This document shows positions 1-64,000 of a stretch of 64,000 bases of DNA, piece by piece. The position numbers and the translations under genes are program-made. Numbering within the stretch: position 1 is the first letter of the stretch; every line of letters begins with the position of its first letter. The notes below the pieces were generated by a model that ran no database searches, had not been told where the DNA came from, and saw nothing but the letters and a program-made list of their open reading frames with translations. The stretch is from Verrucomicrobiia bacterium (GTDB lineage: Bacteria; Verrucomicrobiota; Verrucomicrobiia; Verrucomicrobiales; DEV007): contig JAUIAH010000025.1 in the NCBI GenBank assembly GCA_030425385.1, positions 1 through 64,000 of the forward strand. Reading direction: 5' to 3'.

Positions 1-96
1 CGAAAGGTGTCCGACGAAGATTTTCAGGAAATTCACATTAAGCGAAACAAGTTTCATGGAGAATGGAATTACGAAATTCATCCGCAGGTAGAATAA
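1..96 (+). CDS. ISAzo13-type transposase, C-terminal end (cut by window edge)
   Basis: Only the last 31 codons are visible, ending in TAA at 94-96. The peptide reads KVSDEDFQEIHIKRNKFHGEW followed by NYEIHP. From memory this matches the conserved C-terminus of ISAzo13-family (Rhodopirellula-type) DDE transposases, which end in KVSDEE...FHGEWNYTI. The 5' part lies outside the window, so intactness cannot be judged. It marks the accessory character of the left end of the window. Confidence 0.75.
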   Translation, partial: RKVSDEDFQEIHIKRNKFHGEWNYEIHPQVE

Positions 97-210
97 TTCG
101 GTAACTTATTATTTCGCACTGCCTTAGCGTCCGCGATTAATACGCTTCCAACCATCTCGGATCTCAAATGATACTCTCACATATCAACTAAGCAGCGGCA
201 GAAACGTGTA

Positions 211-915
211 ATGACGTCTAAACTGCCGATTAGAAGCGAAACTTCCGCAAGCTCACGAATCTGCATAGATCACGTGCTGGGTGAGCTGGGGACTGTCGAG
301 GAGAGGTGTCGCTTTATTTGCTTGAAAGCAGAAAGTCGGCTACAAGAGCTGATTGGTCAGTATGCTGATTCAAAGCAATCGACCAAGGCAATCGTGCCGG
401 ATCGCAAGCTTCTTCGACTCTTGGAAAACATCGAGGCGCCAAAAAACTATGCCTTTGATAAAAGTCTAGCGATAGACGATGCGCGTGAAGCTCTATTCTC
501 AGAACTGGGCAAGTATATCCACGAGGCCTTTATAGATCGTGATAGATCGCGACGCGAAGTAATCTTTGCAACTTACGACTACGAGCCACAATCAAGGCAG
601 GCGTGGCAACTGGAAGCTACTATCATACGTGCAATAGACGCATATTTTCAGTCGAATGAAGCCGTTCCTACTCAGGCTCAGTTAAGCCACTTCGTTAGGT
701 CTTTCCCCGTTAGCAACCCGGTGTTTGTGCAGTTCGAAAGAAGCGAATCAGGCCAGGTTGTGCGTATGAATGCTAGTAGGAGCTGGAGTAGTGGAAACAC
801 TACGTTACAGGCCAACGAGCGGAACGTAAGGAGCGCATTGAGAAAGCTGGGAATCGCCCACCTCCTTCCATCGGGGCTCAAGGCAGAGTGGCCTAAAGTC
901 TGGCAAAAGGGCTAG
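211..915 (+). CDS. Hypothetical protein of the accessory island
   Basis: This 234-residue protein is not recognised. It starts at an ATG in a lower-GC stretch. It is mixed charged and hydrophilic, with no signal peptide, membrane segment or zinc-binding cluster. Residues about 15-60 look alpha-helical, and the C-terminal ~50 residues (NVRSALRKLG...) could be a small basic helical domain. The next gene on the same strand is a small helix-turn-helix protein, and an IS transposase end lies upstream, so it is cargo or part of the replication module of an integrated element. It has no obvious partner that would define a role. Confidence 0.6.
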   Translation: MTSKLPIRSETSASSRICIDHVLGELGTVEERCRFICLKAESRLQELIGQYADSKQSTKAIVPDRKLLRLLENIEAPKNYAFDKSLAIDDAREALFSELGKYIHEAFIDRDRSRREVIFATYDYEPQSRQAWQLEATIIRAIDAYFQSNEAVPTQAQLSHFVRSFPVSNPVFVQFERSESGQVVRMNASRSWSSGNTTLQANERNVRSALRKLGIAHLLPSGLKAEWPKVWQKG

Positions 916-987
916 GGGTAACTTGCGTGGAAAATACAGAGATAGTGAGCCTACCACTGGGTGGCTGATCGCACATGGTTCCCCACC

Positions 988-1215
988 ATGTCCAACGACA
1001 CACAACCACAACTACCGGTGTGGCTCCGAGTGAAGCAAGCTACGGAACTCTATCCTATCGGACGCTCCACGATCTACACCCTGATCGAGAAGGGGCTGAT
1101 TAAGTCGGCAACAACGCGAATCGACAAGCACCAGCGCTATGGATGCCGCCTGATCAATCGGGCAAGCCTTGAGAAGTTCCTGGAGGATCGGGCCACGGGG
1201 GGAGACGCGGCCTAA
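988..1215 (+). CDS. Small helix-turn-helix (AlpA/excisionase-like) protein
   Basis: The 75-residue protein contains a winged HTH of the MerR/excisionase class: LRVKQATELYPIGRSTIYTL is the helix pair, followed by IEKGLIKS and a wing ending at RLINRASLEKFLED. Such proteins act as AlpA-type activators or recombination directionality factors in prophages and integrative elements. An ATG at 988 starts just before the domain; an in-frame GTG at 961 would add nine residues. It precedes the primase and helicase genes on the same strand and may control the element. No integrase is in view, so excisionase versus transcription factor cannot be separated. Confidence 0.7.
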   Translation: MSNDTQPQLPVWLRVKQATELYPIGRSTIYTLIEKGLIKSATTRIDKHQRYGCRLINRASLEKFLEDRATGGDAA

Positions 1216-1320
1216 AACAAAAACCGCCTCAAGATTCCTCTTGGAAGCGGTCTTTGTGTCAGAGACGAGGTTCCTGACATTAGCCGGATTCTGGGAGCAA
1301 TCAAGAGGCTTTAAGTCATC

Positions 1321-2340
1321 ATGATTACAACCGAACAACGTGCGGATGCATACGTCCGCAAAGTTTTGGAAGGTTTCCCTGGAGAAGGCTCGGGGCTTCA
1401 TCCCTGGCTCTACAGCGCCGCTGCTAGCATCTCACCATTCTTCGCCAGTGAGCGTGACGTCGAAGTGGCGATTTATCAAGCGATTGCTGGGAGCCTAACA
1501 GAGGGTCGCCGACGCACTATTCCCCGAGAGATCAGGGATGCCGCCCGAAACGGCAGAACAATAGGAAAGGCGCCTGATTGGTATCTCGCAGCGAAAGGCG
1601 AACCAATAAAGACCGATGCAACTCCAACACTTGGGGAAGTTGGCCCACAGTGGCCCCGCAAGAATTATAAGCGCATCCTTGAGCTAGTCACAGCAAACCC
1701 TTATCCGCTGGCAGAGGTGGCGAAGCACTCCCCGGTTCCTATTCAGGAATCACGCATGGCCGAGACTGCTATCGACGCACTCTTTCCAGGGAACCCTCTG
1801 TTGTGTGTCGCTAAGGCAGCGAATAAACACCACACGGCTTCCCGCTCGGAATGGAGAGGCAGGTTGTCAGAGCTTCCTCTGATCGTCCCTAACGCAATGT
1901 CTGCCGTCTGGGGTAACAAGGACACTGGAGGTCGCTCGATGCGCTGCAACGGCAACGTGGGAGCGCGACGCTACCTCGTGATCGAATTCGATTTCGCAGC
2001 AGATGACCGAAATGGGAAACCTACCTACGATATTGAATTGTTAGACCGGATCAGGGCAATGGGTCTGACAGTGGCTGACCTTTGCTCAAGCATCATCTGC
2101 GAGCTGCAATTTGGAGCGCCAGAAATTCGGTTGGTTACTTCAAGCGGTGGGAAGTCTCTCCATTCGTGGTGGGACTGCGAGGGCTTAACCGAGACCCAAG
2201 TCGAGGAGTTCTTTAAGGATGCCTGTTCGCTTGGGGCTGATCCTGCCACCTGGACGCGATGTCAGTTAGTGAGGATCCCCGACGGGACACGAGAGAATGG
2301 AACGCGCCAGCAACTTCACCTTTTCAACCCGACGCAATGA
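1321..2340 (+). CDS. Primase-like protein of an integrated element
   Basis: The 339-residue protein has an N-terminal helical part (1-130) and a C-terminal part resembling mobile-element primases of the archaeo-eukaryotic type. RYLVIEFDF supplies acidic metal-binding positions, TSSGGKSLHSWWDCEG gives the SGGKxxH-type nucleotide-binding segment, and RCQLVRIPDGTRENG is typical of primases that precede RepA-like helicases. The stop overlaps the next start by 4 bp (ATGA at 2337-2340), indicating translational coupling. Family knowledge suggests it primes replication of an integrated or formerly autonomous element. Catalytic assignment is by eye, so the exact primase family is uncertain. Confidence 0.65.
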   Translation: MITTEQRADAYVRKVLEGFPGEGSGLHPWLYSAAASISPFFASERDVEVAIYQAIAGSLTEGRRRTIPREIRDAARNGRTIGKAPDWYLAAKGEPIKTDATPTLGEVGPQWPRKNYKRILELVTANPYPLAEVAKHSPVPIQESRMAETAIDALFPGNPLLCVAKAANKHHTASRSEWRGRLSELPLIVPNAMSAVWGNKDTGGRSMRCNGNVGARRYLVIEFDFAADDRNGKPTYDIELLDRIRAMGLTVADLCSSIICELQFGAPEIRLVTSSGGKSLHSWWDCEGLTETQVEEFFKDACSLGADPATWTRCQLVRIPDGTRENGTRQQLHLFNPTQ

Positions 2341-3518
2341 ACGAAGCGAACAACAATTATGGTAGGGATTGCGACGGGAACCTGATGCCGCGCCAAAGGA
2401 CTCCAGAGGCCGCTATCAAGAGCATGATAAGCGAAGTCGAGAGAGCTTTCAGGGCCGGCAAGCAAGACGAGGTATCCCTTTTCCTCGATCAACTAGCCAA
2501 GACTCACCGAAAGTATTATCAGCGGCCTTCGGAGCCGCTTGTTGAATTTCGCAAGCCAAGCGAGCTCGCCAATTTCGTGCCGCCCGATGGCTGGAATTTG
2601 GTTGGCGACCACCACATTCAGCGAGGGGCACCCTTCGTCATTGCGGGGGCTCCCGGTTGTGGGAAAAGCCGTGTTCTGACAGGACTCGCCATCGCTGGGA
2701 CCACTAGGGAAGATTGGATGGGGCTCCCTGTTCATTCGCAATTCCGAACCATGATTATTCAATGCGAGAATGGTCCCGTCAGACTGGCTAGTGAGTTGCG
2801 CGACGTTGTGAAGCCTGAATTTGATGAGTGGATACGTATTACGCCGCCGCCTCCACTAGGGTTCGCTTTCGACGAGCCTTCCTTCTGCGATGATCTGAAA
2901 GATCAGATTGCCAAATTTGGGCCCGACATCGTGGCCGTAGACCCCTGGAACCGCGTTGCTGCTGATGACAAGGGCAGGGATTACAAAGAAGCGTTTGAGA
3001 AGCTGCTAGCCATCCTCCCAACGGGCGACCGTACACCGGCACTTGGCATCGTGAGCCACACAAGGAAACCGAAGCACGACGAGCGGACGAGCGGACGAGG
3101 ACTGATGAACACGATCGCGGGTTCATACGTAATCGCATCTGTGCCAAGAACCGCGTTCGTTCTTCAAGCAGCAAGTGATGATACCGAGGATGCCCGTGTG
3201 GTCTGGACATGCTGCAAGAACAACGATGGCGAACTTGGGGCACGTAGCGCCTGGGAACGTCAGAACGGCTTGTTTTCCCCGGTGGAGGACTTCGACTGGG
3301 ACACCTTTGATGACAGAGGCGAGAAGAAGGAAGGCCGCCGGGTTCTAAGTCCTGAACTCATTAAGGCGATCCTACGAGGGAACCCTAAGGGATTAACGAA
3401 GGGCGAGCTTGTCCATGAGTTGGTAGATACACACGGATTCGGGAAAACTGCCGCATACGGCAAGATCAAAGAGCACGCTAAGTTGCTCACGGAGAAGAAC
3501 GGGAGGCTCTATGCCTGA
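2337..3518 (+). CDS. RepA/KaiC-like AAA ATPase (replicative helicase of a mobile element)
   Basis: The 393-residue P-loop ATPase has Walker A GAPGCGKS at about residues 104-111 and Walker B-like PDIVAVDPW at about 198-206. A RecA-fold core follows, with GIVSHTRKP and SGRGLMNTIAGSYVIAS as later motifs. The C-terminal ~50 residues (KGELVHELVDTHGFGKTAAY) form a winged helix. This is the architecture of RepA/DnaB-like hexameric helicases encoded beside primases in plasmids and integrative elements. The ATG at 2337 overlaps the primase stop and is preferred over an upstream in-frame start at 2259. Directly downstream lies a cluster of TTCCG/CGGAA repeats that could be its origin. Confidence 0.8.
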   Translation: MNEANNNYGRDCDGNLMPRQRTPEAAIKSMISEVERAFRAGKQDEVSLFLDQLAKTHRKYYQRPSEPLVEFRKPSELANFVPPDGWNLVGDHHIQRGAPFVIAGAPGCGKSRVLTGLAIAGTTREDWMGLPVHSQFRTMIIQCENGPVRLASELRDVVKPEFDEWIRITPPPPLGFAFDEPSFCDDLKDQIAKFGPDIVAVDPWNRVAADDKGRDYKEAFEKLLAILPTGDRTPALGIVSHTRKPKHDERTSGRGLMNTIAGSYVIASVPRTAFVLQAASDDTEDARVVWTCCKNNDGELGARSAWERQNGLFSPVEDFDWDTFDDRGEKKEGRRVLSPELIKAILRGNPKGLTKGELVHELVDTHGFGKTAAYGKIKEHAKLLTEKNGRLYA

Positions 3519-3747
3519 GGACCATTTTCCGTTTTCCGCGTTCCGCGAATCCCTAAGGAAGTGGCGGAAACGGAAAATATTCCACGAGCCGATTCCGCGG
3601 AATTCCGCGCGGAAAATTGGCGGAAAACGAAAGGGGCCCCAAGCGATCAGACTCAAGCTCACCAAGGCCCGAGCCCCAGCTGGAAGCAGCAAAGTGACGA
3701 AACATGGAGTCTCGTCGTGGCGTCTGGGACCCAACGAAGGCAACTAG
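3511..3747 (+). CDS. Possible small basic protein downstream of the helicase (doubtful)
   Basis: The 78-codon frame overlaps the end of the helicase gene by 8 bp and has an ATG. It encodes a very basic peptide rich in Arg and Lys. Most of its first half is simply the translation of the TTCCG/CGGAA repeat cluster, and another frame (3561-3806) is equally open across the same DNA. It may therefore be a by-product of a repeat region rather than a gene. No family is recognised. Confidence 0.2.
   Translation: MPEDHFPFSAFRESLRKWRKRKIFHEPIPRNSARKIGGKRKGPQAIRLKLTKARAPAGSSKVTKHGVSSWRLGPNEGN
3525..3628. repeat. Clustered TTCCG / CGGAA short repeats (iteron- or hairpin-like)
   Basis: Five direct TTCCG copies begin at 3527, 3534, 3541, 3593 and 3603, the first three at an exact 7-bp period. 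Five inverted CGGAA copies begin at 3565, 3571, 3598, 3610 and 3621. Ten copies in about 100 bp cannot be chance. The arrangement allows several nested hairpins, for example the palindromic stretch around 3593-3602. It lies directly after the helicase gene, as expected for an origin, a primase template or a nucleoprotein-binding site. Function is inferred. Confidence 0.7.
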
Positions 3748-3956
3748 GGCACACAAGCTACGGGGCTGTTAGGTCGTATGCGAAAGCTGCACGCACGGAA
3801 AGCTGAACCTTCCCCCCGGTAAGGAATCTCTTTAGGATGGCAAGGGCACTGCAGGTCTCCGCTCCGCTGATTATCTACGAAAAAGTTCGATTGGAGTGAG
3901 GCGAACAGTCTGGTTTAAATCGAAGAAGTTGAACGGAGCCTAACAGGCTGTGCACT

Positions 3957-4571
3957 CTAGTTCTGGCCCGCTTTCCAAATGGAAACGGTAGCCTGGCCTT
4001 CGTTGTAGATGTAGAGGCGATGTTCTCCCTTTTCGGAATAAAGACCTTCCTTTACCGGGAAAATGATCCGGCGTGGCTCTTCGCTGACTGGGAAGGCGTC
4101 TCCACTGATGGTTCCTAGCTCGATCGTCTTGCCGCTTGGGGTCAGCACAAAGAGCTTCAAAGGTGCCGCCTTTTCTACGTTTCGCGTTCCCCAAAAGGTG
4201 TGGTTCTTGATGGCGCCGTCTATGACCACTTGGAAATTTGCAGGTGCCTGGCCTGGGGGGCAATTGATTTGAACCGAGGTCGGCTTCGCGTCATGGTTCG
4301 AAGGAGGCACTAAGTCATCCAAAGCCGAAGGTGGGACTGCGGGACTAGACATGTGGGAGTGTTTCAAGCGCTCATCGCGGAACGCAATGGCTGCATCAAG
4401 GTCATTTGCCTCCATCGCGCTAACTTCAGCTTTCTTCAATGCCCTCACATATTGCTCCTTCAGTTTCGCTTGCTCTTCGGCATAGGTCTTTCGAAGGCTT
4501 GTTAGTTTCGTGGGTTCTTGCGCAACTGCGGTCGTGAAGCAGACGATTAGTGCGAACAGTAGAGCTTTCAT
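3957..4571 (-). CDS. Secreted coiled-coil protein, function unknown
   Basis: The start is set at the ATG at 4569-4571 because it begins a clear signal peptide (MKALLFALIVCFTTAVAQ). A longer reading would run through the tRNA-Arg gene. The mature 204-residue precursor has a helical coiled-coil region (about 25-75, KLKEQYVRALKKAEVSAMEA) with a D-A-A-A repeat pattern, a Pro/Ser linker, and a C-terminal beta-rich domain (about 105-204). A similar plan, a signal peptide, a Tyr/Lys coil and a beta domain, is seen in the truncated gene at the right end of the window. It sits between the repeat cluster and the tRNA, so it may be the native gene next to the insertion or island cargo. No function is recognised. 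Confidence 0.65.
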   Translation of the reverse strand: MKALLFALIVCFTTAVAQEPTKLTSLRKTYAEEQAKLKEQYVRALKKAEVSAMEANDLDAAIAFRDERLKHSHMSSPAVPPSALDDLVPPSNHDAKPTSVQINCPPGQAPANFQVVIDGAIKNHTFWGTRNVEKAAPLKLFVLTPSGKTIELGTISGDAFPVSEEPRRIIFPVKEGLYSEKGEHRLYIYNEGQATVSIWKAGQN

Positions 4572-4721
4572 CCTCACTGAGATTGTTGGATCAAGACTCT
4601 GAATGTCAATGGCCGAACGGGCAGGGACAGCGGCGGAAACATGCCACAGTATTGGACGCAAGAGCGAAACCCTATCATTGGCATAATGTGTAAAACGCTC
4701 GTTATGAAGGCGTTGGGCATT

Positions 4722-4796
4722 TGGCATCCCCGGGTGGAATCGAACCACCATCTAAGGTTTAGGAAACCCTTGTTCTATCCGTTGAACTACGGGGAC
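4722..4796 (-). tRNA. tRNA-Arg (anticodon CCU)
   Basis: Read on the minus strand, the 75-nt sequence folds into a full cloverleaf. It has acceptor GTCCCCG/CGGGGAT (with a G-T first pair), D-stem GTTC/GAAC, anticodon stem AGGGT/ACCTT with loop TTCCTAA giving anticodon CCT, a four-base variable loop, T-stem GGTGG/CCACC with loop TTCGATT, discriminator G and an encoded CCA. The 3' end points toward the accessory island at lower coordinates, so this tRNA is a plausible integration site. No second copy of its 3' end was seen in the window, so the far attachment site would be to the left. Confidence 0.95.
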
Positions 4797-4902
4797 CTCG
4801 TGGGCGTGCGGGGATCCTAGCTTCCAGGGGGCCAAGTTCAACCATGCAAATGGGCGGGAGCTCTTGGATTCGAGAAAGCCCAAGAATTTCCCGTTCACCT
4901 CG

Positions 4903-4931
4903 TTGTCAACCCGCGAAAGCTCTCCTAGGAT
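4903..4931 (+). promoter_or_regulatory. Putative sigma-70-type promoter for tig-clpP-clpX
   Basis: TTGTCA at 4903-4908 and TAGGAT at 4926-4931 are separated by 17 bp, close to the sigma-70 consensus spacing, about 57 bp upstream of the trigger factor start. It also lies just after the divergent tRNA gene. This is a consensus match only. Confidence 0.45.
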
Positions 4932-4987
4932 AGCCGCCCTTCACCGGAGGGCTGTCCCTCCGATCGCTATCTCCTTTATCACTCAGC

Positions 4988-6355
4988 ATGACGATCAATC
5001 TGACCCACGGCGAGAAATGCCAAGCTTCCCTGAATCTTGAGATCCCCGCGGATCTTGTGGCCTCTACCCGCGAGGAGGTGCTCCGGCAGTACCTTCAGTT
5101 TGCAAAAGTTCCCGGCTATCGCCCGGGGAAAGTGCCGCGCAAATTGGTGGAGAGACGGTTCCAAGGTCCGATCCAGGAAGAATTAGAGAAACGCCTGGAT
5201 GAGAAGGCTTTTCGCGAAGTGCGCGAGAAGGAGGACCTGCACATTCTTTCTGTGCTGGAGAAGAAATTGACGCCCAATGTGGACGAGACCTACACGATCA
5301 CGGCGGATTTGTTGGTGGCGCCTTCCTTTGAACTGCCAGAGTACAAGGGAGTTCCGATTTCATTGCCCTCGACGGAAGTGCAGGATGAACACGTGGAGAT
5401 CTTGATCGAGCGGTGGCAAGAACAGAATGCCGATTACAAGGATCTCGACGATGAGAGCGCGACGTTGGAAATGGGGCACTACGCCGTGATCGATTACACG
5501 GCGTCGAAGGATGGGGAGCCTTTGGTGAAAGAAGATTCGCCGCCAATGTTCCGCGCCTACTTCGAGCGCGAAGGGGCCTGGATGCTGATGGATGAGGAGT
5601 CGTTTCTCCCGGGGTTCTGTGGAGAATTGCTCGATCACAAAGAAGGGGAGGAGTTCGAATTCACCCTCACCTTGCCGGAGAATTTCGCGGAAGAGGACCT
5701 GCAGGGTCAGGAGGTGCAGTTCAAGGTGACGCTGAAAGACATCAAGCAGAAGGATTTGCCCGAGTTCAACGACGAGAATGTCAAGGAGATGACCCGTGGA
5801 GAGTTCGAGACGGCAGAGGATTTCCGCAAGGACATGCAGGAGCGGCTGAGCACCGAAGCGGAACGCCACGTCCGGGAATTGCGCAATCAGAAGGCATTGG
5901 AGTATTTGCACGGCTTGCTCGATTTCGATCTGCCGGACATGATGGTGGATCAGGAAACGCAGAATCACGTGAATCGGATCGTGAACGAGAGCCAACAACA
6001 GGGGGTCGATGAGGAGGCTCTCTTGGACCAGGAAGGCAAGATCGTGGAAGCGGCCGGCCAGATGGGGCGCCGAGATGTGAAGACGAAGTTCATCCTGAAT
6101 GAGATCGCGACGAAGGAAGGCTTGCGGGTGAATGATCAGGAGTTGCTGCAGCGCGTGCAGGCCATGGCGGCCAACGCAAGAATGAGTCCCAAGAAAGCGA
6201 TCCGAATCCTTCGGGCGAATGGGCGCATGAACTCGATTGCCGAAGAGATCCTCTTCGGCAAGGCTCTTGATTTCGTCACGGAGAACGCTAGCGTCAGCAC
6301 GGACGAGGCGCAGAACGCTCTAGACCAGTTGCTCAATCAGGATGGGGCAGCCTGA
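4988..6355 (+). CDS. tig: Trigger factor (ribosome-associated chaperone/PPIase)
   Basis: The 455-residue protein matches trigger factor in length and order. The N-terminal ribosome-binding domain contains the signature region [10 protein letters not shown] (about residues 39-48). A central FKBP-type PPIase domain follows (about 155-255, with [10 protein letters not shown] and [13 protein letters not shown]), then a long helical C-terminal chaperone domain. It binds ribosomes near the exit tunnel and shields nascent chains. The ATG at 4988 begins the canonical N-terminus. ClpP and ClpX follow at short spacing, the widely conserved tig-clpP-clpX order, linking folding with ATP-dependent degradation. 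Confidence 0.97.
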
Positions 6356-6372
6356 CCCGGCCAACGTATATC

Positions 6373-7050
6373 ATGAACTCCACCCCCATCTCGCCAGAGG
6401 CTTTCCATCACGAAGCTCCGACCAATTACATCATCCCGCATGTCATCGAGTCGGACGCGCGGGGAGAGCGTGGCTATGACATCTACTCGCGCCTCCTGAA
6501 AGACCGCATTGTCTTCATCGGCACCCCGATCGATGACCAAGTGGCGAACATCGTCATTGCGCAGCTGCTTTTCTTGCAGATGCAGGATCCTCAGAAGGAC
6601 ATCAATCTCTATATCAACTCCCCGGGAGGCTCGGTCACGGCTGGGCTCGCCATCTATGACACCATGCAGTTTCTCACCTGTAAGGTGAACACTTACTGCA
6701 TCGGGATCGCCGCGAGCATGGGAGCCGTCTTGCTCGCTGCCGGCGCGGCTGGGAGCCGGTTCGCTCTGCCAAACTCTGACATCATGATTCACCAGGTGTC
6801 CGGCGGTGCCCAAGGGACTGCGAGCGATGTGGAGCGGACGGTCGAGTACATGTACCGTCTCAAGCAACGCCTGAACAAGATCCTCGCGCACCACACGGGC
6901 AAAACCCAGGAGCAAGTAGAGAAAGACGCGGATCGCGACTACTACATGACGGCCGAGGAAGCCGCGGCCTATGGCTTGGTCGACAAGGTCCTGGTGAATG
7001 AGAGCAAGGACAAGAAAGACAGTCAGAGCGCGGACGACAAATCCGAGTAA
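6373..7050 (+). CDS. clpP: ATP-dependent Clp protease, proteolytic subunit
   Basis: The 225-residue serine protease subunit carries the ClpP triad: Ser115 in [10 protein letters not shown], His140 in DIMIHQ and an Asp in the KDADRD segment (about 184). It also has the oxyanion and handle motifs [19 protein letters not shown]. Fourteen copies form the degradation chamber that is fed by ClpX, encoded 18 bp downstream. A Lys/Asp/Ser-rich tail of about 15 residues extends past the usual end. The gap to tig is 17 bp, so it is almost certainly in one transcript with its neighbours. Confidence 0.98.
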
Positions 7051-7068
7051 TTGCCCTAGAGTTGTCCC

Positions 7069-8331
7069 ATGGCCCGCGCTTCCAAGCTCACGATGTGCTC
7101 TTTCTGTGGAAAGAGCCACTCCGAGGTGCAGAAACTGATCGCCGGGCCCGGAGTCTATATCTGTGATAGTTGCATCAACGTCTGCAAAGACATCCTCGAT
7201 AAAGAACTTGGGGAGAAAGAGGCGACTTATAATCCCGACTGGGACATTCCCAGCCCCCAAGAGCTCTGCCAGCGCTTGGACGAGTATGTGATCGGTCAGG
7301 ACCACGCCAAGCGGGTCCTTTCCGTGGCTGTGCACAACCATTACAAACGCATCTCGCAAACCGCGTTCGCAGATCCCACCCTAGGTGATTTCAACGAGGT
7401 CGAGATTGAGAAGAGTAACATTCTCCTCATCGGCCCCACCGGGTCAGGGAAGACGCTCTTAGCCAAGACCTTGGCCCGAGTCCTCAACGTTCCCTTCTCC
7501 ATTGCCGACGCCACCACGCTCACCGAGGCAGGCTATGTGGGAGAAGATGTGGAGAACATCGTTCTTCGCCTGCTACAAGCGGCCGATTATGATGTGGGGC
7601 GTGCTGAACTCGGGATCATCTACATTGATGAGATCGATAAGATCGGTCGTAAGACAGAGAACGTCAGCATCACCCGCGATGTCTCCGGAGAAGGGGTGCA
7701 ACAGGCGCTCCTGAAGATTCTTGAAGGCTCAGTCTGCAACGTGCCGCCACAAGGGGGACGCAAGCACCCGCAGCAGGAGTACATTCAGGTGAACACAGAG
7801 AAGATCCTCTTCATCTGTGGGGGAGCCTTCGTCGGGCTCGAGGACGTCATCGCCCGCCGCCTCGGTCAGAATGTGTTAGGGTTCAACAGCCCAGGCACCA
7901 CTCAGGACCCGAAGGCCAACCGTGACTTGCGCAAGGTGGAACAGGAAGATTTGTTAGGCTTTGGCCTGATCCCAGAATTCATTGGCCGGCTCCCCGTCAT
8001 TTGTTCTCTCACCAAGCTGACAGAAGCCGAGTTGGTCCGGATCCTCACAGAACCCAAGAACGCGCTCGTGAAACAATTCGCCAAGCTCGTGGCGATGGAA
8101 GGCGCCAAACTCTCCGTCACCCGGGATGGCCTTCAAGCCTTAGCTGCGGAAGCCGTCCGACGCGGAACAGGAGCACGGGCCCTCCGCTCGATCTTCGAAA
8201 AGCTCATGCTCGATGTGATGTACGAACTCCCAAGCCGCACAGATGTGGCCTCTGTGAAGATCAATCGTTCCGTCGTGGAAGGCAAGCGCGCCGCTAACTT
8301 CCGCAAGAAAGCGAGCAAAGACGCCGCCTAA
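7069..8331 (+). CDS. clpX: ATP-dependent Clp protease ATP-binding subunit ClpX
   Basis: The 420-residue AAA+ unfoldase has an N-terminal C4 zinc-binding domain (CSFCGKSH...CDSCINVC, residues about 8-38). Walker A GPTGSGKT, pore-loop GYVGEDVE, Walker [10 protein letters not shown], and sensor and arginine-finger regions ending in [10 protein letters not shown] follow. It recognises tagged substrates and threads them into ClpP. Length and motif order are those of standard ClpX. It is co-directional with clpP at 18-bp spacing, and nothing in it looks degenerate. Confidence 0.98.
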
Positions 8332-8393
8332 CGTCGAAAGACGGCTATTGCCAACCAAAGTCGCTTGAAATCCGCCCACATCGGCGCGAATAC

Positions 8394-9014
8394 ATGTCTA
8401 TGATTTCAGGTAATGAAGCTCTTGAACGACTCCGTAGTGGAAACGCGCGCTATGTGGATGGGGATGTCGATAGCTTGGTGACCGATGTGGCCTCGCGTCG
8501 CGAAGCTCTCGTGGCGGGTCAGAATCCTTTCGCCATCATCCTCGGCTGCTCAGACTCCCGCGTGCCTGCGGAAATCGTCTTTCACCAAAGCCTCGGCGAT
8601 CTCTTCGTCATTCGTGTCGCTGGCAACGTCGTCGCTCCCTCACAGATTGGCAGCGTGGAATTCGCCGCCGCCCAGTTCGGCACGCCCCTCGTCGTCGTGC
8701 TCGGCCACTCCCATTGTGGTGCCATCGCCGCCACGGTCGATGAACTCGAACGTCCGGTGGAGAACCGCTCGCCTAACTTGCGATCCATCGTAAGCCGAAT
8801 TCTCCCAGCCGTGAAGCCACTCGTGGAAGCCGATCCCGAGGCCAACCGAGACCGCCTCATCGAACAAGCCGTCCGCGCCAACATCCGCGCTTCTGTCAAT
8901 CAGCTCCAGCATGGATCGGAACTGCTAGAAAGCCTCGTCAATGCAGGGACCCTAACCGTCGTCGGTGCCGAATACTGCCTGGCCTCCGGAAAAGTCGATT
9001 TCCTCACAGACTAG
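8394..9014 (+). CDS. Beta-class carbonic anhydrase
   Basis: The 206-residue protein shows the beta-carbonic anhydrase zinc ligands: Cys in LGCSDSRVPAEIVF with the catalytic Asp-Arg dyad, and His/Cys in VLGHSHCGAI. It interconverts CO2 and bicarbonate in the cytoplasm. RVAGNVVAPSQIGSVEFAA is the conserved active-site loop. It lies 62 bp after clpX on the same strand and ends convergent to the YeeE/YedE genes. Possible roles are bicarbonate supply or pH balance; the context does not choose between them. Confidence 0.95.
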   Translation: MSMISGNEALERLRSGNARYVDGDVDSLVTDVASRREALVAGQNPFAIILGCSDSRVPAEIVFHQSLGDLFVIRVAGNVVAPSQIGSVEFAAAQFGTPLVVVLGHSHCGAIAATVDELERPVENRSPNLRSIVSRILPAVKPLVEADPEANRDRLIEQAVRANIRASVNQLQHGSELLESLVNAGTLTVVGAEYCLASGKVDFLTD

Positions 9015-9036
9015 CCAAAACCGCAGCCTAACGATG

Positions 9037-9456
9037 CTAGGGCGCATCGAGCTTGAGCAGCCGTTGAGCAGTCACCATTCCCAGCACCATTGGGCCTAGG
9101 AAGACCAGCGCCTCTGTCCGCAAGACTGCTAGATTCGCCAGGGCAGGGCCAGGGCAGAATCCGGCAAGGCCCCAGCCAATACCGAAGATCGCCGAACCAG
9201 CCATCATGCGCGTCGAAAGGGGATCCGCAGAAGTGTCAGGAAGCGCTCTGCCAAAGGGGCGCGCATCCCGTTTCCTTAGAACCAATTGACCAAGCCCGAA
9301 GGACATCACGGCGCCGCCCATGACGAAGGCCAACGAAGGATCCCACTCGCCTGTGACGTCGAGAAAACCAATGACCTTGGCCGGATCCGTCATCCCGGCA
9401 AGCACGAGACCAGCACCAAAGAGAAGGCCCGCCACGAGGATTAAGACCAATCTCAT
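9037..9456 (-). CDS. YeeE/YedE family transporter, second half (DUF6691-like)
   Basis: The start is placed at 9456 (MRLVLILVAGLLFGAGL), overlapping the upstream gene's stop by 4 bp; a longer frame has no membrane character. The 139-residue protein has about four membrane segments and the motifs GLVLAGMTDPAKVIGFLD and GIGWGLAGFCPGPALANL, where a Cys lies in a re-entrant loop. In the family, two half-size genes together make a YeeE/YedE (sulfur-compound, probably thiosulfate) uptake channel. The adjacent gene supplies the other half. No rhodanese or sulfur regulator is next to it. Confidence 0.85.
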   Translation of the reverse strand: MRLVLILVAGLLFGAGLVLAGMTDPAKVIGFLDVTGEWDPSLAFVMGGAVMSFGLGQLVLRKRDARPFGRALPDTSADPLSTRMMAGSAIFGIGWGLAGFCPGPALANLAVLRTEALVFLGPMVLGMVTAQRLLKLDAP

Positions 9457-9893
9457 GCTGCCCTCCCTTCGATCAACAGTCTCCATAACAGAACAACCAC
9501 TGCCGCCGCGGCCATGAAGATGAGGGTGTAGACAATAGCATCGCGGGCACCCGAACCCATCCCACAGACCCCGTGCCCGGACGTGCATCCACCGCCGACC
9601 CGAGCGCCGAAGCCCACGAGCCATCCCGCGATTCCCACAACGGCAAGCCCACGTCCACCCGGCAGATTGAAGCCGGTATGCCCAAGCCCCAAGGCAAATA
9701 GGAGCCCGGCGCCCGCCACCAAGCCGATCAGGAAGACCGCCCGCCAAGCCGTGTCCCCCGGCGTTGGGCGAAGGGTCTTAGCCACCACACCAGAAATCCC
9801 CGGTATCTTCCCCGATGCCGCCATGGCGAGAAGACTACCAAGGCCGATGAGAAGGCCGCCAAGCAGCGGTGACAGGTAAGCATTCATTGGCAT
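9453..9893 (-). CDS. YeeE/YedE family transporter, first half
   Basis: The 146-residue membrane protein carries the family signature GARVGGGCTSGHGVCGMGSG, with two Cys in the conserved re-entrant loop, and four to five hydrophobic segments. Known relatives import thiosulfate or related sulfur species. Its stop overlaps the start of the second half-gene by 4 bp, so the two are translated together and probably assemble. The start ATG is at 9891-9893; a second Met lies two codons later. The promoter would be in the repeat-bearing intergenic region to the right. Confidence 0.87.
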   Translation of the reverse strand: MPMNAYLSPLLGGLLIGLGSLLAMAASGKIPGISGVVAKTLRPTPGDTAWRAVFLIGLVAGAGLLFALGLGHTGFNLPGGRGLAVVGIAGWLVGFGARVGGGCTSGHGVCGMGSGARDAIVYTLIFMAAAAVVVLLWRLLIEGRAA

Positions 9894-10315
9894 AGCCTAG
9901 CACTGTTCCCTGCTCCGCTCAATGCCGATGCCGATGGCTATCGCTATCTGTGCTCGCGTCGCGGCCGCAATCCCTTCAGAAGCAGCTCGACGAATGGACC
10001 TGGGATTCCCATCACCGGAAGGCGACTAGCGATCCATTCACGGCATCGAAGAGTAGGTTCGCCAGGGTAGGCGCCTCCAGAGCCGGGCAGGTCATGTGGG
10101 CTTTAGAAAGCAGTTAAAGGGACAGGAGAAATAATGAGAAACCAAAGGGGACACAGTTAAAGGGACAGGAGGGACACAGTTAAAGGGACAGGAGAAATAA
10201 TGAGAAAGCAGTTGTCGGAAGCACCGGGGGGATGTTTGTGCGGGGGCGTGGAAACGGTGTGGGAATAGGGACGCTTTGCCCTTCCGTGTCTTTGCGGATG
10301 TGGTAGGGTTCGATT
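9894..10315. other. Intergenic region without a convincing gene
   Basis: The 422 bp separate the divergent YeeE/YedE pair and the vWA gene. The part up to 10100 shows no ORF of family character. The part 10111-10206 carries three copies of a REP-like repeat. No terminator or tRNA is seen. Confidence 0.5.
10111..10206. repeat. REP-like direct repeats (CAGTTAAAGGGACAGGA)
   Basis: The 17-mer CAGTTAAAGGGACAGGA occurs at 10111-10127, 10154-10170 and 10177-10193. The first and third copies continue identically for 30 bp (10111-10140 and 10177-10206, ending AAATAATGAGAA). Copies two and three are preceded by GGGACA. Similar GGGACACAGTTAAAGGGACAGG sequences recur in many bacterial genomes near REP-associated (RAYT) transposases, from memory. 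No transposase is in this window, so it is best read as a dispersed element or remnant. Confidence 0.75.
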
Positions 10316-11491
10316 GTGTGGCGTTTCTGTTGGTTTCTTCTCGGTGTCGTTTGCCTGCGCGGCTTGGCGGTTGGTGAGGTGGGCTTGCATGGGCAGGCTC
10401 CGCGAGTGCTGATGGTGTTCGATGCGTCGCAGAGCATGTATGGCAAGATTGGTGGTGGGCAGGTGTCGAAGTTGGAGTTGGCCAAGACCACCGTGGGGAA
10501 GGCGCTGGAAGACTGGGCGGGTGAGATGGAGGTGGGATTGTTGGCTTACGGGCATCGCGGTCGACGAGTGCCCGGAGGCCGGTGTGCGGATGTGGAACTC
10601 ATCGCGCCGGTGGGCACGGCATCGGAAGTGGTGGCCGCGCGAGTGAAGGCGCTGCAGGCCCGTGGGACGACGCCTCTGTGCGCGGCCCTGGAGTTGGCGG
10701 GCGATCACTTGAAGGGGAGCGGGGCGTCTCTGCTGCTGGTGAGCGATGGAGCGGAGGAGTGTGGGGGCGACTTGGAGGAAACGACGCGGCGATTGATTGC
10801 TGAGCATCCTGGGTTGACAGCTCATGTGCTGAGTCTGGAACAGGGCGACGATGTGAATGCGATCTTGCGTGCGCTGGCGACGATGAGTTCGGGCAGCTTC
10901 TTCGATATCCGTGAGGCAGATCAGGGCGAACCAGCCCTTGAAGCGATCACGCAGCGTGTGTTGAAGGAAACGAATCTCATTGTTCATCCCTATCATTCAT
11001 TTAAAGAGAATGCGCGATCGACGGAACCGATGACTTGGAGCCTCTATGGCGGGCAAGCAGATGCCGATGGCGACCATGCGTTGGTGGGAAGGTGGTTGTC
11101 TCCTTCGCTGCGATTGCAGGTGACTCCCGGGCTTTACTGGGTGAGTGCTGATGATGGAAGAGAGGTGCGCGGGTGGGAGATCCATGTGCCTCAAGGAAAG
11201 GTGGTGGAGCGGACGGTGGGCATTGCTCCTGGGGTGGTGACCTTGATTCCCCAGGGCTTGGACGCAGAGCGGGTGTGGACCTTTCGCGTGGAGTTCGCAA
11301 TGCCTGGAGGGGATGAGAAGATGTTAGTTGAGAAAGCGAAAGTCACGGGAAAACACGAGTTGAGCTTGCCTCACGGGCACTATCGTTTGCACTACGGCGT
11401 GGTGAATGAGGGTGCAGCGGTTGCGTTCAAGACGATCACGTTTGAAGCTGAAGCGGAGCGGCGACGGGCGTTTGATGTGCGCTTTCCGTGA
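10316..11491 (+). CDS. Secreted von Willebrand factor A domain protein
   Basis: A 391-residue exported protein starts at a GTG with a short signal peptide (WRFCWFLLGVVCLRGLAVG). A vWA domain occupies about residues 25-220, with a metal-binding MIDAS motif of the DxSxS type (VFDASQSM), TTPLCAALELAGDHL supplying the Thr, and LLVSDGAEECGGD supplying the third Asp. The last ~170 residues look like beta-sandwich repeats. vWA domains bind proteins in a metal-dependent way; the partner is unknown. It is followed by the acetyltransferase/SprT gene with little spacing, but no functional link is evident. Confidence 0.8.
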   Translation: MWRFCWFLLGVVCLRGLAVGEVGLHGQAPRVLMVFDASQSMYGKIGGGQVSKLELAKTTVGKALEDWAGEMEVGLLAYGHRGRRVPGGRCADVELIAPVGTASEVVAARVKALQARGTTPLCAALELAGDHLKGSGASLLLVSDGAEECGGDLEETTRRLIAEHPGLTAHVLSLEQGDDVNAILRALATMSSGSFFDIREADQGEPALEAITQRVLKETNLIVHPYHSFKENARSTEPMTWSLYGGQADADGDHALVGRWLSPSLRLQVTPGLYWVSADDGREVRGWEIHVPQGKVVERTVGIAPGVVTLIPQGLDAERVWTFRVEFAMPGGDEKMLVEKAKVTGKHELSLPHGHYRLHYGVVNEGAAVAFKTITFEAEAERRRAFDVRFP

Positions 11492-11556
11492 CGTTTGGCC
11501 TGTTTTTTAAACTGGCGCAAGGGCACGTTTGCTGCTGTCATTTGCAGGGTCGACTC

Positions 11557-13062
11557 ATGGAAACTGATTACGCAAACGTCGTTCCTGAACTGCTCCGCTC
11601 CTATCAAGAGTTGGGCGGGCTCAACAAGTGTGATCAGTCGAGCTTGCCTTCCAAACCTGCCATTGCGCAATTGTGTGAGGAGTTGCTTTCCTTGATCTTT
11701 CCAGGCTTCTTTGATGCGGATCCCATTCCTGAAGTGGAGTTGGAGATGGTGACGATGGAGCGGGTGGCGGCCATGAGTCGGGAATTGAGTCGGCAGGTGG
11801 CCAAGAGCTTTCAGTGTTCGCGTGGAGCCGCGGGGGATGATTGTCATCAGCAAGTGATCGATGTCGTGCGGATGTTTCTCGCCTCCCTCCCGGAGATCCG
11901 TTCGTTGTTGAAGACGGACGTGGAAGCGGCGTATGAAGGAGATCCTGCGGCGACGAGCACCGAAGAAATCATCCTGGCCTATCCGTGCATCGAGGCGATC
12001 ACCATCCAGCGTCTGGCTCACAAGCTCTATGGGCTGGGCGTGCCCATGCTCCCGCGGATCATGACCGAATGGGCGCATTCTCAAACGGGCATCGACATTC
12101 ATCCGGGGGCGAAGATCGGGCCTTACTTCTTCATTGATCATGGCACGGGGGTAGTCATCGGGGAGACCTGTGTGATTGGGAGTCACGTGAAGCTGTATGA
12201 TGGAGTGACCTTAGGGGCGCGCAGTTTCCCCAAGGACGAAGACGGTAGGATTGTGAAAGGGATCAAACGCCATCCCAATGTGGAGGACCATGTCACGGTC
12301 TATGCGAACGCGATCATCCTGGGAGGCGAAACGACGATCGGTGCGAATAGTACGATCGGTGCCAATGCGTTCATCATGCAGTCTGTCCCGGCCAATTCCG
12401 TTGTGGCGCTTGGCGAACAAGAACACACGATCAGGGAGAAGCAGAACCAGAAACCCAAGGCTAACAATGCGAGCAATCGCCGGCCTCGGCCGGTGACGCA
12501 GTTGCCACGTGGGGTGGACGCGGAACTGACAGCGCAGTGTCGATCGTTGGCAAGAGAGTTAGGATTGCCGCTCTTGGCTAAACGGTTGACGGTGTCTTGG
12601 AATCGGCGCCTCACCTCAACAGCGGGCAATGCCAATCACCACACGGGGGTAATTAACTTGAATCCCCGGCTGGAAGAGATTTCTCAAGATGAAGTTGACC
12701 GGACAATGCGGCATGAACTCGCGCACTTGGTAGCCTATACGCGGGCGGGCCGCAAACGCATCGAACCGCATGGGCCAGAGTGGCGTCAGGCGTGTGTGGA
12801 TCTCGGCATTCCGCATGAATCTCGTTGTCACGACTTGCCCTTACCGCGCCGTCGGCAGAAACCAAAGCATGCCTATCAATGTCCCAACTGCCTTGAAGTA
12901 TTGCTACGCATCCGCCCACTCAAGCGGTATTCCGCATGTTACCGTTGCTGTCATACCTACAATCGGGGGCATTATTCCTCACGCTTTGCCTACGAGGGGA
13001 TTCCCCTTCAACTGGGCTTGCAACTGGCGAAGGAAGCAGATCCTGATGCGTCTGAGTATTGA
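11557..13062 (+). CDS. Serine O-acetyltransferase (EpsC/CysE-like) fused to an SprT-like metallopeptidase
   Basis: The 501-residue single reading frame joins two domains. Residues about 1-290 are a long serine acetyltransferase of the EpsC type, with an N-terminal helical domain and hexapeptide left-handed helix motifs (GAKIGPYFFIDHGTGVVIGE, then KGIKRHPNVEDHVTVYANA), the first step of cysteine synthesis. After a basic linker, residues about 310-500 are SprT-like, with zinc motif HELAH (386-390) and a C-terminal zinc ribbon (YQCPNC...CYRCC). The ATG at 11557 is the family-like start; upstream frame extends to 11488. No stop or in-frame ATG separates the parts, although a GTG near 12493 could start the peptidase internally. 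Fusion or missed frameshift are both possible. Confidence 0.85.
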   Translation: METDYANVVPELLRSYQELGGLNKCDQSSLPSKPAIAQLCEELLSLIFPGFFDADPIPEVELEMVTMERVAAMSRELSRQVAKSFQCSRGAAGDDCHQQVIDVVRMFLASLPEIRSLLKTDVEAAYEGDPAATSTEEIILAYPCIEAITIQRLAHKLYGLGVPMLPRIMTEWAHSQTGIDIHPGAKIGPYFFIDHGTGVVIGETCVIGSHVKLYDGVTLGARSFPKDEDGRIVKGIKRHPNVEDHVTVYANAIILGGETTIGANSTIGANAFIMQSVPANSVVALGEQEHTIREKQNQKPKANNASNRRPRPVTQLPRGVDAELTAQCRSLARELGLPLLAKRLTVSWNRRLTSTAGNANHHTGVINLNPRLEEISQDEVDRTMRHELAHLVAYTRAGRKRIEPHGPEWRQACVDLGIPHESRCHDLPLPRRRQKPKHAYQCPNCLEVLLRIRPLKRYSACYRCCHTYNRGHYSSRFAYEGIPLQLGLQLAKEADPDASEY

Positions 13063-13077
13063 TTGAGCCGAGCTGAA

Positions 13078-13425
13078 ATGGATGACGCTGCCCGACAGAA
13101 GCTGAAAGATCGTATCCTCGATGAGATGGCGGAAACTCAGGAACGGATCATGAGTCTTGAGAAAGCGACAGAAGCAGTCGCTCCTGACAAGGCGCTAGGG
13201 CGGCTGTCGCGACTGGAAGCGATGAGTGATAAGAGTGTGAATGACGCTGCCTTGGTGGAAGCGCGTAGTCGCATGGAGCAATTGGACGTGGCGTTGAGCA
13301 AGGTGTATCAACGAGACTTCGGCGTGTGCGTGACTTGTCGGAAACCGATTGCCTTGGAGCGGATCATGGCGCTTCCCCATGCGAATCAATGTGTCGCCTG
13401 CGCGTCGAAAGGGCGCTTGCGTTAG
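13078..13425 (+). CDS. DksA/TraR-like C4 zinc-finger protein
   Basis: The 115-residue protein has a long helical hairpin (about 5-85) and a C-terminal C4 zinc finger (CVTCRKPI...NQCVACAS). This is the plan of DksA/TraR proteins that enter the RNA polymerase secondary channel and modulate ppGpp responses. The ATG at 13078 is used; a TTG directly after the upstream stop (13063) would add five residues. The coiled-coil tip Asp residues typical of true DksA are not obvious, so it may be a DksA-like regulator of unknown activity. Confidence 0.8.
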   Translation: MDDAARQKLKDRILDEMAETQERIMSLEKATEAVAPDKALGRLSRLEAMSDKSVNDAALVEARSRMEQLDVALSKVYQRDFGVCVTCRKPIALERIMALPHANQCVACASKGRLR

Positions 13426-13428
13426 GGC

Positions 13429-14574
13429 GTGAAATTTTTCGAAATCTTCTGGCGCTTTCTCTGTCTGGGGATGGTCTCGTTTGGGGGACCTGCGGCCCAT
13501 GTGGGCTATTTCCGCAAAGCCTTCGTCCAGGATCGCAAGTGGATGGATGATCGGACGTTTGCCTCCACTCTAGCGTTGTGCCAGTTCCTCCCTGGACCGG
13601 CCTCCAGTCAGTTGGGCTTTGCCATTGGTCGTCATCGCGGCGGGTTTGCGGGCGCTTGGGCGGCTTTCTTGGGGTTCACCTTGCCTTCCTTCCTCCTCAT
13701 GGCGGGCTTGGCCGTGGTCACGTCGCGTGGTGAGATGCCGTCGTGGTTTGATGGGGTGGTCACTGGATTGAAATGGCTGGCGGTGGTGGTGGTGGCCGAT
13801 GCGGTCCTGGGAATGTTTCGAAGCTTTTGTCAGCATCGTCTGACTCAAGCGTTGTGTGTGGGTACCGCGGCGTGGATGCTTCTCATGCCCGGTCTCTACG
13901 GCCAGTTTGGAGCCTTGATCGCCGCCGCACTGCTAGGGATGCGCATGCTCCGGCCGACCCCTGACCAAGAGCCAACAACGTCTCCGCGGGAGCTTGAGCG
14001 GGCGTCGATCCGTTGGGTGCCCTTGGTGTTGTTTGGAATTGTCTTTGCCCTCAGTTGCACTGTGGTGCTGGGAATGTTCGGGCCGTTCTTTCGAACTGGG
14101 AGCCTGGTGTTTGGAGGGGGACACGTGGTCCTGCCATTGTTGCAGAGTAGCGTGGATGGCGTCTCCTCCGATCGATTCCTCCTGGGGTATGCTGCGGCTC
14201 AGGGAATACCCGGACCCATGTTCACCCTGGCGTCCTTTCTCGGTGCGGAGATCCATTCGGGTCATGCATGGGGCGGCGCGTTGATCGCGACCCTTGGCAT
14301 CTTCCTACCGGGTTTCCTTCTTGTCCTCGCTCTGAGTGATGTGTGGCATCGGCTATCAGAGATCCCGAACCTTGCCGGTGCCGTGGCGGGATTGAACGCA
14401 GCGGTCGTGGGCCTTCTGTTAGCCGCCTTGTATCAGCCGGTCTTCGCCAGCGCGATCCATGCGCCTGCGCACATGGCCTATGTGATGATCGGATTCTACG
14501 TGCTGCGAGCCTTGCGATGGCCGGTGCTCGCCATCGTCGCCGGGTTTGCCCTCGCGGGGTGGGGGCTTGGTTAG
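13429..14574 (+). CDS. chrA: ChrA-family chromate/anion transporter
   Basis: The 381-residue membrane protein contains two homologous CHR domains. The first begins FWRFLCLGMVSFGGPAAHVG with the LCQFLPGPASSQLG motif (about 45-60). The second begins GPFFRTGSLVFGGGHVVLPL with the AAQGIPGPMFTLASFLG motif. The long ChrA form exports chromate, or in some cases sulfate-like anions, across the inner membrane. It starts at a GTG three bases after the DksA-like stop, suggesting co-transcription. It ends convergent with the phoU gene, 10 bp apart. Confidence 0.93.
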   Translation: MKFFEIFWRFLCLGMVSFGGPAAHVGYFRKAFVQDRKWMDDRTFASTLALCQFLPGPASSQLGFAIGRHRGGFAGAWAAFLGFTLPSFLLMAGLAVVTSRGEMPSWFDGVVTGLKWLAVVVVADAVLGMFRSFCQHRLTQALCVGTAAWMLLMPGLYGQFGALIAAALLGMRMLRPTPDQEPTTSPRELERASIRWVPLVLFGIVFALSCTVVLGMFGPFFRTGSLVFGGGHVVLPLLQSSVDGVSSDRFLLGYAAAQGIPGPMFTLASFLGAEIHSGHAWGGALIATLGIFLPGFLLVLALSDVWHRLSEIPNLAGAVAGLNAAVVGLLLAALYQPVFASAIHAPAHMAYVMIGFYVLRALRWPVLAIVAGFALAGWGLG

Positions 14575-14584
14575 TGTCAATTGA

Positions 14585-15244
14585 TCAGGTGTGCCGAATG
14601 TCTTCGGCGGACTCGATGAAGATGGTGTCTTCGGCGATGTTGGTGGCGTGATCGCCGACACGCTCGAGCGAACGGACCATGAACATGAGGTCCAGGTAGT
14701 CCTTGAGCTTGGTCGGATTCTCCTCCATGCGCTTGCGGAGCTTCTTCACCAGGACATTGTGCGCATCATCTAAAGCGTCATCACGTTTGTCAACTTGGCG
14801 AGCACCTTCCAAATCATGCTCTGAGAAGGCTCGCACGCTCTCGTGGAGAATGCGTGCGGCCAGTGTGTAGACAGGCTCAATGAGCTTGGTCTCTGGGAGT
14901 TCGGGGTTCTTGAGCATCAACCGGGCGCGCCGCGCGACGTTGCCTGCTTCGTCGGAGACGCGTTCAATGTTAGTAGCCATCTTCATGGTCGAGACCACTT
15001 CACGCAGATCGCTGGCGACAGGATTGTAGAGGGCCAGAATGCGCAGCCCTTCCTGATCAATCTGTTTCTCCAGCTGATCCACGTCTTCATCATCGACAAT
15101 GGCCGCTTTGCAAAGGGAGTCATTGCGTTCTAGGAGGCCGCGCACGGCGTGTTCGAGATTCAACTCCGCCGTACTGGCCATCGTGATCACATCTTTGCGG
15201 AGTTTGTTGATGGACTCTTGGAAATCTGAGAGGATTTGCGTCAT
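14585..15244 (-). CDS. phoU: PhoU, copy 1 (phosphate signalling protein)
   Basis: The 219-residue protein consists of two PhoU three-helix repeats with the acidic metal-binding motifs (ATNIERVSDEAGNVAR around 90-105, and MVRSLERVGDHATNIAED in the C-terminal repeat). PhoU links the Pst transporter to PhoR/PhoB and limits phosphate uptake. The start is set at MTQILSDF (15244) by alignment with the second copy at 15815-16477, to which it is about 92% identical by my count (roughly 18 substitutions). It is separated from the rest of the pst operon by an oppositely oriented receiver gene. Confidence 0.93.
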   Translation of the reverse strand: MTQILSDFQESINKLRKDVITMASTAELNLEHAVRGLLERNDSLCKAAIVDDEDVDQLEKQIDQEGLRILALYNPVASDLREVVSTMKMATNIERVSDEAGNVARRARLMLKNPELPETKLIEPVYTLAARILHESVRAFSEHDLEGARQVDKRDDALDDAHNVLVKKLRKRMEENPTKLKDYLDLMFMVRSLERVGDHATNIAEDTIFIESAEDIRHT

Positions 15245-15409
15245 GGTTGGGTTTGGGAGGCTGTTCGGGCAGCGTGGCGTCTTCCGAGGTCTCCAAGTCT
15301 GCCCTTGCCGAAGCTCTCTTGTTTGCCAGGTTAAGCATGATGATGGCATCTTTCAAATTGATGAGCAGACGAAGTTCACGGCGTTCGAGAAAGGAGTAGG
15401 AGGCTGACC

Positions 15410-15790
15410 ATGGATTCTAACGCTTTCACGGTGCTGGTGATCGATGATGAACCCGATGTGGTGGATCTCATTTGCTTCAATCTGGAGTCCGGCGGTCTCC
15501 AGACGGATCGCGCCTTCAATGGGAAGGAAGGCTTTGCCCGCGCCTGCTCGACGGTGCCAGACGCCATTGTCCTGGATGTCATGTTGCCAGGACTGAATGG
15601 GTTTGAAGTCTTGAAGAAGCTTCGTGGGGATGTGCGCACGCGTGCCATCCCGGTCCTCATGGTCACCGCCAAGGCGGAAACGGGTGACCAAGCGGCTGGT
15701 CTTGAAGCGGGAGCAGACGACTATTTGACCAAGCCTTTCAGTCCGAAAGAACTCGTGCGTCGGATCCAGGAACTCCTGGCAAAGGCATAG
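15410..15790 (+). CDS. Receiver-only response regulator of PhoB type
   Basis: The 126-residue protein is a complete receiver domain and nothing more. It has acidic pair Asp12-Asp13, phosphoacceptor Asp56 (DAIVLDVMLPG), Thr86 and Lys108 (DDYLTKPF). Its sequence closely follows the receiver of the PhoB-like protein at 23296-23979 (shared IDDE.DVVDLICFNLE and PVLMVTAKAET), but the winged-helix output domain is absent. It lies divergently between two phoU genes. It could be a phosphate sink, an allosteric partner of PhoU, or an adaptor for a PhoR kinase encoded elsewhere. The stop is followed by 24 bp to the convergent phoU2 stop. Confidence 0.9.
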   Translation: MDSNAFTVLVIDDEPDVVDLICFNLESGGLQTDRAFNGKEGFARACSTVPDAIVLDVMLPGLNGFEVLKKLRGDVRTRAIPVLMVTAKAETGDQAAGLEAGADDYLTKPFSPKELVRRIQELLAKA

Positions 15791-15814
15791 GTTTAGCCCC
15801 AGAGACCTGTAATA

Positions 15815-16477
15815 TTAGGTGTGGCGGACATCTTCGGCGGACTCGATGAAGATGGTATCTTCGGCGATGTTGGTCGCGTGATCACCGACGCGCTCAAGTG
15901 AACGGACCATGAACATGAGGTCGAGGTAGTCCTTGAGTTTGGCAGAATTCTCTTCCATGCGTTTGCGGAGCTTCTTCACCAAGGCGTTGTGGGCGTCGTC
16001 GAGTTCATCATCTTGTTTATCCACCTGACGAGCGCCTTCCACGTCGTGCTCTGCGAATGCTCGGATGCTCTCATGCAGGATGCTTGCAGCCAAGGTGTAG
16101 ACGGGTTCGATCAGCTTCGTCTCGGGCACTTCGGGATTCTTCAACATGAGGCGCGCGCGGCGCGCGATGTTCCCGGCTTCATCGGACACTCGCTCAATGT
16201 TAGTAGCCATCTTCATGGTCGCCACCACCTCGCGTAGGTCACTGGCGACCGGGTTGTAGAGAGCCAGAATGCGCATGCCTTCCTGATCAATCTGTTTCTC
16301 TAACTGATCGACATCTTCATCGTCGACGATAGCGGCCTTGCAGAGAGAATCGTCGCGTTCGAGGAGGCCACGCACGGCGTGTTCAAGGTTCAGCTCGGCA
16401 GTGCTGGCCATCGTGATGACATCCTTGCGAAGCTTGTCGAGTGATTCTTGGAAGTCTGATAGGATGTGTTGAGTCAT
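15815..16477 (-). CDS. phoU: PhoU, copy 2 (pst operon)
   Basis: The 220-residue PhoU is the last gene of the pst run, 23 bp after pstB1. It has the same two-repeat helical structure and metal-binding motifs as copy 1 and an unambiguous start MTQHILSDF. The two PhoU proteins differ at scattered, mostly conservative positions, while the DNA shows many synonymous differences. That points to duplication maintained by selection or occasional gene conversion. Likely role: contact with the Pst ATPases and negative control of uptake and signalling. Confidence 0.95.
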   Translation of the reverse strand: MTQHILSDFQESLDKLRKDVITMASTAELNLEHAVRGLLERDDSLCKAAIVDDEDVDQLEKQIDQEGMRILALYNPVASDLREVVATMKMATNIERVSDEAGNIARRARLMLKNPEVPETKLIEPVYTLAASILHESIRAFAEHDVEGARQVDKQDDELDDAHNALVKKLRKRMEENSAKLKDYLDLMFMVRSLERVGDHATNIAEDTIFIESAEDVRHT

Positions 16478-16500
16478 GGGAAGTGGATGGGTGAGGGTGT

Positions 16501-17280
16501 TTAACCGTAGCGTCCTTGGATATACATGGCGGTCTTCTCTTCCTTTGGATTGACGAAGAGTTCGGCCGTCGGGCTGTGTTCCACAATCTCACCGAGATAC
16601 ATGTAGATGCATTCGTCGCTGGCCCGCTTTGCCTGCGCCATGTTGTGGGTGACGATAACAATGGTGAATCGGGCTTTCAACTCGGCGATCAATTCTTCAA
16701 TCCGCTCAATCCCGGCGGCATCCAGGGCCGAGCAGGGCTCGTCCATCAGGATGATTTGAGGTTTGAGAGGAAGCAGACGAGCGATGCACAGCTTCTGCTG
16801 TTGCTCGAGAGTGAGTCCAGTGGCACGACGCTTGAGGTTGTCTTTCACCGCGTGCCAGAGACCCACCTCCGTGAGAGCCTCTTCGACCATGGAATCGAGC
16901 GTCGATTTCTTGAGTTCTTTCCGAGTGGCATGGGAGCGCAAGCCGAAGACGACGTTCTCGTAGATGGAAATGGGCAGTGGATTGGGACGTTGGAAGACCA
17001 TCCCAACGTTCTTGCGAAGGGTCGCCGGCGAGACGTCTTCATCGAGGATGTTCTTGCCCAGGATCTTGATCTCTCCGGTGGTCTTCACGTTCCCGTAGCG
17101 TTCGTTGATACGATTCAAGGAACGGAGCAACGTCGTCTTTCCGCAACCGGAAGGACCGATAAGGGAGGTCACGATACCAGGCTTGATGTCCACCGTGACG
17201 TGGTGGAGTGCCTGGAAATCCCCGTACCATAGGTTGTAATCGTTTACGCGAATGCTGAACGCTTGTGTGTCGTCGGCCAT
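16501..17280 (-). CDS. pstB: PstB-like ATPase with degenerate signature motif (PstB1)
   Basis: The 259-residue ABC ATPase of the phosphate importer keeps Walker A GPSGCGKT (42-49), the Q-loop Gln97 (MVFQRPNP), Walker B IILMDEP (Asp180, Glu181) and switch His212 (VTHNMAQA). Its signature motif reads LTLEQQQK (156-163) where PstB normally has LSGGQQQR, so the Ser and both Gly are lost. Family knowledge: the signature of one subunit contacts ATP bound to the other. The adjacent PstB2 has an intact signature but lost its own Q-loop Gln and switch His. The two therefore look complementary. The gene follows pstB2 by 24 bp. Confidence 0.95.
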   Translation of the reverse strand: MADDTQAFSIRVNDYNLWYGDFQALHHVTVDIKPGIVTSLIGPSGCGKTTLLRSLNRINERYGNVKTTGEIKILGKNILDEDVSPATLRKNVGMVFQRPNPLPISIYENVVFGLRSHATRKELKKSTLDSMVEEALTEVGLWHAVKDNLKRRATGLTLEQQQKLCIARLLPLKPQIILMDEPCSALDAAGIERIEELIAELKARFTIVIVTHNMAQAKRASDECIYMYLGEIVEHSPTAELFVNPKEEKTAMYIQGRYG

Positions 17281-17304
17281 GATGTCTCGTGAAATTGTGG
17301 TTTC

Positions 17305-18057
17305 CTAACCGAATTCTCCGTTCAGGTAGCGCCCCGTGATCTCTTTGTCAGGGTTCTCGAAAAGCTTCTCTGTTTCCCCCCATTCGACGAGTTCGGAAGC
17401 ATTGAAGAAGGCGATATGATCGGCCATGCGTCTTGCCTGCTGGGTGAGATTAGTAACGAGGATAATGGTCATCTCATCTTTCAGTCCCGAGAGTACCTCC
17501 TCGATCTTCATGGTGGTGACAGGGTCGATCGCGATTGAGAACTCATCGAGGCAAAGAATCTCTGGATCGAGCGAGAGTGCTCGTGCTAGGGTAAGGCGTT
17601 GCTGCTGGCCACCGGAAAGCTTCGTGCCTAGCATCTGCAGCCGGTCTTTCACTTCATCCCAGAGGACTGATTGCTTCAGGCAGCGCTCGACGATTTCATC
17701 CAATTCCGCTTTCCCCGAAATCCCTTGGCGCCGTGGACCGTAGGCCACGTTGTCATAGATCGACATGGGAAGTCCCACCGGGAGTGGGAATACCATGCCG
17801 ATGCGCCGTCTCAGCGCGTAGACATTGTTCATCTCATTGACGTCTTCCCCCGAGACGAGAATCTTGCCATCGACTTTCGTCCCAGTGATGAGGTCAATGG
17901 TGCGATTGATGCACTTTAGAAAAGTTGTCTTTCCGGAGTTCGCGGGACCGACGATGCTAAAGACCTCTTTCTCTTTGATCTCCAGATCAATATCGTCGAG
18001 GGCGATGTCTTGGCCGTAGCGGACGGTGACATTATTAAACTCAATATGAACGCTCAT
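17305..18057 (-). CDS. pstB: PstB-like ATPase with degenerate Q-loop and H-loop (PstB2)
   Basis: The 250-residue ABC ATPase has Walker A GPANSGKT (37-44), a canonical signature LSGGQQQR (147-154) and Walker B acidic residues (LCLDEF, Asp171-Glu172). The Q-loop Gln is replaced (MVFPLPVGLP, Pro91), the usual Pro after DE is Phe173, the D-loop is altered (SIAIDP), and the switch His is Asn203 (VTNLTQQA). Alone it should not form competent ATP sites, but its signature could complete the site on PstB1. It is in the middle of pstS-C-A-B2-B1-phoU, 26 bp after pstA. Deposited annotations would probably call both genes simply pstB. Confidence 0.93.
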   Translation of the reverse strand: MSVHIEFNNVTVRYGQDIALDDIDLEIKEKEVFSIVGPANSGKTTFLKCINRTIDLITGTKVDGKILVSGEDVNEMNNVYALRRRIGMVFPLPVGLPMSIYDNVAYGPRRQGISGKAELDEIVERCLKQSVLWDEVKDRLQMLGTKLSGGQQQRLTLARALSLDPEILCLDEFSIAIDPVTTMKIEEVLSGLKDEMTIILVTNLTQQARRMADHIAFFNASELVEWGETEKLFENPDKEITGRYLNGEFG

Positions 18058-18083
18058 AGGTGAGAGGGATCAGCTGCCGGCAA

Positions 18084-18998
18084 TTACCACTTCTTACGAG
18101 AGCGCAAGAAGATCCGCAGGGTGATGGAAAAGCTATTGATCAGAAGGATGAGGGCAATCAGCACCGCGGCGGTTCCATATTTCATCTCTTCGGGCATGCC
18201 ATGGATCTTCTCTGCAACGACATGCAAGTGATAGGAAAGAGCCATGAAACGATCGTCGAGTTCGTATGGCATCAGCTTATCGCCGAGGGAATTCATACGC
18301 ACGGCCACGGACGCCGCGGCGCCCGTGAAGAGGATGGGAGCGGTTTCCCCGGCGGCGCGCGAGATCTCTAGAATGACGCCGGTAAGGATCCCTGAAATAG
18401 AGTTCGGCAAGACGATGGTGCGAATGGTCTGCCACTTGGATGCGCCCATGTTCCAACACGCTTCGCGAAAAGCCATGGGCACGGCTGCCAATGCTTCGCG
18501 CGTGGCGGTCACGATCACGGGGATCGTCATGACAGCGATCGTGCAGGCTGCGGAAAGCAAGCAAGCGCCCATATTAAGCGTGAGCACAAAGGCACCCACT
18601 CCGAAGAGGGCGTGCACAATACTCGGAACACCTGCGAGGCTCGTAACCGCCATATTGATCACGCGAGTGAACCAATTGTTCGGAGCGTATTCATTGATAT
18701 AGATCCCAGCGAGAATGCCGACGGGAGCGACGATCACGAGGGAAACCAAGACGAGATAGAAGGTGCCAATGAGAGGCAGCCAGATGCCTCCCTCTTTCCC
18801 GCGATTGGTTGGGGATTCCCAAATATAATCCCACGAGAGGACGGGAGCTGCCTTATGGAATAGATGAAAGAGAATTCCGAAGACAGGAATGATGAGCAGA
18901 ATCGCCATGCCGAACATGAGCCATTTGACAATGGACTCGACACGCGTCTTGCGTTTCTCGACAGCGGAGGGCTTGAAAGGATTAGAAGCGGCTTCCAT
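18084..18998 (-). CDS. pstA: Phosphate ABC transporter permease PstA
   Basis: The 304-residue inner-membrane permease has about six hydrophobic segments, beginning VKWLMFGMAILLIIPVFGIL. The cytoplasmic EAA loop REACWNMGASKWQTIRTIVLP docks the ATPases. ISRAAGETAPILFTGAA is the typical PstA motif. With PstC it forms the translocation pore for phosphate. The spacing is 37 bp from pstC and 26 bp to pstB2. Permeases that pair as PstC/PstA give each ATPase a different docking loop, which fits an ordered ATPase heterodimer. Confidence 0.95.
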   Translation of the reverse strand: MEAASNPFKPSAVEKRKTRVESIVKWLMFGMAILLIIPVFGILFHLFHKAAPVLSWDYIWESPTNRGKEGGIWLPLIGTFYLVLVSLVIVAPVGILAGIYINEYAPNNWFTRVINMAVTSLAGVPSIVHALFGVGAFVLTLNMGACLLSAACTIAVMTIPVIVTATREALAAVPMAFREACWNMGASKWQTIRTIVLPNSISGILTGVILEISRAAGETAPILFTGAAASVAVRMNSLGDKLMPYELDDRFMALSYHLHVVAEKIHGMPEEMKYGTAAVLIALILLINSFSITLRIFLRSRKKW

Positions 18999-19035
18999 GA
19001 TGTGGGTGCGTTGCGGGGAACAGGATGGGAATGAA

Positions 19036-19971
19036 TTAGGCCTTATCCGCTTTGAAGCCTTTGATGATCAAATCGGAGACCACATTGATCACCACACTGA
19101 TCGTGAGCAAGACAATGCCGACGATGAACAGGACCTGATAGTGCTCGCCGCCATTGACGGCTTCAGGCATTTCACCGGCGATGGTTGCGGTCAGGGCTTT
19201 GACGCGCTCTAGCAAGAGCATGGGATCGAAGAAGTTTTCCGGAATGTTATCGGTGCCTCCAGAGGCCATCCACACGGCCATGGTTTCCCCCACTGCGCGT
19301 CCCACGCCTAACATGCAGGCGGCGAGGAGGCCGTTCTTGGCAGCGGGAAAGAGTACTCGATAGATCATTTCCCATTTGCTCGCTCCCAGGGCAAGGGAGG
19401 CTTCCCGATAAGAGTCGGGCACGGCTCGGAGAGCGTCTTCAGATATGGAGACGATGAGAGGAACGGCCATCAGGCCAACCACGATACTGGCATTGAGCAA
19501 ATTGACGCCCACGGCCACGCCGAAGACTTTCTGGATGATTGGCCCCATGATGACCAGGCCGATGAATCCCCAAATAATCGATGGGATCGCGGCGAGAAAT
19601 TCGATGAGAACCTTGAGCGTTTCTTTCAGCTTAGGGGTGGCGAATTCGGAAATATAAACCGCGGAGCCCAGGCCAAGGGGGACGGCAATAAACATGCTGA
19701 CCACCGTGATGGCCAAGGTGCCATACATGATCCCCATGGCTCCATAGGTGGGCTCATTGCCCTCCGCCGGAACGGGGATCCAGCGATGAGAGAAGAAGAA
19801 TTCCCCCCAATTCAGCGTGAGGGGTGCGGGCCACGATTCTTTGAGAATAAAGATAAAGATGGCCGCGACAAAGATGATCGAACTCCAGCCGCAAAGCGTG
19901 ATGAGCCATTGAATGGGCTTCTCGGCTTTATCGAGAAAGGCACCAAGTTTAGCTTGGGACTTGCGAATCAT
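19036..19971 (-). CDS. pstC: Phosphate ABC transporter permease PstC
   Basis: The 311-residue permease has about six membrane segments and the EAA loop YREASLALGASKWEMIYRVLFP. Phosphate-permease motifs LGVGRAVGETMAVWMASGG and FLAAIPSIIWGFIGL are present. The ATG at 19969-19971 is used; an in-frame TTG at 19980 would add three residues. It is the second gene of the operon, 62 bp after pstS. It pairs with PstA. Confidence 0.95.
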   Translation of the reverse strand: MIRKSQAKLGAFLDKAEKPIQWLITLCGWSSIIFVAAIFIFILKESWPAPLTLNWGEFFFSHRWIPVPAEGNEPTYGAMGIMYGTLAITVVSMFIAVPLGLGSAVYISEFATPKLKETLKVLIEFLAAIPSIIWGFIGLVIMGPIIQKVFGVAVGVNLLNASIVVGLMAVPLIVSISEDALRAVPDSYREASLALGASKWEMIYRVLFPAAKNGLLAACMLGVGRAVGETMAVWMASGGTDNIPENFFDPMLLLERVKALTATIAGEMPEAVNGGEHYQVLFIVGIVLLTISVVINVVSDLIIKGFKADKA

Positions 19972-20033
19972 GATCGGCAATGAATAGCGAGAGCGCTCGC
20001 CTGCGGCTGGAGTTCGATGGGATAGCGTTGGGT

Positions 20034-20912
20034 TTAGTTGCTGAGAGGGACGAAGTCCTCATCAGCCAAGATCTTCTGACCTTCTGGGCCTTTGATCCAA
20101 TCCATGTATTCTTTCACCACGCCGGTAGGCTCACCGAGCGTGTAGATGTAGAGCTTCCGAGCAATGGGATAATCGCCAGAACCGACCGTTTCATTGCCTG
20201 GTTCGAAGGCTTGTCCTCCGTCCGTCTTGCTCACGGCAAGCCAGCCGACTTCGTCATTCTTATAGCCCATGCCGCTATAACCAATTCCTGCAGGAACGGT
20301 CATGCATAGTTCGACCACGGCGGTGGATCCTGGCTGGGCGCCAGTGCCCGGTTTGAATTCGACACCTTTCCCGCACACGGCAGATTGGAAGAATCCGTAG
20401 GTTCCGGAACTGTTGCTGCGACCGAAGCGTTCGATTTGGAGGTCAGGACCGCCTACTTGGCTCCAGTTATCAATGGTGCCGCCTTCTGCCCAAATCTCTT
20501 TCAGCTGAGGGAGTGAGAGGCTTTTGACGGGATTGTCTGGATGGACATAAACGGCGATGCCATCGAAGCCCACGATGTGCTCCACAGGCGCGACGCCTCG
20601 AGCCGCCACGATGTCATTGATTTCCTTCTCTTTGAAGGAACGGCTCGCTTGTGCGAAGTCGGTCGTACCATTGATCATGGCCGTGACACCGGTGCCCGTG
20701 CCTTCGCCGTTCACGGTGATGAGCACATCTGGGTGCTTCTCTTGATAAGCTTCTGACCACGCCAGGCCGACTTGAAGCATGGTGTCTGAACCGTTGACCG
20801 TGATGGTCTTCGTGTCAGCATCGTCGCCACCTCCACAAGAGGCAAGACTGAGCACGAGGCTGATCGTGAGGGCACCTTGAGCGCCCAGTTTCATTAGAGG
20901 AGTTATCTTCAT
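20034..20912 (-). CDS. pstS: Phosphate-binding lipoprotein PstS
   Basis: The 292-residue precursor has a signal peptide ending in the lipobox LASC (Cys at about 27), then a periplasmic phosphate-binding protein. Conserved stretches are NGSDTMLQVGLAWSEAY, DFAQASRSFKEKE and IERFGRSNSSGTYGFF, the Ser-Gly-Thr loop that binds phosphate. It captures phosphate for PstCA. It is first in the operon and is divergent from the porin gene. The 287-bp gap carries two Pho-box-like repeats, so control by the PhoB-type regulators nearby is likely. Confidence 0.95.
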   Translation of the reverse strand: MKITPLMKLGAQGALTISLVLSLASCGGGDDADTKTITVNGSDTMLQVGLAWSEAYQEKHPDVLITVNGEGTGTGVTAMINGTTDFAQASRSFKEKEINDIVAARGVAPVEHIVGFDGIAVYVHPDNPVKSLSLPQLKEIWAEGGTIDNWSQVGGPDLQIERFGRSNSSGTYGFFQSAVCGKGVEFKPGTGAQPGSTAVVELCMTVPAGIGYSGMGYKNDEVGWLAVSKTDGGQAFEPGNETVGSGDYPIARKLYIYTLGEPTGVVKEYMDWIKGPEGQKILADEDFVPLSN

Positions 20913-20974
20913 GGTGTTTCGTTGAACTGTGGGGCCGAATCTGAAGGAAAAGTCAGATGAGGCGAGATTGCCTG

Positions 20975-20993
20975 AGTGACAGTATCGTCACAG
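20975..20993. promoter_or_regulatory. Pho-box-like element (GTGAC-N6-GTCAC)
   Basis: The stretch 20975-20993 contains GTGAC and GTCAC separated by six bases (AGTATC). The 11-bp period is that of PhoB half-sites. It lies between the divergent pstS and porin genes, 63 bp from the pstS start. A second, related copy with the same core TATCGT lies at 21088-21105. Assigned by resemblance only. Confidence 0.55.
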
Positions 20994-21087
20994 TCGTGGG
21001 AAACGGGCCTGCTAGAGGCGTTATGGGAGGCAGAAACGTCACAATGAGAGGTCTATAGAGCTCCAACACTCGTGAGAGCTTCATTTG

Positions 21088-21105
21088 TGTGACGGTATCG
21101 TGACA
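21088..21105. promoter_or_regulatory. Pho-box-like element (GTGAC-N6-GTGAC direct repeat)
   Basis: GTGAC at 21089-21093 and GTGAC at 21100-21104 form a direct repeat with an 11-bp period (spacer GGTATC), as in PhoB tandem half-sites. It is 95 bp upstream of the porin start. The core GTATCGT is shared with the element at 20975-20993. Confidence 0.6.
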
Positions 21106-21199
21106 ATGTGGGTGGCAGAAATGTTTCTCTTAATGCTTGCGAATCTGTCACAAAACGCGTTCCCATGGCCCTGCATATCTGACAACTTCGTAAGATAAG

Positions 21200-22489
21200 A
21201 TGAACCTGACTCCAACTCACTTCCTTAGAACGTCTGCCGTGTGCATTGCGTTTGGCACGGGCCTAGGGCCTCTCACTGCTGCCGAACCAGCAACGGACGC
21301 ACGCCTTCGGGCGCTAGAACATGAGCTCGGGCTGCTCCGCCAGGAGCTTGCCACGGAGCGCGCCGCGAAGGCACCACGCCCCACGGACTTCGTCGCGGGG
21401 GACTACACGCCAGCCCCTGTCTATGAGGATCCGGTCGACAGTGACGATGTCTTTGTGACTCCGAAGCAGTCGGCGGTCACTGAGTTGAAAGTGCGGGGTC
21501 GGATGCACTTTCAGTTTGGCTACTCGGAAGCGGATGACTATTCCGACTTCAGCACCTTTGAGTGGCGGCGGGTCCGTCTCGGGGTGAGCGGGAAATTGTT
21601 AGACGACTTCTCGTTTGAGATTGTGGGGAACTTTCTGCCTGATTCTGGCGCCACCAATCTCGAAGATGCCTACATCCGCTACAATGGACTCGATTGGACG
21701 ACCATCTCGTTTGAGAAATTGCGTCCGCGGTTCGGAGCGGAGTTGAACACCTCGTCCTCCAAGATCAAGACGGTGGAGCGTTCGTTGCTCTCCAACTCGA
21801 TGGACCCTGGCAAGATCACCGGGATGAGCCTCTTCGGGGACTATGGCCTCTTCAATTGGCAGGTGGGTGCCTACAACGGCGAGATTGGTGATCAGCGTAG
21901 TTCTGAGGAGACGGACTTCGGGAATGAGGGCGTTCCTGAGTATCTCTTGAATGCGAGCGTGGGACTGGATCTTTCCGAAACGGTTGGGCTGGATGAGTTG
22001 GCGTTGCGACTTGACTACATCTCTAACAATGACAACGACGGCATCGACCAGCGCTTTGGTCCAGAAGAGGCTTGGGCAGCGAGCGTGAGTCTCAGCACGG
22101 GTCCTTTCAGCCTCTTGGCTGAGTATGTCCAGGCAGACTACGATGGTGGTGGGGAGATCTCCGGGTTTTATGTGATTCCGAGCTACAAGTTCACTGACAA
22201 GCTTGAAGGCGTGCTCCGCTATGAAATGACGGAGGGAGATGATGGGGCTACCCTGCGTCATCAGAGTCGCTACGCCCGCCGGGTGGTGGCTTCTGATCCG
22301 GGCGTTCCCTCTGCCGGGAGCGTCAGAGGTGAGGAATACTGGGCCCTTTATGGTGGTGTGAACTACTACGTGAACAAGAGTTTGAAGCTCATGTTCGGGG
22401 TCGAGTATGCAGAACTTGATGACTTGGTGGGACGGAGCGGAAGCCTTGACACTTTGACAGGCTTTGGCGCGGTTCGCGTTGAGTTCTAA
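21200..22489 (+). CDS. Phosphate-selective porin (OprP/OprO type)
   Basis: The 429-residue outer-membrane protein has a signal peptide, a short coiled-coil (ARLRALEHELGLLRQELATE, about 35-55) that may anchor to peptidoglycan, and an OprP-type barrel. The beta strands begin at KVRGRMHFQFGYSEA and end at a C-terminal Phe (FGAVRVEF), typical of barrel insertion signals. STFEWRRVRLGVSGKLLDDF is the hallmark of OprP/OprO. Such porins import phosphate or polyphosphate under starvation. It is divergent from pstS and shares its Pho-box region. Confidence 0.9.
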   Translation: MNLTPTHFLRTSAVCIAFGTGLGPLTAAEPATDARLRALEHELGLLRQELATERAAKAPRPTDFVAGDYTPAPVYEDPVDSDDVFVTPKQSAVTELKVRGRMHFQFGYSEADDYSDFSTFEWRRVRLGVSGKLLDDFSFEIVGNFLPDSGATNLEDAYIRYNGLDWTTISFEKLRPRFGAELNTSSSKIKTVERSLLSNSMDPGKITGMSLFGDYGLFNWQVGAYNGEIGDQRSSEETDFGNEGVPEYLLNASVGLDLSETVGLDELALRLDYISNNDNDGIDQRFGPEEAWAASVSLSTGPFSLLAEYVQADYDGGGEISGFYVIPSYKFTDKLEGVLRYEMTEGDDGATLRHQSRYARRVVASDPGVPSAGSVRGEEYWALYGGVNYYVNKSLKLMFGVEYAELDDLVGRSGSLDTLTGFGAVRVEF

Positions 22490-22524
22490 CGCTTTTCATA
22501 GACTATCCCTTGATTAAGATTCGG

Positions 22525-23262
22525 ATGAGCGCAGCTTCCAAGCTGCGCTCATCTGCGTTCTGGTGTCTCGTTGGTGCCTTGATCCTGACAAACTGTCAGA
22601 CGCCTGTAGCGCGTGAGGATTCCGGCCCGACGAAGGTTCTCGCGTTGATCGCGATGGATGATCCATCTGGCAGCTTCGCTGACCTCGAATCGACCTTCGA
22701 GCGCAACGCCCGCGCGCTCACTAGCGTGCAACTCCACAGCAAGCGGATCGGCAGCATTGACGCGTTTCGGGAAGCGATCCTCGCTCATGCCCCCTTAGAT
22801 GTCCTCGTCCTCGCTTTCCATGGACGGCCTCATAAACTCCACCTCAGTGCGACCGAATCCATCCATCAGCGGAACGTGGCGGAGGTGTGCCAGGGGTTGC
22901 AGGGGGCATTCCGTCAGAGAGGCCACACCATTCTCTACGCCTGTCTCACCGGAGAAGGAGAAGACAATTTTGGGCAAGACCTGGCCTCTGCGCTGCGATG
23001 TCCGGTGACTGCTCCGCAGCATTTCTGGCTCATGCAAACCGCTCTCCCAATCACCGAGCGCACTCCCGAGTGGGTGCGCGACGACTCGGGCACGATCACG
23101 GTCGCGGTGGATCGCTTCTCTGATTTCTACAAGGATCGCTTCACGCCGACGAAAGACCGGTATCTCATCGCTCCCATCGCGATGACGTCTCTTTGTGAGG
23201 CGGACGGTTACAAGCGATTGTCGTCTCGATTTAGACTGCTTTTTAAAACATTCCGTTCATGA
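22525..23262 (+). CDS. Caspase-fold (DUF4347/CHAT-like) lipoprotein in the phosphate locus
   Basis: The 245-residue protein has a signal peptide with lipobox (LTNC, Cys24). The body resembles the caspase-like fold: VLVLAFHGRPHKLHL places His99 after a beta strand, and TILYACLTGEG places Cys140 at the end of the next, followed by GQDLASALRCPVTAP. That His/Cys spacing and the strand pattern match DUF4347/CHAT-type domains, by eye. The start is the ATG at 22525; a TTG lies 15 bp upstream. It sits between the porin and phoB on the same strand, suggesting co-regulation. Whether it is an active peptidase is unknown. Confidence 0.55.
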   Translation: MSAASKLRSSAFWCLVGALILTNCQTPVAREDSGPTKVLALIAMDDPSGSFADLESTFERNARALTSVQLHSKRIGSIDAFREAILAHAPLDVLVLAFHGRPHKLHLSATESIHQRNVAEVCQGLQGAFRQRGHTILYACLTGEGEDNFGQDLASALRCPVTAPQHFWLMQTALPITERTPEWVRDDSGTITVAVDRFSDFYKDRFTPTKDRYLIAPIAMTSLCEADGYKRLSSRFRLLFKTFRS

Positions 23263-23295
23263 TAAGGGGCGCTTTGCCGCGCGAGAAATTCTTTG

Positions 23296-23979
23296 ATGGA
23301 AGCTAACGCACACACAATCCTGGTGATCGATGACGAAGAAGACGTCGTCGATTTGATCTGCTTCAATCTGGAGAAGGATGGCTACGTGACGTTGCGGGCG
23401 CTTGATGGCCAGACGGGAGTGAACCTTGCTTGCCAGCATCGGCCGAGCGCGATCGTCTTGGATCTCATGCTGCCTGGCTTGGATGGCTTTCAAGTCTTCG
23501 AGGCCTTGCGCCAGGACGCGCGCACGCGCCACATACCCGTGCTGATGGTGACGGCCAAAGCGGAAACAGCTGATCGCATCGCTGGGCTGAAAGCAGGCGT
23601 CGATGACTACCTCACCAAACCCTTCAGCCCCAAAGAATTGGTGCTGAGAGTGAAGGCCCTTCTCAAGTGGGTTCCCGATCAAACGGGCATGGTGGTGGAG
23701 TCAGGGCCGTTCTATTTGGATAAATCGGCCCTCTGCTGCTACATCGATGGCGAGGAAGTGAGCCTAACATCGACGGAATTTCGCCTCCTGGCCATGTTAG
23801 TGTCGCGTGAAGGGGAGACGGTCACACGCGAGGATCTGATCGAGCACATTTGGGGTGCGAGTGGCAACCCCAGTAGCCGCTCCCTGGATACGCATCTCAT
23901 GCGCTTACGAGAAAAGCTAGGCGCAGACGCCGCCCTGATCAAGAACGTGCGCGGGAAGGGCTATCGCTATCACCATTAA
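23296..23979 (+). CDS. phoB: PhoB-like response regulator
   Basis: The 227-residue OmpR/PhoB-family regulator has a complete receiver (Asp12-Asp13, phosphoacceptor Asp56, Lys108) and a C-terminal winged helix (about 125-227) with LTSTEFRLLAMLVSREGE, the recognition helix region SRSLDTHLMRLREKLG and the terminal RGKGYRYHH. It is expected to bind the Pho-box-like repeats. The start is the ATG at 23296; an in-frame TTG is one codon upstream. No partner histidine kinase of the PhoR type lies in this window. Confidence 0.93.
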   Translation: MEANAHTILVIDDEEDVVDLICFNLEKDGYVTLRALDGQTGVNLACQHRPSAIVLDLMLPGLDGFQVFEALRQDARTRHIPVLMVTAKAETADRIAGLKAGVDDYLTKPFSPKELVLRVKALLKWVPDQTGMVVESGPFYLDKSALCCYIDGEEVSLTSTEFRLLAMLVSREGETVTREDLIEHIWGASGNPSSRSLDTHLMRLREKLGADAALIKNVRGKGYRYHH

Positions 23980-24005
23980 AGAAAGGCGGCGATGATGTTA
24001 GTTGG

Positions 24006-24434
24006 TTATCGGAAGAAGGCGATCAAGGTGCCCGAGGTTCCTGCTTTCTTGACGGAAATCAGATCGCCACTGCGGCCCCAAGCCAGCTCTCCATCCCATT
24101 GACGCTTGACTACTGGGTGCAGTGCGACGCCAGGAATGACAACTGCCTTGCGGCGTTGTGGTAATCCGGTGTCAATGTGAGTGTCCGTCGCGAATGCCCA
24201 GGCACTCACGAGGCGATCCAGATCGGGCGTGGATTGCGCGGCTTCTGCCCAGGTAGAGCGTGCCTGTGACGAATGTACGAGAGAGGCGTAGTCGAGAGAG
24301 AGAGAGTCGAGCGCCTGTAGTTCGCGGTGGTATTCACCGCGGAAGCGTTGGGCGTCAGGCTGACTGACAAACGTGCTACAAGAGCTGAGAAGGGCGATTG
24401 CCAAGATGGATAGGGTTCCAAAGATCCGTTTCAT
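24006..24434 (-). CDS. Small lipoprotein, unknown function
   Basis: The 142-residue precursor has a signal peptide and lipobox LLSSC (Cys at about 19). The mature part has a helical region (QRFRGEYHRELQALDSLSLD, about 29-48) and ends in a basic beta-rich tail. No family is recognised. It is convergent with phoB and lies downstream of the second response regulator, which is read in the same direction, so the two may be linked. Confidence 0.6.
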   Translation of the reverse strand: MKRIFGTLSILAIALLSSCSTFVSQPDAQRFRGEYHRELQALDSLSLDYASLVHSSQARSTWAEAAQSTPDLDRLVSAWAFATDTHIDTGLPQRRKAVVIPGVALHPVVKRQWDGELAWGRSGDLISVKKAGTSGTLIAFFR

Positions 24435-24528
24435 AGGTGTTTAAGGATTTATCCGAAGAAATCTCAAGGTAGAGAGGGTGGCAATCGTTGCTGCGTCACA
24501 GTCTTGCCACTTCAGGGGTTTTGAGGAG

Positions 24529-25200
24529 TTAGGAAGAGACGAAACGGTAACCTTTATTGCGCACGGTACGAATGGACTTCGCATGGTGTCCTAGCTTGAG
24601 GCGCAAACGTTTCATGTGGGTGTCGAGCGACCGAGAGGCGTTCTCTTCTTGTTGGTCCCACACTCTTTCCACCAGTTGCTTGCGCTCAATCGTTCTCTCA
24701 GGGTGCTCTAATAGCAGTGACAATATCTTGAACTCGGTGGCGGTGAGTTCGAGCGGTTTCCCGCGAAGGTAGCAGCGAAGACCCTCACGGTCTAAGAGAA
24801 ACGGGCCGTTCCGCAATTGGCTTCTAACAATGGCTGATCGTCTCAAGAGTCCTTGTACTCGCAAGGCTAATTCTCTGACACTGAATGGCTTTCCCAGATA
24901 GTCGTCGGCGCCCCGTGAGAGACCTTCAAGTCGATCCTCCAATTGTGAATGTGAGGATAACATGATGACAGGAATCATCCGCCATAGGCTATTGGACTTG
25001 ATTGTATCGAATACGCGAAAGCCGTCGACTCCCGAGACATCGAGATCGAGAACACTGAGATCAGGTGGAGCTTCTTCATTGACGAGCGCAAGCATATCCG
25101 TCGACAAGGCCCGATTGACGGAATACCCGACCTCGCTCAGATTGTATTCAATCAAGTCGAAGGTATCGGTCTCGTCAGCAATGACCAAGATGCGTTCCAT
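24529..25200 (-). CDS. OmpR/PhoB-family response regulator with altered receiver pocket
   Basis: The 223-residue regulator has a receiver and a well-conserved winged helix (LTATEFKILSLLLEHPERT...ASRSLDTHMKRLRLKLG...RNKGYRF). In the receiver the first acidic position is Ala8 (VIADE instead of VxDDE), so one metal ligand is missing. The phosphoacceptor Asp52 (SVLDLDVSG) and Lys in YLGKPF remain. Altered pockets can mean weak or absent phosphorylation. A GTGAC-N6-GTCAC element lies about 96-111 bp upstream of its start. It may be a second output of phosphate signalling; its kinase is unknown. Confidence 0.88.
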   Translation of the reverse strand: MERILVIADETDTFDLIEYNLSEVGYSVNRALSTDMLALVNEEAPPDLSVLDLDVSGVDGFRVFDTIKSNSLWRMIPVIMLSSHSQLEDRLEGLSRGADDYLGKPFSVRELALRVQGLLRRSAIVRSQLRNGPFLLDREGLRCYLRGKPLELTATEFKILSLLLEHPERTIERKQLVERVWDQQEENASRSLDTHMKRLRLKLGHHAKSIRTVRNKGYRFVSS

Positions 25201-25295
25201 GGTGCCAATCTGACTTCATACTCTCGTCGTGGTGCGCGGAGAATGGGAGAATCGAAACGATTCTGACGTATTGGTGATTGAAAGCGCCTTCTCGT

Positions 25296-25311
25296 GTGAC
25301 GATGGCGTCAC
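25296..25311. promoter_or_regulatory. Pho-box-like element upstream of the second regulator
   Basis: GTGAC at 25296-25300 and GTCAC at 25307-25311 are separated by GATGGC. The spacing is the same 11-bp period seen in the pstS/porin region. It lies upstream of the response regulator gene at 24529-25200. The same GTGAC/GTCAC form also reads as a palindrome. Confidence 0.45.
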
Positions 25312-25325
25312 CGATGCGCCGCGTC

Positions 25326-25931
25326 TCACACTTTAACGAATCGTGCCCGTTGGATGGTCTTCCCTTGGCCGAGCCAGAGCTTTTCGAAATCCGTCAGCGG
25401 GTAGGGGAAGGCGTTCTCGTCCCAGGTGATGGAGCGAAAGAGCGGGCAGTCTGTGATCGCTTCCATGGCCGCTTCGAAATAGGGGGCATCATCTGTCTTG
25501 AAGAGAAACTCGCCTCCTGGGGCTAACACTCGCGCGAAGTGGGGAAGGTTGTCGCCCTGGAAGAGACGACGACGATGATGGCGTTTCTTGGGCCAGGGAT
25601 CTGGAAAGAGGAGGTGAATCCTAGCGAAACCTTCTTGAGGAAGAAGGTACTCTAGAGCGTACTGCGAATCGAGCCGGAGCACTTTGACATGATCCAACTG
25701 GGCCTGGCGAGCGCGCCGACACACTTTGCGGACGCGTCCGAGGAGGCGCTCCAGGCCGAGGAAGTTGCGTTCAGGATGTTGGCGAGCCATCTCGATGAGA
25801 AAGCGTCCGTCGCCACAGCCGATATCGAGTTCCATGGGATGCCCATTGGAGAAGAGCTCTGAGGGTGCCGTCTCGGCAAAGTAATCTTGCGGAACAAATT
25901 GATGGTCAACGTCGCGTTGCTCTCCGGCCAT
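25326..25931 (-). CDS. trmB: tRNA (guanine-N7-)-methyltransferase
   Basis: The 201-residue SAM-dependent methyltransferase shows the TrmB pattern: SAM-binding motif MELDIGCGDGRFLIEMA (about 33-49), NFLGLERLLGRV, and the catalytic and substrate-binding segment LLFPDPWPKKRHHRRR. It makes m7G46 in tRNA variable loops. Length fits the family. It is divergent from the AmgK-like gene, with only 22 bp between the two starts. Confidence 0.96.
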   Translation of the reverse strand: MAGEQRDVDHQFVPQDYFAETAPSELFSNGHPMELDIGCGDGRFLIEMARQHPERNFLGLERLLGRVRKVCRRARQAQLDHVKVLRLDSQYALEYLLPQEGFARIHLLFPDPWPKKRHHRRRLFQGDNLPHFARVLAPGGEFLFKTDDAPYFEAAMEAITDCPLFRSITWDENAFPYPLTDFEKLWLGQGKTIQRARFVKV

Positions 25932-25953
25932 TGGTAGCTACCCTTAGCCCCCT

Positions 25954-26949
25954 ATGAATCTGGATCAAGCCGAGTTGGCCACTCTTGCCCGCGACTATTT
26001 GCCGATCGGGGACTTCGAGTCCATCCAGACGACACCGGTGACGGGCGGGGGCTCTGGCAGGACCTTCCATCGGGTCCATTTCCGGCCTCAGGGGAAGACC
26101 TTCATCTTGATGCAGTATGATTTGGACCGTCCTGATAACCAGCGTTTCGTTCCAGTGACGCGCTATTTGCGGGAGGAATTGGATGTGGCGGTGCCGGCGC
26201 TCTTCGGGTTCGACAAGGAGCGGCGCATGGTGTGGCTGGAAGATTTGGGCGAGATTGATCTCTGGTCACAACGTGATCAGCCATGGGGTTTGTTAGAGCC
26301 GCTCTATCAACAGACGCTCGATGAGGTGTGGAAATTGCACGCCGTGAAGGAGCATGAAATCCCCTGCGCCTTAGAGCCGGCCTTCACTGAGGGGCTTTAT
26401 CGGTGGGAGCAGGAGTATTTCTATGAGCACTTCCTCAGTCATCAGTCGCGGATGAAGCCTCGCCTGATCGAGGCACTCTACGAGAGCAAGGATTGGAAGG
26501 ACATGGCGGCGGAATTGGCGGCCTTGCCACGGACGCTGGTGCATCGTGATTTCCAGTCGCGGAATGTGATGATCTATCGCGGCAAAGCCCATTTGATTGA
26601 CTACCAGGGGTTGCGCTGGGGGCGTCCAGAATATGATTTGGCGTCGATTCTGTTAGATCCCTACGTGGAGATTGGTCCCGATCATCGCGGAGCGCTCTTG
26701 CGTCACTATCATCAGCGGCATCGCGAGGATTCATGGGAGACGTTTCTCGGGCTCTATTGGAAATGCGCCGCTCAGCGTTTGATGCAAGCGTTAGGGGCGT
26801 ATGGCAATCTGGGGCGAAATCTTGGGATGAAGGAGTTCTTGGACTCCATTCCTATCGCGCTCCCGCGCCTCCGTTTCGTCTTGCAACAGGGGAATCTCCT
26901 GCCTGAGTTGCAAGACGCCTTGCAAGAGGATAAGCTGACATTGAACTAG
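25954..26949 (+). CDS. Aminoglycoside-phosphotransferase-fold kinase, AmgK-like
   Basis: The 331-residue protein has the APH/choline kinase fold. Catalytic loop LVHRDFQSRNVM (about 195-206) supplies Asp and Asn, and HLIDYQGLRWGRPEYDLASIL supplies the metal-binding Asp. This sequence style is that of AmgK, the N-acetylmuramate/N-acetylglucosamine anomeric kinase of cell-wall recycling, and of related sugar kinases. A substrate cannot be fixed from sequence, and no MurU partner is adjacent. It starts 22 bp from the divergent trmB and is followed by a membrane protein gene. Confidence 0.8.
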   Translation: MNLDQAELATLARDYLPIGDFESIQTTPVTGGGSGRTFHRVHFRPQGKTFILMQYDLDRPDNQRFVPVTRYLREELDVAVPALFGFDKERRMVWLEDLGEIDLWSQRDQPWGLLEPLYQQTLDEVWKLHAVKEHEIPCALEPAFTEGLYRWEQEYFYEHFLSHQSRMKPRLIEALYESKDWKDMAAELAALPRTLVHRDFQSRNVMIYRGKAHLIDYQGLRWGRPEYDLASILLDPYVEIGPDHRGALLRHYHQRHREDSWETFLGLYWKCAAQRLMQALGAYGNLGRNLGMKEFLDSIPIALPRLRFVLQQGNLLPELQDALQEDKLTLN

Positions 26950-26956
26950 GACAGGA

Positions 26957-28186
26957 GTGCCTTTGAAGAAACGCGTGCCATCTTTCCAGGGTTGGTGGTT
27001 AGCCTGGTGGGGCGCGATCAGTTCCGTGTTGGCGGCGCCTTCGGTGGTGTTGGTGAAATTGGATGAGGAGGCGTTTGCCCTCTTCGAGAATGATCCCCCT
27101 TCGGCGCTCGACTATGCCACGTTCCTCCATTCGGCGAAGACCTTTGAGCCAGCCTCGATCACCTTGGCACCGCTTTGGTCCTGGTCGGATGCCTTGCCGA
27201 ATGCCGTGGAAATCCTATCGCAGCAGTGTCAGGATCATGTCTTGCTCACCAATGCCTTGTTAGACAATAGCACGGCCTCGCAGGAGGAGGAGGAGAATGG
27301 CTCTGCGTGGTTGCCGGTGGGCATGACGGTGACCGGGACTTTGGACGCGTTGCCAGAGTACTTGAGTCTCGCCAGCGTGCCCCATGAGGCCATGCGGCGA
27401 GAGGGAAAAGTGGGATTCATTCATGTCGACTTCGGTGTGGATGCGCGGGTGACTGACAACGGGGTTCGCGTCCCGTTGCTTGCTCGTGGACCGGGCGGGC
27501 AAGTGTGTCCTGGCTTGGCCTTGGTCACCGCTGTGGAGGCGCTGGCATTGGATTGGGCAAACGTGCGCTTGGAACTTGGGCGACACCTCCAATTGGGTGT
27601 GGAGGGGGTGCCCATCCCCTTGGATGCTGAAGGGCAGGTCTTGGTGCCCGTGCAGAAGCCGACCGGCTTGAGAGAATTGTCGGGATCGCGGCTCCTTCCC
27701 ATGGGGCACGTGGGGCGACCGCAGCAATTGCCTGCGTGGCAAGCGCATTGGGTGATGGGAGACGATCGGGAAGATGCTAGACTGCTGGCGCTGCCAAGTG
27801 GAGAACGCTTGTCGCGGGTGGCGTTGGTCGCCTGGACCGCCCAGTTCCTTCTTGAAGCCAGTGAACCCGAACCCGAACCCGAACCCGAACCAAAGGATTC
27901 ATCGCCCGACGTTGCCGTTCCCTCTTCTTCCGCACGTTCTGATAGGGTGGAGGCAACCTACCAGTTTCCCGATTTGCGGGCAAAGAATGTGGGTTTGTGG
28001 GTGTTCGGCATCGTCTGGGGGGTGGTGATCGGATGGTTGCTCTTTCAAGGAGGAAGCAGCCGTCCCGTCGAGCCTTCGGTGTCCGAGGAAGAGCTGCCAG
28101 CTGACGCAAGCATGGAACGAAGTGCCGAGTCGCCGAAGAAGAAGGCGCCGCGATCGCGAAAGAAGAAGAAGGGTAAGGGGGCCTGA
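26957..28186 (+). CDS. CHASE2-like exported protein with C-terminal membrane anchor
   Basis: The 409-residue protein begins with a hydrophobic segment (about 12-28). The region from about 30 to 300 resembles the CHASE2 extracytoplasmic sensory fold (VVLVKLDEEAF, VGFIHVDFGVDARV, RVPLLARGPGG). An (EP)5 run encoded by GAACCC repeats precedes a second membrane segment (VGLWVFGIVWGVVIGWLLFQ, about 355-375), then a very basic Lys/Arg cytoplasmic tail. CHASE2 domains usually sense ligands for kinases or cyclases, but no catalytic domain is attached. The start is uncertain: GTG at 26957 or TTG at 26963. Confidence 0.55.
   Translation: MPLKKRVPSFQGWWLAWWGAISSVLAAPSVVLVKLDEEAFALFENDPPSALDYATFLHSAKTFEPASITLAPLWSWSDALPNAVEILSQQCQDHVLLTNALLDNSTASQEEEENGSAWLPVGMTVTGTLDALPEYLSLASVPHEAMRREGKVGFIHVDFGVDARVTDNGVRVPLLARGPGGQVCPGLALVTAVEALALDWANVRLELGRHLQLGVEGVPIPLDAEGQVLVPVQKPTGLRELSGSRLLPMGHVGRPQQLPAWQAHWVMGDDREDARLLALPSGERLSRVALVAWTAQFLLEASEPEPEPEPEPKDSSPDVAVPSSSARSDRVEATYQFPDLRAKNVGLWVFGIVWGVVIGWLLFQGGSSRPVEPSVSEEELPADASMERSAESPKKKAPRSRKKKKGKGA
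27863..27891 (+). repeat. GAACCC hexamer repeat (about 4.8 copies)
   Basis: The hexamer GAACCC runs in tandem from 27863 to 27891 in frame with the CHASE2-like gene and encodes Glu-Pro repeats. Because the unit is six bases, slippage would change the linker length without shifting the frame. Confidence 0.9.
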
Positions 28187-28278
28187 AGCCTGTGTTTCTG
28201 TTTGGTTCGCGGTTGACATTACCGCCTTGGCAACGAAGTCGTTACTCTCTTTCTGAGGCATGTTGACCCCACTTTCTC

Positions 28279-29985
28279 ATGGCCGATTCTAAGGAGCCCG
28301 TCTACGTGATCGGGCATCGGAATCCCGATACGGATGCCATTTGCTCGGCATTGGGTTACGCGGATTTCCTCAATCAGACAGGGATGGCAGAGGCACGAGC
28401 GGCGTGTTGTGGCTCTCCCAACCCGCGGACGGATTGGGTGCTGCGCTACGCCGGTCTTGAGGTGCCCCCCTTGCTTAGTGATCTCCGCCCACGCGCTCGG
28501 GCTCTTTGCGATAAGGAGTTGGTGGTGGCGCGTCGAGGAGAGACTTTTCTTGAGGTGTATCAGAAGATGCGGGAACACGGGTATCGCGCCATCCCGGTGG
28601 TGGATGACTCCGGGCGTGTGGTGGGGATGCCCACGCTCTTGGAGATCTTGGAATTGCTGCTCCCCGTGGGTGAGATGCGTTCCGGTGCGCGGACCGTGAA
28701 GGCTAGCATTCGCAACATGGCGAACAGTTTGCAGGGTGCCCTCTTTGCTACGGGGCCCGCGATAGAGACAGAGGAAGATTTGTTCTTGTTAGTAGGGGCG
28801 TCGAGTTTGGAGACTGTCCAAGAGCGTATCCGTTGTTTCCCGCCGCACAGCCTGATCGTCGTGACTGGTGACCGGCCACCGGTCCAGGAAATGGCCGTTG
28901 AGGCGGGCGTGCGATGCCTGATCATCACGGGCGGATTCGATCCTGAGGCGGATTTGCTAGCCAAGGCAGGAGAACAAGGGGTCTGTGTGATTTGCTGTCA
29001 GCAAGACACGGCAAGCACGGCTCAATTGATCCGTTGTTCGCGACAAGTGGCGGGGATTCTTGATCGCGAGTTCCTTTCGTTCCCCGAGGACACGCTCGTT
29101 TCACAGATTGTGAAGTCTGTCCGCAATTCCAATCAGGTCTTGTTTCCAGTGGTGGCCACGGGTTCCGGTAAACTGATCGGTGTGTTTTCCAAGTCTGATT
29201 TGGTGGATCCGAAGCGGGCGCGACTGATCCTCGTGGATCACAATGAATTCTCTCAAGCCGTCCCCGGTGCGGAGGACTCGCTCATCATCGGGGTGGTGGA
29301 TCACCACCGCTTGAGTGGGGATCTCGTCTCTCGAGATCCTATCCGATTCATCAATGAGCCGGTGGGGTCCACCTCTACCATTGTGGCGTCTTTTTACCAA
29401 CGTTATGGGCTGACGCCACCAGCAGCGGTGGCCATTTGCCTCTGCGCGGGCATCATCTCCGATACCTTGCACCTGACATCTCCCACCAAGACGTCGGTAG
29501 ATGAAACCATGCTCAAGTGGCTTGCGGATGTGGCGGCGTTAGATTTGGAAGCGTTCTCGCGCGATTTCTTCGCCACGGGATCTCTCCTCAAGAATTACAG
29601 TTCCCGCGAGGCCGTGGAGTCTGATCGGAAGGAGTTCACGGAAGGCTCGTGGCGCCTTAGTATCTCGCAGATTGAGGAGTTAGGACTGGATGAATTCTGG
29701 AAGAGCGAGAAAGAATTGCGATCTGTGTTAGAAGACATGCGGGACGCCTACAAGCTCGATTTCGCCTGCTTGATGGTGACCGATATCACCAAGAATAACA
29801 GCGTTCTCCTCACCACAGATTCCGAAGCGGTGGAATCCGTCTTCGAGTACCCATCGATTGGGGAACATCTTTATCAGTTAGATGGCGTCGTCAGTCGGAA
29901 GAAACAACTCTTCCCTTACCTCAGTCGGATCCTGGCGCGGGTGACGCCCGAGACGGAAGCGCCTTTCGGTCACAACGGAGCCTAG
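28279..29985 (+). CDS. ppaC: Manganese-dependent inorganic pyrophosphatase with CBS/DRTGG insert
   Basis: The 568-residue family II pyrophosphatase has DHH motifs split by a regulatory insert. The N-terminal HRNPDTDAICSALGYADFL (about 13-31) and VDHNE / VVDHHRL (about 315-340) carry metal ligands. The insert (about 65-305) has two CBS-like segments and a DRTGG-like domain that binds adenine nucleotides in known CBS-PPases. The C-terminal DHHA2 domain (about 440-560) binds substrate. It hydrolyses pyrophosphate to phosphate under nucleotide control. It starts at an ATG, 92 bp after the CHASE2-like gene, and is followed by a hairpin terminator. Confidence 0.93.
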   Translation: MADSKEPVYVIGHRNPDTDAICSALGYADFLNQTGMAEARAACCGSPNPRTDWVLRYAGLEVPPLLSDLRPRARALCDKELVVARRGETFLEVYQKMREHGYRAIPVVDDSGRVVGMPTLLEILELLLPVGEMRSGARTVKASIRNMANSLQGALFATGPAIETEEDLFLLVGASSLETVQERIRCFPPHSLIVVTGDRPPVQEMAVEAGVRCLIITGGFDPEADLLAKAGEQGVCVICCQQDTASTAQLIRCSRQVAGILDREFLSFPEDTLVSQIVKSVRNSNQVLFPVVATGSGKLIGVFSKSDLVDPKRARLILVDHNEFSQAVPGAEDSLIIGVVDHHRLSGDLVSRDPIRFINEPVGSTSTIVASFYQRYGLTPPAAVAICLCAGIISDTLHLTSPTKTSVDETMLKWLADVAALDLEAFSRDFFATGSLLKNYSSREAVESDRKEFTEGSWRLSISQIEELGLDEFWKSEKELRSVLEDMRDAYKLDFACLMVTDITKNNSVLLTTDSEAVESVFEYPSIGEHLYQLDGVVSRKKQLFPYLSRILARVTPETEAPFGHNGA

Positions 29986-30304
29986 CCAAGGCTAACGGTT
30001 CCACATCTGACTCGTTCCCTATTCAAGGAAACGGGCCGCCAGCACTCACTGGCGGCCCTTATAACCCCAAACCCTTAAAACCCATCCCGCTCGCTCGCGA
30101 TCCGTTCTCCCAATGGCATCCTCTGACTGGAATCGCGTCTGATTCTTGGCACGTGAATCAGAGCAACCCTTGGTCATCGGTGTGTGAGGTGGAAGGCGAG
30201 TAAGCGGAACATGTTCTCAGGCTACGTGGGTTAATTTAACAACCTTTGAGGTAGGGTCAACTTAAAAGTTGGCTTTTTAACCTATTGCCAACTGGGAGCC
30301 GGGA
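29986..30304. other. Intergenic region between convergent genes
   Basis: The 319 bp hold the GC hairpin at 30033-30058 and an AT-rich hairpin CAACTTAAAAGTTG followed by GCTTTTT (about 30258-30278). No ORF of family character or RNA gene is seen. Both features suit termination of the convergent ppaC and M56 genes. Confidence 0.5.
30033..30060 (+). terminator. Rho-independent-like terminator after ppaC
   Basis: GGGCCGCCAG at 30033-30042 pairs with CTGGCGGCCC at 30049-30058 around a six-base loop. It is followed by a short T run and lies 48 bp after the ppaC stop. The T tract is short, so strength is uncertain. Confidence 0.6.
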
Positions 30305-32272
30305 TCAGTCGGCAATGGAAGAGTCCACTGAGGAGGTACTGCGAATCCGCAGAAACCGATAAGGCGTCTCGGGAATCGCCTCATTGAGCACGATGGTGAG
30401 GGCGCTCTCGCCGTTGATGGTGCGTGCTCCGGCGAAGAGGAAGAGATCGGCGTCAAAGTCCCACTGATGCAAATCGGGAGAAGCCTCGAAGCGGAACTTG
30501 GCCGTCGGGGCACCCGACACGCGCCGGAAAGTGATCGCGAGATGCCGTTTTCCAGTGATCCGCGAAGTGACTAAGCCCACCTGCGTCAGCAGTCCAGGAT
30601 CCTTGCGCTGTCCCGCCACTGGGAGGGAAGGCGAGGTCGCTTTCTCTGTTCCAGGCCGTGCTTGCCGCGCGCTCTGCTGCTTTGGAGTGGGCAAGGCCGA
30701 GGGTGACTCACGGAGCACCAGTGGCTCCTTCGCGGTTGTGACACTTGCAATGCCAAACAAGTCGCCACCCAGGTCACCGAGATCGAAGGCTCCGCCACCG
30801 TCGTCGTGGTTGCCCTCTGCGAGGTGACCCAGATCGAAGTCAGCCATGCCAACGTGGCCGACGTTCTCGAACGACTCCATCAATTCACTGATGTCGATCG
30901 CTTCCGAGCTCGAATCTGCGTCTTCTGGCGGAGAGGTGGAATACTCGGTCGGGGGCAAATAGTAGTGACCGTGGTGACGAGCCGATTGGTCCAACTCCCA
31001 AGAACTTCCCTCAAGGAGATAGGAGCTTGTCTCTACAAGATGGCCCGAGGGAGCCGCGACGGCGAGAGAAGCGAGGTCCATATCGGGAAGCGCCTCGGAG
31101 CCAGATCTCGTGCCATGGTCAGATACGTGAAGGGCTCCTCCAGCAATCGATGCGTCCAGCGGAAGCGCGGTGGTATCCCAACCGTGGACAGCTTCTTTAA
31201 GGGGTGCCGTCGGCATGGGGACGGCGTCCACGGATGGGTCTAACCTCTCCGGGATCGTCACCGGATGGAAGAGCTGAGGACTTGTGGCCGTGGCGTCGGA
31301 AGTGACCCCAGCGATCGAGATCTCAGAAGAAGGGCGAGGGCCAATGAGGACTAAGGCAGCTAGCAAGATCACTAGAGCTCCAACGGTTTGGAATCGTTGG
31401 GACCAGGTGATGGGATGGCGCGACTTCCATGGGCGGAGAATGGCGCGGACCCGGACGAGCAAGGGCTTCTCGGCGAGGGCAATCTTCGGGCGAACCTGTG
31501 GGTGGTAGGCTCGGCGTGAGCGCCCGCGCGTGGCGACCGTGGCGAGGTGCTCAGCGTAGGCGACAGGGCGTTGACCGGCAGCGATCACCGCATCGTCACT
31601 CGCCTCCTCACGATCATCGTCCATTTCTCGCGCGGCCCACCAGACCAGCGGGTGGAACCAATAGAGAGCGCACACCGCATCTCGCAGCAAGGAGGCCAGA
31701 TAATCACGCCGTCGGATGTGGGCAAGTTCGTGCATGAGCACCGCCCGCAATCGCTGGCCACTCCAACGCATGGCAGAAGACGGGAGCACCACAAAGTGTC
31801 GAAAGACTCCCCAAGTCATCGGCATGATGCGGCCAGGGAAACGAAGCAAATGCACGGGACGCCGGATACCGAGATCGCGGCGGCATTCCTCCAGGATCGC
31901 TTTCCAAGGCTGCTCGGAGGCCAGATCACTCGAAACCCGCTCGATCCGGAGAAGCGTGATCAATCCTAGAGCGACTTTCCCGCAGAAGAGAACGCTGCCC
32001 AGGAGCCAAACCGGGAGCACCCAGGGTTTCAGCAGGCTCCACCAAGAGCCAGCTTGGAGATTGGGGAGGACGCCCCATTTGGGAAGGATGGGCTCCAGCG
32101 CCAAGAGAATGCCCAGGGCAAGGAAGCCACACACCCAGGTGAAATGTCTCCTGCTGGCGGAGGTCGTGAAGACGGCAATCACGCCAACCAGCGCCAAGAG
32201 CAGCGTGCCTTTGAAGGCACACGTCAGGAGGAGGCTTTGGATCGACTCCTGGCTGGTCACGGTGGGGAGCAT
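30305..32272 (-). CDS. M56 (BlaR1-type) membrane metallopeptidase with long periplasmic tail
   Basis: The 655-residue protein has three to four N-terminal membrane segments, then the M56 zinc motif HELAH (181-185) and FHPLVWWAAREMDDDREEASDD, typical of BlaR1/MecR1. After a further membrane segment (about 280-300) comes a Ser/Asp/His-rich extension of about 340 residues with no penicillin-binding domain, ending in a beta-rich domain (TGKRHLAITFRRVSGAPTAK). A BlaI-type repressor is encoded 50 bp upstream on the same strand. Family logic: a signal activates the peptidase, which leads to repressor cleavage. The signal here is unknown. Confidence 0.85.
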   Translation of the reverse strand: MLPTVTSQESIQSLLLTCAFKGTLLLALVGVIAVFTTSASRRHFTWVCGFLALGILLALEPILPKWGVLPNLQAGSWWSLLKPWVLPVWLLGSVLFCGKVALGLITLLRIERVSSDLASEQPWKAILEECRRDLGIRRPVHLLRFPGRIMPMTWGVFRHFVVLPSSAMRWSGQRLRAVLMHELAHIRRRDYLASLLRDAVCALYWFHPLVWWAAREMDDDREEASDDAVIAAGQRPVAYAEHLATVATRGRSRRAYHPQVRPKIALAEKPLLVRVRAILRPWKSRHPITWSQRFQTVGALVILLAALVLIGPRPSSEISIAGVTSDATATSPQLFHPVTIPERLDPSVDAVPMPTAPLKEAVHGWDTTALPLDASIAGGALHVSDHGTRSGSEALPDMDLASLAVAAPSGHLVETSSYLLEGSSWELDQSARHHGHYYLPPTEYSTSPPEDADSSSEAIDISELMESFENVGHVGMADFDLGHLAEGNHDDGGGAFDLGDLGGDLFGIASVTTAKEPLVLRESPSALPTPKQQSARQARPGTEKATSPSLPVAGQRKDPGLLTQVGLVTSRITGKRHLAITFRRVSGAPTAKFRFEASPDLHQWDFDADLFLFAGARTINGESALTIVLNEAIPETPYRFLRIRSTSSVDSSIAD

Positions 32273-32322
32273 GACGCTTTCGTAGGTGGCGAGGCGGCAA
32301 GCCTCGGTTTCAAAAGTTCAAA

Positions 32323-32715
32323 TCAATCGTGCTGAGCTTTGGCTTCCTCGATCATGCGAGCGAGTTCCGCGAGTTCGGCGCCGTCATAGTTCACCTTCGG
32401 ATCGGCGAGGTAAGCCCCGAGACCCTTCTGGAGGGAACCATCAAAGAACGTGTGTAACACATTGTGCAACGCGGACTTACCGACCGATTGGCGAGGTTGA
32501 GTCGCTTCGTAGACGAACTCGCGTCCACGCTTCGTGTGCTCGATGTGGCCCTTCTCCTCCATCACCCTGAGCAAGAACCGCACCGCGGCGCGTGTGGGCG
32601 GTTCCTCCATTTCATCCATGATCTCCGTCACGGTGGACTTCCGCAGCCGATAGATGATCTCAAGCAGCTCGCGTTCGCGACGGCTGAGGGGTGGGAGTTG
32701 ATTGGTCAAACGCAT
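32323..32715 (-). CDS. BlaI/MecI-family transcriptional repressor
   Basis: The 130-residue protein starts at MRLTNQLPPLSRRERELLEIIY; a longer frame to 32775 has no BlaI character. The winged helix (about 10-80, with RAAVRFLLRVMEEKGHIEHT and REFVYEA) and C-terminal dimerisation region match BlaI/MecI/CopY repressors. It is co-directional with the M56 gene, 50 bp away, and probably represses its own operon. Confidence 0.9.
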   Translation of the reverse strand: MRLTNQLPPLSRRERELLEIIYRLRKSTVTEIMDEMEEPPTRAAVRFLLRVMEEKGHIEHTKRGREFVYEATQPRQSVGKSALHNVLHTFFDGSLQKGLGAYLADPKVNYDGAELAELARMIEEAKAQHD

Positions 32716-32877
32716 AACGCTAAATTTGGAACGATGGGATAGGTTAATTTCCCATTTCTTGGCCATGGATGTCAAGCCAACATGAAGAAATTTCGAGTTT
32801 CCTGAAACGAAACTCCCGGAGGAGGTGACCTGAAGTCACCTAGCTCCGGGGAAAGCGTGTCGAGTTGTATGGGATGT

Positions 32878-33234
32878 TTACTGGTAAGGGGCGTAGCGGC
32901 TGGGATAGGTCGGAGGCCCTTGGTATTGATTCGGATAGGGGTATCCTTGCGATTGGTAGGGTGCCTGCTGCCGATAATAGGTGGCTCGTCGACGTTTCTG
33001 TTCTTCCATGCCCACGGCATAACCAGCAGCCGTTCCTAACGCTCCCCCTATCAACGCGCCTTCGCCGGCCTCGCCCGACTGATTTCCAATGGCAGCTCCA
33101 AGGAGCGCGCCGCCAATGCCAGCGGCCGCGGCGCTTTGACCAGGCGTGGCGCACGAAACGAGGAAGAGGGACGACAGGGCTACGGCCGCACTGGCTCCAG
33201 CCATCGCCATCCGTTTGAAGAGGGGAGAGTTCAT
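32878..33234 (-). CDS. Glycine-zipper lipoprotein
   Basis: The 118-residue precursor starts at MNSPLFKRMAMAG (33234) with a signal peptide and lipobox LVSC. A glycine-zipper segment follows (AAAAGIGGALLGAAIGN, GALIGGALGTAAGYAVGM, about 35-75), then an Arg-rich stretch and a Tyr/Pro/Gln-rich tail. Such proteins sit at the outer membrane or envelope. No enzymatic role is suggested. Confidence 0.75.
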   Translation of the reverse strand: MNSPLFKRMAMAGASAAVALSSLFLVSCATPGQSAAAAGIGGALLGAAIGNQSGEAGEGALIGGALGTAAGYAVGMEEQKRRRATYYRQQAPYQSQGYPYPNQYQGPPTYPSRYAPYQ

Positions 33235-33307
33235 GATCGTTGTGAGGGTTTGAGAGTCACGCTGCGGTCCATTCCGCAGCACCTAGATGGACGCCGCACT
33301 CTCAAGA

Positions 33308-34786
33308 TTATTCAACTGAACTTGTCGCGCCTTCACGCGTCGTCTCCACCGATTGGATCAAGACCAGGGCCTTGTCTTGCTCAGCTCCTTTTCCAAATAC
33401 CCATCCATGCTCGGCAGGATACGGGCTGCTGATTGGCATCTCGTAGATTCGGGTAGACGTGATTGGAACCTCCTTGCCGTCTACGAGGCGCGTTCCGACG
33501 ATGACGGAATGTGTGAAGTGCATGTCGAGTGCCATGCCTTCGCCTAACAACTCTGGCGTGCAGCGAATCCTGACACCAGTTTCGAGAAGTTCATCGAGCC
33601 CCTCTGACCATTCTGGGCGAGATACCAATGACTGAATGGCGACTTCGCACCCATTCCTCGTCAAGACACGCGGGTAGCTCACCTGAGAAACCTCGGCATG
33701 CGTTTGGAAGCGTTCATCCATTCCGGCTAACACGTCAGCGTCTAACGGAACGACGCTCTCACCGCGGATGCCGAAGGTTTCTTCAGCCAACGCTTGGGGC
33801 AACTCGTAGAGTCGATACGCCACAGCGATCAGTGGCGTGCGATCCGAGCGCACGATTGCTCGGGCAGCACTCAGCGCCTCGCGTTCGTGCGGCTTCAGTC
33901 GAATGGTGACGGAACCAGATGGCGATGCCTCGTCGACAATCTCAAAAGTCGTGATGCCCCATGCCTCTAACCGATCCTCTAACGGAACCAGGCGTTCGCG
34001 TTCGGCTTCGGTGATGTCCTCGCTCTCAAGGAAATCAGGGCCAGCCCCGACATGAAAGAAGCTCGCCGGGAGGGTGGTGGTGACCGGAGCCGTGCGTTGC
34101 CATCTCGGCGCGGTGTAGCGAAGGTGGTCGCCAATCATGACTTCCGTCGCCCCGCCAAGCGCGCTCAAGTAGCGGAGCACATCTAACAGATATACGCTTT
34201 TCCGATGAAAGGAAACGGTCGGTTCGGAGAAGTCCTGTGGCGGCTCGTAGTAGACATCAAATGCTGGAACGTCGTCGCCATAGAATCCGATGTCCTGGAC
34301 GTGGGCCTCGACTTCATCAATCGCTTGCGAGACGCTCAGTTCACGGAGATCGATCTCGGAAAGGACGAAGTTCCGCAAACGGGGCGTCCACTCATCGGGA
34401 ATCGTCCTGGAGATTCTAGATCGATTGTTAGGTAACACGGTGCCTGAGAAAGCTTCGCTCGCCTGCCCTTTGGAAACGGATTCAGAGACGGGCGCAGCCC
34501 GTTGTGGGATCAGAAGGCACACCGCCCCTACGGCAGCCGTGGTTGCCGCCACGGCCCACCAAAGGCGAGGAGCGCGACGGCGTTGGGGCTTGAGAATTTC
34601 GCCATGCGAGGGGGCGAACACCGCACGTAAGCCTTGCTCTAGCCGAGCTCGCTTCACAAAAGTCTCGCGGGCTTGAGGATCTGTTTGCAAGGCGGCGTGC
34701 AGAGTGTCCGTTTCGAGTGATGTCAGACCGCTACCCGCATAGTGCTTGTCTAGCAGGTCCTCAAGAGGATCGGGAGTGTGGTTCAT
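33308..34786 (-). CDS. Anti-sigma-factor-like membrane protein fused to an STN/secretin-like domain
   Basis: The 492-residue protein has a short cytoplasmic N-terminal anti-sigma-like region (about 1-65, with LDKHYAGSGLTSLETDTLHA), a basic stretch and one membrane segment (LWWAVAATTAAVGAVCLLIP, about 74-93). The periplasmic part has an STN-like domain (about 145-210, SVSQAIDEVEAHVQDIGFYG, then LLDVLRYLSALGGATEVMIG) and a beta-rich region that may recall secretin subunits. The gene overlaps the ECF sigma factor by 4 bp, so it is its partner. The domain split is an inference from pattern. Confidence 0.7.
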   Translation of the reverse strand: MNHTPDPLEDLLDKHYAGSGLTSLETDTLHAALQTDPQARETFVKRARLEQGLRAVFAPSHGEILKPQRRRAPRLWWAVAATTAAVGAVCLLIPQRAAPVSESVSKGQASEAFSGTVLPNNRSRISRTIPDEWTPRLRNFVLSEIDLRELSVSQAIDEVEAHVQDIGFYGDDVPAFDVYYEPPQDFSEPTVSFHRKSVYLLDVLRYLSALGGATEVMIGDHLRYTAPRWQRTAPVTTTLPASFFHVGAGPDFLESEDITEAERERLVPLEDRLEAWGITTFEIVDEASPSGSVTIRLKPHEREALSAARAIVRSDRTPLIAVAYRLYELPQALAEETFGIRGESVVPLDADVLAGMDERFQTHAEVSQVSYPRVLTRNGCEVAIQSLVSRPEWSEGLDELLETGVRIRCTPELLGEGMALDMHFTHSVIVGTRLVDGKEVPITSTRIYEMPISSPYPAEHGWVFGKGAEQDKALVLIQSVETTREGATSSVE

Positions 34787-35307
34787 GGTGATGTCATGTG
34801 GCGTCGATAGGCCTCAATGCAGCGACCCAAACGTTTGCGTATGCGTGAGAGTTGTTGGTAAATGGCGTCGACCGATTGGCCTCGTTTCCGAGCCATGGCT
34901 CTTCCTGATTGTCGGCCTTCATAGTGTGCCGCGATCAGGTTGAACTGCGTCGCTGGAAGTTTCTTGAGACAATGGCGGAGCGCGCGTTCTTCTAAAGTGG
35001 GTTCTCGTTCCCTTTCAGTGGTCTCAAACGTGTCCGCGAGGGCATTGACGACGTCGGGCTCGAATGGCATGGGGAATCGTCGATCGTTGCGTTTCAATTG
35101 CAGGATCTTCTTGGCGGCGACGCCCCGTGCCCAAGCGCCAAAGGGATGGCAAGGATCATAGGTGTCGTATTTCTGCCAGAGCGTGAGAGCGGTCTCCTGA
35201 AAGACATCTTCTCTGCGCGTGGGATCGGTCACCAGGGATCCAATGAACGCCCGGAGATCGTTCTGGCAGGCATGGAGCGATTGAAGGAATGACTGGTGTG
35301 CGGTCAC
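34783..35307 (-). CDS. ECF sigma factor
   Basis: The 174-residue RNA polymerase sigma factor starts at a GTG. Region 2 (TRREDVFQETALTLWQKY...HPFGAWARGVAAKKILQL, about 30-72) and region 4 (LKKLPATQFNLIAAHYEGRQSGRAMARKRGQSVDAIYQQLSRIRKR, split here for length) are well formed. It belongs to the ECF groups abundant in Verrucomicrobia and Planctomycetes. It is translated together with the anti-sigma-like gene downstream, a cognate pair. Confidence 0.9.
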   Translation of the reverse strand: MTAHQSFLQSLHACQNDLRAFIGSLVTDPTRREDVFQETALTLWQKYDTYDPCHPFGAWARGVAAKKILQLKRNDRRFPMPFEPDVVNALADTFETTEREREPTLEERALRHCLKKLPATQFNLIAAHYEGRQSGRAMARKRGQSVDAIYQQLSRIRKRLGRCIEAYRRHMTSP

Positions 35308-35331
35308 GTCCCCTCTCTTTCCATCAGATCG

Positions 35332-36744
35332 TCAGTTCCTGACGAAAACGTTGTCTTCTTTCTTCGCGGACTCCACGCGACGTTGGTAGTCGTTCATCTC
35401 GCGATCCATCAACGTGTGATAAATGGGGCGACACCCAAGATGATCCGCTACGAAGAAGGCCGTGAGGGAGGCTACGAGAAGAGGCAGCATGAGGGTGTGT
35501 TCGCCTGTCATTTCAGTGATGAGGACTATGCCTGTCAATGGCGCCCGAACGGTAGCCGCAAACAAGGCCGCCATGCCGACGACCGCGAAGGCGCTTGGGT
35601 GTTGGATGTCCATGAAGGTCCATTGATCGGCAAGGAGCCCTAAGCCTAGCCCGGCGTAGGCGCCAAGCACTAACAGAGGGGCGAAGATGCCTCCAGGAGC
35701 ACCAGTGCCATAGCTGATCATCGTCAGAATAAAGCGCACCGCGAGGACGAGCGCCACGGCACTAAGGGCCGCCTTTCCAGACAAGGCGGACTCGGTCAAC
35801 TCGTGGCCGCCTCCCACCAGGCCAGGGTCCAGAGCAGCCGTTGCGGCCACTGTGGTCCCCGCGAGGAGTCCAATGCCAAGCGCGCTTCTGCCAGGAGAGA
35901 GTCTGGGTACGAGATCGATCGAGCGCACGAGGATGTGGTTGAAAGCCACGCCCAGCAGTCCTGCCGCCACTCCGAGGAAGGCAAAGAGTGGCAAGAGTGT
36001 CAGGGGCGGGATAGGATGCGATGGGATCTCAAAGACGGGTTCTTGACCCAACGCCATTCGCGACACCGTATCCGCGACCACAGAAGCTAGCAATGTGGCG
36101 AAGAAGATGCGGCGATGAAACGCGCGTTGAATTTCCTCTAGAACAAACACCAACCCGGCAAGCGGAGCATTGAATGCGGCCGAAAGTCCTGCCCCTGCAC
36201 CGGCGGCAATCAGGATGAAGCGCTCGTCCCCCGTCATCCCCATCAAGCGTCCGGTCAGTTTGCCAGTGGCTCCCCCCATCTGAATCGTCGGCCCCTCGCG
36301 ACCGAGGGCGAGACCAGCTCCGATGGTCAACACCCCACCGATAAACTTCACCGCCAGCACAGGCATTGGAAGCAATCGACGCATGTGCAAGAGTACGGCT
36401 TTCAACTGCGGGATCCCGCTTCCACCGGCTGCTGGGGAAACATGTCGCACTAACAACACGGCGATAGCCGTGCACACGGCCGCGACGAGCCCATGAAGAA
36501 CCACGGTCCAAGGGCCACCTGATTCCGTGAGAACGTGCGTGCGAACGGCTTCGGCAGCGCCCAAGGCCATGCGAAAGGCCACCGCCACCGTCCCCGCGAG
36601 CAAGCCTACGACGATGATTCGAGGCAGCAGCCGAAGGCGATCGCCTCGGGCCGACGCCTCCTCGGAACTCAAACGGGCAATCTCTGCGGGCGAGAGCACC
36701 GATTTCTCCGAAAGAGGAGAGGGCGTTTGAGAGGACGAAGTCAT
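35332..36744 (-). CDS. ClC-type chloride channel/antiporter
   Basis: The 470-residue membrane protein carries the ClC selectivity motifs GSGIPQ, GREGPT and GAPGGIFAPLL, with about a dozen hydrophobic segments and AGLSAAFNAPLAGLVFVLEE. It exchanges chloride (and protons) across the inner membrane. The start is set at MTSSSQTPSPLSEKS (36744), since the upstream extension is not family-like. The coupling Glu and ion-path residues were not individually verified. Confidence 0.93.
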   Translation of the reverse strand: MTSSSQTPSPLSEKSVLSPAEIARLSSEEASARGDRLRLLPRIIVVGLLAGTVAVAFRMALGAAEAVRTHVLTESGGPWTVVLHGLVAAVCTAIAVLLVRHVSPAAGGSGIPQLKAVLLHMRRLLPMPVLAVKFIGGVLTIGAGLALGREGPTIQMGGATGKLTGRLMGMTGDERFILIAAGAGAGLSAAFNAPLAGLVFVLEEIQRAFHRRIFFATLLASVVADTVSRMALGQEPVFEIPSHPIPPLTLLPLFAFLGVAAGLLGVAFNHILVRSIDLVPRLSPGRSALGIGLLAGTTVAATAALDPGLVGGGHELTESALSGKAALSAVALVLAVRFILTMISYGTGAPGGIFAPLLVLGAYAGLGLGLLADQWTFMDIQHPSAFAVVGMAALFAATVRAPLTGIVLITEMTGEHTLMLPLLVASLTAFFVADHLGCRPIYHTLMDREMNDYQRRVESAKKEDNVFVRN

Positions 36745-36887
36745 GGACTCCCCTGCAGTTGAGATCCCCGGACCGCAACCGCTCATTCCTCCCGACCGAT
36801 GCCAAGTGAGCCAGAGAGCTGATCCATGGGGAGGGCTCACCGGTCGCCATGTCTTGGCGATAAAACTATATCTTTCAACTTGCGGGT

Positions 36888-36915
36888 CTTAAAAGATAAC
36901 CGATTATCTTTTAAG
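36888..36915. promoter_or_regulatory. Perfect 12-bp inverted repeat: probable BlaI-type operator
   Basis: CTTAAAAGATAA at 36888-36899 is followed by CCGA and the exact reverse complement TTATCTTTTAAG at 36904-36915. It ends 10 bp before the ATG of the BlaI-like gene at 36926, so a bound repressor would cover the ribosome binding site and promoter. It fits autorepression. Confidence 0.7.
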
Positions 36916-36925
36916 CAGTAAAGCC

Positions 36926-37306
36926 ATGGATCCCTCTCAACTCAGCCGCCGGGAACGTCAGATCATGGATAGCGTCTACGCGCGAGGAGACGCCTCCGTC
37001 TTGCAGATTCAGGATGATCTGCCAGCGGCCCCGTCCACGATGGCGATCCGCCGCATGGTGAGCATCCTTGAGGAGAAAGGGCTGCTCACGAGGGAGAAGC
37101 GCGGTCGGGAATATTTCTACAGGGCCAGGCAACCCCGCCAGCACGCGGGATCCCATGCCCTTCAGCATGTCATCGATACCTTCTTTGAAGGGTCGTTAGA
37201 GTCAGCTCTGGTCGCGCATTTGGCGAAGCCGGGGACGCACTTGTCCGATGCTGAGAGGAAACGATTGCGGAAGCTGATCGATGAAGCGCGTGAACGCGGA
37301 AACTAA
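36926..37306 (+). CDS. BlaI/MecI-family transcriptional repressor (second copy)
   Basis: The 126-residue winged-helix protein (RRERQIMDSVYARGDASVLQ, IRRMVSILEEKGLLTREKRG) is a second BlaI-type repressor. It is clearly related to the one at 32323-32715 (shared RQPRQ and FFxGSL near the C-terminus). A perfect 28-bp inverted-repeat element lies just upstream. The M56-like gene begins 9 bp after its stop. Confidence 0.92.
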   Translation: MDPSQLSRRERQIMDSVYARGDASVLQIQDDLPAAPSTMAIRRMVSILEEKGLLTREKRGREYFYRARQPRQHAGSHALQHVIDTFFEGSLESALVAHLAKPGTHLSDAERKRLRKLIDEARERGN

Positions 37307-37315
37307 CCATTCAAG

Positions 37316-39658
37316 ATGACAATGTTAACAGATGGAATCGGAGTGGAGCACTGGATGTATTGGCAACTTCCTACTTTGGTGCTCTTGATAGGAACTTTCA
37401 CCGTGACCTTCGTGGCGCGGCGCCGATCGGCGGCCGGAAGGCACTTGCTGTGGGCGGCGTGCTTTGTGGCCTTGGTCATCCTGCCAGGAATGCACCTCTG
37501 GTTGCCCAAATGGCAGGTGTGGCCGGCGGTTGATCGGTCGACTGCGAAGGAAACGGACATCCGCCGGGCCGTGCCGTTGGAGCCGATGCCAGCCACCCCA
37601 GTAGACGGGGAGCGCCCTCAGGTAATGCTGGCGCCGACGGAGATGGTAGCAGATTCCTCGGTGGTGGTTCCTTCGTCACCTGTGGACGTCTCAATGCTGG
37701 TGCTCCTGATTTGGGGAAGTGTCAGTGCTGCTTTGTTGGGTAGAATGGCGTGGCACCAGGTGATGCTATGGCGCCTGCGGCTACGAAGTGATCTGTTGCC
37801 AATCGCTGAGATCGATGTGTTGCGAGAGGACTTGGGGATACGTTCTCTCGTTCAGGTGGTGTCTCATGCCAAGGTGACGATGCCGATGACTTGGGGATTG
37901 TGGCGTCCCGTGGTGTGTCTGCCAGGGACGTTCAATGCGTGGTCGCCGACGAAGCGGCGGGCGGTGCTCCTGCATGAGTTGGGGCATGTGCGTCGCAAAG
38001 ACGCGTGGATCGATGCCATCGCCTCGTTGGCGGTGGTGCTCCATTGGATGAACCCTCTCGTGTGGGTCGCACGGCGGCGTTTGGTCGTGGAGCGGGAGCG
38101 GGCGTGCGATGATTTCGTGCTTGGTGAGGGCGTGAAGCCGTCAGATTATGTAGAGACTCTGTTAGACGTGCTAGAGAGTCATGGAGATCGATCACTGCCT
38201 GTAGCGGGAGCAGCCATGGCCGGCGGCAATGGATTGGTGGATCGCATGGAGCGTGTCTTGCGTCCAGGCATGAATCGGCGGGCGACGTCCATCAGCCAAC
38301 GGGTGGGCGTGACGGTCCTCACGGCGGTCATCACCCTTCCGTTAGCAATGGTGCGTGCGCAGGTGACGGAGACGGAAATGGAGACTCCTACATCATCCCC
38401 CAAGACAGCATCGACTGCGGTCGTGGAAGAGTTGGAACGGATCGTCGCCATTCAGGAGCAGTTGGTCAAGGTGTCGGAAGAAGGACAGCAAGCTGGGCGA
38501 GAGGAAATCACTGATGTGTTGGAGGCGCGAATCGAACTCGCGTCGGTGCGCGGCCAGTTGGCGGAGGCGAAAGGGGACTTCGCCAGTGCGGAGGATCACT
38601 TGAAGGCGCGCGTGGCTTTGCTAGAGAAACAATCAGCCCTCATGGAACAGCAGCATGCGGCGGGGACACGAAGCATGCGTGACGTGCTGGAGTCACAGAA
38701 AGCGGTGGGCGATGCGCGTTTGGCAAGGCTTCGAATGGCAGAGCGTCCGCGTCCGGGGATTGCGGCGCTGGAGGAGCGCCTGACGGCGATTCGCGATGAG
38801 TGGGTGCACATTTGGCAAAGTGGTCTTGGGCGCCAACACCCCAAAGTGAAAGAGTTGAAGGAATCGCTTGAACTAGCAGAGAGACAGCTAGCGGAAGCGC
38901 GTGAGCAAGGCGGCGTGTCCCCAATGGAGATGCGGATCCTGGAGTCGGAGATGAAGCTCACACAGTACCGGGCGAGCGGCTTGGGCAATAATCACCCATT
39001 GGTTCGCAAAGAGGAAGCCACGATCAGACACCTGCGCACACCGCTTCCCGAGACTGAGGAAATGAAACTGATCGAAGCATTTGCCAATCGCCCAGATGCG
39101 AACCTTTCCGATCGCGCCCGTGATCTGTATCACAAGTATCTAATGGCAAAGGAAGAGCACCATCAGTTAAGCCTCCACTATAAGGAACGCCATCCAAAGA
39201 TGGTTACAAGTGTGCATATGCTAGAAAAGCTGATCGAGCAGTTGATGGAGGAAGTGAAGGGCGTTGACCGATCGCAGAAAGATGATGGAAGTCTCCTAAA
39301 CTTCCTCAAGCCGTCAGCGGAGTCCTCTGAGCCTGCAACCTGTCGCGTGTGGCTTCGGCGGGCACACTATTTTAAAGATGATATTCCCAACATAAAGGAA
39401 CTCTATTGTGTTGGGCTTAGTTCTCCTGGATCAGAAGATCCTTTGGCGTTTGCATTCGTCCCAAAGAAGTCTGCGTTAGGGCAGAAGCTTGACGGCGAGT
39501 TGCAGTGGTTGGTCTCGTATTCAGGCGACATCGAGCTTGTGTGGAAAGATGTCGAGAACGATCGGTTTGTGGAGATAGCAGGATTGGGAGAGCTACAAAT
39601 GGTCCTTGACGAGTCGCTCGCTTCTCAATCGGGAGACCAATTGAACGCAGATCACTAA
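37316..39658 (+). CDS. M56-type membrane metallopeptidase with a coiled-coil periplasmic domain
   Basis: The 780-residue protein has three N-terminal membrane segments and zinc motif HELGH (220-224) in RRAVLLHELGHVRRKD, plus a further membrane segment near 335-350. The C-terminal ~430 residues are long coiled coil (about 365-650). It contains three repeats built on an HP motif, LGRQHPKVKEL, LGNNHPLVRKEE and YKERHPKMVTS, reminiscent of HP repeats in polysaccharide copolymerases, and TolC-like phrases (QQAGREEITDVLEARIELAS). A beta-rich end domain follows. It pairs with the BlaI-like gene just upstream. The sensed signal is unknown; a cell-envelope or polymer cue is a guess. Confidence 0.85.
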   Translation: MTMLTDGIGVEHWMYWQLPTLVLLIGTFTVTFVARRRSAAGRHLLWAACFVALVILPGMHLWLPKWQVWPAVDRSTAKETDIRRAVPLEPMPATPVDGERPQVMLAPTEMVADSSVVVPSSPVDVSMLVLLIWGSVSAALLGRMAWHQVMLWRLRLRSDLLPIAEIDVLREDLGIRSLVQVVSHAKVTMPMTWGLWRPVVCLPGTFNAWSPTKRRAVLLHELGHVRRKDAWIDAIASLAVVLHWMNPLVWVARRRLVVERERACDDFVLGEGVKPSDYVETLLDVLESHGDRSLPVAGAAMAGGNGLVDRMERVLRPGMNRRATSISQRVGVTVLTAVITLPLAMVRAQVTETEMETPTSSPKTASTAVVEELERIVAIQEQLVKVSEEGQQAGREEITDVLEARIELASVRGQLAEAKGDFASAEDHLKARVALLEKQSALMEQQHAAGTRSMRDVLESQKAVGDARLARLRMAERPRPGIAALEERLTAIRDEWVHIWQSGLGRQHPKVKELKESLELAERQLAEAREQGGVSPMEMRILESEMKLTQYRASGLGNNHPLVRKEEATIRHLRTPLPETEEMKLIEAFANRPDANLSDRARDLYHKYLMAKEEHHQLSLHYKERHPKMVTSVHMLEKLIEQLMEEVKGVDRSQKDDGSLLNFLKPSAESSEPATCRVWLRRAHYFKDDIPNIKELYCVGLSSPGSEDPLAFAFVPKKSALGQKLDGELQWLVSYSGDIELVWKDVENDRFVEIAGLGELQMVLDESLASQSGDQLNADH

Positions 39659-39659
39659 G

Positions 39660-41081
39660 TCACTCCTTCACGGTGACAATCACGCGAGCGTAGCGCGTCA
39701 GGCGTGGCGTGCCGTGATCGGTCACGGCGAGAATGAGGTGCATGGTGCCGGTGCCGGGTGGCATGAGGCGACTGTTAGGCACGATGAAATGAGCTTCTTC
39801 CTGGTCGAACCCGTTGATGCTAAGTGGCTGTCCACTGGTTCCACTCGAAACGGTGAAGGTGCCGACCTCGCCGTAGTAGAACCAATGATAGGAGAGGGCG
39901 TCGCCATCTGGATCGGTGGAGCCTTTGGCACTGAGAGTGACGGTCTCCCCTCGCTTAGCCGTGAGCTCGGCGGCATGGCCCAGGGCAACCACGGGTGGGT
40001 GATTGGCGTCTTTGTAAGCCTTGGTCGTCCAGTCGATCCGGGCGGCGAAGTCGTTCTGATAGGCCTCCCGCCAGCGCCAGATGGTGGCGTGATTGCTCGT
40101 GTGCCAATTGCCATCGATGCCCTTGACTTCATCCACGGCGTCTGCCCACAGCGGACGCGTTTCAGGTTCTTGAAACCACTTCTGCGTCCGAGGTGTGTAG
40201 CGTTCGTAGCGTCCGCCCCACCCGCCCCAGTGCGGCTTGCCAGGGGTGTTCAGACCGTTCTGAACGAGGCCGAGGAAGCTCGGGGTGTCGCCTTCCATGA
40301 GAAACTCAACGCGCGGATACTGCTCGCCGAGCGGGCCGTGTCCGTGCCGAATGTTCTTATCGAGCCAGTAGTTGTTCACCAAGCTGAAATCCGCTCCGGT
40401 GAACCGCGCGTGAAATTTGTCTCCGCTGATGCCACTCCATGTGGCAAAGTGATAGGCGCCGCCGGGATGAATGCCGGGGCTGGCCACGTAGAAGAGGTCT
40501 GGGAACTCCTTGCGAATCCAGGGGCCACTGTTGTCTTGATCCGAGATGGTGTAGACGCGGAGTTTGGAGACGAAGGTGGCGAGCGCTTCGGGAGAACGGG
40601 TCTCGCGCACGCTCCAGAGCGCTTGAGCAAGCACATTGGGGCCACCCCAGACCGTGACCCAAAGAGGGCGTTCGTCTTCCCGATCCACTGCGGCGATGAG
40701 GGCCTTGGATCCAGATGAATCCATGCCTTCGCCAACGGCGTTCATGCCGAAGTCAGGTCGTCCCTCGCGGGTAATCGAGTGGAGAAAGGCGGCGGTGGGA
40801 TAGTCGGGTTCATGGAGCACCAGATTCGGCTGCACCTTGGCGTAAGCGTCGACGATCTCCTTGATGCGCCACGTGGCGATCTCGGTGCGCTGGTGGCGGG
40901 AGGTCGTGGCGACCAGTCCTTCGATGTCGAAGTGATTCGCGTATGTTAGGAGACGCACGAGGGATTGCGCGTCATCAGGCTCATTCTCAATATCCGTGAG
41001 GACAAACAGGCGTTCCTTGGCACTGGCGGCCGTCGCGCACGTGAGTGTGAGGATAAGGGAAAGGGCAACGAAACGATTCAT
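39660..41081 (-). CDS. Exported DUF1593 (nucleoside-hydrolase-like) protein
   Basis: The 473-residue precursor starts at [20 protein letters not shown] (41081), a signal peptide. The mature protein begins [20 protein letters not shown], whose Asp-rich loop recalls the calcium site of nucleoside hydrolases, and matches DUF1593. [14 protein letters not shown] and [15 protein letters not shown] follow. The last ~90 residues are a PKD/Ig-like beta domain ([25 protein letters not shown]). Relatives are thought to act on polysaccharides or nucleosides outside the cell. The gene ends one base after the convergent M56 stop. Confidence 0.8.
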
Positions 41082-41191
41082 GCGAGCGGTCCTAGCAGTT
41101 CTCTCGTCTCTTGGCAATCCTCCAAATGCGAGGTGCGGTGATGCTGTTCTCTGTGCTTGCCCGGCGTGGGCTCCTTTCTATGCTCACGTGC

Positions 41192-42319
41192 ATGATCGTT
41201 GGCACTGTCAAAGAAACCAAGACGCACGAGTATCGGGTTGGACTGACCCCGGCGAGCGTGCGGGCCTATGTTGCGGAGGGACACGAAGTGCTGGTGGAAT
41301 CGGAAGCTGGTCTCGGAATCGGGTTCTCAGATGAGGACTACCGCGCGAGTGGCGCCGAAGTCGCCCCAACGGCGGCGGAGGTCTTCGAACGCGCAGGGAT
41401 GGTGGTGAAAGTGAAAGAACCCCAGCCGAAGGAGATCGCGCACTTGCGGAAAGGTCAGATTCTCTACACCTATCTGCACCTTGCCGCTGACAAGGCCCTG
41501 ACAGAGAGCTTGCTCGACCGTGAGGTGCATTCGGTCGCCTACGAAACGATCGAAGACGGGCGCGGTGGATTGCCGTGCTTGCGCCCCATGAGCGAGATCG
41601 CCGGACGCTTGGCGATCCAGCAAGGGGCGAAGTATCTGGAGAAAGCTTATGGCGGCAGGGGAGTCTTGTTAGGAGGCGTTCCCGGCGTGGCTCGCGGGCG
41701 AGTAGGTATCATTGGCGGCGGGATTGTAGGCCTGAATGCTTGCAAGATGGCGGTGGGGTTGAGTGCGGACGTGACGGTGTTAGACCTTTCGCTGGATCGG
41801 ATGGCTTATTTGGATGATATCTTTGACTCGCAGATCACGACGTTGCACAGCACGCCGCATCACATTGAGGAAGTGCTCAAGCAATCGGATGTGTTGGTGG
41901 GTGCCGTGCTGATTCCGGGAGCGAAAGCTCCCAAATTGGTGAAGCGTGAGGATTTGAGCCTAATGAAACCCGGTGCGGTCATCGTCGATGTGGCCATCGA
42001 TCAAGGAGGCTGTTTCGAAACCTCTCGCCCTACGAGTCACGATGATCCCACCTACATGGTGGACGACGTCGTGCACTACTGCGTGGCCAATATGCCAGGG
42101 GCCGTTGCGCGAACGTCCACCCTAGCACTTACCAGTGTGACCTTGCAGTATGGGTTGCGCTTGGCAGCTGCGGGTGTGGAAGGTTTCTGTCAGGGCGGTG
42201 ACGCCTTGGCCAAAGGCCTGAACACGTTCCGTGGAGAGTGCACGTATGAGGCCGTGGCAAAGGCCCATGACTTGCCCTTCACCCCGTGGTTTGAAGCCAT
42301 GAAAGTGACGCCTTCATGA
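41192..42319 (+). CDS. ald: Alanine dehydrogenase
   Basis: The 375-residue NAD-dependent dehydrogenase begins at [20 protein letters not shown], the family N-terminus; a longer frame from 41111 is non-homologous. The Rossmann motif [16 protein letters not shown] (about 170-185) binds NAD, and KVKEPQ and [11 protein letters not shown] are family blocks. It interconverts alanine with pyruvate and ammonia. It overlaps the gluconokinase gene by 4 bp. Confidence 0.96.
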
Positions 42320-42831
42320 GTGCAGGGAGAGGGAAGGTCATCGTCTTGATGGGGGTCTGCGGTTGCGGGAAGACCACGGTAGGCGAGCGGCTGGCAGCCC
42401 TCACGGAGGGCGTGTTCGTGGAAGGTGACGCTTACCATTCTGAGGCGAATGTGGAGAAGATGCGCTCAGGCACACCGCTGACCGATGCGGATCGGCAGGG
42501 CTGGCTGGAGACCTTGGCTGAGGTGATCCACGAGCACGCGGAGGGGGATCGCCATTGCTTTGTGGGTTGTTCCGCCCTGAAAGAGGCCTACCGCGAGGTG
42601 CTCCGGACGGGCGATCCTGATCTGCAAGTCGTCTACCTCCATGGCTCGCGGGCCCTCTTGCAGGCACGGATGGAAGCCCGTCAGGGGCACTACATGCCGC
42701 CCGGATTGCTCGATAGTCAGCTGGAGATCCTCGAAGAGCCACGGGAAGCCCTTCGCGTTTCGATCGATCAGGATCCAGATGCAATCGTGCGAGAAATTGC
42801 GTTGGCCCTTTCTCTGGAAGGAGTTGCGTAG
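42316..42831 (+). CDS. gntK: Gluconokinase
   Basis: The 171-residue P-loop kinase has Walker A GVCGCGKTTVG (about 13-23), then FVEGDAYHSEANVEKM and GTPLTDADRQGWLETL, the substrate lid of gluconate kinases. VGCSALKEAYREVLR and GHYMPPGLLDSQLEILEEP are typical. It phosphorylates gluconate to 6-phosphogluconate for the pentose phosphate or Entner-Doudoroff route. It overlaps ald by 4 bp, an odd partner metabolically. Confidence 0.95.
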   Translation: MSAGRGKVIVLMGVCGCGKTTVGERLAALTEGVFVEGDAYHSEANVEKMRSGTPLTDADRQGWLETLAEVIHEHAEGDRHCFVGCSALKEAYREVLRTGDPDLQVVYLHGSRALLQARMEARQGHYMPPGLLDSQLEILEEPREALRVSIDQDPDAIVREIALALSLEGVA

Positions 42832-42923
42832 GATTCAGGCCGTGATTCGCGATCCTGTGTTACAGAAATTAGACTCATTGTAATAAATGGTTGCTGTCGT
42901 CTCAAGAGTGATTCATAATTTCT

Positions 42924-45900
42924 ATGAATTCGATACAAATGAGAACGACTCTTTCCTGTTTCCTGTTTGCGTTGGCGGCTCTCTTCCCGGGGATCGCGCG
43001 TGGGCAATCCTTGGATCTCCATGTCGATACCGGTAGTGGCTACCAGACGAGTGGAAGTGCTGATGTGGGGGCGGTCTTCACGTACCGCCTCCAGTATCAG
43101 TTTCCCAGCGCTGGCGTGACCTACTCAAATGCCCGCGCCGAGATCCGCCTGCCCTCGGGAGTGACCTACCTGGCCAAAGGGGTATCCCCGCATGTCGCAT
43201 CATCGACTTACCTGAGCGGCTCGCGCACGGTTGTCTTTGATTTCCACCCGACGCTTCCGTCCAGTTTCTCTGGAGATCTGCTTGTGAGCGTGCGTTTCCA
43301 AGGCGGCACCCTCACGGGCTCCGTGGGGACGGCCTCTGGCGATCTGTTCTGGGATGCGAATGGAAGTGCTCAATCAACGGCGTCAGCAGATGTGGACGTC
43401 ACGGCAACCAACGGAAGCAACCCGCCGTCGACCTCAGAAGGCATCGACCTCGATTACTGGAAGAGTGCCAATCCCGCCTATCTGGGATCTGGCTATTACT
43501 ACTCGTTAAGGCATGGCAATCGCGGCGCTAGTGATGTCGACAACTACGTGGTTGAACAACACTTTCCCAAAGAGTTCATCTTTGAGTATTGGCGTCATAA
43601 CCGGCGCTTCAAACAAAGCCATCCGGTGCAGGTGCGTTACCAAACCACCGCACAGAGTACGTGGGTGCTGTGGCCGGGCGCACCATTCGATGTCCAGGAT
43701 GGAAGTTCGAAGCATGCTAGTTCCTTGGGGCTTGCTCCCGGGGAGTACGTCACCAAGTTGCAGTTCGACTATGGCACGGTCCCAGCAGGACTCGACTATC
43801 ATCATGAGAAAGCGCCTGCACAACTCTTCCTCATGGGTGAGATCTCCACGAAGAATGGCAACGGCCAGCCGAATGATGTCCATGGCAACCCCATCGCCAT
43901 CGGGACGAACTTTACTGGTTCAGGCACGCTTTCGGCAAATGGTCACGCGACCTTGCATCGATCCTCCACCAGCCGGATTGATCCGGATCTAGCAGAACCA
44001 TACTTCCGTCTCAATTTCCTCACGGGTGGTCCCTACAATCAGAATGAGATCGTCCGGGCGCGTCTCACCGTGCAGTCCCCGCCCGTGAACGTGCTCGACT
44101 TGCAGAATCCCACAATCGTCAGTCTCTTGCCCCCAGAGTTGGAATACGTGGGAAATGTCACTGCGAATCGCGATTTGCCTAACATCTACGCGCAGGCGAA
44201 CTGGAATGGCAGTGGGCAGACCCTGGTCCGTTTCCAGTGGAATGCGGCCAATCCATTGACGATCACGCCGAACACAGAATGGATTGATGTGAATGTGGAC
44301 TTCGATCTGCGCGTCGCTTCCTGGACAGCAGATGGCCGCTACGACACGACTACGATGGGATGGGTGAGTAATCCTTCTCACGGATGCCAGTACAACAATG
44401 AGATCGTCGATAGCCACGACGTGGACTCCGATGGCAACCACTCGGATGTCCATTGTGGGATGTATCGGAGCTTCGAAGTGTTCCGCGACTCGACCACGGA
44501 AGCGGCCACGGTGGTCGTTTCCGATTCTTTCGTCACTGAGGGCGATGCGGTGGCCGTTCGCGTGAGTTTGACGGCGCCCAATGCGACTGACGTGATCGTT
44601 TCCTATGCCACCCGGGGTCAGACGGCGCAGAGTGACGCGGATTTCGTCGACACCTCAGGGAACCTCACGATCCCTGCAGGCGAAACGACGACCACCCTAA
44701 CGGTTCCCACCATTCAGGACCTATTCGTGGAACGTGAGGAAACGTTTCTGCTGATACTAACGGAAGCAAACGGAGCGCCAATCGCGGATGATGATGCCTT
44801 GATCACGATCATTGATGATGATCAAGATGTGGATAAAGACGGCGATGGATTGGTGAGTCTGCAAGACTGGGATGATGACAATGACGGCATCTTGGATCGG
44901 GATGAAGGCTGGAAACTTCAGGACGTCGATGCCCAACTTTACCTGCAAATGTCAGGAGATGCCTCCGCGCAAGCGAATGAGGTCACCCTCACGCATGAGA
45001 GCAATGATAGCGCTGGAAAGGCGATGTCGACCAAGCGCATGGACCTGAACTACGACATGCGTTTAGACTTTCAGATCTACCTTGGAGATCGCGACGCGGA
45101 TGGCGCGGATGGCATGGCCTTCGTTCTTCATAACGACCCCGCGGGGACTTCCGCCCTCGGAGCCAATGGCTATGGATTGGGGGCTCATGGGATCCAGAAT
45201 GGCATTGCGCTAGAGTTTGATACCTATCAGAATCGCTTTGATTCGAGTGATGATCACACGGTGATCTGGGACACGGATACCGGTGTGGCGGTGAATGAGA
45301 ATTGGGATACCGCGCCCGATTTCCTGAGTGTTGCGATTGCCCACGAGAATCTGGAGGACGGGCAATGGCATGCGGTGACGGTCACCTGGGATGCCCGCGC
45401 GCAGACACTCGCTTACACCCTGGACGGGGTCATTGCCGGGCAAGTCACGGCGGATCTTGCCAGTGATTACCTGGACGGAAGCCGCTTTGCCTACTTCGGT
45501 TGGACGGGATCCACCGGGTTGCATGTCAATCACCAGGCCGTGCGCGTGGTTGGCTATGAAGGGGAATTTGACGACGCTTACTTCCTCCAGCGCGATACGG
45601 ATGGCGATGGTCTGCCGGATCACTGTGATTTGGATAGTGACAACGACGGCATCGCTGATGTGATCGAGGCAGGAGGTGATGATCCTGACAATGATGCCAT
45701 CGTGGGAGCCGGTGCCATCACAGATGTGGATGGCGATGGCGTCCACGATGGGGTGGACGATGTGGACGGCGGTCATGCCGCCCAAGAGGTCACGACGGGA
45801 ACGCCGCTTGCGCTTCCCAACTCGGATTCCACAGGCAGAGCGGACTGGCGCGACATCGATGCCGATGATGATGGGATCCCGGACAACGTGGAAGCGCAGG

Positions 45901-47816
45901 CCACAGCGAGCTACCGTCCGCCGCGCGGTGTGGATGCTGATGGGGACGGCTTGGATGATGCCTATGATCGGATCGACGGCTGGGATCCCGATGGCGTGTT
46001 GGGGTCCGTGGGCTTTGCCGCTGGGGAGGGGCTCATTCCGGTGAATACGGATGCTTCAGGAGCGCCTGACTACCTGGATCTAGATAGTGATAATGACAGT
46101 GATCTGGATGCAGAGGAGAACGGATTGGGTGCCAATTATCCCTCTGGCGATGATAGTGATGGTGATGGTCTCGATGATGCCTTTGACACCGTGGCGTTCG
46201 GTTGGGATGCAAACGATCGCGTGGATGATCCCAATCCCTCCACGCTGGGAGACAAGGATGGGGATCTTGCTGCCGATGGAAGCGATGCTTTCCCCATGGT
46301 CCGCGATGTCGATTTCCGCGATCCCGAGAAGCCGAACACCTTTGGGGGCTGGCAAAGTGTGTATGCGGCTCCTTTGCAAGGTGAGATCGGTCCCCACGAC
46401 AACCCCGATGGTGACCTCTACACGAATCTGTTAGAATACGCGATTTGCCTCCATCCTGTCACGGGACTTCCAGGGCCTGGTGGCTTCTTTGTCGATCACG
46501 ATGGCACTAGCAGCACGTCGAGATTCTATCGTCCAGTGGGTGGGCTTGGTGACATCACTTACGAGATTCACGCTCTGAGGGATTTGCCAGTGTTAGAAAG
46601 CCAGACGTGGACAGTGCTCTATTCCATTTCGGGGAGCGGAAGTGCGCCTGCAGGGGTCGTCGTGACGAATCTTGGGAATGGTATCGAAGAGGTATCCGTG
46701 CCTGATCTTGCCATGCAAGCTCCTCTAACGCAAATGTCAGGCTTCCTGCGCCTGGCCGTTCGCTACGGCGATGAGGTGAGTTACGGTCCTGTCTGGGGAT
46801 GGACGGAGACCGTCATTGAGGAGGGGCATCAAGAGACCTATGCAAATCCCTTCACGGATGTGGAGGTGCTCGCAGGGAAGATTGATGGTTTGGCAGGGAC
46901 GCATGGCATCAATGTAGCCTCCGCTTTAGGTGGGGCGTTGTTAGAGCGTGAAGTGGATTTCTCCGGGGCGTCATTCTACATCGAGATCATTGATGGCACC
47001 CTGGAAGGGCACCGCTTTGATGTGGTCCACGGGGCGGGATCGATCCTGACCTTGGCCAACGATTCCGATCTGCATCAAGGCCCACCATTCAACACCATGG
47101 TCACCCCTGTAGCCATTCCAAGCGCCCTGACAGATGGACGCTTTGTGCTTCGGGCGCACCGAACCCTGGATCATCTTTTCCCGCCTGCTAGTGGCGCCTT
47201 CACCCCTCAGGCCCACACCTTCGTTGAGGGCCATCCTGCGGATCGCATCACCCTCTTTCGGGGAGATTGGCAATCATACTGGCTCTATGATCACGGTGGC
47301 GGCACCCCTCACTGGGACCTTGATGGCGATGCCATGTTCACGGATGCAGGATCGACGATCATCGCGCCAGATCATGGGATGTTTGTGGCTCCTCAGGAGA
47401 CCACGGTGGTCATGCTAGCCAGCGGCATGGTCCGCAAGCACGCCTTCGCCATGCCCTTGCCGCAGGGGTGGGCTCTTCGCGCCGGTGGCTTCCCGCTCGA
47501 CCAGTCTGCGGCCGAGCGTGCCATGAATCAGCACACCTTTGATGGGAGCGATGATCCCACAGCATCAGATTCGATCTGCTTCTGGTTGGGGGATCATGGA
47601 ACCTATCTCCCGGAGTTCCGTTGCGCCTTTCTCTTTGAGCCTGCCACCACCGAGACGCCTCGCTGGGTCTATGCGGACGACGATTTCCTCACTCCTCGAG
47701 ACTTTGAGAAATCGATGTTTCCCCGGGATCGCAGCAGCTTCTACTACCGTCACCTGGCACCCAAGGCGGACTATGTCTTGCCACTCGCCTGGTGCATCGA
47801 TCTCATCGGTGAGTAG
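42924..47816 (+). CDS. Giant secreted protein with Calx-beta, L-type lectin and TSP3 repeats
   Basis: The 1630-residue protein has a signal peptide (about 1-28). Domains in order: N-terminal beta domains (to about 510), a Calx-beta domain (about 525-630, [13 protein letters not shown] and [12 protein letters not shown]), short TSP3 calcium repeats, an L-type lectin-like domain (about 662-880, [20 protein letters not shown]), more TSP3 repeats (about 890-1113, [20 protein letters not shown]), and a C-terminal part (about 1130-1630) with [14 protein letters not shown], seen often in Verrucomicrobia. It would bind calcium and possibly glycans outside the cell. A smaller exported protein with a related LMEMALGGDP motif follows. 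Confidence 0.85.
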
Positions 47817-47927
47817 TGGCGGGTGCAGCACTGCGATTCTTCTCAAGAATGGTCGCCAGGGGCGATGAAACCCCGTGAAGATAGCCGTAGAAGTTGAATG
47901 ATTTGGTGGTTATGATAATTACGACTT

Positions 47928-48872
47928 GTGGCTATCCATCGTCCAAAGAAGCAGCCGATCCCTGTGGCGATCACCTTGCGGGTAATCCTGGCATTCCTTG
48001 CCTGGAACGGTCCCTGCCAGGCCGCCAAGGTGGTCTGGCAGAGCACGCCTGGGACGCCTCACCAGGCGTCCGATGGCAGCGCTCTTGATGCCGCTGCCAC
48101 CTTCGAGCTAGGCGTCTTTGACTCGGGCTTCACCCCGACGAAGAACAACGCGGCGCAATGGGGTAGTCACTGGACGGTCTTTGATCGCACCACGTTCAAC
48201 CCCCAGACATCGTTCTTCGCGAGTTCGGTCACGTTTACGAACAACGACCCACCATTCGCCGCCGGTCGGCAGGTTTACATGTGGGGGAGCACGGGCGGGG
48301 CGACCCCCGAATGGATCTTGGCCACGCATGGGGATTGGGAATGGCCAGACGCGGCCTTGCAGTTTCCTACCACCTGGAACATCGCCTTTGCCTCCACCGT
48401 CATTGCGGGAACCATCCGCGCCTCTGGTGATCCTTTCCTCCTCCGATCAGCCGTGGTTGAAGGGGCCATCGGCGCATCCTTGACGCCCGAACAGTGGCTG
48501 GCCTCCCATTTCAATCCTAGTCAATTGTCGGATCCAGAAGTTGGGCAGCTGACAAGCGATCCCGATGGTGATGGTCGCGACAATTTGATGGAAATGGCGC
48601 TCGGAGGTGACCCACTGATCGCCGAGATGGACGGGTATGGCGTCGATTGGATTGACGTAGAAGGCTTCCGTTACCTGCGTCTCACGGTTTCGAAACAAGC
48701 GATCCAACAGATCCAGTATCGTGTCGAAGTCAGTGGCGAATCCATGCAATGGCAAAGCGGGCACACGGCCACGACGACACTCATCAATGATGTGCACACG
48801 CTCGAAGTGCGCGACAATGTGGCCTATCAGGTGGGCCAATCACGCTTTATCCGGCTCACCGTCCAGCGATAG
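47928..48872 (+). CDS. Secreted Verrucomicrobia-type protein, unknown function
   Basis: The 314-residue precursor starts at a GTG, with a signal peptide ending near NGPCQAAK. The N-terminal half is beta-rich; the C-terminal half has DPDGDGRDNLMEMALGGDPLI, a common Verrucomicrobia motif before a C-terminal beta domain (TVSKQAIQQIQYRVEVSGES). The 3' end overlaps the convergent TIGR02206 gene by 33 bp. It follows the giant lectin-containing protein and may share its use. Confidence 0.65.
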   Translation: MAIHRPKKQPIPVAITLRVILAFLAWNGPCQAAKVVWQSTPGTPHQASDGSALDAAATFELGVFDSGFTPTKNNAAQWGSHWTVFDRTTFNPQTSFFASSVTFTNNDPPFAAGRQVYMWGSTGGATPEWILATHGDWEWPDAALQFPTTWNIAFASTVIAGTIRASGDPFLLRSAVVEGAIGASLTPEQWLASHFNPSQLSDPEVGQLTSDPDGDGRDNLMEMALGGDPLIAEMDGYGVDWIDVEGFRYLRLTVSKQAIQQIQYRVEVSGESMQWQSGHTATTTLINDVHTLEVRDNVAYQVGQSRFIRLTVQR

Positions 48873-49595
48873 CCGCTTGCCTTGATCGAGCTTGCGGAGG
48901 AATACGAAGGGAAGCGCAAGCAGGCTGAAGAAGATCAAGGCGGCCAACTCCAGCATCAGGATGTAATAGGGCCAATCCCCGAAGTAGTCTAACATCGATG
49001 CCGTTTCAGGCTTCGCACGCAAGAAGCCATAATTGGTACCGGCGATCACATTGGTAAGGCCTGCGACGAGCAGATAAAGCTGCGCCCAGGCAAGTGCCCG
49101 CAGTGCCCCACCGGGTCGAGGATACCGCCGTAGACCAAACACCACGGCAACCGCAGCGATGACCACGCCACCGTGGATGATAAAGAAGACAATGAAGACG
49201 GGATGGGGAAAGCCCACCGGAACATTCGGTGTGATCACCGCCTGCAACGTGCCTGCCAGACCCCAGAAATAGAGCAGCTCACAGAAGATCTGGCGCCGAA
49301 ACACAATGGCAAGAAAGCCTAAGACCGCTGCCCAATTACAAAGGTGCATGGGAAGGGCATTCTCTAACAAAGGTCCTTCCAGTGTTGAGAACGCCCAAAT
49401 CTTGGCAGGGAAAGAAAGCAACAGAGCCCATGCAAGAACCAGCAGCGAGCCCCGCAACAAAGGTGGTTGAGTGCCCCAACGCCGCAACGCCACCACCAGG
49501 GTCGCCGCCAGCACCACTGTCAGCGTGAGCACCGTGAGGTGAGCGGAGCCAAAGAGCTGAAATGATGGAAGGGTGGCCGTAGCGAGCATGGGCAT
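48840..49595 (-). CDS. TIGR02206 family integral membrane protein
   Basis: The 251-residue protein starts at MPMLATATLPSFQLFGSAHL (49595); the longer frame is not membrane-like. It has six to seven hydrophobic segments. LPMHLCNWAAVLGFLAI and TNYGFLRAKP are hallmarks of TIGR02206 (YwaF-like) proteins of unknown function. The convergent overlap with the preceding gene is 33 bp. Confidence 0.8.
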   Translation of the reverse strand: MPMLATATLPSFQLFGSAHLTVLTLTVVLAATLVVALRRWGTQPPLLRGSLLVLAWALLLSFPAKIWAFSTLEGPLLENALPMHLCNWAAVLGFLAIVFRRQIFCELLYFWGLAGTLQAVITPNVPVGFPHPVFIVFFIIHGGVVIAAVAVVFGLRRYPRPGGALRALAWAQLYLLVAGLTNVIAGTNYGFLRAKPETASMLDYFGDWPYYILMLELAALIFFSLLALPFVFLRKLDQGKRLSLDGEPDKA

Positions 49596-49822
49596 CACCA
49601 CAATCCTCCACCGGCTAGCCTCTGTTGTCGACCAGCGTGATTCAGGAAGCTGGAAAGGGTTCCTGGCCGTGCGAAGCATCCGCCCAACCTGACGGACTTG
49701 CCAAATCCGCTCATCCAAGCGACGCTTCCAGGATGCAACTGCGCACCGAAGACCGCGGCGTCGAGATCCGTCGCGCCATTGATAACGGGCCGCTATTGGC
49801 TGGTCGATTCCTCCTAACAGGA

Positions 49823-50326
49823 ATGAAGCGTTTAATCCTGTTCCTGGTGATTGCGAATGTTGCTAGTGCGGGCACGTCTTGGACTCACAGGACAGTTGAG
49901 GGCGAAGGCGGGGGCGGCAATGGCGATTACTATTTTTACCAATCGTTCAGACCAAAGTCTGGTTCTGACGTGATGCGGGTATTGAAGGCCCGGGCAGTTT
50001 ACGCCTTCGATCCGAGTTCGAGAACGGTCACAGTAGCAGATTATTTGTTTTCAGATGGGGTTCACATTCGCATCGCGCATGCGTCACGGAAGGATGCGAA
50101 CAGGCTCTTCGAGGGTGAGGATGTGGGTATGGAGACGGTTCGAGAGTATCGGATTCCGTTCGAGATAACGAGAGGTAGGATGATCAAGCCGAAGGCTGGG
50201 ACAAAGCTCTCAGAGCCGCAGCAAGCTGACTTGCTGAATCTGGTCCATGTGCTGGCGATGCAGCGCTGCTCCGCACCAGTCAGGCAGCCAGACGCTGCCG
50301 TGAGGAGTGGATTGAATGGAAACTGA
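49823..50326 (+). CDS. Exported protein of unknown function
   Basis: The 167-residue precursor starts at MKRLILFLVIANVASA (49823), a signal peptide; a longer frame from 49625 is non-homologous. The mature part is glycine-rich at the start (EGEGGGGNGDYYFYQSF), then beta strands, and ends in a helical region (SEPQQADLLNLVHVLAMQ). No family is recognised. It precedes the OXA gene by 43 bp on the same strand. Confidence 0.55.
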   Translation: MKRLILFLVIANVASAGTSWTHRTVEGEGGGGNGDYYFYQSFRPKSGSDVMRVLKARAVYAFDPSSRTVTVADYLFSDGVHIRIAHASRKDANRLFEGEDVGMETVREYRIPFEITRGRMIKPKAGTKLSEPQQADLLNLVHVLAMQRCSAPVRQPDAAVRSGLNGN

Positions 50327-50369
50327 GTCTGTTCGTAGAGTGTCTTGCTAGAAACATTTCAAAGAAATC

Positions 50370-51167
50370 ATGAGAGTCTTATGGATCTTTATGCTTGTTT
50401 GGGTCTGGGCTGTTTCCAGGCTGCTTGGAGGTGACCTTGATGCGTTGTTCGATGGCGATGATATCGCTGTTTATATCGTGAATGGAATGAGCGGGGAAGC
50501 ATTCGCCTACAATCAGGAAAGGATCGATCGTCGGTTCACTGCTTGCTCGACATTCAAGATTCCGAATGCCCTCATCGCCTTGGACTCCGGCGTTGTCTCG
50601 AGCACGAAGCAGGTGTTTCCGTACGACCCCAAGAGACACAAACACCCGCACCGACGAAGCGCCGAATACAATCGGGATCAAACCTTGGATACCGCCTTTC
50701 AGTTTTCCGTTGTTTGGACCTTTCAAGAGATCGCGAATAGCGTTGGCATAGAGGGCTATGGGACCTATTTGGAGCGGTTTGATTACGGTAATAAAGATAC
50801 CTCTGGAGGGGTCGATGCCTTCTGGCTTGGCTCTCTCAAGATATCGGCTCGAGAGCAGGTGCGTTTCCTCAGAGGATTCTACCAGAACGCGTTCAATCTC
50901 AGGGAGAACGCCATCCAAACGGTCAAGGAAATCATGCTTCTCGAAGAGAATGAAGCCTACAGGCTATATGGCAAAACCGGCACGAAACTGCCTGAGGACG
51001 GACGCTGGCTTGGTTGGATGGTTGGCTTTGTGGAGATGGAAGAGGATGTCTTTCACTTTGCCATCAATCTTGACAGTGAATCCTACGAAAAGCTTACCTC
51101 CGAAAGGAAGGCGATTTTAAAACGTTGCCTTCAGTTTCTTGAAAAGTCCTCCTCTCCTTCGAGATAG
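50370..51167 (+). CDS. Class D (OXA-type) beta-lactamase
   Basis: The 265-residue precursor has a signal peptide and all class D motifs: Ser60-Thr-Phe-Lys63 (catalytic Ser and the Lys that is normally carbamylated), Ser113-Val-Val, YGN (139-141), Trp152 in FWLGSLKISA and Lys202-Thr-Gly. It hydrolyses beta-lactams in the periplasm. Nothing upstream resembles a regulator, and its base composition is a little more AT-rich than the flanks, which could mean transfer. It might instead be a native chromosomal enzyme; spectrum cannot be told. Confidence 0.93.
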   Translation: MRVLWIFMLVWVWAVSRLLGGDLDALFDGDDIAVYIVNGMSGEAFAYNQERIDRRFTACSTFKIPNALIALDSGVVSSTKQVFPYDPKRHKHPHRRSAEYNRDQTLDTAFQFSVVWTFQEIANSVGIEGYGTYLERFDYGNKDTSGGVDAFWLGSLKISAREQVRFLRGFYQNAFNLRENAIQTVKEIMLLEENEAYRLYGKTGTKLPEDGRWLGWMVGFVEMEEDVFHFAINLDSESYEKLTSERKAILKRCLQFLEKSSSPSR

Positions 51168-51172
51168 GAAAG

Positions 51173-51200
51173 TGATATGATTATTTATTGATCATATCAT
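51173..51200. terminator. AT-rich inverted repeat after the beta-lactamase
   Basis: TGATATGA at 51173-51180 pairs with TCATATCA at 51193-51200 around a 12-base AT-rich loop, five bases after the beta-lactamase stop. It may act as a weak terminator or as a binding site. Confidence 0.35.
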
Positions 51201-51221
51201 TGCGAGTGATTGAGGTTGATC

Positions 51222-51267
51222 TGCGGCTAGAATCCGCAGTTGCGTAGCGGCGGAATCCTGCCGCCGC
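51222..51267. terminator. Two adjacent hairpins between convergent genes
   Basis: CTGCGG/CCGCAG (51222-51227 and 51235-51240) and GCGGCGG/CCGCCGC (51247-51253 and 51261-51267) form two stems between the convergent beta-lactamase and CotH genes. No clear T tract follows, so termination is inferred from position only. Confidence 0.45.
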
Positions 51268-51322
51268 CTGCCATTTGGGGGATATCTTCCTCAACACCAA
51301 TGGCGCTGGCGGTTGGGTCACA

Positions 51323-54300
51323 CTAACGCTGGGTGGCGCGGATGCGGTAGAATGCTCGGATGTCCGTGTTGAGATGTGGGGTGCTGCTGCGGAAGAGGAG
51401 AGTCGAGGTGCCGTCGCCATTGTGGGTTTCCTCGTGTAGGCGCATGGTTAGGGCGTCCCACGGTCCAAGGAGGTTTGGCGTGGTTTCGACAGCAAGGATG
51501 GCGTCATCGGCTGCCAGGTTTCGGCGAACGGAAACGGTGAGGTAGCGATTGGGAACGTCTTCGATGGTGATGTCCGCGAAGGCGAGATCGAAGGCGTCGT
51601 TCCCGTCTGCGCCCATGAGGTCGCTGGTGCCCAGGGCGTATTCGAGGAAGGCGTTGAGATGGTCGGCATCGGCATCAGCGGTGGCATTGCCGGTGAAGGT
51701 GCTTCCGTCGTGGGTGCTTGGATTGCCGCCCAACGCCGTGCTGCTACGCCAGCTTTGGGCGTCGGCGTAGTCTGGAGCATTTAAGGCTGCCAGGACGAGG
51801 CTGTAGCCGGTGAAACCCGCGTCGACGGGCCACGGGTGTTGGTCATTGTAAGTGAAGTGGGCGATGTCGGTTCCTTGGCCATCGATGACTTGAATCGTTT
51901 CGCCGTCGTTGTCTAACCGCGTGCCATTGGCGAATTCGCCAGCGATGGAATGGGTGGTGCCGTAGCGCGCTTCGAACGCGGTGCGCTGGGCAACCACGAG
52001 CACGCGTTCACCCGGCGCTAGATGGAGGACATCGCTTCCGGTGAAGTCGAAGGCGATACCGGAAACGAATCGGACGTCGTGAAGCGAGATCGTGTCGGTG
52101 AGACTGACATTGCGCAACTCGATGAATTCGAAAGCCGCTGGATCTGCCGACGCGCTGAGCTCAGAAGGGGCGGTTGGCGCGGCCGGCGCGTAGTGCACCT
52201 CCGTGACTAGGAGGTTGGAGGCATTGGCCAGTGGTCCAACCAAGTAGCTGCCCTGGATGGGGGCGCTCCACTCGGATCCGATCCGTGCGCGAGCGGTGAC
52301 CGTAACGGATGCGGTGACATTAATCGCAGTGGTAGAAGAGGCGCTGGTTGAGACCGCACCACCAGAAGCACGTGGATCGGTGCCGTCTGTGGTGTGATAG
52401 ACGGTGCTTCCTGCAAGCTTGGTGAACCTGATAGACGTGCCAGAGGAGACGAGGCCGGGCGTCTGAACAAACTCGGGCATGCTGGTGTAATGGGTATCAA
52501 TCCAATCGAGGCGCGTGTGGAGCCAATCCTTCAGGATGGAGACTTCGTTGGCATGGCTGCCCCCTCGTGGGGGTACGGAGGTCCAGCGTGCGAAGTTGCG
52601 AGCTTGTGCGGTGGCGGCGATCCCGTTGCTGTTGTTAGCCGAAGTGTTGAGAAGGCTATCGAAACGGTCAATGATCTGCTCCACATGCGCCCAGGCAAAG
52701 GCTCCCTCGCGGCGCTGTGTTTGCCAGAGATCGGTATGCGCCTGTCGGAAATCGACTTTCTCAAGAGCCTCTCCCCACCAGACGTAGCGATTGTCATACC
52801 ATGTCCGGCTGGAATCCCCGGTGCCGTCCCACGATTCAGGGTTGTCGTCGCGCCCATCGGTCGATTGCATGGTTCTATCAAAGTCCCAAACGGGGCCTGC
52901 GCCGACCCGACCCAAGCGATCTTTGTAATAGTAGCCGCTGAGTCGGAAGCCATCGACGTTCTTGGTGAGGGTATTGATCCAATGGTGTTTTAGCCAGGAT
53001 TCGGGGATGATGTAGTCAGTGAATGGGGTTCCGTTAGTAGGGTGCAATCCGTCATTGGATTGCACGGCGGTATTGAACTCGTTGAGATAGTTGATCAGCC
53101 AATCCTTCTGCGCCGTGGTGATGTCACTTTCTTTGGGATACACGTGGGCGAGCAGTCCCTGCCCTTGCACGGTGAACCCGCTATCGCCGCCATCGAGACG
53201 GTCTTTCTTGAATAGGTAACCTCCGGTGATCGCGGGCTCGGCGTCGTCCGTTGGGAGAAGGCGTTCCACATCCACGCGATCATCGTCCCGCTTGATCTTC
53301 TCCGTCCAGGAATAGACGCCAAAGTAGTCGCTGCTGTAGGAGAGATTGCCTCCTCCGGTGTTGTTGATGACTTCGACGTGCCGCGTTCTGGTGGCGTATT
53401 CCCCCAGGTCGTTGCTCAGTTGGTAGGCCAAGTCGTTGCGCATGAGCGCGCGGTCAAACTCGTATTTGGAACCTAACACCCAGTCAGATTCAGCAGGCAT
53501 GTCCAGAGGCTTGATATTCTGATCCACATCGTTGTCGTCCCAGGTCTCGATGGCCATGGAGTATTTGGGCCAACCGGCGCTAGAAGAGCCGCGCACTTTC
53601 ATGGTGCCGCGGGTGGCCACTTCGAAAGGGTCTGTCATGTCGGCAAATCCATCGCCAAGGTCATCAGGACGGATGATGGCCATGAACATCGTCGTGGTAC
53701 TGTTAGGGCGGCCGCCGCCGAAGTTCTCCAAGATGACGATGGGCAGGTTGGACCTGAACTGGCGCAAGTCGGGATGGAGATAGAGATAGGTCTCTGTCGA
53801 GGTAGGCCCTGCGGTGCCATCCGGGGTGAAGACTCGTGCGCGTATCTGGGTGGTGCCGGTGACGGATAAGGGAGCGGAGTATGGGCTCGACGTGATTGTG
53901 GGAACGCTGCCATCTGTCGTGTAGCGGATGAGTTGGCCCTCATCGGCGCCGCTCAGGACGATGGCTAGCGTGGATGTGAAGGTGCGGCTGGCTTCTGAGA
54001 ATGTGACTTCACTGTTAGGTAGGCCAAGTTCGGTCCCGTTGATGCCATTCGGCGTGCTGCGGAGGAGGTAACCTGCGTCTCCGAGCTGCGCTTCAGTCAA
54101 GCGCGTGGCGATGAGGGCGGCTCTGACTAACATGTCGGAACTATTGTTCTGACGGTTGAGGCCGTGAAAGGCGAGTATGTTCTGCCCTGCGACCACAGCA
54201 GCTTTCATCGCGGTGATGTCGTGATCAATGAAAGTGGTGGCGCTGGCGTCTGGATGATCGGCCGTGGCTGTGGCGTTCCAAGTGAGAGTCGCGGGAGCAC

Positions 54301-55087
54301 GGTCCGAGGCGACCTGCGTGCCGTTGATGTAGGCGACGAACCCGTCATCGATCTTAGTGCGGAGAGTGAGCTGTGAGATTTCAGATAGATTGCTCGCCGT
54401 GAAAGGGACGCGCACGTAGACCGTACTATTCTGATTGTACATGGCGTCTCCGACATCAAGTCCTAGCAGATTGCCGTAGTCGTAGCCGACGCCCATGGAG
54501 CCACTATCCCATGTGGTATCATTGTAAGAAAGAGTGGTCCAGGAACTGCCGATCGGCGCTGTGGGAACGCGTGCTCTGCAAGGGGCCGTCTCCATCACCC
54601 ACGTTTCGTCAGTGACATTGCCCTGCTGTTGGAGACCGTAGGAGATGTCTCTGAACTGTTGAGGGAAATGGGGGCTGAAGTCGTCTATGACGGAGGTACC
54701 ATCGGGAGCGATGAGACCGAGATACTCCCCATTGCTGGTGAGCTTGAAATTGGCGTGCAACTCCGAACCAGCGAGGCGGCGATCCTTGTCCGAAGCGAAG
54801 ACGATGAGAAAGGCGCCTGGCTCCAAGATCGTGGGTGCGGGGAACGTCCATTTCTGGAGGAAGTTTGCGTCGTCGGTCAGATGATAGCCTCCGAGATCAA
54901 GCGCAGTAGTGTCAGGATTATGGATCTCGATCCAGTCAGTGGTGGTCCCATCCTCATCGAGGAGACCTGAAGTGTTCCAAGCCATGAACTCGGTGATACG
55001 AGGGGCGGCGGAGAGAGAGCACAACAGGACAACGGCATGAAAGCCAATCGTCGCGAGTACTCGGGGGAGAGGCGAGTAGGGCAACAT
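51323..55087 (-). CDS. Giant secreted protein with lamin-tail and CotH kinase-like domains
   Basis: The 1254-residue precursor has a signal peptide (to about 27). An N-terminal lamin-tail domain (about 30-140, TDWIEIHNPDTTALDLGGYHLTD, split here) is followed by a beta domain, chitobiase-like segment and a CotH kinase-like domain (about 440-800: RGSSSAGWPKYSMAIETW, LGSKYEFDRALMRNDLAYQL, VGAGPVWDFDRTMQSTDGR). A second lamin-tail domain (about 960-1110) and C-terminal LNAFLEYALGTSDLMG follow. CotH proteins phosphorylate extracellular or spore-coat proteins in other bacteria. Its substrate is unknown. Confidence 0.88.
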   Translation of the reverse strand: MLPYSPLPRVLATIGFHAVVLLCSLSAAPRITEFMAWNTSGLLDEDGTTTDWIEIHNPDTTALDLGGYHLTDDANFLQKWTFPAPTILEPGAFLIVFASDKDRRLAGSELHANFKLTSNGEYLGLIAPDGTSVIDDFSPHFPQQFRDISYGLQQQGNVTDETWVMETAPCRARVPTAPIGSSWTTLSYNDTTWDSGSMGVGYDYGNLLGLDVGDAMYNQNSTVYVRVPFTASNLSEISQLTLRTKIDDGFVAYINGTQVASDRAPATLTWNATATADHPDASATTFIDHDITAMKAAVVAGQNILAFHGLNRQNNSSDMLVRAALIATRLTEAQLGDAGYLLRSTPNGINGTELGLPNSEVTFSEASRTFTSTLAIVLSGADEGQLIRYTTDGSVPTITSSPYSAPLSVTGTTQIRARVFTPDGTAGPTSTETYLYLHPDLRQFRSNLPIVILENFGGGRPNSTTTMFMAIIRPDDLGDGFADMTDPFEVATRGTMKVRGSSSAGWPKYSMAIETWDDNDVDQNIKPLDMPAESDWVLGSKYEFDRALMRNDLAYQLSNDLGEYATRTRHVEVINNTGGGNLSYSSDYFGVYSWTEKIKRDDDRVDVERLLPTDDAEPAITGGYLFKKDRLDGGDSGFTVQGQGLLAHVYPKESDITTAQKDWLINYLNEFNTAVQSNDGLHPTNGTPFTDYIIPESWLKHHWINTLTKNVDGFRLSGYYYKDRLGRVGAGPVWDFDRTMQSTDGRDDNPESWDGTGDSSRTWYDNRYVWWGEALEKVDFRQAHTDLWQTQRREGAFAWAHVEQIIDRFDSLLNTSANNSNGIAATAQARNFARWTSVPPRGGSHANEVSILKDWLHTRLDWIDTHYTSMPEFVQTPGLVSSGTSIRFTKLAGSTVYHTTDGTDPRASGGAVSTSASSTTAINVTASVTVTARARIGSEWSAPIQGSYLVGPLANASNLLVTEVHYAPAAPTAPSELSASADPAAFEFIELRNVSLTDTISLHDVRFVSGIAFDFTGSDVLHLAPGERVLVVAQRTAFEARYGTTHSIAGEFANGTRLDNDGETIQVIDGQGTDIAHFTYNDQHPWPVDAGFTGYSLVLAALNAPDYADAQSWRSSTALGGNPSTHDGSTFTGNATADADADHLNAFLEYALGTSDLMGADGNDAFDLAFADITIEDVPNRYLTVSVRRNLAADDAILAVETTPNLLGPWDALTMRLHEETHNGDGTSTLLFRSSTPHLNTDIRAFYRIRATQR

Positions 55088-55223
55088 AGGGCAATGGGGG
55101 AGGGTTGAGGGGAGGATACCCTAGCACAGCATCCCAAGCACTCAAAGGCGTGCGAAGTCCCCTGCGATCTCTATGCGGCAAGGCCTCGAGAGCTTTCCCA
55201 GCCAATCCATCAAGGGCGGCGGC

Positions 55224-57695
55224 TCACGGCGTGGGATCGGGATGGGCGGTGATGGCCCGCGCGTTCTGGCGATCGACCACCAATCGGAGACCCCGTTTCT
55301 CCGGCTCGACTGCGTTCCGTTTGGATTGGATGGCGAGGCGCTGCAACTCGCTGAATTCGACCGTCCATTCCTTGGCATTTGATTCCACATCGAAGAAGCC
55401 GCGGTGACAGGGGCCCTGAGCCACTTCCCGAATGGAGCCTTCAGTGGCAACTTCCGATGGGGCATCTTCTGGAGGCTCTTCGGCATCTTTGTCAGTCGGA
55501 GGCTTCACGTAGGAAAGCAGTTGTTTGCGTTCGCTAGCATCGGGCAGGCGATAGACCATTCCAGGCAAGAGATGCCCCGCTTGCACGCCTTGCTGGGTGA
55601 GCCACTCGGCGTAGTCAAGCGCTTCTAACAAAGTGACCTTGATGGGAAGTAAGCCAGCCTTAGCTCTGACTTCGTCTGCCTCGCTCTTGGTCATTCCTCC
55701 CTTGGAGGCGTGGATCAAGTAGTCCACGTAATCTTGCTGCGTCACTTCGCGACTGCCATAGAGCAGCCCGCCACTTGAGAGGGGGATGAAACGCATGCCG
55801 AGGGCATTCTCCCACAGCACATCGCGATCGGGGTAGGGAATCATGTTCGGTCGTCCCAGTTGGGCATCCGCCCGCAATTCTTTGAGGAATGGAAAGTGAT
55901 CCAGATGCTCGGGACGATCGATGCGTGTGTGTGTGATCCCTAACATTTCGATGGGTTGAGCGCTGAGATCCGTCAAATGATGCACCTTCGTATGGTCGCA
56001 ACGGAACGAGATGAGGCTGAGGGCGGATAGCTCACTGATGGATTCGACCGGCGTGTTGCGAATGTCCAAATGATCGATGGGGAGTTCGCCGATCGCGTTG
56101 ATGTGGCGGAGTTGATGATGCCCGCTGAGATCGAGTTCGAGGCCTCTTTCGTAACGGTGAATGGAAGCGTGCCACACCTCTTGCTGGGGATTCCAATGAC
56201 GAAGTTTCTTCTCCACCTCTCGCCAGGAAGCGGCGAATTGCGATGGTGTTTGTGCTAGCCAACGCAAAGCCAGGGGATGCCCTGGATAGACGCGTAAGGC
56301 CTCCATCAAGGCTTCGGTCTCTTTCTCCTCGTCATCCAGGCGCCGGGCACGCCCTGCCGAAGACATGTGGCCTTCGTATTCGCGATGGCTTTCTTCCAAG
56401 TCCTCTAGTTGCGAGGACATCTGATCATACTCCGGACCCTCTTTTCCCAGATTGATTTCCCCCATCTTGCGAGCCAATTCTAACGCTTCCTCATGTTTGC
56501 CATTCCCTTTCAATGCCAGGATGTTCTTGTCTAACACTTGCCGTTGAATGGAAGGATCAGCCTCGGCGATCTGTTGCAGCAAGGCATTGATCTCCTCTTT
56601 CCCGGAGCCGTCTCCGAGCTGACTCACAATCATCCCCATCGTGAGAATGACCTCTTCGAGAGACATCTGCCCCTGTTCTTGTTTCTCATACATCTTGGCC
56701 CCAAACCACAAGGCGGCGGTGACCACGAGCATGCCAAAGAAGAGGATCAACGTGACGTGCATGCGCATGGCGGAGGCCACGCCTGATTTCTCCTTGGCTT
56801 TCACCTCGGAGCGGGTGCCTTCGTCCACCGGTTTCACCTCTTTCTTGGGCATCTCCATGGTGCGCAAGGTTCGGGCACTCATCTCTTGCCGGAAGTCAGT
56901 GATGGAGGCGATGCGTTTGGCCGGGTTCGGATGGATGGCGCGGAGAATGACGTCGTCCAGCCACTTGCCAGCCCCGGTTGCTTGGGACGGCATCTTCATG
57001 AAATGGCCCGAGGGCGGTTCGCCCACGAGGATTTCATACGCCACGACACCAAGACTGTAGACATCGCCCGTCACGCTGGGCGCGCCACCATTCTGTGCTT
57101 CAGGGGCGACATAGACCCGCTTTGGATCCAACGGATCCGGTTGGTAGCCGGTCACGAGGTCAAGGATTCCGTAACCCACCATCAGCGCTTCGTTCTTGGG
57201 AGTGACAAAGACCGAGTCAGACCGCAAACGGCCGTGAAGCCACCCAGCCTGATGCCGTCCTTGCAAGGCCACTGCCAATTGATCGATCATGGCGAGCGAG
57301 GTTTCGACCGGCAAGGGACCCTCCTTCAGTTTGGTCGGGAGCGGCACGCCATCGCGCCAAGGGCTCACCACTACGAGGCAATTGGCAACGCAGCCCGCTT
57401 GGAGAATGGGGACCCCGCCAGGGAGCTGGTTGAGGGCCGTGACGGCTTGCGCCTGCTCGTAGCCTGCCGTGAGCTGTGCGGTGGCTTCAGGACCGGTGGA
57501 TGAAGCCGAAAGCAAGCGGATGCATAACGAGCCGGCGTCCGGCAGCGTCCCACGAATCATGACCTCGATCGGGTGCCGCGTGGGTAAGATGTCATCGACG
57601 ATGAGTTGAGGCCAATGCGCCTGAAGTTGTTGCACCGCCCATTCCGGCGGCAACGCCTTGGGTGCTTGAGATGAGTTCGTTGGCAGGCCTCCCAT
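55224..57695 (-). CDS. Pseudokinase fused to a formylglycine-generating-enzyme-like domain
   Basis: The 823-residue protein has a Ser/Thr-kinase-like domain (about 30-275), a membrane segment (312-333), a helical and leucine-rich-like middle (about 345-620) and a C-terminal FGE-sulfatase-like domain (about 640-815, ALGMRFIPLSSGGLLYGSRE). The kinase lacks catalytic residues: HRDLKPSN is HGRLRSDS (154-161), DFG is GYG (174-176), and the N-lobe Lys region has Arg60 in CIRLL. VAPEA and GDVYSLG persist. So it likely acts as a scaffold or sensor. The Cys pair of true FGE enzymes is not seen. Confidence 0.8.
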   Translation of the reverse strand: MGGLPTNSSQAPKALPPEWAVQQLQAHWPQLIVDDILPTRHPIEVMIRGTLPDAGSLCIRLLSASSTGPEATAQLTAGYEQAQAVTALNQLPGGVPILQAGCVANCLVVVSPWRDGVPLPTKLKEGPLPVETSLAMIDQLAVALQGRHQAGWLHGRLRSDSVFVTPKNEALMVGYGILDLVTGYQPDPLDPKRVYVAPEAQNGGAPSVTGDVYSLGVVAYEILVGEPPSGHFMKMPSQATGAGKWLDDVILRAIHPNPAKRIASITDFRQEMSARTLRTMEMPKKEVKPVDEGTRSEVKAKEKSGVASAMRMHVTLILFFGMLVVTAALWFGAKMYEKQEQGQMSLEEVILTMGMIVSQLGDGSGKEEINALLQQIAEADPSIQRQVLDKNILALKGNGKHEEALELARKMGEINLGKEGPEYDQMSSQLEDLEESHREYEGHMSSAGRARRLDDEEKETEALMEALRVYPGHPLALRWLAQTPSQFAASWREVEKKLRHWNPQQEVWHASIHRYERGLELDLSGHHQLRHINAIGELPIDHLDIRNTPVESISELSALSLISFRCDHTKVHHLTDLSAQPIEMLGITHTRIDRPEHLDHFPFLKELRADAQLGRPNMIPYPDRDVLWENALGMRFIPLSSGGLLYGSREVTQQDYVDYLIHASKGGMTKSEADEVRAKAGLLPIKVTLLEALDYAEWLTQQGVQAGHLLPGMVYRLPDASERKQLLSYVKPPTDKDAEEPPEDAPSEVATEGSIREVAQGPCHRGFFDVESNAKEWTVEFSELQRLAIQSKRNAVEPEKRGLRLVVDRQNARAITAHPDPTP

Positions 57696-57809
57696 GAAAA
57701 CGTGATGATCTAAGGCATTCTTAAAATATCAATAAAACATGGCAATTATAAATGCTCCATATGTTACGAGGATCGAGGCGAGGAAAGAATCGCTGCTTGG
57801 GAGGACCTG

Positions 57810-59126
57810 ATGCAGAGTTCGTCCATGAAACGGCGATCATTTCTGCGAAACACATCCGTGATGGGGTTTCCCATGGTCTTACCGAGTCACCTGATCCGCG
57901 GCGCGCAGACGCCGAGTGGCACCCTTCATCTTGCGGGTGTGGGGGTGGGTGGCATGGGCGCCAATTACCTCCGCGAGCTGGCGAGTGAGAAGATCGTCGC
58001 GCTGGCCGATGTCGATTCCAAGAAGGCCGCGGATACCTTCAAGACGTATCCGCAGGCGACGCGTTATGAGGACTTCCGGGACCTTCTGGAGAAGGAGAAA
58101 CATCTCGATGGCGTGGTCATTGGCACCCCAGACCACACCCACGCCGTCGTGGCCATGGCGGCCCTGGATCTGGGGAAACACGTCTACTGCGCCAAGCCAC
58201 TCACGCGCACCCTTGCCGAAGCGCGCGCCGTTACCCAACGGGCGGCCGAGGTCAACGTGGCCACTCAGATGTCGATTCAATGGAACGCGAAGGAATCGCA
58301 CCGCCTTCTGGCGGAGTGGATCGCGGATGGAGCGATTGGCCAAGTGACAGAAGTCCACACCTGGTCGAACCGACCGATCTGGCCGCAGGGATTGGAACGT
58401 CCTCAGGAAACACCGCCTGTGCCTGCCCATTTGAATTGGGATCTTTGGTTAGGGCCGGCGCCAGAGCGTCCCTATCACCCGCACTATCATCCTTTCAAAT
58501 GGCGCGGCTGGTGGGACTTCGGCTGTGGGGCGCTGGGCGACATGGGATGCCATCACTTTGATCCCATCTATCGGAGTCTCCGACTCACCGCGCCTACCGC
58601 GGTGGAAGCGGCTGCAGATGTGAAAACCTTCGCAGAAACGGCACCGCCCGCGGCGACCATCACCTATCACTTTCCTGAAAGAGAAGGGTTGGCACCTGTG
58701 AAAGTGGTCTGGTATGACGGCGGACGCGAACCGGCGCGGCCACCCGAATTGGAGGCGGATCGCAAGATGAGCGATACCTTTGGAGGTACGCTCTACCTGG
58801 GTGATCGAGGCAAGATTCTCACGGGAGGACTTGCCGATGGCGTGCGTCTGATTCCTGAAACGAAGATGCGTGCCTATCAACGTCCCCAAGCTACCCTCAA
58901 GCGCTCTCCCGGACACTATCAAGAGTTCATCGGTGCCTGTAAAGGCGGTCCTCCCGCGGGCGCGAACTTTGCCTATGGTGGAGCACTGACAGAAGCGGTT
59001 CTGTTAGGGAATGTGGCGCTGCGCTTTCCTGGCCAACGCTTGGAATGGGATGCCCAACGCCTGCGCGTGACGAATGTGGACGCTGCCAATGCGTTCATTC
59101 AATCGGAGGATCGGAAAGGCTGGTGA
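57810..59126 (+). CDS. TAT-exported Gfo/Idh/MocA-family oxidoreductase
   Basis: The 438-residue precursor has a twin-arginine signal (KRRSFLRNTSVMG). The NAD(P)-binding Rossmann region (GVGVGGMGANYLREL, about 43-57) and GTPDHTHAVVAMAALDLGKH lead to the catalytic segment VYCAKPLTRTL, the family Lys-Pro pair. Such enzymes act on sugars or inositols and here are periplasmic. The GGAGG 7 bp before the ATG at 57810 supports this start. The stop overlaps the next start (TGATG). Confidence 0.9.
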   Translation: MQSSSMKRRSFLRNTSVMGFPMVLPSHLIRGAQTPSGTLHLAGVGVGGMGANYLRELASEKIVALADVDSKKAADTFKTYPQATRYEDFRDLLEKEKHLDGVVIGTPDHTHAVVAMAALDLGKHVYCAKPLTRTLAEARAVTQRAAEVNVATQMSIQWNAKESHRLLAEWIADGAIGQVTEVHTWSNRPIWPQGLERPQETPPVPAHLNWDLWLGPAPERPYHPHYHPFKWRGWWDFGCGALGDMGCHHFDPIYRSLRLTAPTAVEAAADVKTFAETAPPAATITYHFPEREGLAPVKVVWYDGGREPARPPELEADRKMSDTFGGTLYLGDRGKILTGGLADGVRLIPETKMRAYQRPQATLKRSPGHYQEFIGACKGGPPAGANFAYGGALTEAVLLGNVALRFPGQRLEWDAQRLRVTNVDAANAFIQSEDRKGW

Positions 59127-61333
59127 TGCATCATTCTCTTCTGATCGTTCTCAGCCTCTTGATGGTGGCCAGTCTCGCGACGGGTGAAGAACCGGATTCT
59201 GGTCCCAAGTCTGCCGAGGCGATCGCCCGCGAAACGCGGCCCTCATTAGTCACCATCACCCACGAATCACGGCGCGGCCAGGGGGGTGAAGGAAGTGGTT
59301 TCTTTGTGAGTCCTGGATTGATCGCGACCAATCTCCACGTCATCCAGGAAGCGCGTCCTATCCATGTCACCACGAGCGATGGCAGGGAACTCACCGTCAC
59401 CGCGGTGCATGCTTCCGATCGCAAGCTCGATCTCGCTCTCGTAGAGGTGGCGGAGGAGGATGTGCCAGCGCTTCCGTTAGGAGATTCGAGCGCCTTGCCT
59501 GATGGGCTCTCGGTCGTGGCCATGGGGAACCCTCAGGGATTTGAGTTCAGTGTGGTGGAGGGGATCATTTCCGCGACGCGCGACTTCGATGGGGTGTCCA
59601 TGATCCAGCTCGCGATCCCGATCGAACCTGGAAACAGCGGCGGGCCTTTGCTCGATCGTCACGGAAAGGTGATTGGCATCCCGTCCATGAAATCCCAACT
59701 CACGGACAACATTGGTTTCGCTATGCCGGTGAACGCCGTGAAGCTTTTGTTAGAAAAGCCGAATCCCATTCCCATCGACCGTTGGGTCACGGTCGGGCGT
59801 CTCAGTCCACACAAATGGCAGCCGGTGCAAGAGGGAGCGCGGTGGCGGCAGCGTGCTGGGACCATCACGGTCCGCGGGCAAGGAAAGGGTTTTGGAGGAC
59901 GGGCGCTTTGCTTGTTCCAGCGTCGCCCTAACGAAGGGCCCTACGAAGTCGCGGTGAAGGTGAAGCTGGATGCGGAATCGGGCGCGGCGGGCTTGGTCTT
60001 CGCCTCCGATGGAGGTGATCGCCACTACGGATTCTATCCCAGTGGGGGCAACCTACGTCTGACTCATTTCGCAGGTCCCGACGTCTTCTCGTGGAACATT
60101 CTCTTTGATCAGGAAGTGGCATCCTATCAGAAAGGCGAATGGAATCTGCTGCACATGGTCGTGGATGAGACCACGCTCACGGGTTACGTGAATGGGGTTG
60201 AGTGTGTGCGTTTGGAACACGACGTCAGGCGAGGGGGACAGGTCGGACTGTGCAAGTTTAGGGAAACCGAAGCCAGCTTCCAGGCGTTTCGCTTGCAGGA
60301 AGCAGGCGAAACCTTGCCGGCGGATGTCGCTCTGCGTGAGGAACTCGCCGCAGCCGTGAATGCATGGGTAACTCAGGGGAATGAGCATTCACGAAATCTG
60401 TTAGAAAAGCATCCTGTGCCCGCGCAAGCCTTGCTGGTTCAGCGTGCGCAAGCGTTAGAAAAGCAAGCAAGTGATCTGCGGGCGTGGTCTCTCGCCTTGC
60501 ACCAACAGCATGTGTGTCAGCGTATGGCAACCTTGCTCAGTGAGAAGGGGGACGCCGAGATCGATCTCTTTCATGCGGGGCTTCTCATTGCTAAGCTGAG
60601 CCTGCCAGAGCTCGATGTGGACGCTTACCGCGAAGAACTTGAGTCCATGGCGGAGGACGTGCGCGAGGATCTCCCTGAGGAGGCGACCGCTTTACAGCGT
60701 TTAGAGAAAGTGTCAGACTATCTCTTCCGAGAGCTGGGCTTTCACGGGAGTCGTCTCGACTACTACACGCCGGAGAATAGTTATCTCAGCGCGGTGCTCG
60801 ATGATCGGGAAGGCATTCCTATCACGCTTTCTGTGCTTTACATGGAACTGGCCCATCGCGTGGGGGTCACGGGGGTGGTGGGCATTCCGCTTCCGGGGCA
60901 TTTCATGGTGCAATGCCAATCAGCGGATGAGGAGGACGACCATTTCCTGATCGATGCCTTTGATAGTGGCAAGCGTATTTCTCAAGAGGAAGCGGCCGAC
61001 CTCGCCTGGGCGACGGCTCGCGTGATGCTGGAGGACGCGCATCTGGAACCCGCGAGCAAACGCGAGATCCTTGTGCGCATGCTACGCAATCTCATTGGCA
61101 TCGATCTCGGGTCGGCGGAACCCACCAGGGCTCTGCCCCGTTTGGATCTTCTCCTCACGATCGCTCCCGAAGAGGCTTCGGAACGCCTGAGCCGTGCACT
61201 CTTGCGCTACCAGGCCAACGCGTCGGAGAAAGCGTTAGAAGACCTCACGTGGATCCTTGAGCGGCAGCCCGAAGGCATTCACCTGGGACGTGTGGAGGAG
61301 TTGGATCGCCGGATCCGTGCCAGTTTGGAGTAG
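59126..61333 (+). CDS. HtrA-like protease fused to a LamG-like and a SirB1 transglutaminase-like domain
   Basis: The 735-residue precursor has a signal peptide. The trypsin-like domain (about 25-225) keeps the triad His71 (TNLHVI), Asp102 (LDLALV) and Ser171 (GNSGGP). No PDZ domain is visible. A concanavalin/LamG-like beta domain follows (about 230-410). The C-terminus (about 490-690) matches the SirB1/transglutaminase-like family (SAVLDDREGIPITLSVLYMELAHRV, then LPGHFMVQ), with tail repeats. It overlaps the oxidoreductase stop by 3 bp. The combination is unusual; secreted proteolysis of cell-wall-linked targets is a guess. Confidence 0.8.
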   Translation: MHHSLLIVLSLLMVASLATGEEPDSGPKSAEAIARETRPSLVTITHESRRGQGGEGSGFFVSPGLIATNLHVIQEARPIHVTTSDGRELTVTAVHASDRKLDLALVEVAEEDVPALPLGDSSALPDGLSVVAMGNPQGFEFSVVEGIISATRDFDGVSMIQLAIPIEPGNSGGPLLDRHGKVIGIPSMKSQLTDNIGFAMPVNAVKLLLEKPNPIPIDRWVTVGRLSPHKWQPVQEGARWRQRAGTITVRGQGKGFGGRALCLFQRRPNEGPYEVAVKVKLDAESGAAGLVFASDGGDRHYGFYPSGGNLRLTHFAGPDVFSWNILFDQEVASYQKGEWNLLHMVVDETTLTGYVNGVECVRLEHDVRRGGQVGLCKFRETEASFQAFRLQEAGETLPADVALREELAAAVNAWVTQGNEHSRNLLEKHPVPAQALLVQRAQALEKQASDLRAWSLALHQQHVCQRMATLLSEKGDAEIDLFHAGLLIAKLSLPELDVDAYREELESMAEDVREDLPEEATALQRLEKVSDYLFRELGFHGSRLDYYTPENSYLSAVLDDREGIPITLSVLYMELAHRVGVTGVVGIPLPGHFMVQCQSADEEDDHFLIDAFDSGKRISQEEAADLAWATARVMLEDAHLEPASKREILVRMLRNLIGIDLGSAEPTRALPRLDLLLTIAPEEASERLSRALLRYQANASEKALEDLTWILERQPEGIHLGRVEELDRRIRASLE

Positions 61334-61380
61334 AATGGCTTGCGCCGGTGGAAGTTTGTTTGGAGGGTAGCGGCACACTT

Positions 61381-62397
61381 ATGAAACTCGATCAAATCTC
61401 GACTGCTTTCATGAGCCTCCTTCTGGAGGGGCTGCCGTTCATCTTTCTTGGAACGCTGGTGTCGGGATTCATTGATGCCTACCTGCCTTCGTGGGCCATG
61501 GATCGGCTCCTGCCGAAACGGCGCTGGATGGCGATCTTCATCAGTGGGCTGCTGGGACTCATCTTTCCGGTGTGTGAATGCGCCATCGTGCCCGTGATCG
61601 GGCGCCTGATCCGCAAGGGCTTGCCCATTTCCTGTGCCGTCACCTACATGCTGGCGGCACCGATCATCAATCCCATCACCATCGCGAGCACGATGATTGG
61701 ATTCTCTGGAAATCCTCAGCAGATGGGTCCGCTCCTTGCCAATGTCCAGCATCATCCCATCTTTGTGACGGGCTCGCGTGTTCTCATTGCCTACATGGTT
61801 TGTGTGTTCGTGGGGTTGCTCATTCAGCGGGTCTCGGCATCCAAGATCATGCGTGACAAGGTGTTGAAAGGGATTGAAGCGAGCAAAGCGTCAGGTGAGA
61901 CGGGGGAAGGACAGAGCATTCTCGGAGCCATCCGAGGCGCTCTCAAGGATGGTGCTTCTCTTGTTGCGGCTCTTCGCACGGCCATGCGTGATTGTGTTGA
62001 TACCGGGATGTATTTCACGATTGGAGCGGCGCTCACCGCATTCTTCAATACGGGACCGCTTCAGGATGATATTGGAGTCATGATGTCCTCACATATCATC
62101 ATTGCGGTGGCTACTCTCATGGGCTTGGCATTCATTCTCTCCCTATGCAGTACATCCGATGCCTTCGTGGCGGCTACATTGACTTTCAAAGAGGGCTTTC
62201 CCACCCAAGCGTATGAATATGCTGCCAAACTCGGTTTTCTCGTCTTCGGGCCCATGGTCGATGTGAAACTGCTCTTCATGTATTCGTCCATCTTCCGGCC
62301 AAAGTTTGTCTGGATGCTCGTCTTGGGTCTCTTTCTTCTCGTGGGTGCCATCTGTTCCGCGTGGTCTCTCATCCCTGTCCATCGTCTTCCGTTCTAA
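61381..62397 (+). CDS. UPF0718/ArsP-like permease
   Basis: The 338-residue membrane protein starts at MKLDQISTAFMSLLLEGLPF (61381). It has about eight membrane segments and the family motifs FPVCECAIVPVIGRLIRKGLP and AAPIINPITIASTM; the Cys in the first is conserved in these permeases. Relatives include ArsP and proteins of metal homeostasis. It is followed at 18 bp by a His-rich TIGR03943 gene, a pairing seen in other bacteria. Confidence 0.9.
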   Translation: MKLDQISTAFMSLLLEGLPFIFLGTLVSGFIDAYLPSWAMDRLLPKRRWMAIFISGLLGLIFPVCECAIVPVIGRLIRKGLPISCAVTYMLAAPIINPITIASTMIGFSGNPQQMGPLLANVQHHPIFVTGSRVLIAYMVCVFVGLLIQRVSASKIMRDKVLKGIEASKASGETGEGQSILGAIRGALKDGASLVAALRTAMRDCVDTGMYFTIGAALTAFFNTGPLQDDIGVMMSSHIIIAVATLMGLAFILSLCSTSDAFVAATLTFKEGFPTQAYEYAAKLGFLVFGPMVDVKLLFMYSSIFRPKFVWMLVLGLFLLVGAICSAWSLIPVHRLPF

Positions 62398-62415
62398 CAT
62401 CTCACCTCTACTGTC

Positions 62416-63393
62416 ATGCCTGCGCCGCGTTTCTTTCACTTTGCCAGCATTGTCATGCTCTTTGCTTGGTCTGCCGTGCTCCTCTACTTCTACGCCTCGG
62501 GGCGCGTGGATAAACTTCTCACGGAGAACTTTCGCTATGGGCCCTTGGTAGGAGGGTTAGGGCTTGCCGTCGTGGGCTTCTTCAATCTCTTCACGGCGAA
62601 GTCGGAGGCGGCATGTTGTCATGAGCATCACCATCATGACCATGACCATGACCATGGGCACGATCACGATCATCGCCATGACCACGATCACACTTGTTGC
62701 GGTGGGCATCATGAACATGAACACGAGCACCACCATCATGAACAGGATGACGCCGCCGCCGATCCGCATGAACACTTGCACACACACGATGACCAGACCT
62801 TTCTCGGTGTCTTGGCTACGCTCGCCATTGTGCTCGTTCCTGCCGTTGGGGCGGCTTCTCTCGCGCAAGACAAGCTGAGTCTGGAAACCCTTAAGAATAA
62901 GGGGCTTTATTCCAATGAAGTGGTCGCCCCGGTGAACCCCGCCGAGAACGCTGCCAATCCGGCCGGTGGGGAAGATGAAAGTGATCAATACACCCTGGCT
63001 GATCTTGAGAAACAGGTTCGCAAGAGCGAGGACGGGAATTTCCTCATTCCCATCCCCTCCTTGTTCTACTCGGCAGCCGATACCGAACTGGCTGACGTGC
63101 TGGCAGGGCAACCGATCGAGACCACCGGTCAGGTGGCTCCTGAAATTGACGCTAATGATCCCGACGGCACTCGCTTGCGGCTCTATCGCCTCTTCGTGAG
63201 TTGTTGCCTAGCAGATGCGCGGCCCATTGGATTCTCGGCTGACTTTGGGAAAGCCCCGCCGCAGTTTCCTGATGACACGTGGGTCAAGATTGTCGGCAAG
63301 ATGGCCTATCCAGAGCGCGAAGGTCGCCGCGTGCCTATTCTGGAAGTAGATACTGTGGAGGCCATCCCTGAGCCGGAAGACATGATGTATTAA
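62416..63393 (+). CDS. TIGR03943-family membrane protein with His-rich segment
   Basis: The 325-residue protein has two N-terminal membrane segments, then a His/Asp-rich loop (residues about 68-130, with alternating HD and HE runs and CC pairs), a membrane segment (FLGVLATLAIVLVPAVGAA), and a C-terminal cytoplasmic or periplasmic beta domain (LRLYRLFVSCCLADARPIGF). It partners the UPF0718 permease. The His-rich loop suggests zinc, copper or nickel binding. The codons in the loop are highly repetitive. Confidence 0.88.
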   Translation: MPAPRFFHFASIVMLFAWSAVLLYFYASGRVDKLLTENFRYGPLVGGLGLAVVGFFNLFTAKSEAACCHEHHHHDHDHDHGHDHDHRHDHDHTCCGGHHEHEHEHHHHEQDDAAADPHEHLHTHDDQTFLGVLATLAIVLVPAVGAASLAQDKLSLETLKNKGLYSNEVVAPVNPAENAANPAGGEDESDQYTLADLEKQVRKSEDGNFLIPIPSLFYSAADTELADVLAGQPIETTGQVAPEIDANDPDGTRLRLYRLFVSCCLADARPIGFSADFGKAPPQFPDDTWVKIVGKMAYPEREGRRVPILEVDTVEAIPEPEDMMY

Positions 63394-63399
63394 GCAGGT

Positions 63400-64000
63400 G
63401 TGAGAGTGCTCACGATCATCTGCCTGTGCGGGATGGGCTCGTCCCTGCCGATGGAGGCCCAGGAGACGTCTCGGGCCATTTCGGCTGATTACGAGGCAGC
63501 GAAAGAAGCCTATCAGAAAGCGCAGGACGAGGCGCGCCGTCCGATCCAAGAGCGGTATCTGGCGAAGCTACGTGAGGCGAGGGCTCAAGCGGTCTCCAAG
63601 GGCTACACCAAGCTGGTGACCACGCTCGACGAGGAGATTCATGCGTTGGAAGGCGTGTTAGGGCTCGTTGAAGCGCCGCCGCCTCCTGCGGAACCGGTGG
63701 AAGCGGATTTCACGCAGGGGACCTTCGAAGGGCCCGTGGCCGTCCGCGAGAAGACGGGAGCGCTTCACGGGTTCACCTCACGTCGTGACCGTGCTACGAT
63801 TCCAGTGACGTTGGAGCAGGACCAGCATTATCGCGTGGAACTGACCTATCGTAGCAATGATCACGGCCGGATGCGCTTTGTCGTGGGTGAGAAAGAGTTT
63901 CTTCCCGATCTCAAAGACACAAGCGAAACCAAGAAGCCCGTCACCCTGCCGCTGGGAACCGTCACCGCGCCGGGTCCCACGACGGTCATCATTTCTCTTC
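63400..64000 (+). CDS. Secreted coiled-coil protein (3' end beyond window)
   Basis: The frame is open to the window end: 200 codons visible. The start is a GTG at 63400 (or 63406), followed by a hydrophobic signal segment (VLTIICLCGMGSSLP). A Tyr/Lys-rich coiled coil (about 28-80, DYEAAKEAYQKAQDEARRP and YLAKLREARAQAV) precedes a beta domain (about 100 onward, HYRVELTYRSNDHGRMRFVVG). The plan is similar to the gene at 3957-4571. It follows the metal-transport pair by 6 bp. No function is recognised. Confidence 0.7.
   Translation, partial: MRVLTIICLCGMGSSLPMEAQETSRAISADYEAAKEAYQKAQDEARRPIQERYLAKLREARAQAVSKGYTKLVTTLDEEIHALEGVLGLVEAPPPPAEPVEADFTQGTFEGPVAVREKTGALHGFTSRRDRATIPVTLEQDQHYRVELTYRSNDHGRMRFVVGEKEFLPDLKDTSETKKPVTLPLGTVTAPGPTTVIISL

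Follow-up and report, generated by a model that had tools for sequence, protein, structure and literature searches.

A candidate asymmetric phosphate importer with mismatched PstB ATPases, a duplicated PhoU and a stand-alone PhoB-type receiver

The region analyzed (positions 14585-16477) lies within a 64 kb stretch of DNA, referred to here as the window. Taken as a whole, it is best explained as the 3' end of a pstS-pstC-pstA-pstB2-pstB1-phoU operon encoding an asymmetric phosphate importer. In this explanation, which is considered reasonably likely, the importer would contain a PstB1-PstB2 heterodimer and would be accompanied by redundant PhoU proteins and by a receiver (REC) competing with PhoB or capping it. 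The doubling of the ATPases was already recognized in the original prediction, while the complementary breakage of their catalytic motifs was not noted there.

Gene order and complementary motif losses in PstB1 and PstB2

All genes of the operon are located on the reverse strand. The phosphate-binding protein PstS (20034-20912) and the permeases PstC (19036-19980) and PstA (18084-18998) score above the cut-offs of the NCBIfam models TIGR02136, TIGR02138 and TIGR00974, respectively. These genes are followed by pstB2 (17305-18057), pstB1 (16501-17280) and phoU_b (15815-16477), which encodes a protein of 220 aa, is the last gene of the operon and corresponds to the only phoU linked to pst in related genomes. 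The gene content and order resemble those of the canonical PstSCAB-PhoU system of E. coli, and PhoU also passes its NCBIfam cut-off. However, E. coli has a single PstB with all motifs, whereas the operon described here encodes two PstBs, each without motifs that the other keeps.

The Walker A (GPSGCGKT), Q-loop (Q97), Walker B (D180-E181) and H-loop (H212) motifs of PstB1 are intact, and its signature is LTLEQ (T157, L158, E159) at the place where E. coli PstB has LSGGQ. As for PstB2, the LSGGQ signature, Walker A (GPANSGKT) and Walker B (D171-E172) are kept; the Q-loop Gln is replaced by Pro (P91), the H-loop His by Asn (N203), and the D-loop SALD by IAID. In an alignment of nine PstB1 members, L158, E159, Q97, D180-E181 and H212 are invariant, and the same is true of P91, N203, IAID and LSGGQ in the nine-member alignment of PstB2. 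That the altered residues are fixed in both alignments points to selection maintaining the altered state and not to decay.

Neither protein reaches the cut-off of the PstB model TIGR00972 (343 bits, compared with 326 for PstB1 and 295 for PstB2), but this is still the best family for both, and the best PDB matches of both are PstB proteins. The closest named record for PstB2 comes from a Roseibacillus MAG (74%), in line with a probable placement of the genome in the Verrucomicrobiales. The single-chain model of PstB2 has a pLDDT of 75 and is weak in the helical subdomain. PstB1 and PstB2 are the sole PstB-class matches in this genome (E at most 1e-40), and the function of Pst must therefore fall to them.

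In ABC transporters, each ATP site combines the Walker A, Walker B, Q-loop and H-loop of one subunit with the signature contributed by its partner (PMC7756269). Since the sites are built across subunits and the losses are complementary, a PstB1-PstB2 dimer would have one complete and one doubly damaged site, and the altered signature of one nucleotide-binding domain (NBD) and the altered catalytic residues of the other belong to the same site. Because of the motif losses, either homodimer would hold no complete ATP site. By analogy with ABC biochemistry, PstB1 and PstB2 would pair as a heterodimer. The complete site, formed by Walker A, Q-loop, Walker B and H-loop of PstB1 together with LSGGQ of PstB2, would hydrolyze ATP, and the degenerate site, formed by the PstB2 P-loop (with the Q-to-P and H-to-N changes) and the LTLEQ of PstB1, would probably hold ATP as a structural latch. 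The PstB2 site keeps the Walker A Lys and the Walker B Glu and may retain some activity.

Distribution of the mismatched PstB pair

The PstB1/PstB2 pair was found in approximately ten related genera. According to a search with the signature pattern, 9 of the 75 genomes of the organism's own family contain the pair. In addition, six further pair-bearing genomes were identified in the phylum sampled at large, and the pair is also present in a Lentisphaerae record and a Pirellulaceae-labelled record. The complementary losses recur in every pair examined, these pairs coming from Verrucomicrobiota, Lentisphaerota and the phylum of a Bacteroidota-labelled MAG, with the reservation that the titles of MAG records may be wrong about the phylum.

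As a predictive test, a DNA pattern drawn from the PstB1 signature alone was applied to 395 genomes from the phylum of the Bacteroidota-labelled MAG. Seven genomes matched, one of them being the seed genome itself. All seven matches adjoin a PstB2 in which the Q-loop Gln is replaced by Pro or Ala and the H-loop His by Asn. In the overall sample of PstBs compared, pair members excluded, 76 of 77 keep Q, LSGGQ and H. The tree constructed with the FastTree program requires one origin each for the B1 and B2 groups (support 93).

A milder form of the pair was detected in the phylum of an Anaerolineales MAG, where a PstB2-like relative is present in 32 of 400 genomes at E 1e-85 or better. The motifs were read in 15 genomes; the PstB2-like protein has Ala in place of the Q-loop Gln and keeps LSGGQ. 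For the single fully read locus, the signature of the partner is LSLGQ.

It is quite likely that the pair belongs to a widespread importer lineage with a split-site PstB1-PstB2 heterodimer and a single hydrolytic ATP site. Import and PhoU-PhoR signaling in this lineage would proceed with one ATP hydrolyzed per closure, and the degenerate half would provide a latch or a signaling surface.

Other unusual PstB sequences were also observed. PstB-like proteins with an LSIGQ signature and a GLLxQ Q-loop are encoded at positions 1492-2247 of locus L214 and 1501-2259 of locus L216, and the corresponding genomes also carry an asymmetric pair. The PstB of a Clostridiales MAG (L112, 5944-6744, identical with L217) has Walker A Lys replaced by Thr, Q-loop Gln by Glu and Walker B DE by DR; a complete PstB is encoded elsewhere in the same genome (L212).

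The duplicated PhoU and the stand-alone receiver

Downstream of pstB1, two PhoU proteins with 92% identity bracket a receiver of 126 aa with intact phosphorylation residues, as was stated in the original prediction and is confirmed here by open reading frames, domains, identity and residues. Pfam domains of the three genes are PhoU, Response_reg and PhoU, in this order. The second PhoU copy, phoU_a (14585-15244, reverse strand, 219 aa), is known from this genome alone. Its start, aligned with other PhoUs, is the ATG at 15244, and the longer ORF of 254 aa represents an upstream extension. REC (15410-15790) is encoded on the forward strand, opposite to both phoU genes, convergent with phoU_b and divergent from phoU_a, from which it is separated by an intergenic region of 165 nt (15245-15409). 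Consequently, the cluster is not a single co-directional transcription unit.

A conserved module is not supported, since the phoU-receiver-phoU arrangement was sought without success among 57 genomes of relatives and at 80 loci taken from named genomes. These comparisons include incomplete drafts, in which absence is certain only where the contig continues. In the same-genus genomes G003 and G001, neither a receiver nor a second phoU is present in the 1.36 kb and 2.8 kb, respectively, beyond the single pst-linked phoU. Likewise, in other genera that possess this operon, phoU, where present, is single and has no receiver beside it at the loci seen. The arrangement is confined to one genome, which weakens the module idea by the criterion given with the original prediction.

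Both PhoU copies score above the cut-off of the TIGR02135 (phoU_full) model and contain two PhoU repeats; at the DNA level, their identity is approximately 82% over a 300-nt repeat. Comparison of synonymous and nonsynonymous changes between the copies, which was proposed together with the original prediction, gave dS 1.48, dN 0.043 and dN/dS 0.03 (Nei-Gojobori). Both copies are under strong purifying selection, with near-saturated synonymous sites. The same values (dS ~1.5, dN/dS ~0.03) rule out that phoU_a is a recent duplicate, an assembly error or a pseudogene. The distances of phoU_a and phoU_b to the single PhoU of G003 are nearly equal (pN 0.119 and 0.110). There are 17 differences over ~219 positions, of which eight are derived in phoU_a and five in phoU_b, the polarity of four being unassigned, and there is no strong rate asymmetry between the two proteins. 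Since both copies are old and constrained, redundancy fits better than specialization. Synonymous divergence falls in the last ~50 codons (pS ~0.4 vs. 0.7-0.8 in the middle of the gene), and partial gene conversion at the 3' end of phoU is possible.

Additional phoU genes were found in other genomes. G001 and G002, which belong to the same genus, contain a different, unlinked phoU (67-68% identical), and an adjacent phoU pair of independent origin, 44-46% identical to the PhoUs described here, is present in G026 of the same order (C34:19601-21070). These findings indicate that extra PhoUs arise repeatedly in this order. The two PhoUs would act as redundant negative regulators, in terms of dosage or separate expression, of the same transporter and kinase. 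Functionally redundant paralogues PhoU1 and PhoU2 have been described in M. smegmatis (PMC5741670, PMC12301784). The mycobacterial system is similar in having two such paralogues per genome, redundancy being predicted in the present case, and differs in that the copies described here are arranged in tandem, are 92% identical and have a receiver gene between them.

As for REC, it retains D12, D13, D56, T86, Y105 and K108, the full residue set of a single-domain response regulator. It matches only positions 4-121 of 226 of the PhoB family and lacks the winged-helix output domain, and the distance of 24 nt between the stop codons of REC and phoU_b leaves no room for a DNA-binding half. Within this genome, its closest relative is a full-length, porin-linked PhoB paralogue (23296-23979, forward strand), the receiver of which is 68% identical to REC. 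In the tree of PhoB receivers, REC grouped with four porin-linked PhoBs of the same genus with high support (100/99) and formed a long branch, the exact origin of which the tree does not fix. These results support the earlier proposal that REC is a phoB duplicate without the DNA-binding half; it derives from the PhoB of this genus and has been reduced to the receiver. With dN ~0.28 and dS ~2.2 (saturated) relative to PhoB, REC is constrained, yet it is evolving faster than the PhoB orthologues.

REC would compete with PhoB for phosphoryl groups or cap PhoB, and the phosphate-starvation response would be damped as a result. A redundant PhoU combined with a phosphoryl-competing REC would be the preferred reading of the PhoU pair and the receiver. 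REC could instead act as a dominant-negative form or modulator through mixed dimers with PhoB formed via the alpha4-beta5-alpha5 face, and not as a phosphoryl sink. The dimer face of E. coli PhoB is taken here to include R91, D100, D101, E111 and R115. D100, D101, E111 and R115 (E. coli PhoB numbering) are kept in REC, and its descent from the PhoB of this genus also speaks for mixed dimers, whereas the replacement of R91 by Gln would weaken one salt bridge; this mode of action is regarded as possible, though rather unlikely.

The receiver-only architecture of REC has partial parallels among known proteins. The single-domain regulator MrrA (PMC5964349) and the auxiliary receiver VieB (PMC4352251) are likewise described as receivers without DNA-binding output that act through phosphoryl flow or protein contact; REC differs from them in being derived from PhoB and in adjoining phoU.

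The regulatory regions were searched for Pho-box-like repeats with an 11-bp period. None was found in the 165-nt region between phoU_a and REC, where the best match was 7/12. Across the 64 kb window, the top two matches, both scoring 11/12 (GTGAC/GTCAC, 20976-21105, starting at 20976 and 21089), are located between pstS and the porin gene (20913-21199), and similar matches (10-11/12) are present upstream of the same porin in G001-G003. Pho-box control of REC is therefore not supported. Promoter and terminator scans near REC gave nothing above chance.

It should also be considered that phoU_a and REC may be chance remnants without a current function, as both were found in one genome alone and the region between them has no Pho-box-like repeat. 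Nevertheless, the PhoU pair evolves at dN/dS ~0.03 with near-saturated synonymous sites, and REC is intact, with all phosphorylation residues and a dN far below dS relative to PhoB, which makes this explanation improbable.

Several neighboring genes deserve mention. The porin gene, a gene for a 250-aa protein of caspase/CHAT-like appearance and the porin-linked phoB form a cassette (21200-23979) that is divergent from pstS and is kept in the same-genus genomes G001-G003. No kinase gene was present among the ORFs read beside this phoB; an adjacent phoB-phoR pair is located on contig 22, the sole such pair looked at. A further PhoB-like regulator (24529-25200) has Ala as the first residue of the acidic pair and Ser in place of the conserved Thr and may be impaired in phosphorylation. 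In locus L251, an adjacent PhoR-like kinase (2038-3129) has a PAS-like start and, judging by eye, apparently no N-terminal membrane helices.

Comparison with known transporters and significance

Solved canonical PstB entries (9k3x, 9k3s) contain two identical PstB chains each. The motifs of PstB1 and PstB2 do not correspond to this canonical form, a homodimer with two identical complete ATP sites, and one working ATP site per mismatched pair would apparently be unusual for a phosphate importer. Degenerate ATP sites are established in heterodimeric ABC exporters (PMC7756269). The heterodimeric or two-domain exporters TM287/288, BmrCD, TAP and Pdr5 combine a consensus and a degenerate site through complementary motif loss, as is predicted here from the sequence, and the Pdr5 signature LNVEQ resembles the LTLEQ of PstB1 (PMC7756269). 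In contrast to these exporters, the present system is a binding-protein-dependent importer, and its degenerate P-loop keeps the Walker B Glu and loses the Q-loop Gln and H-loop His. The importers RbsA and NupO also have one degenerate ATP site, but each is a fusion of two NBDs in which the second Walker A is missing (PMC11466899), whereas the predicted degenerate site described here would arise between two unfused PstB paralogues, which belong to a different family of importers.

Firmicutes with pstB genes in tandem have been described (PMC12096839), and for B. subtilis the PstBA and PstBB proteins have been modelled as a heterodimer (PMC11466899). The E. faecalis and B. subtilis systems are similar to the present one in having two adjacent pstB genes in the pst operon (PMC12096839, PMC11466899) and differ from it in that complementary motif loss is not reported in the accessible parts of these sources. 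A search of the open-access literature revealed no report of a degenerate PstB or of complementary motif loss in Pst.

The distinct, non-overlapping roles described for the tandem pstB genes of E. faecalis (PMC12096839) would be consistent with PstB1 and PstB2 forming two separate homodimers with different duties. However, the E. faecalis PstBs are presented there as likely ATPases with the usual motifs, whereas pairing of PstB1 with itself would leave LSGGQ missing, and pairing of PstB2 with itself would leave both the Q-loop Gln and the H-loop His missing. In addition, every pair shows the two sets of losses together, in complementary fashion, and separate homodimers are considered quite improbable.

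The side-by-side position of two PhoUs and two PstBs led to the earlier proposal that each PhoU is dedicated to one ATPase, with REC carrying the signal between PhoR and PhoU, but this is very improbable: the PstB pair long predates the duplication of phoU, and all other loci seen combine it with just one phoU, if they contain phoU at all; the two PhoUs, with their 17 differences and no strong rate asymmetry, are nearly equidistant from outgroups; and relatives of the same genus have neither REC nor a second phoU next to pst.

Of the results obtained for the PstB1-PstB2 importer and its neighbors, the PhoU duplication with the receiver is a smaller, strain-level curiosity, and the ATPase pair is the stronger one. 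In E. coli, phosphate signaling is tied to ATP-dependent conformations of PstB, and mutants in the PstB signature motif and Walker B were made to favor alternate transporter states and to test PhoR signaling (PMC5775613). A natural Pst importer with one ATP site given up would make it testable whether one or two hydrolysis events are needed per import and which of the two, closed dimer or hydrolysis, is sensed by PhoU and PhoR. If the proposed heterodimer is correct, the consensus/degenerate design would extend from exporters and fused sugar/nucleoside importers to a central nutrient importer of several phyla.
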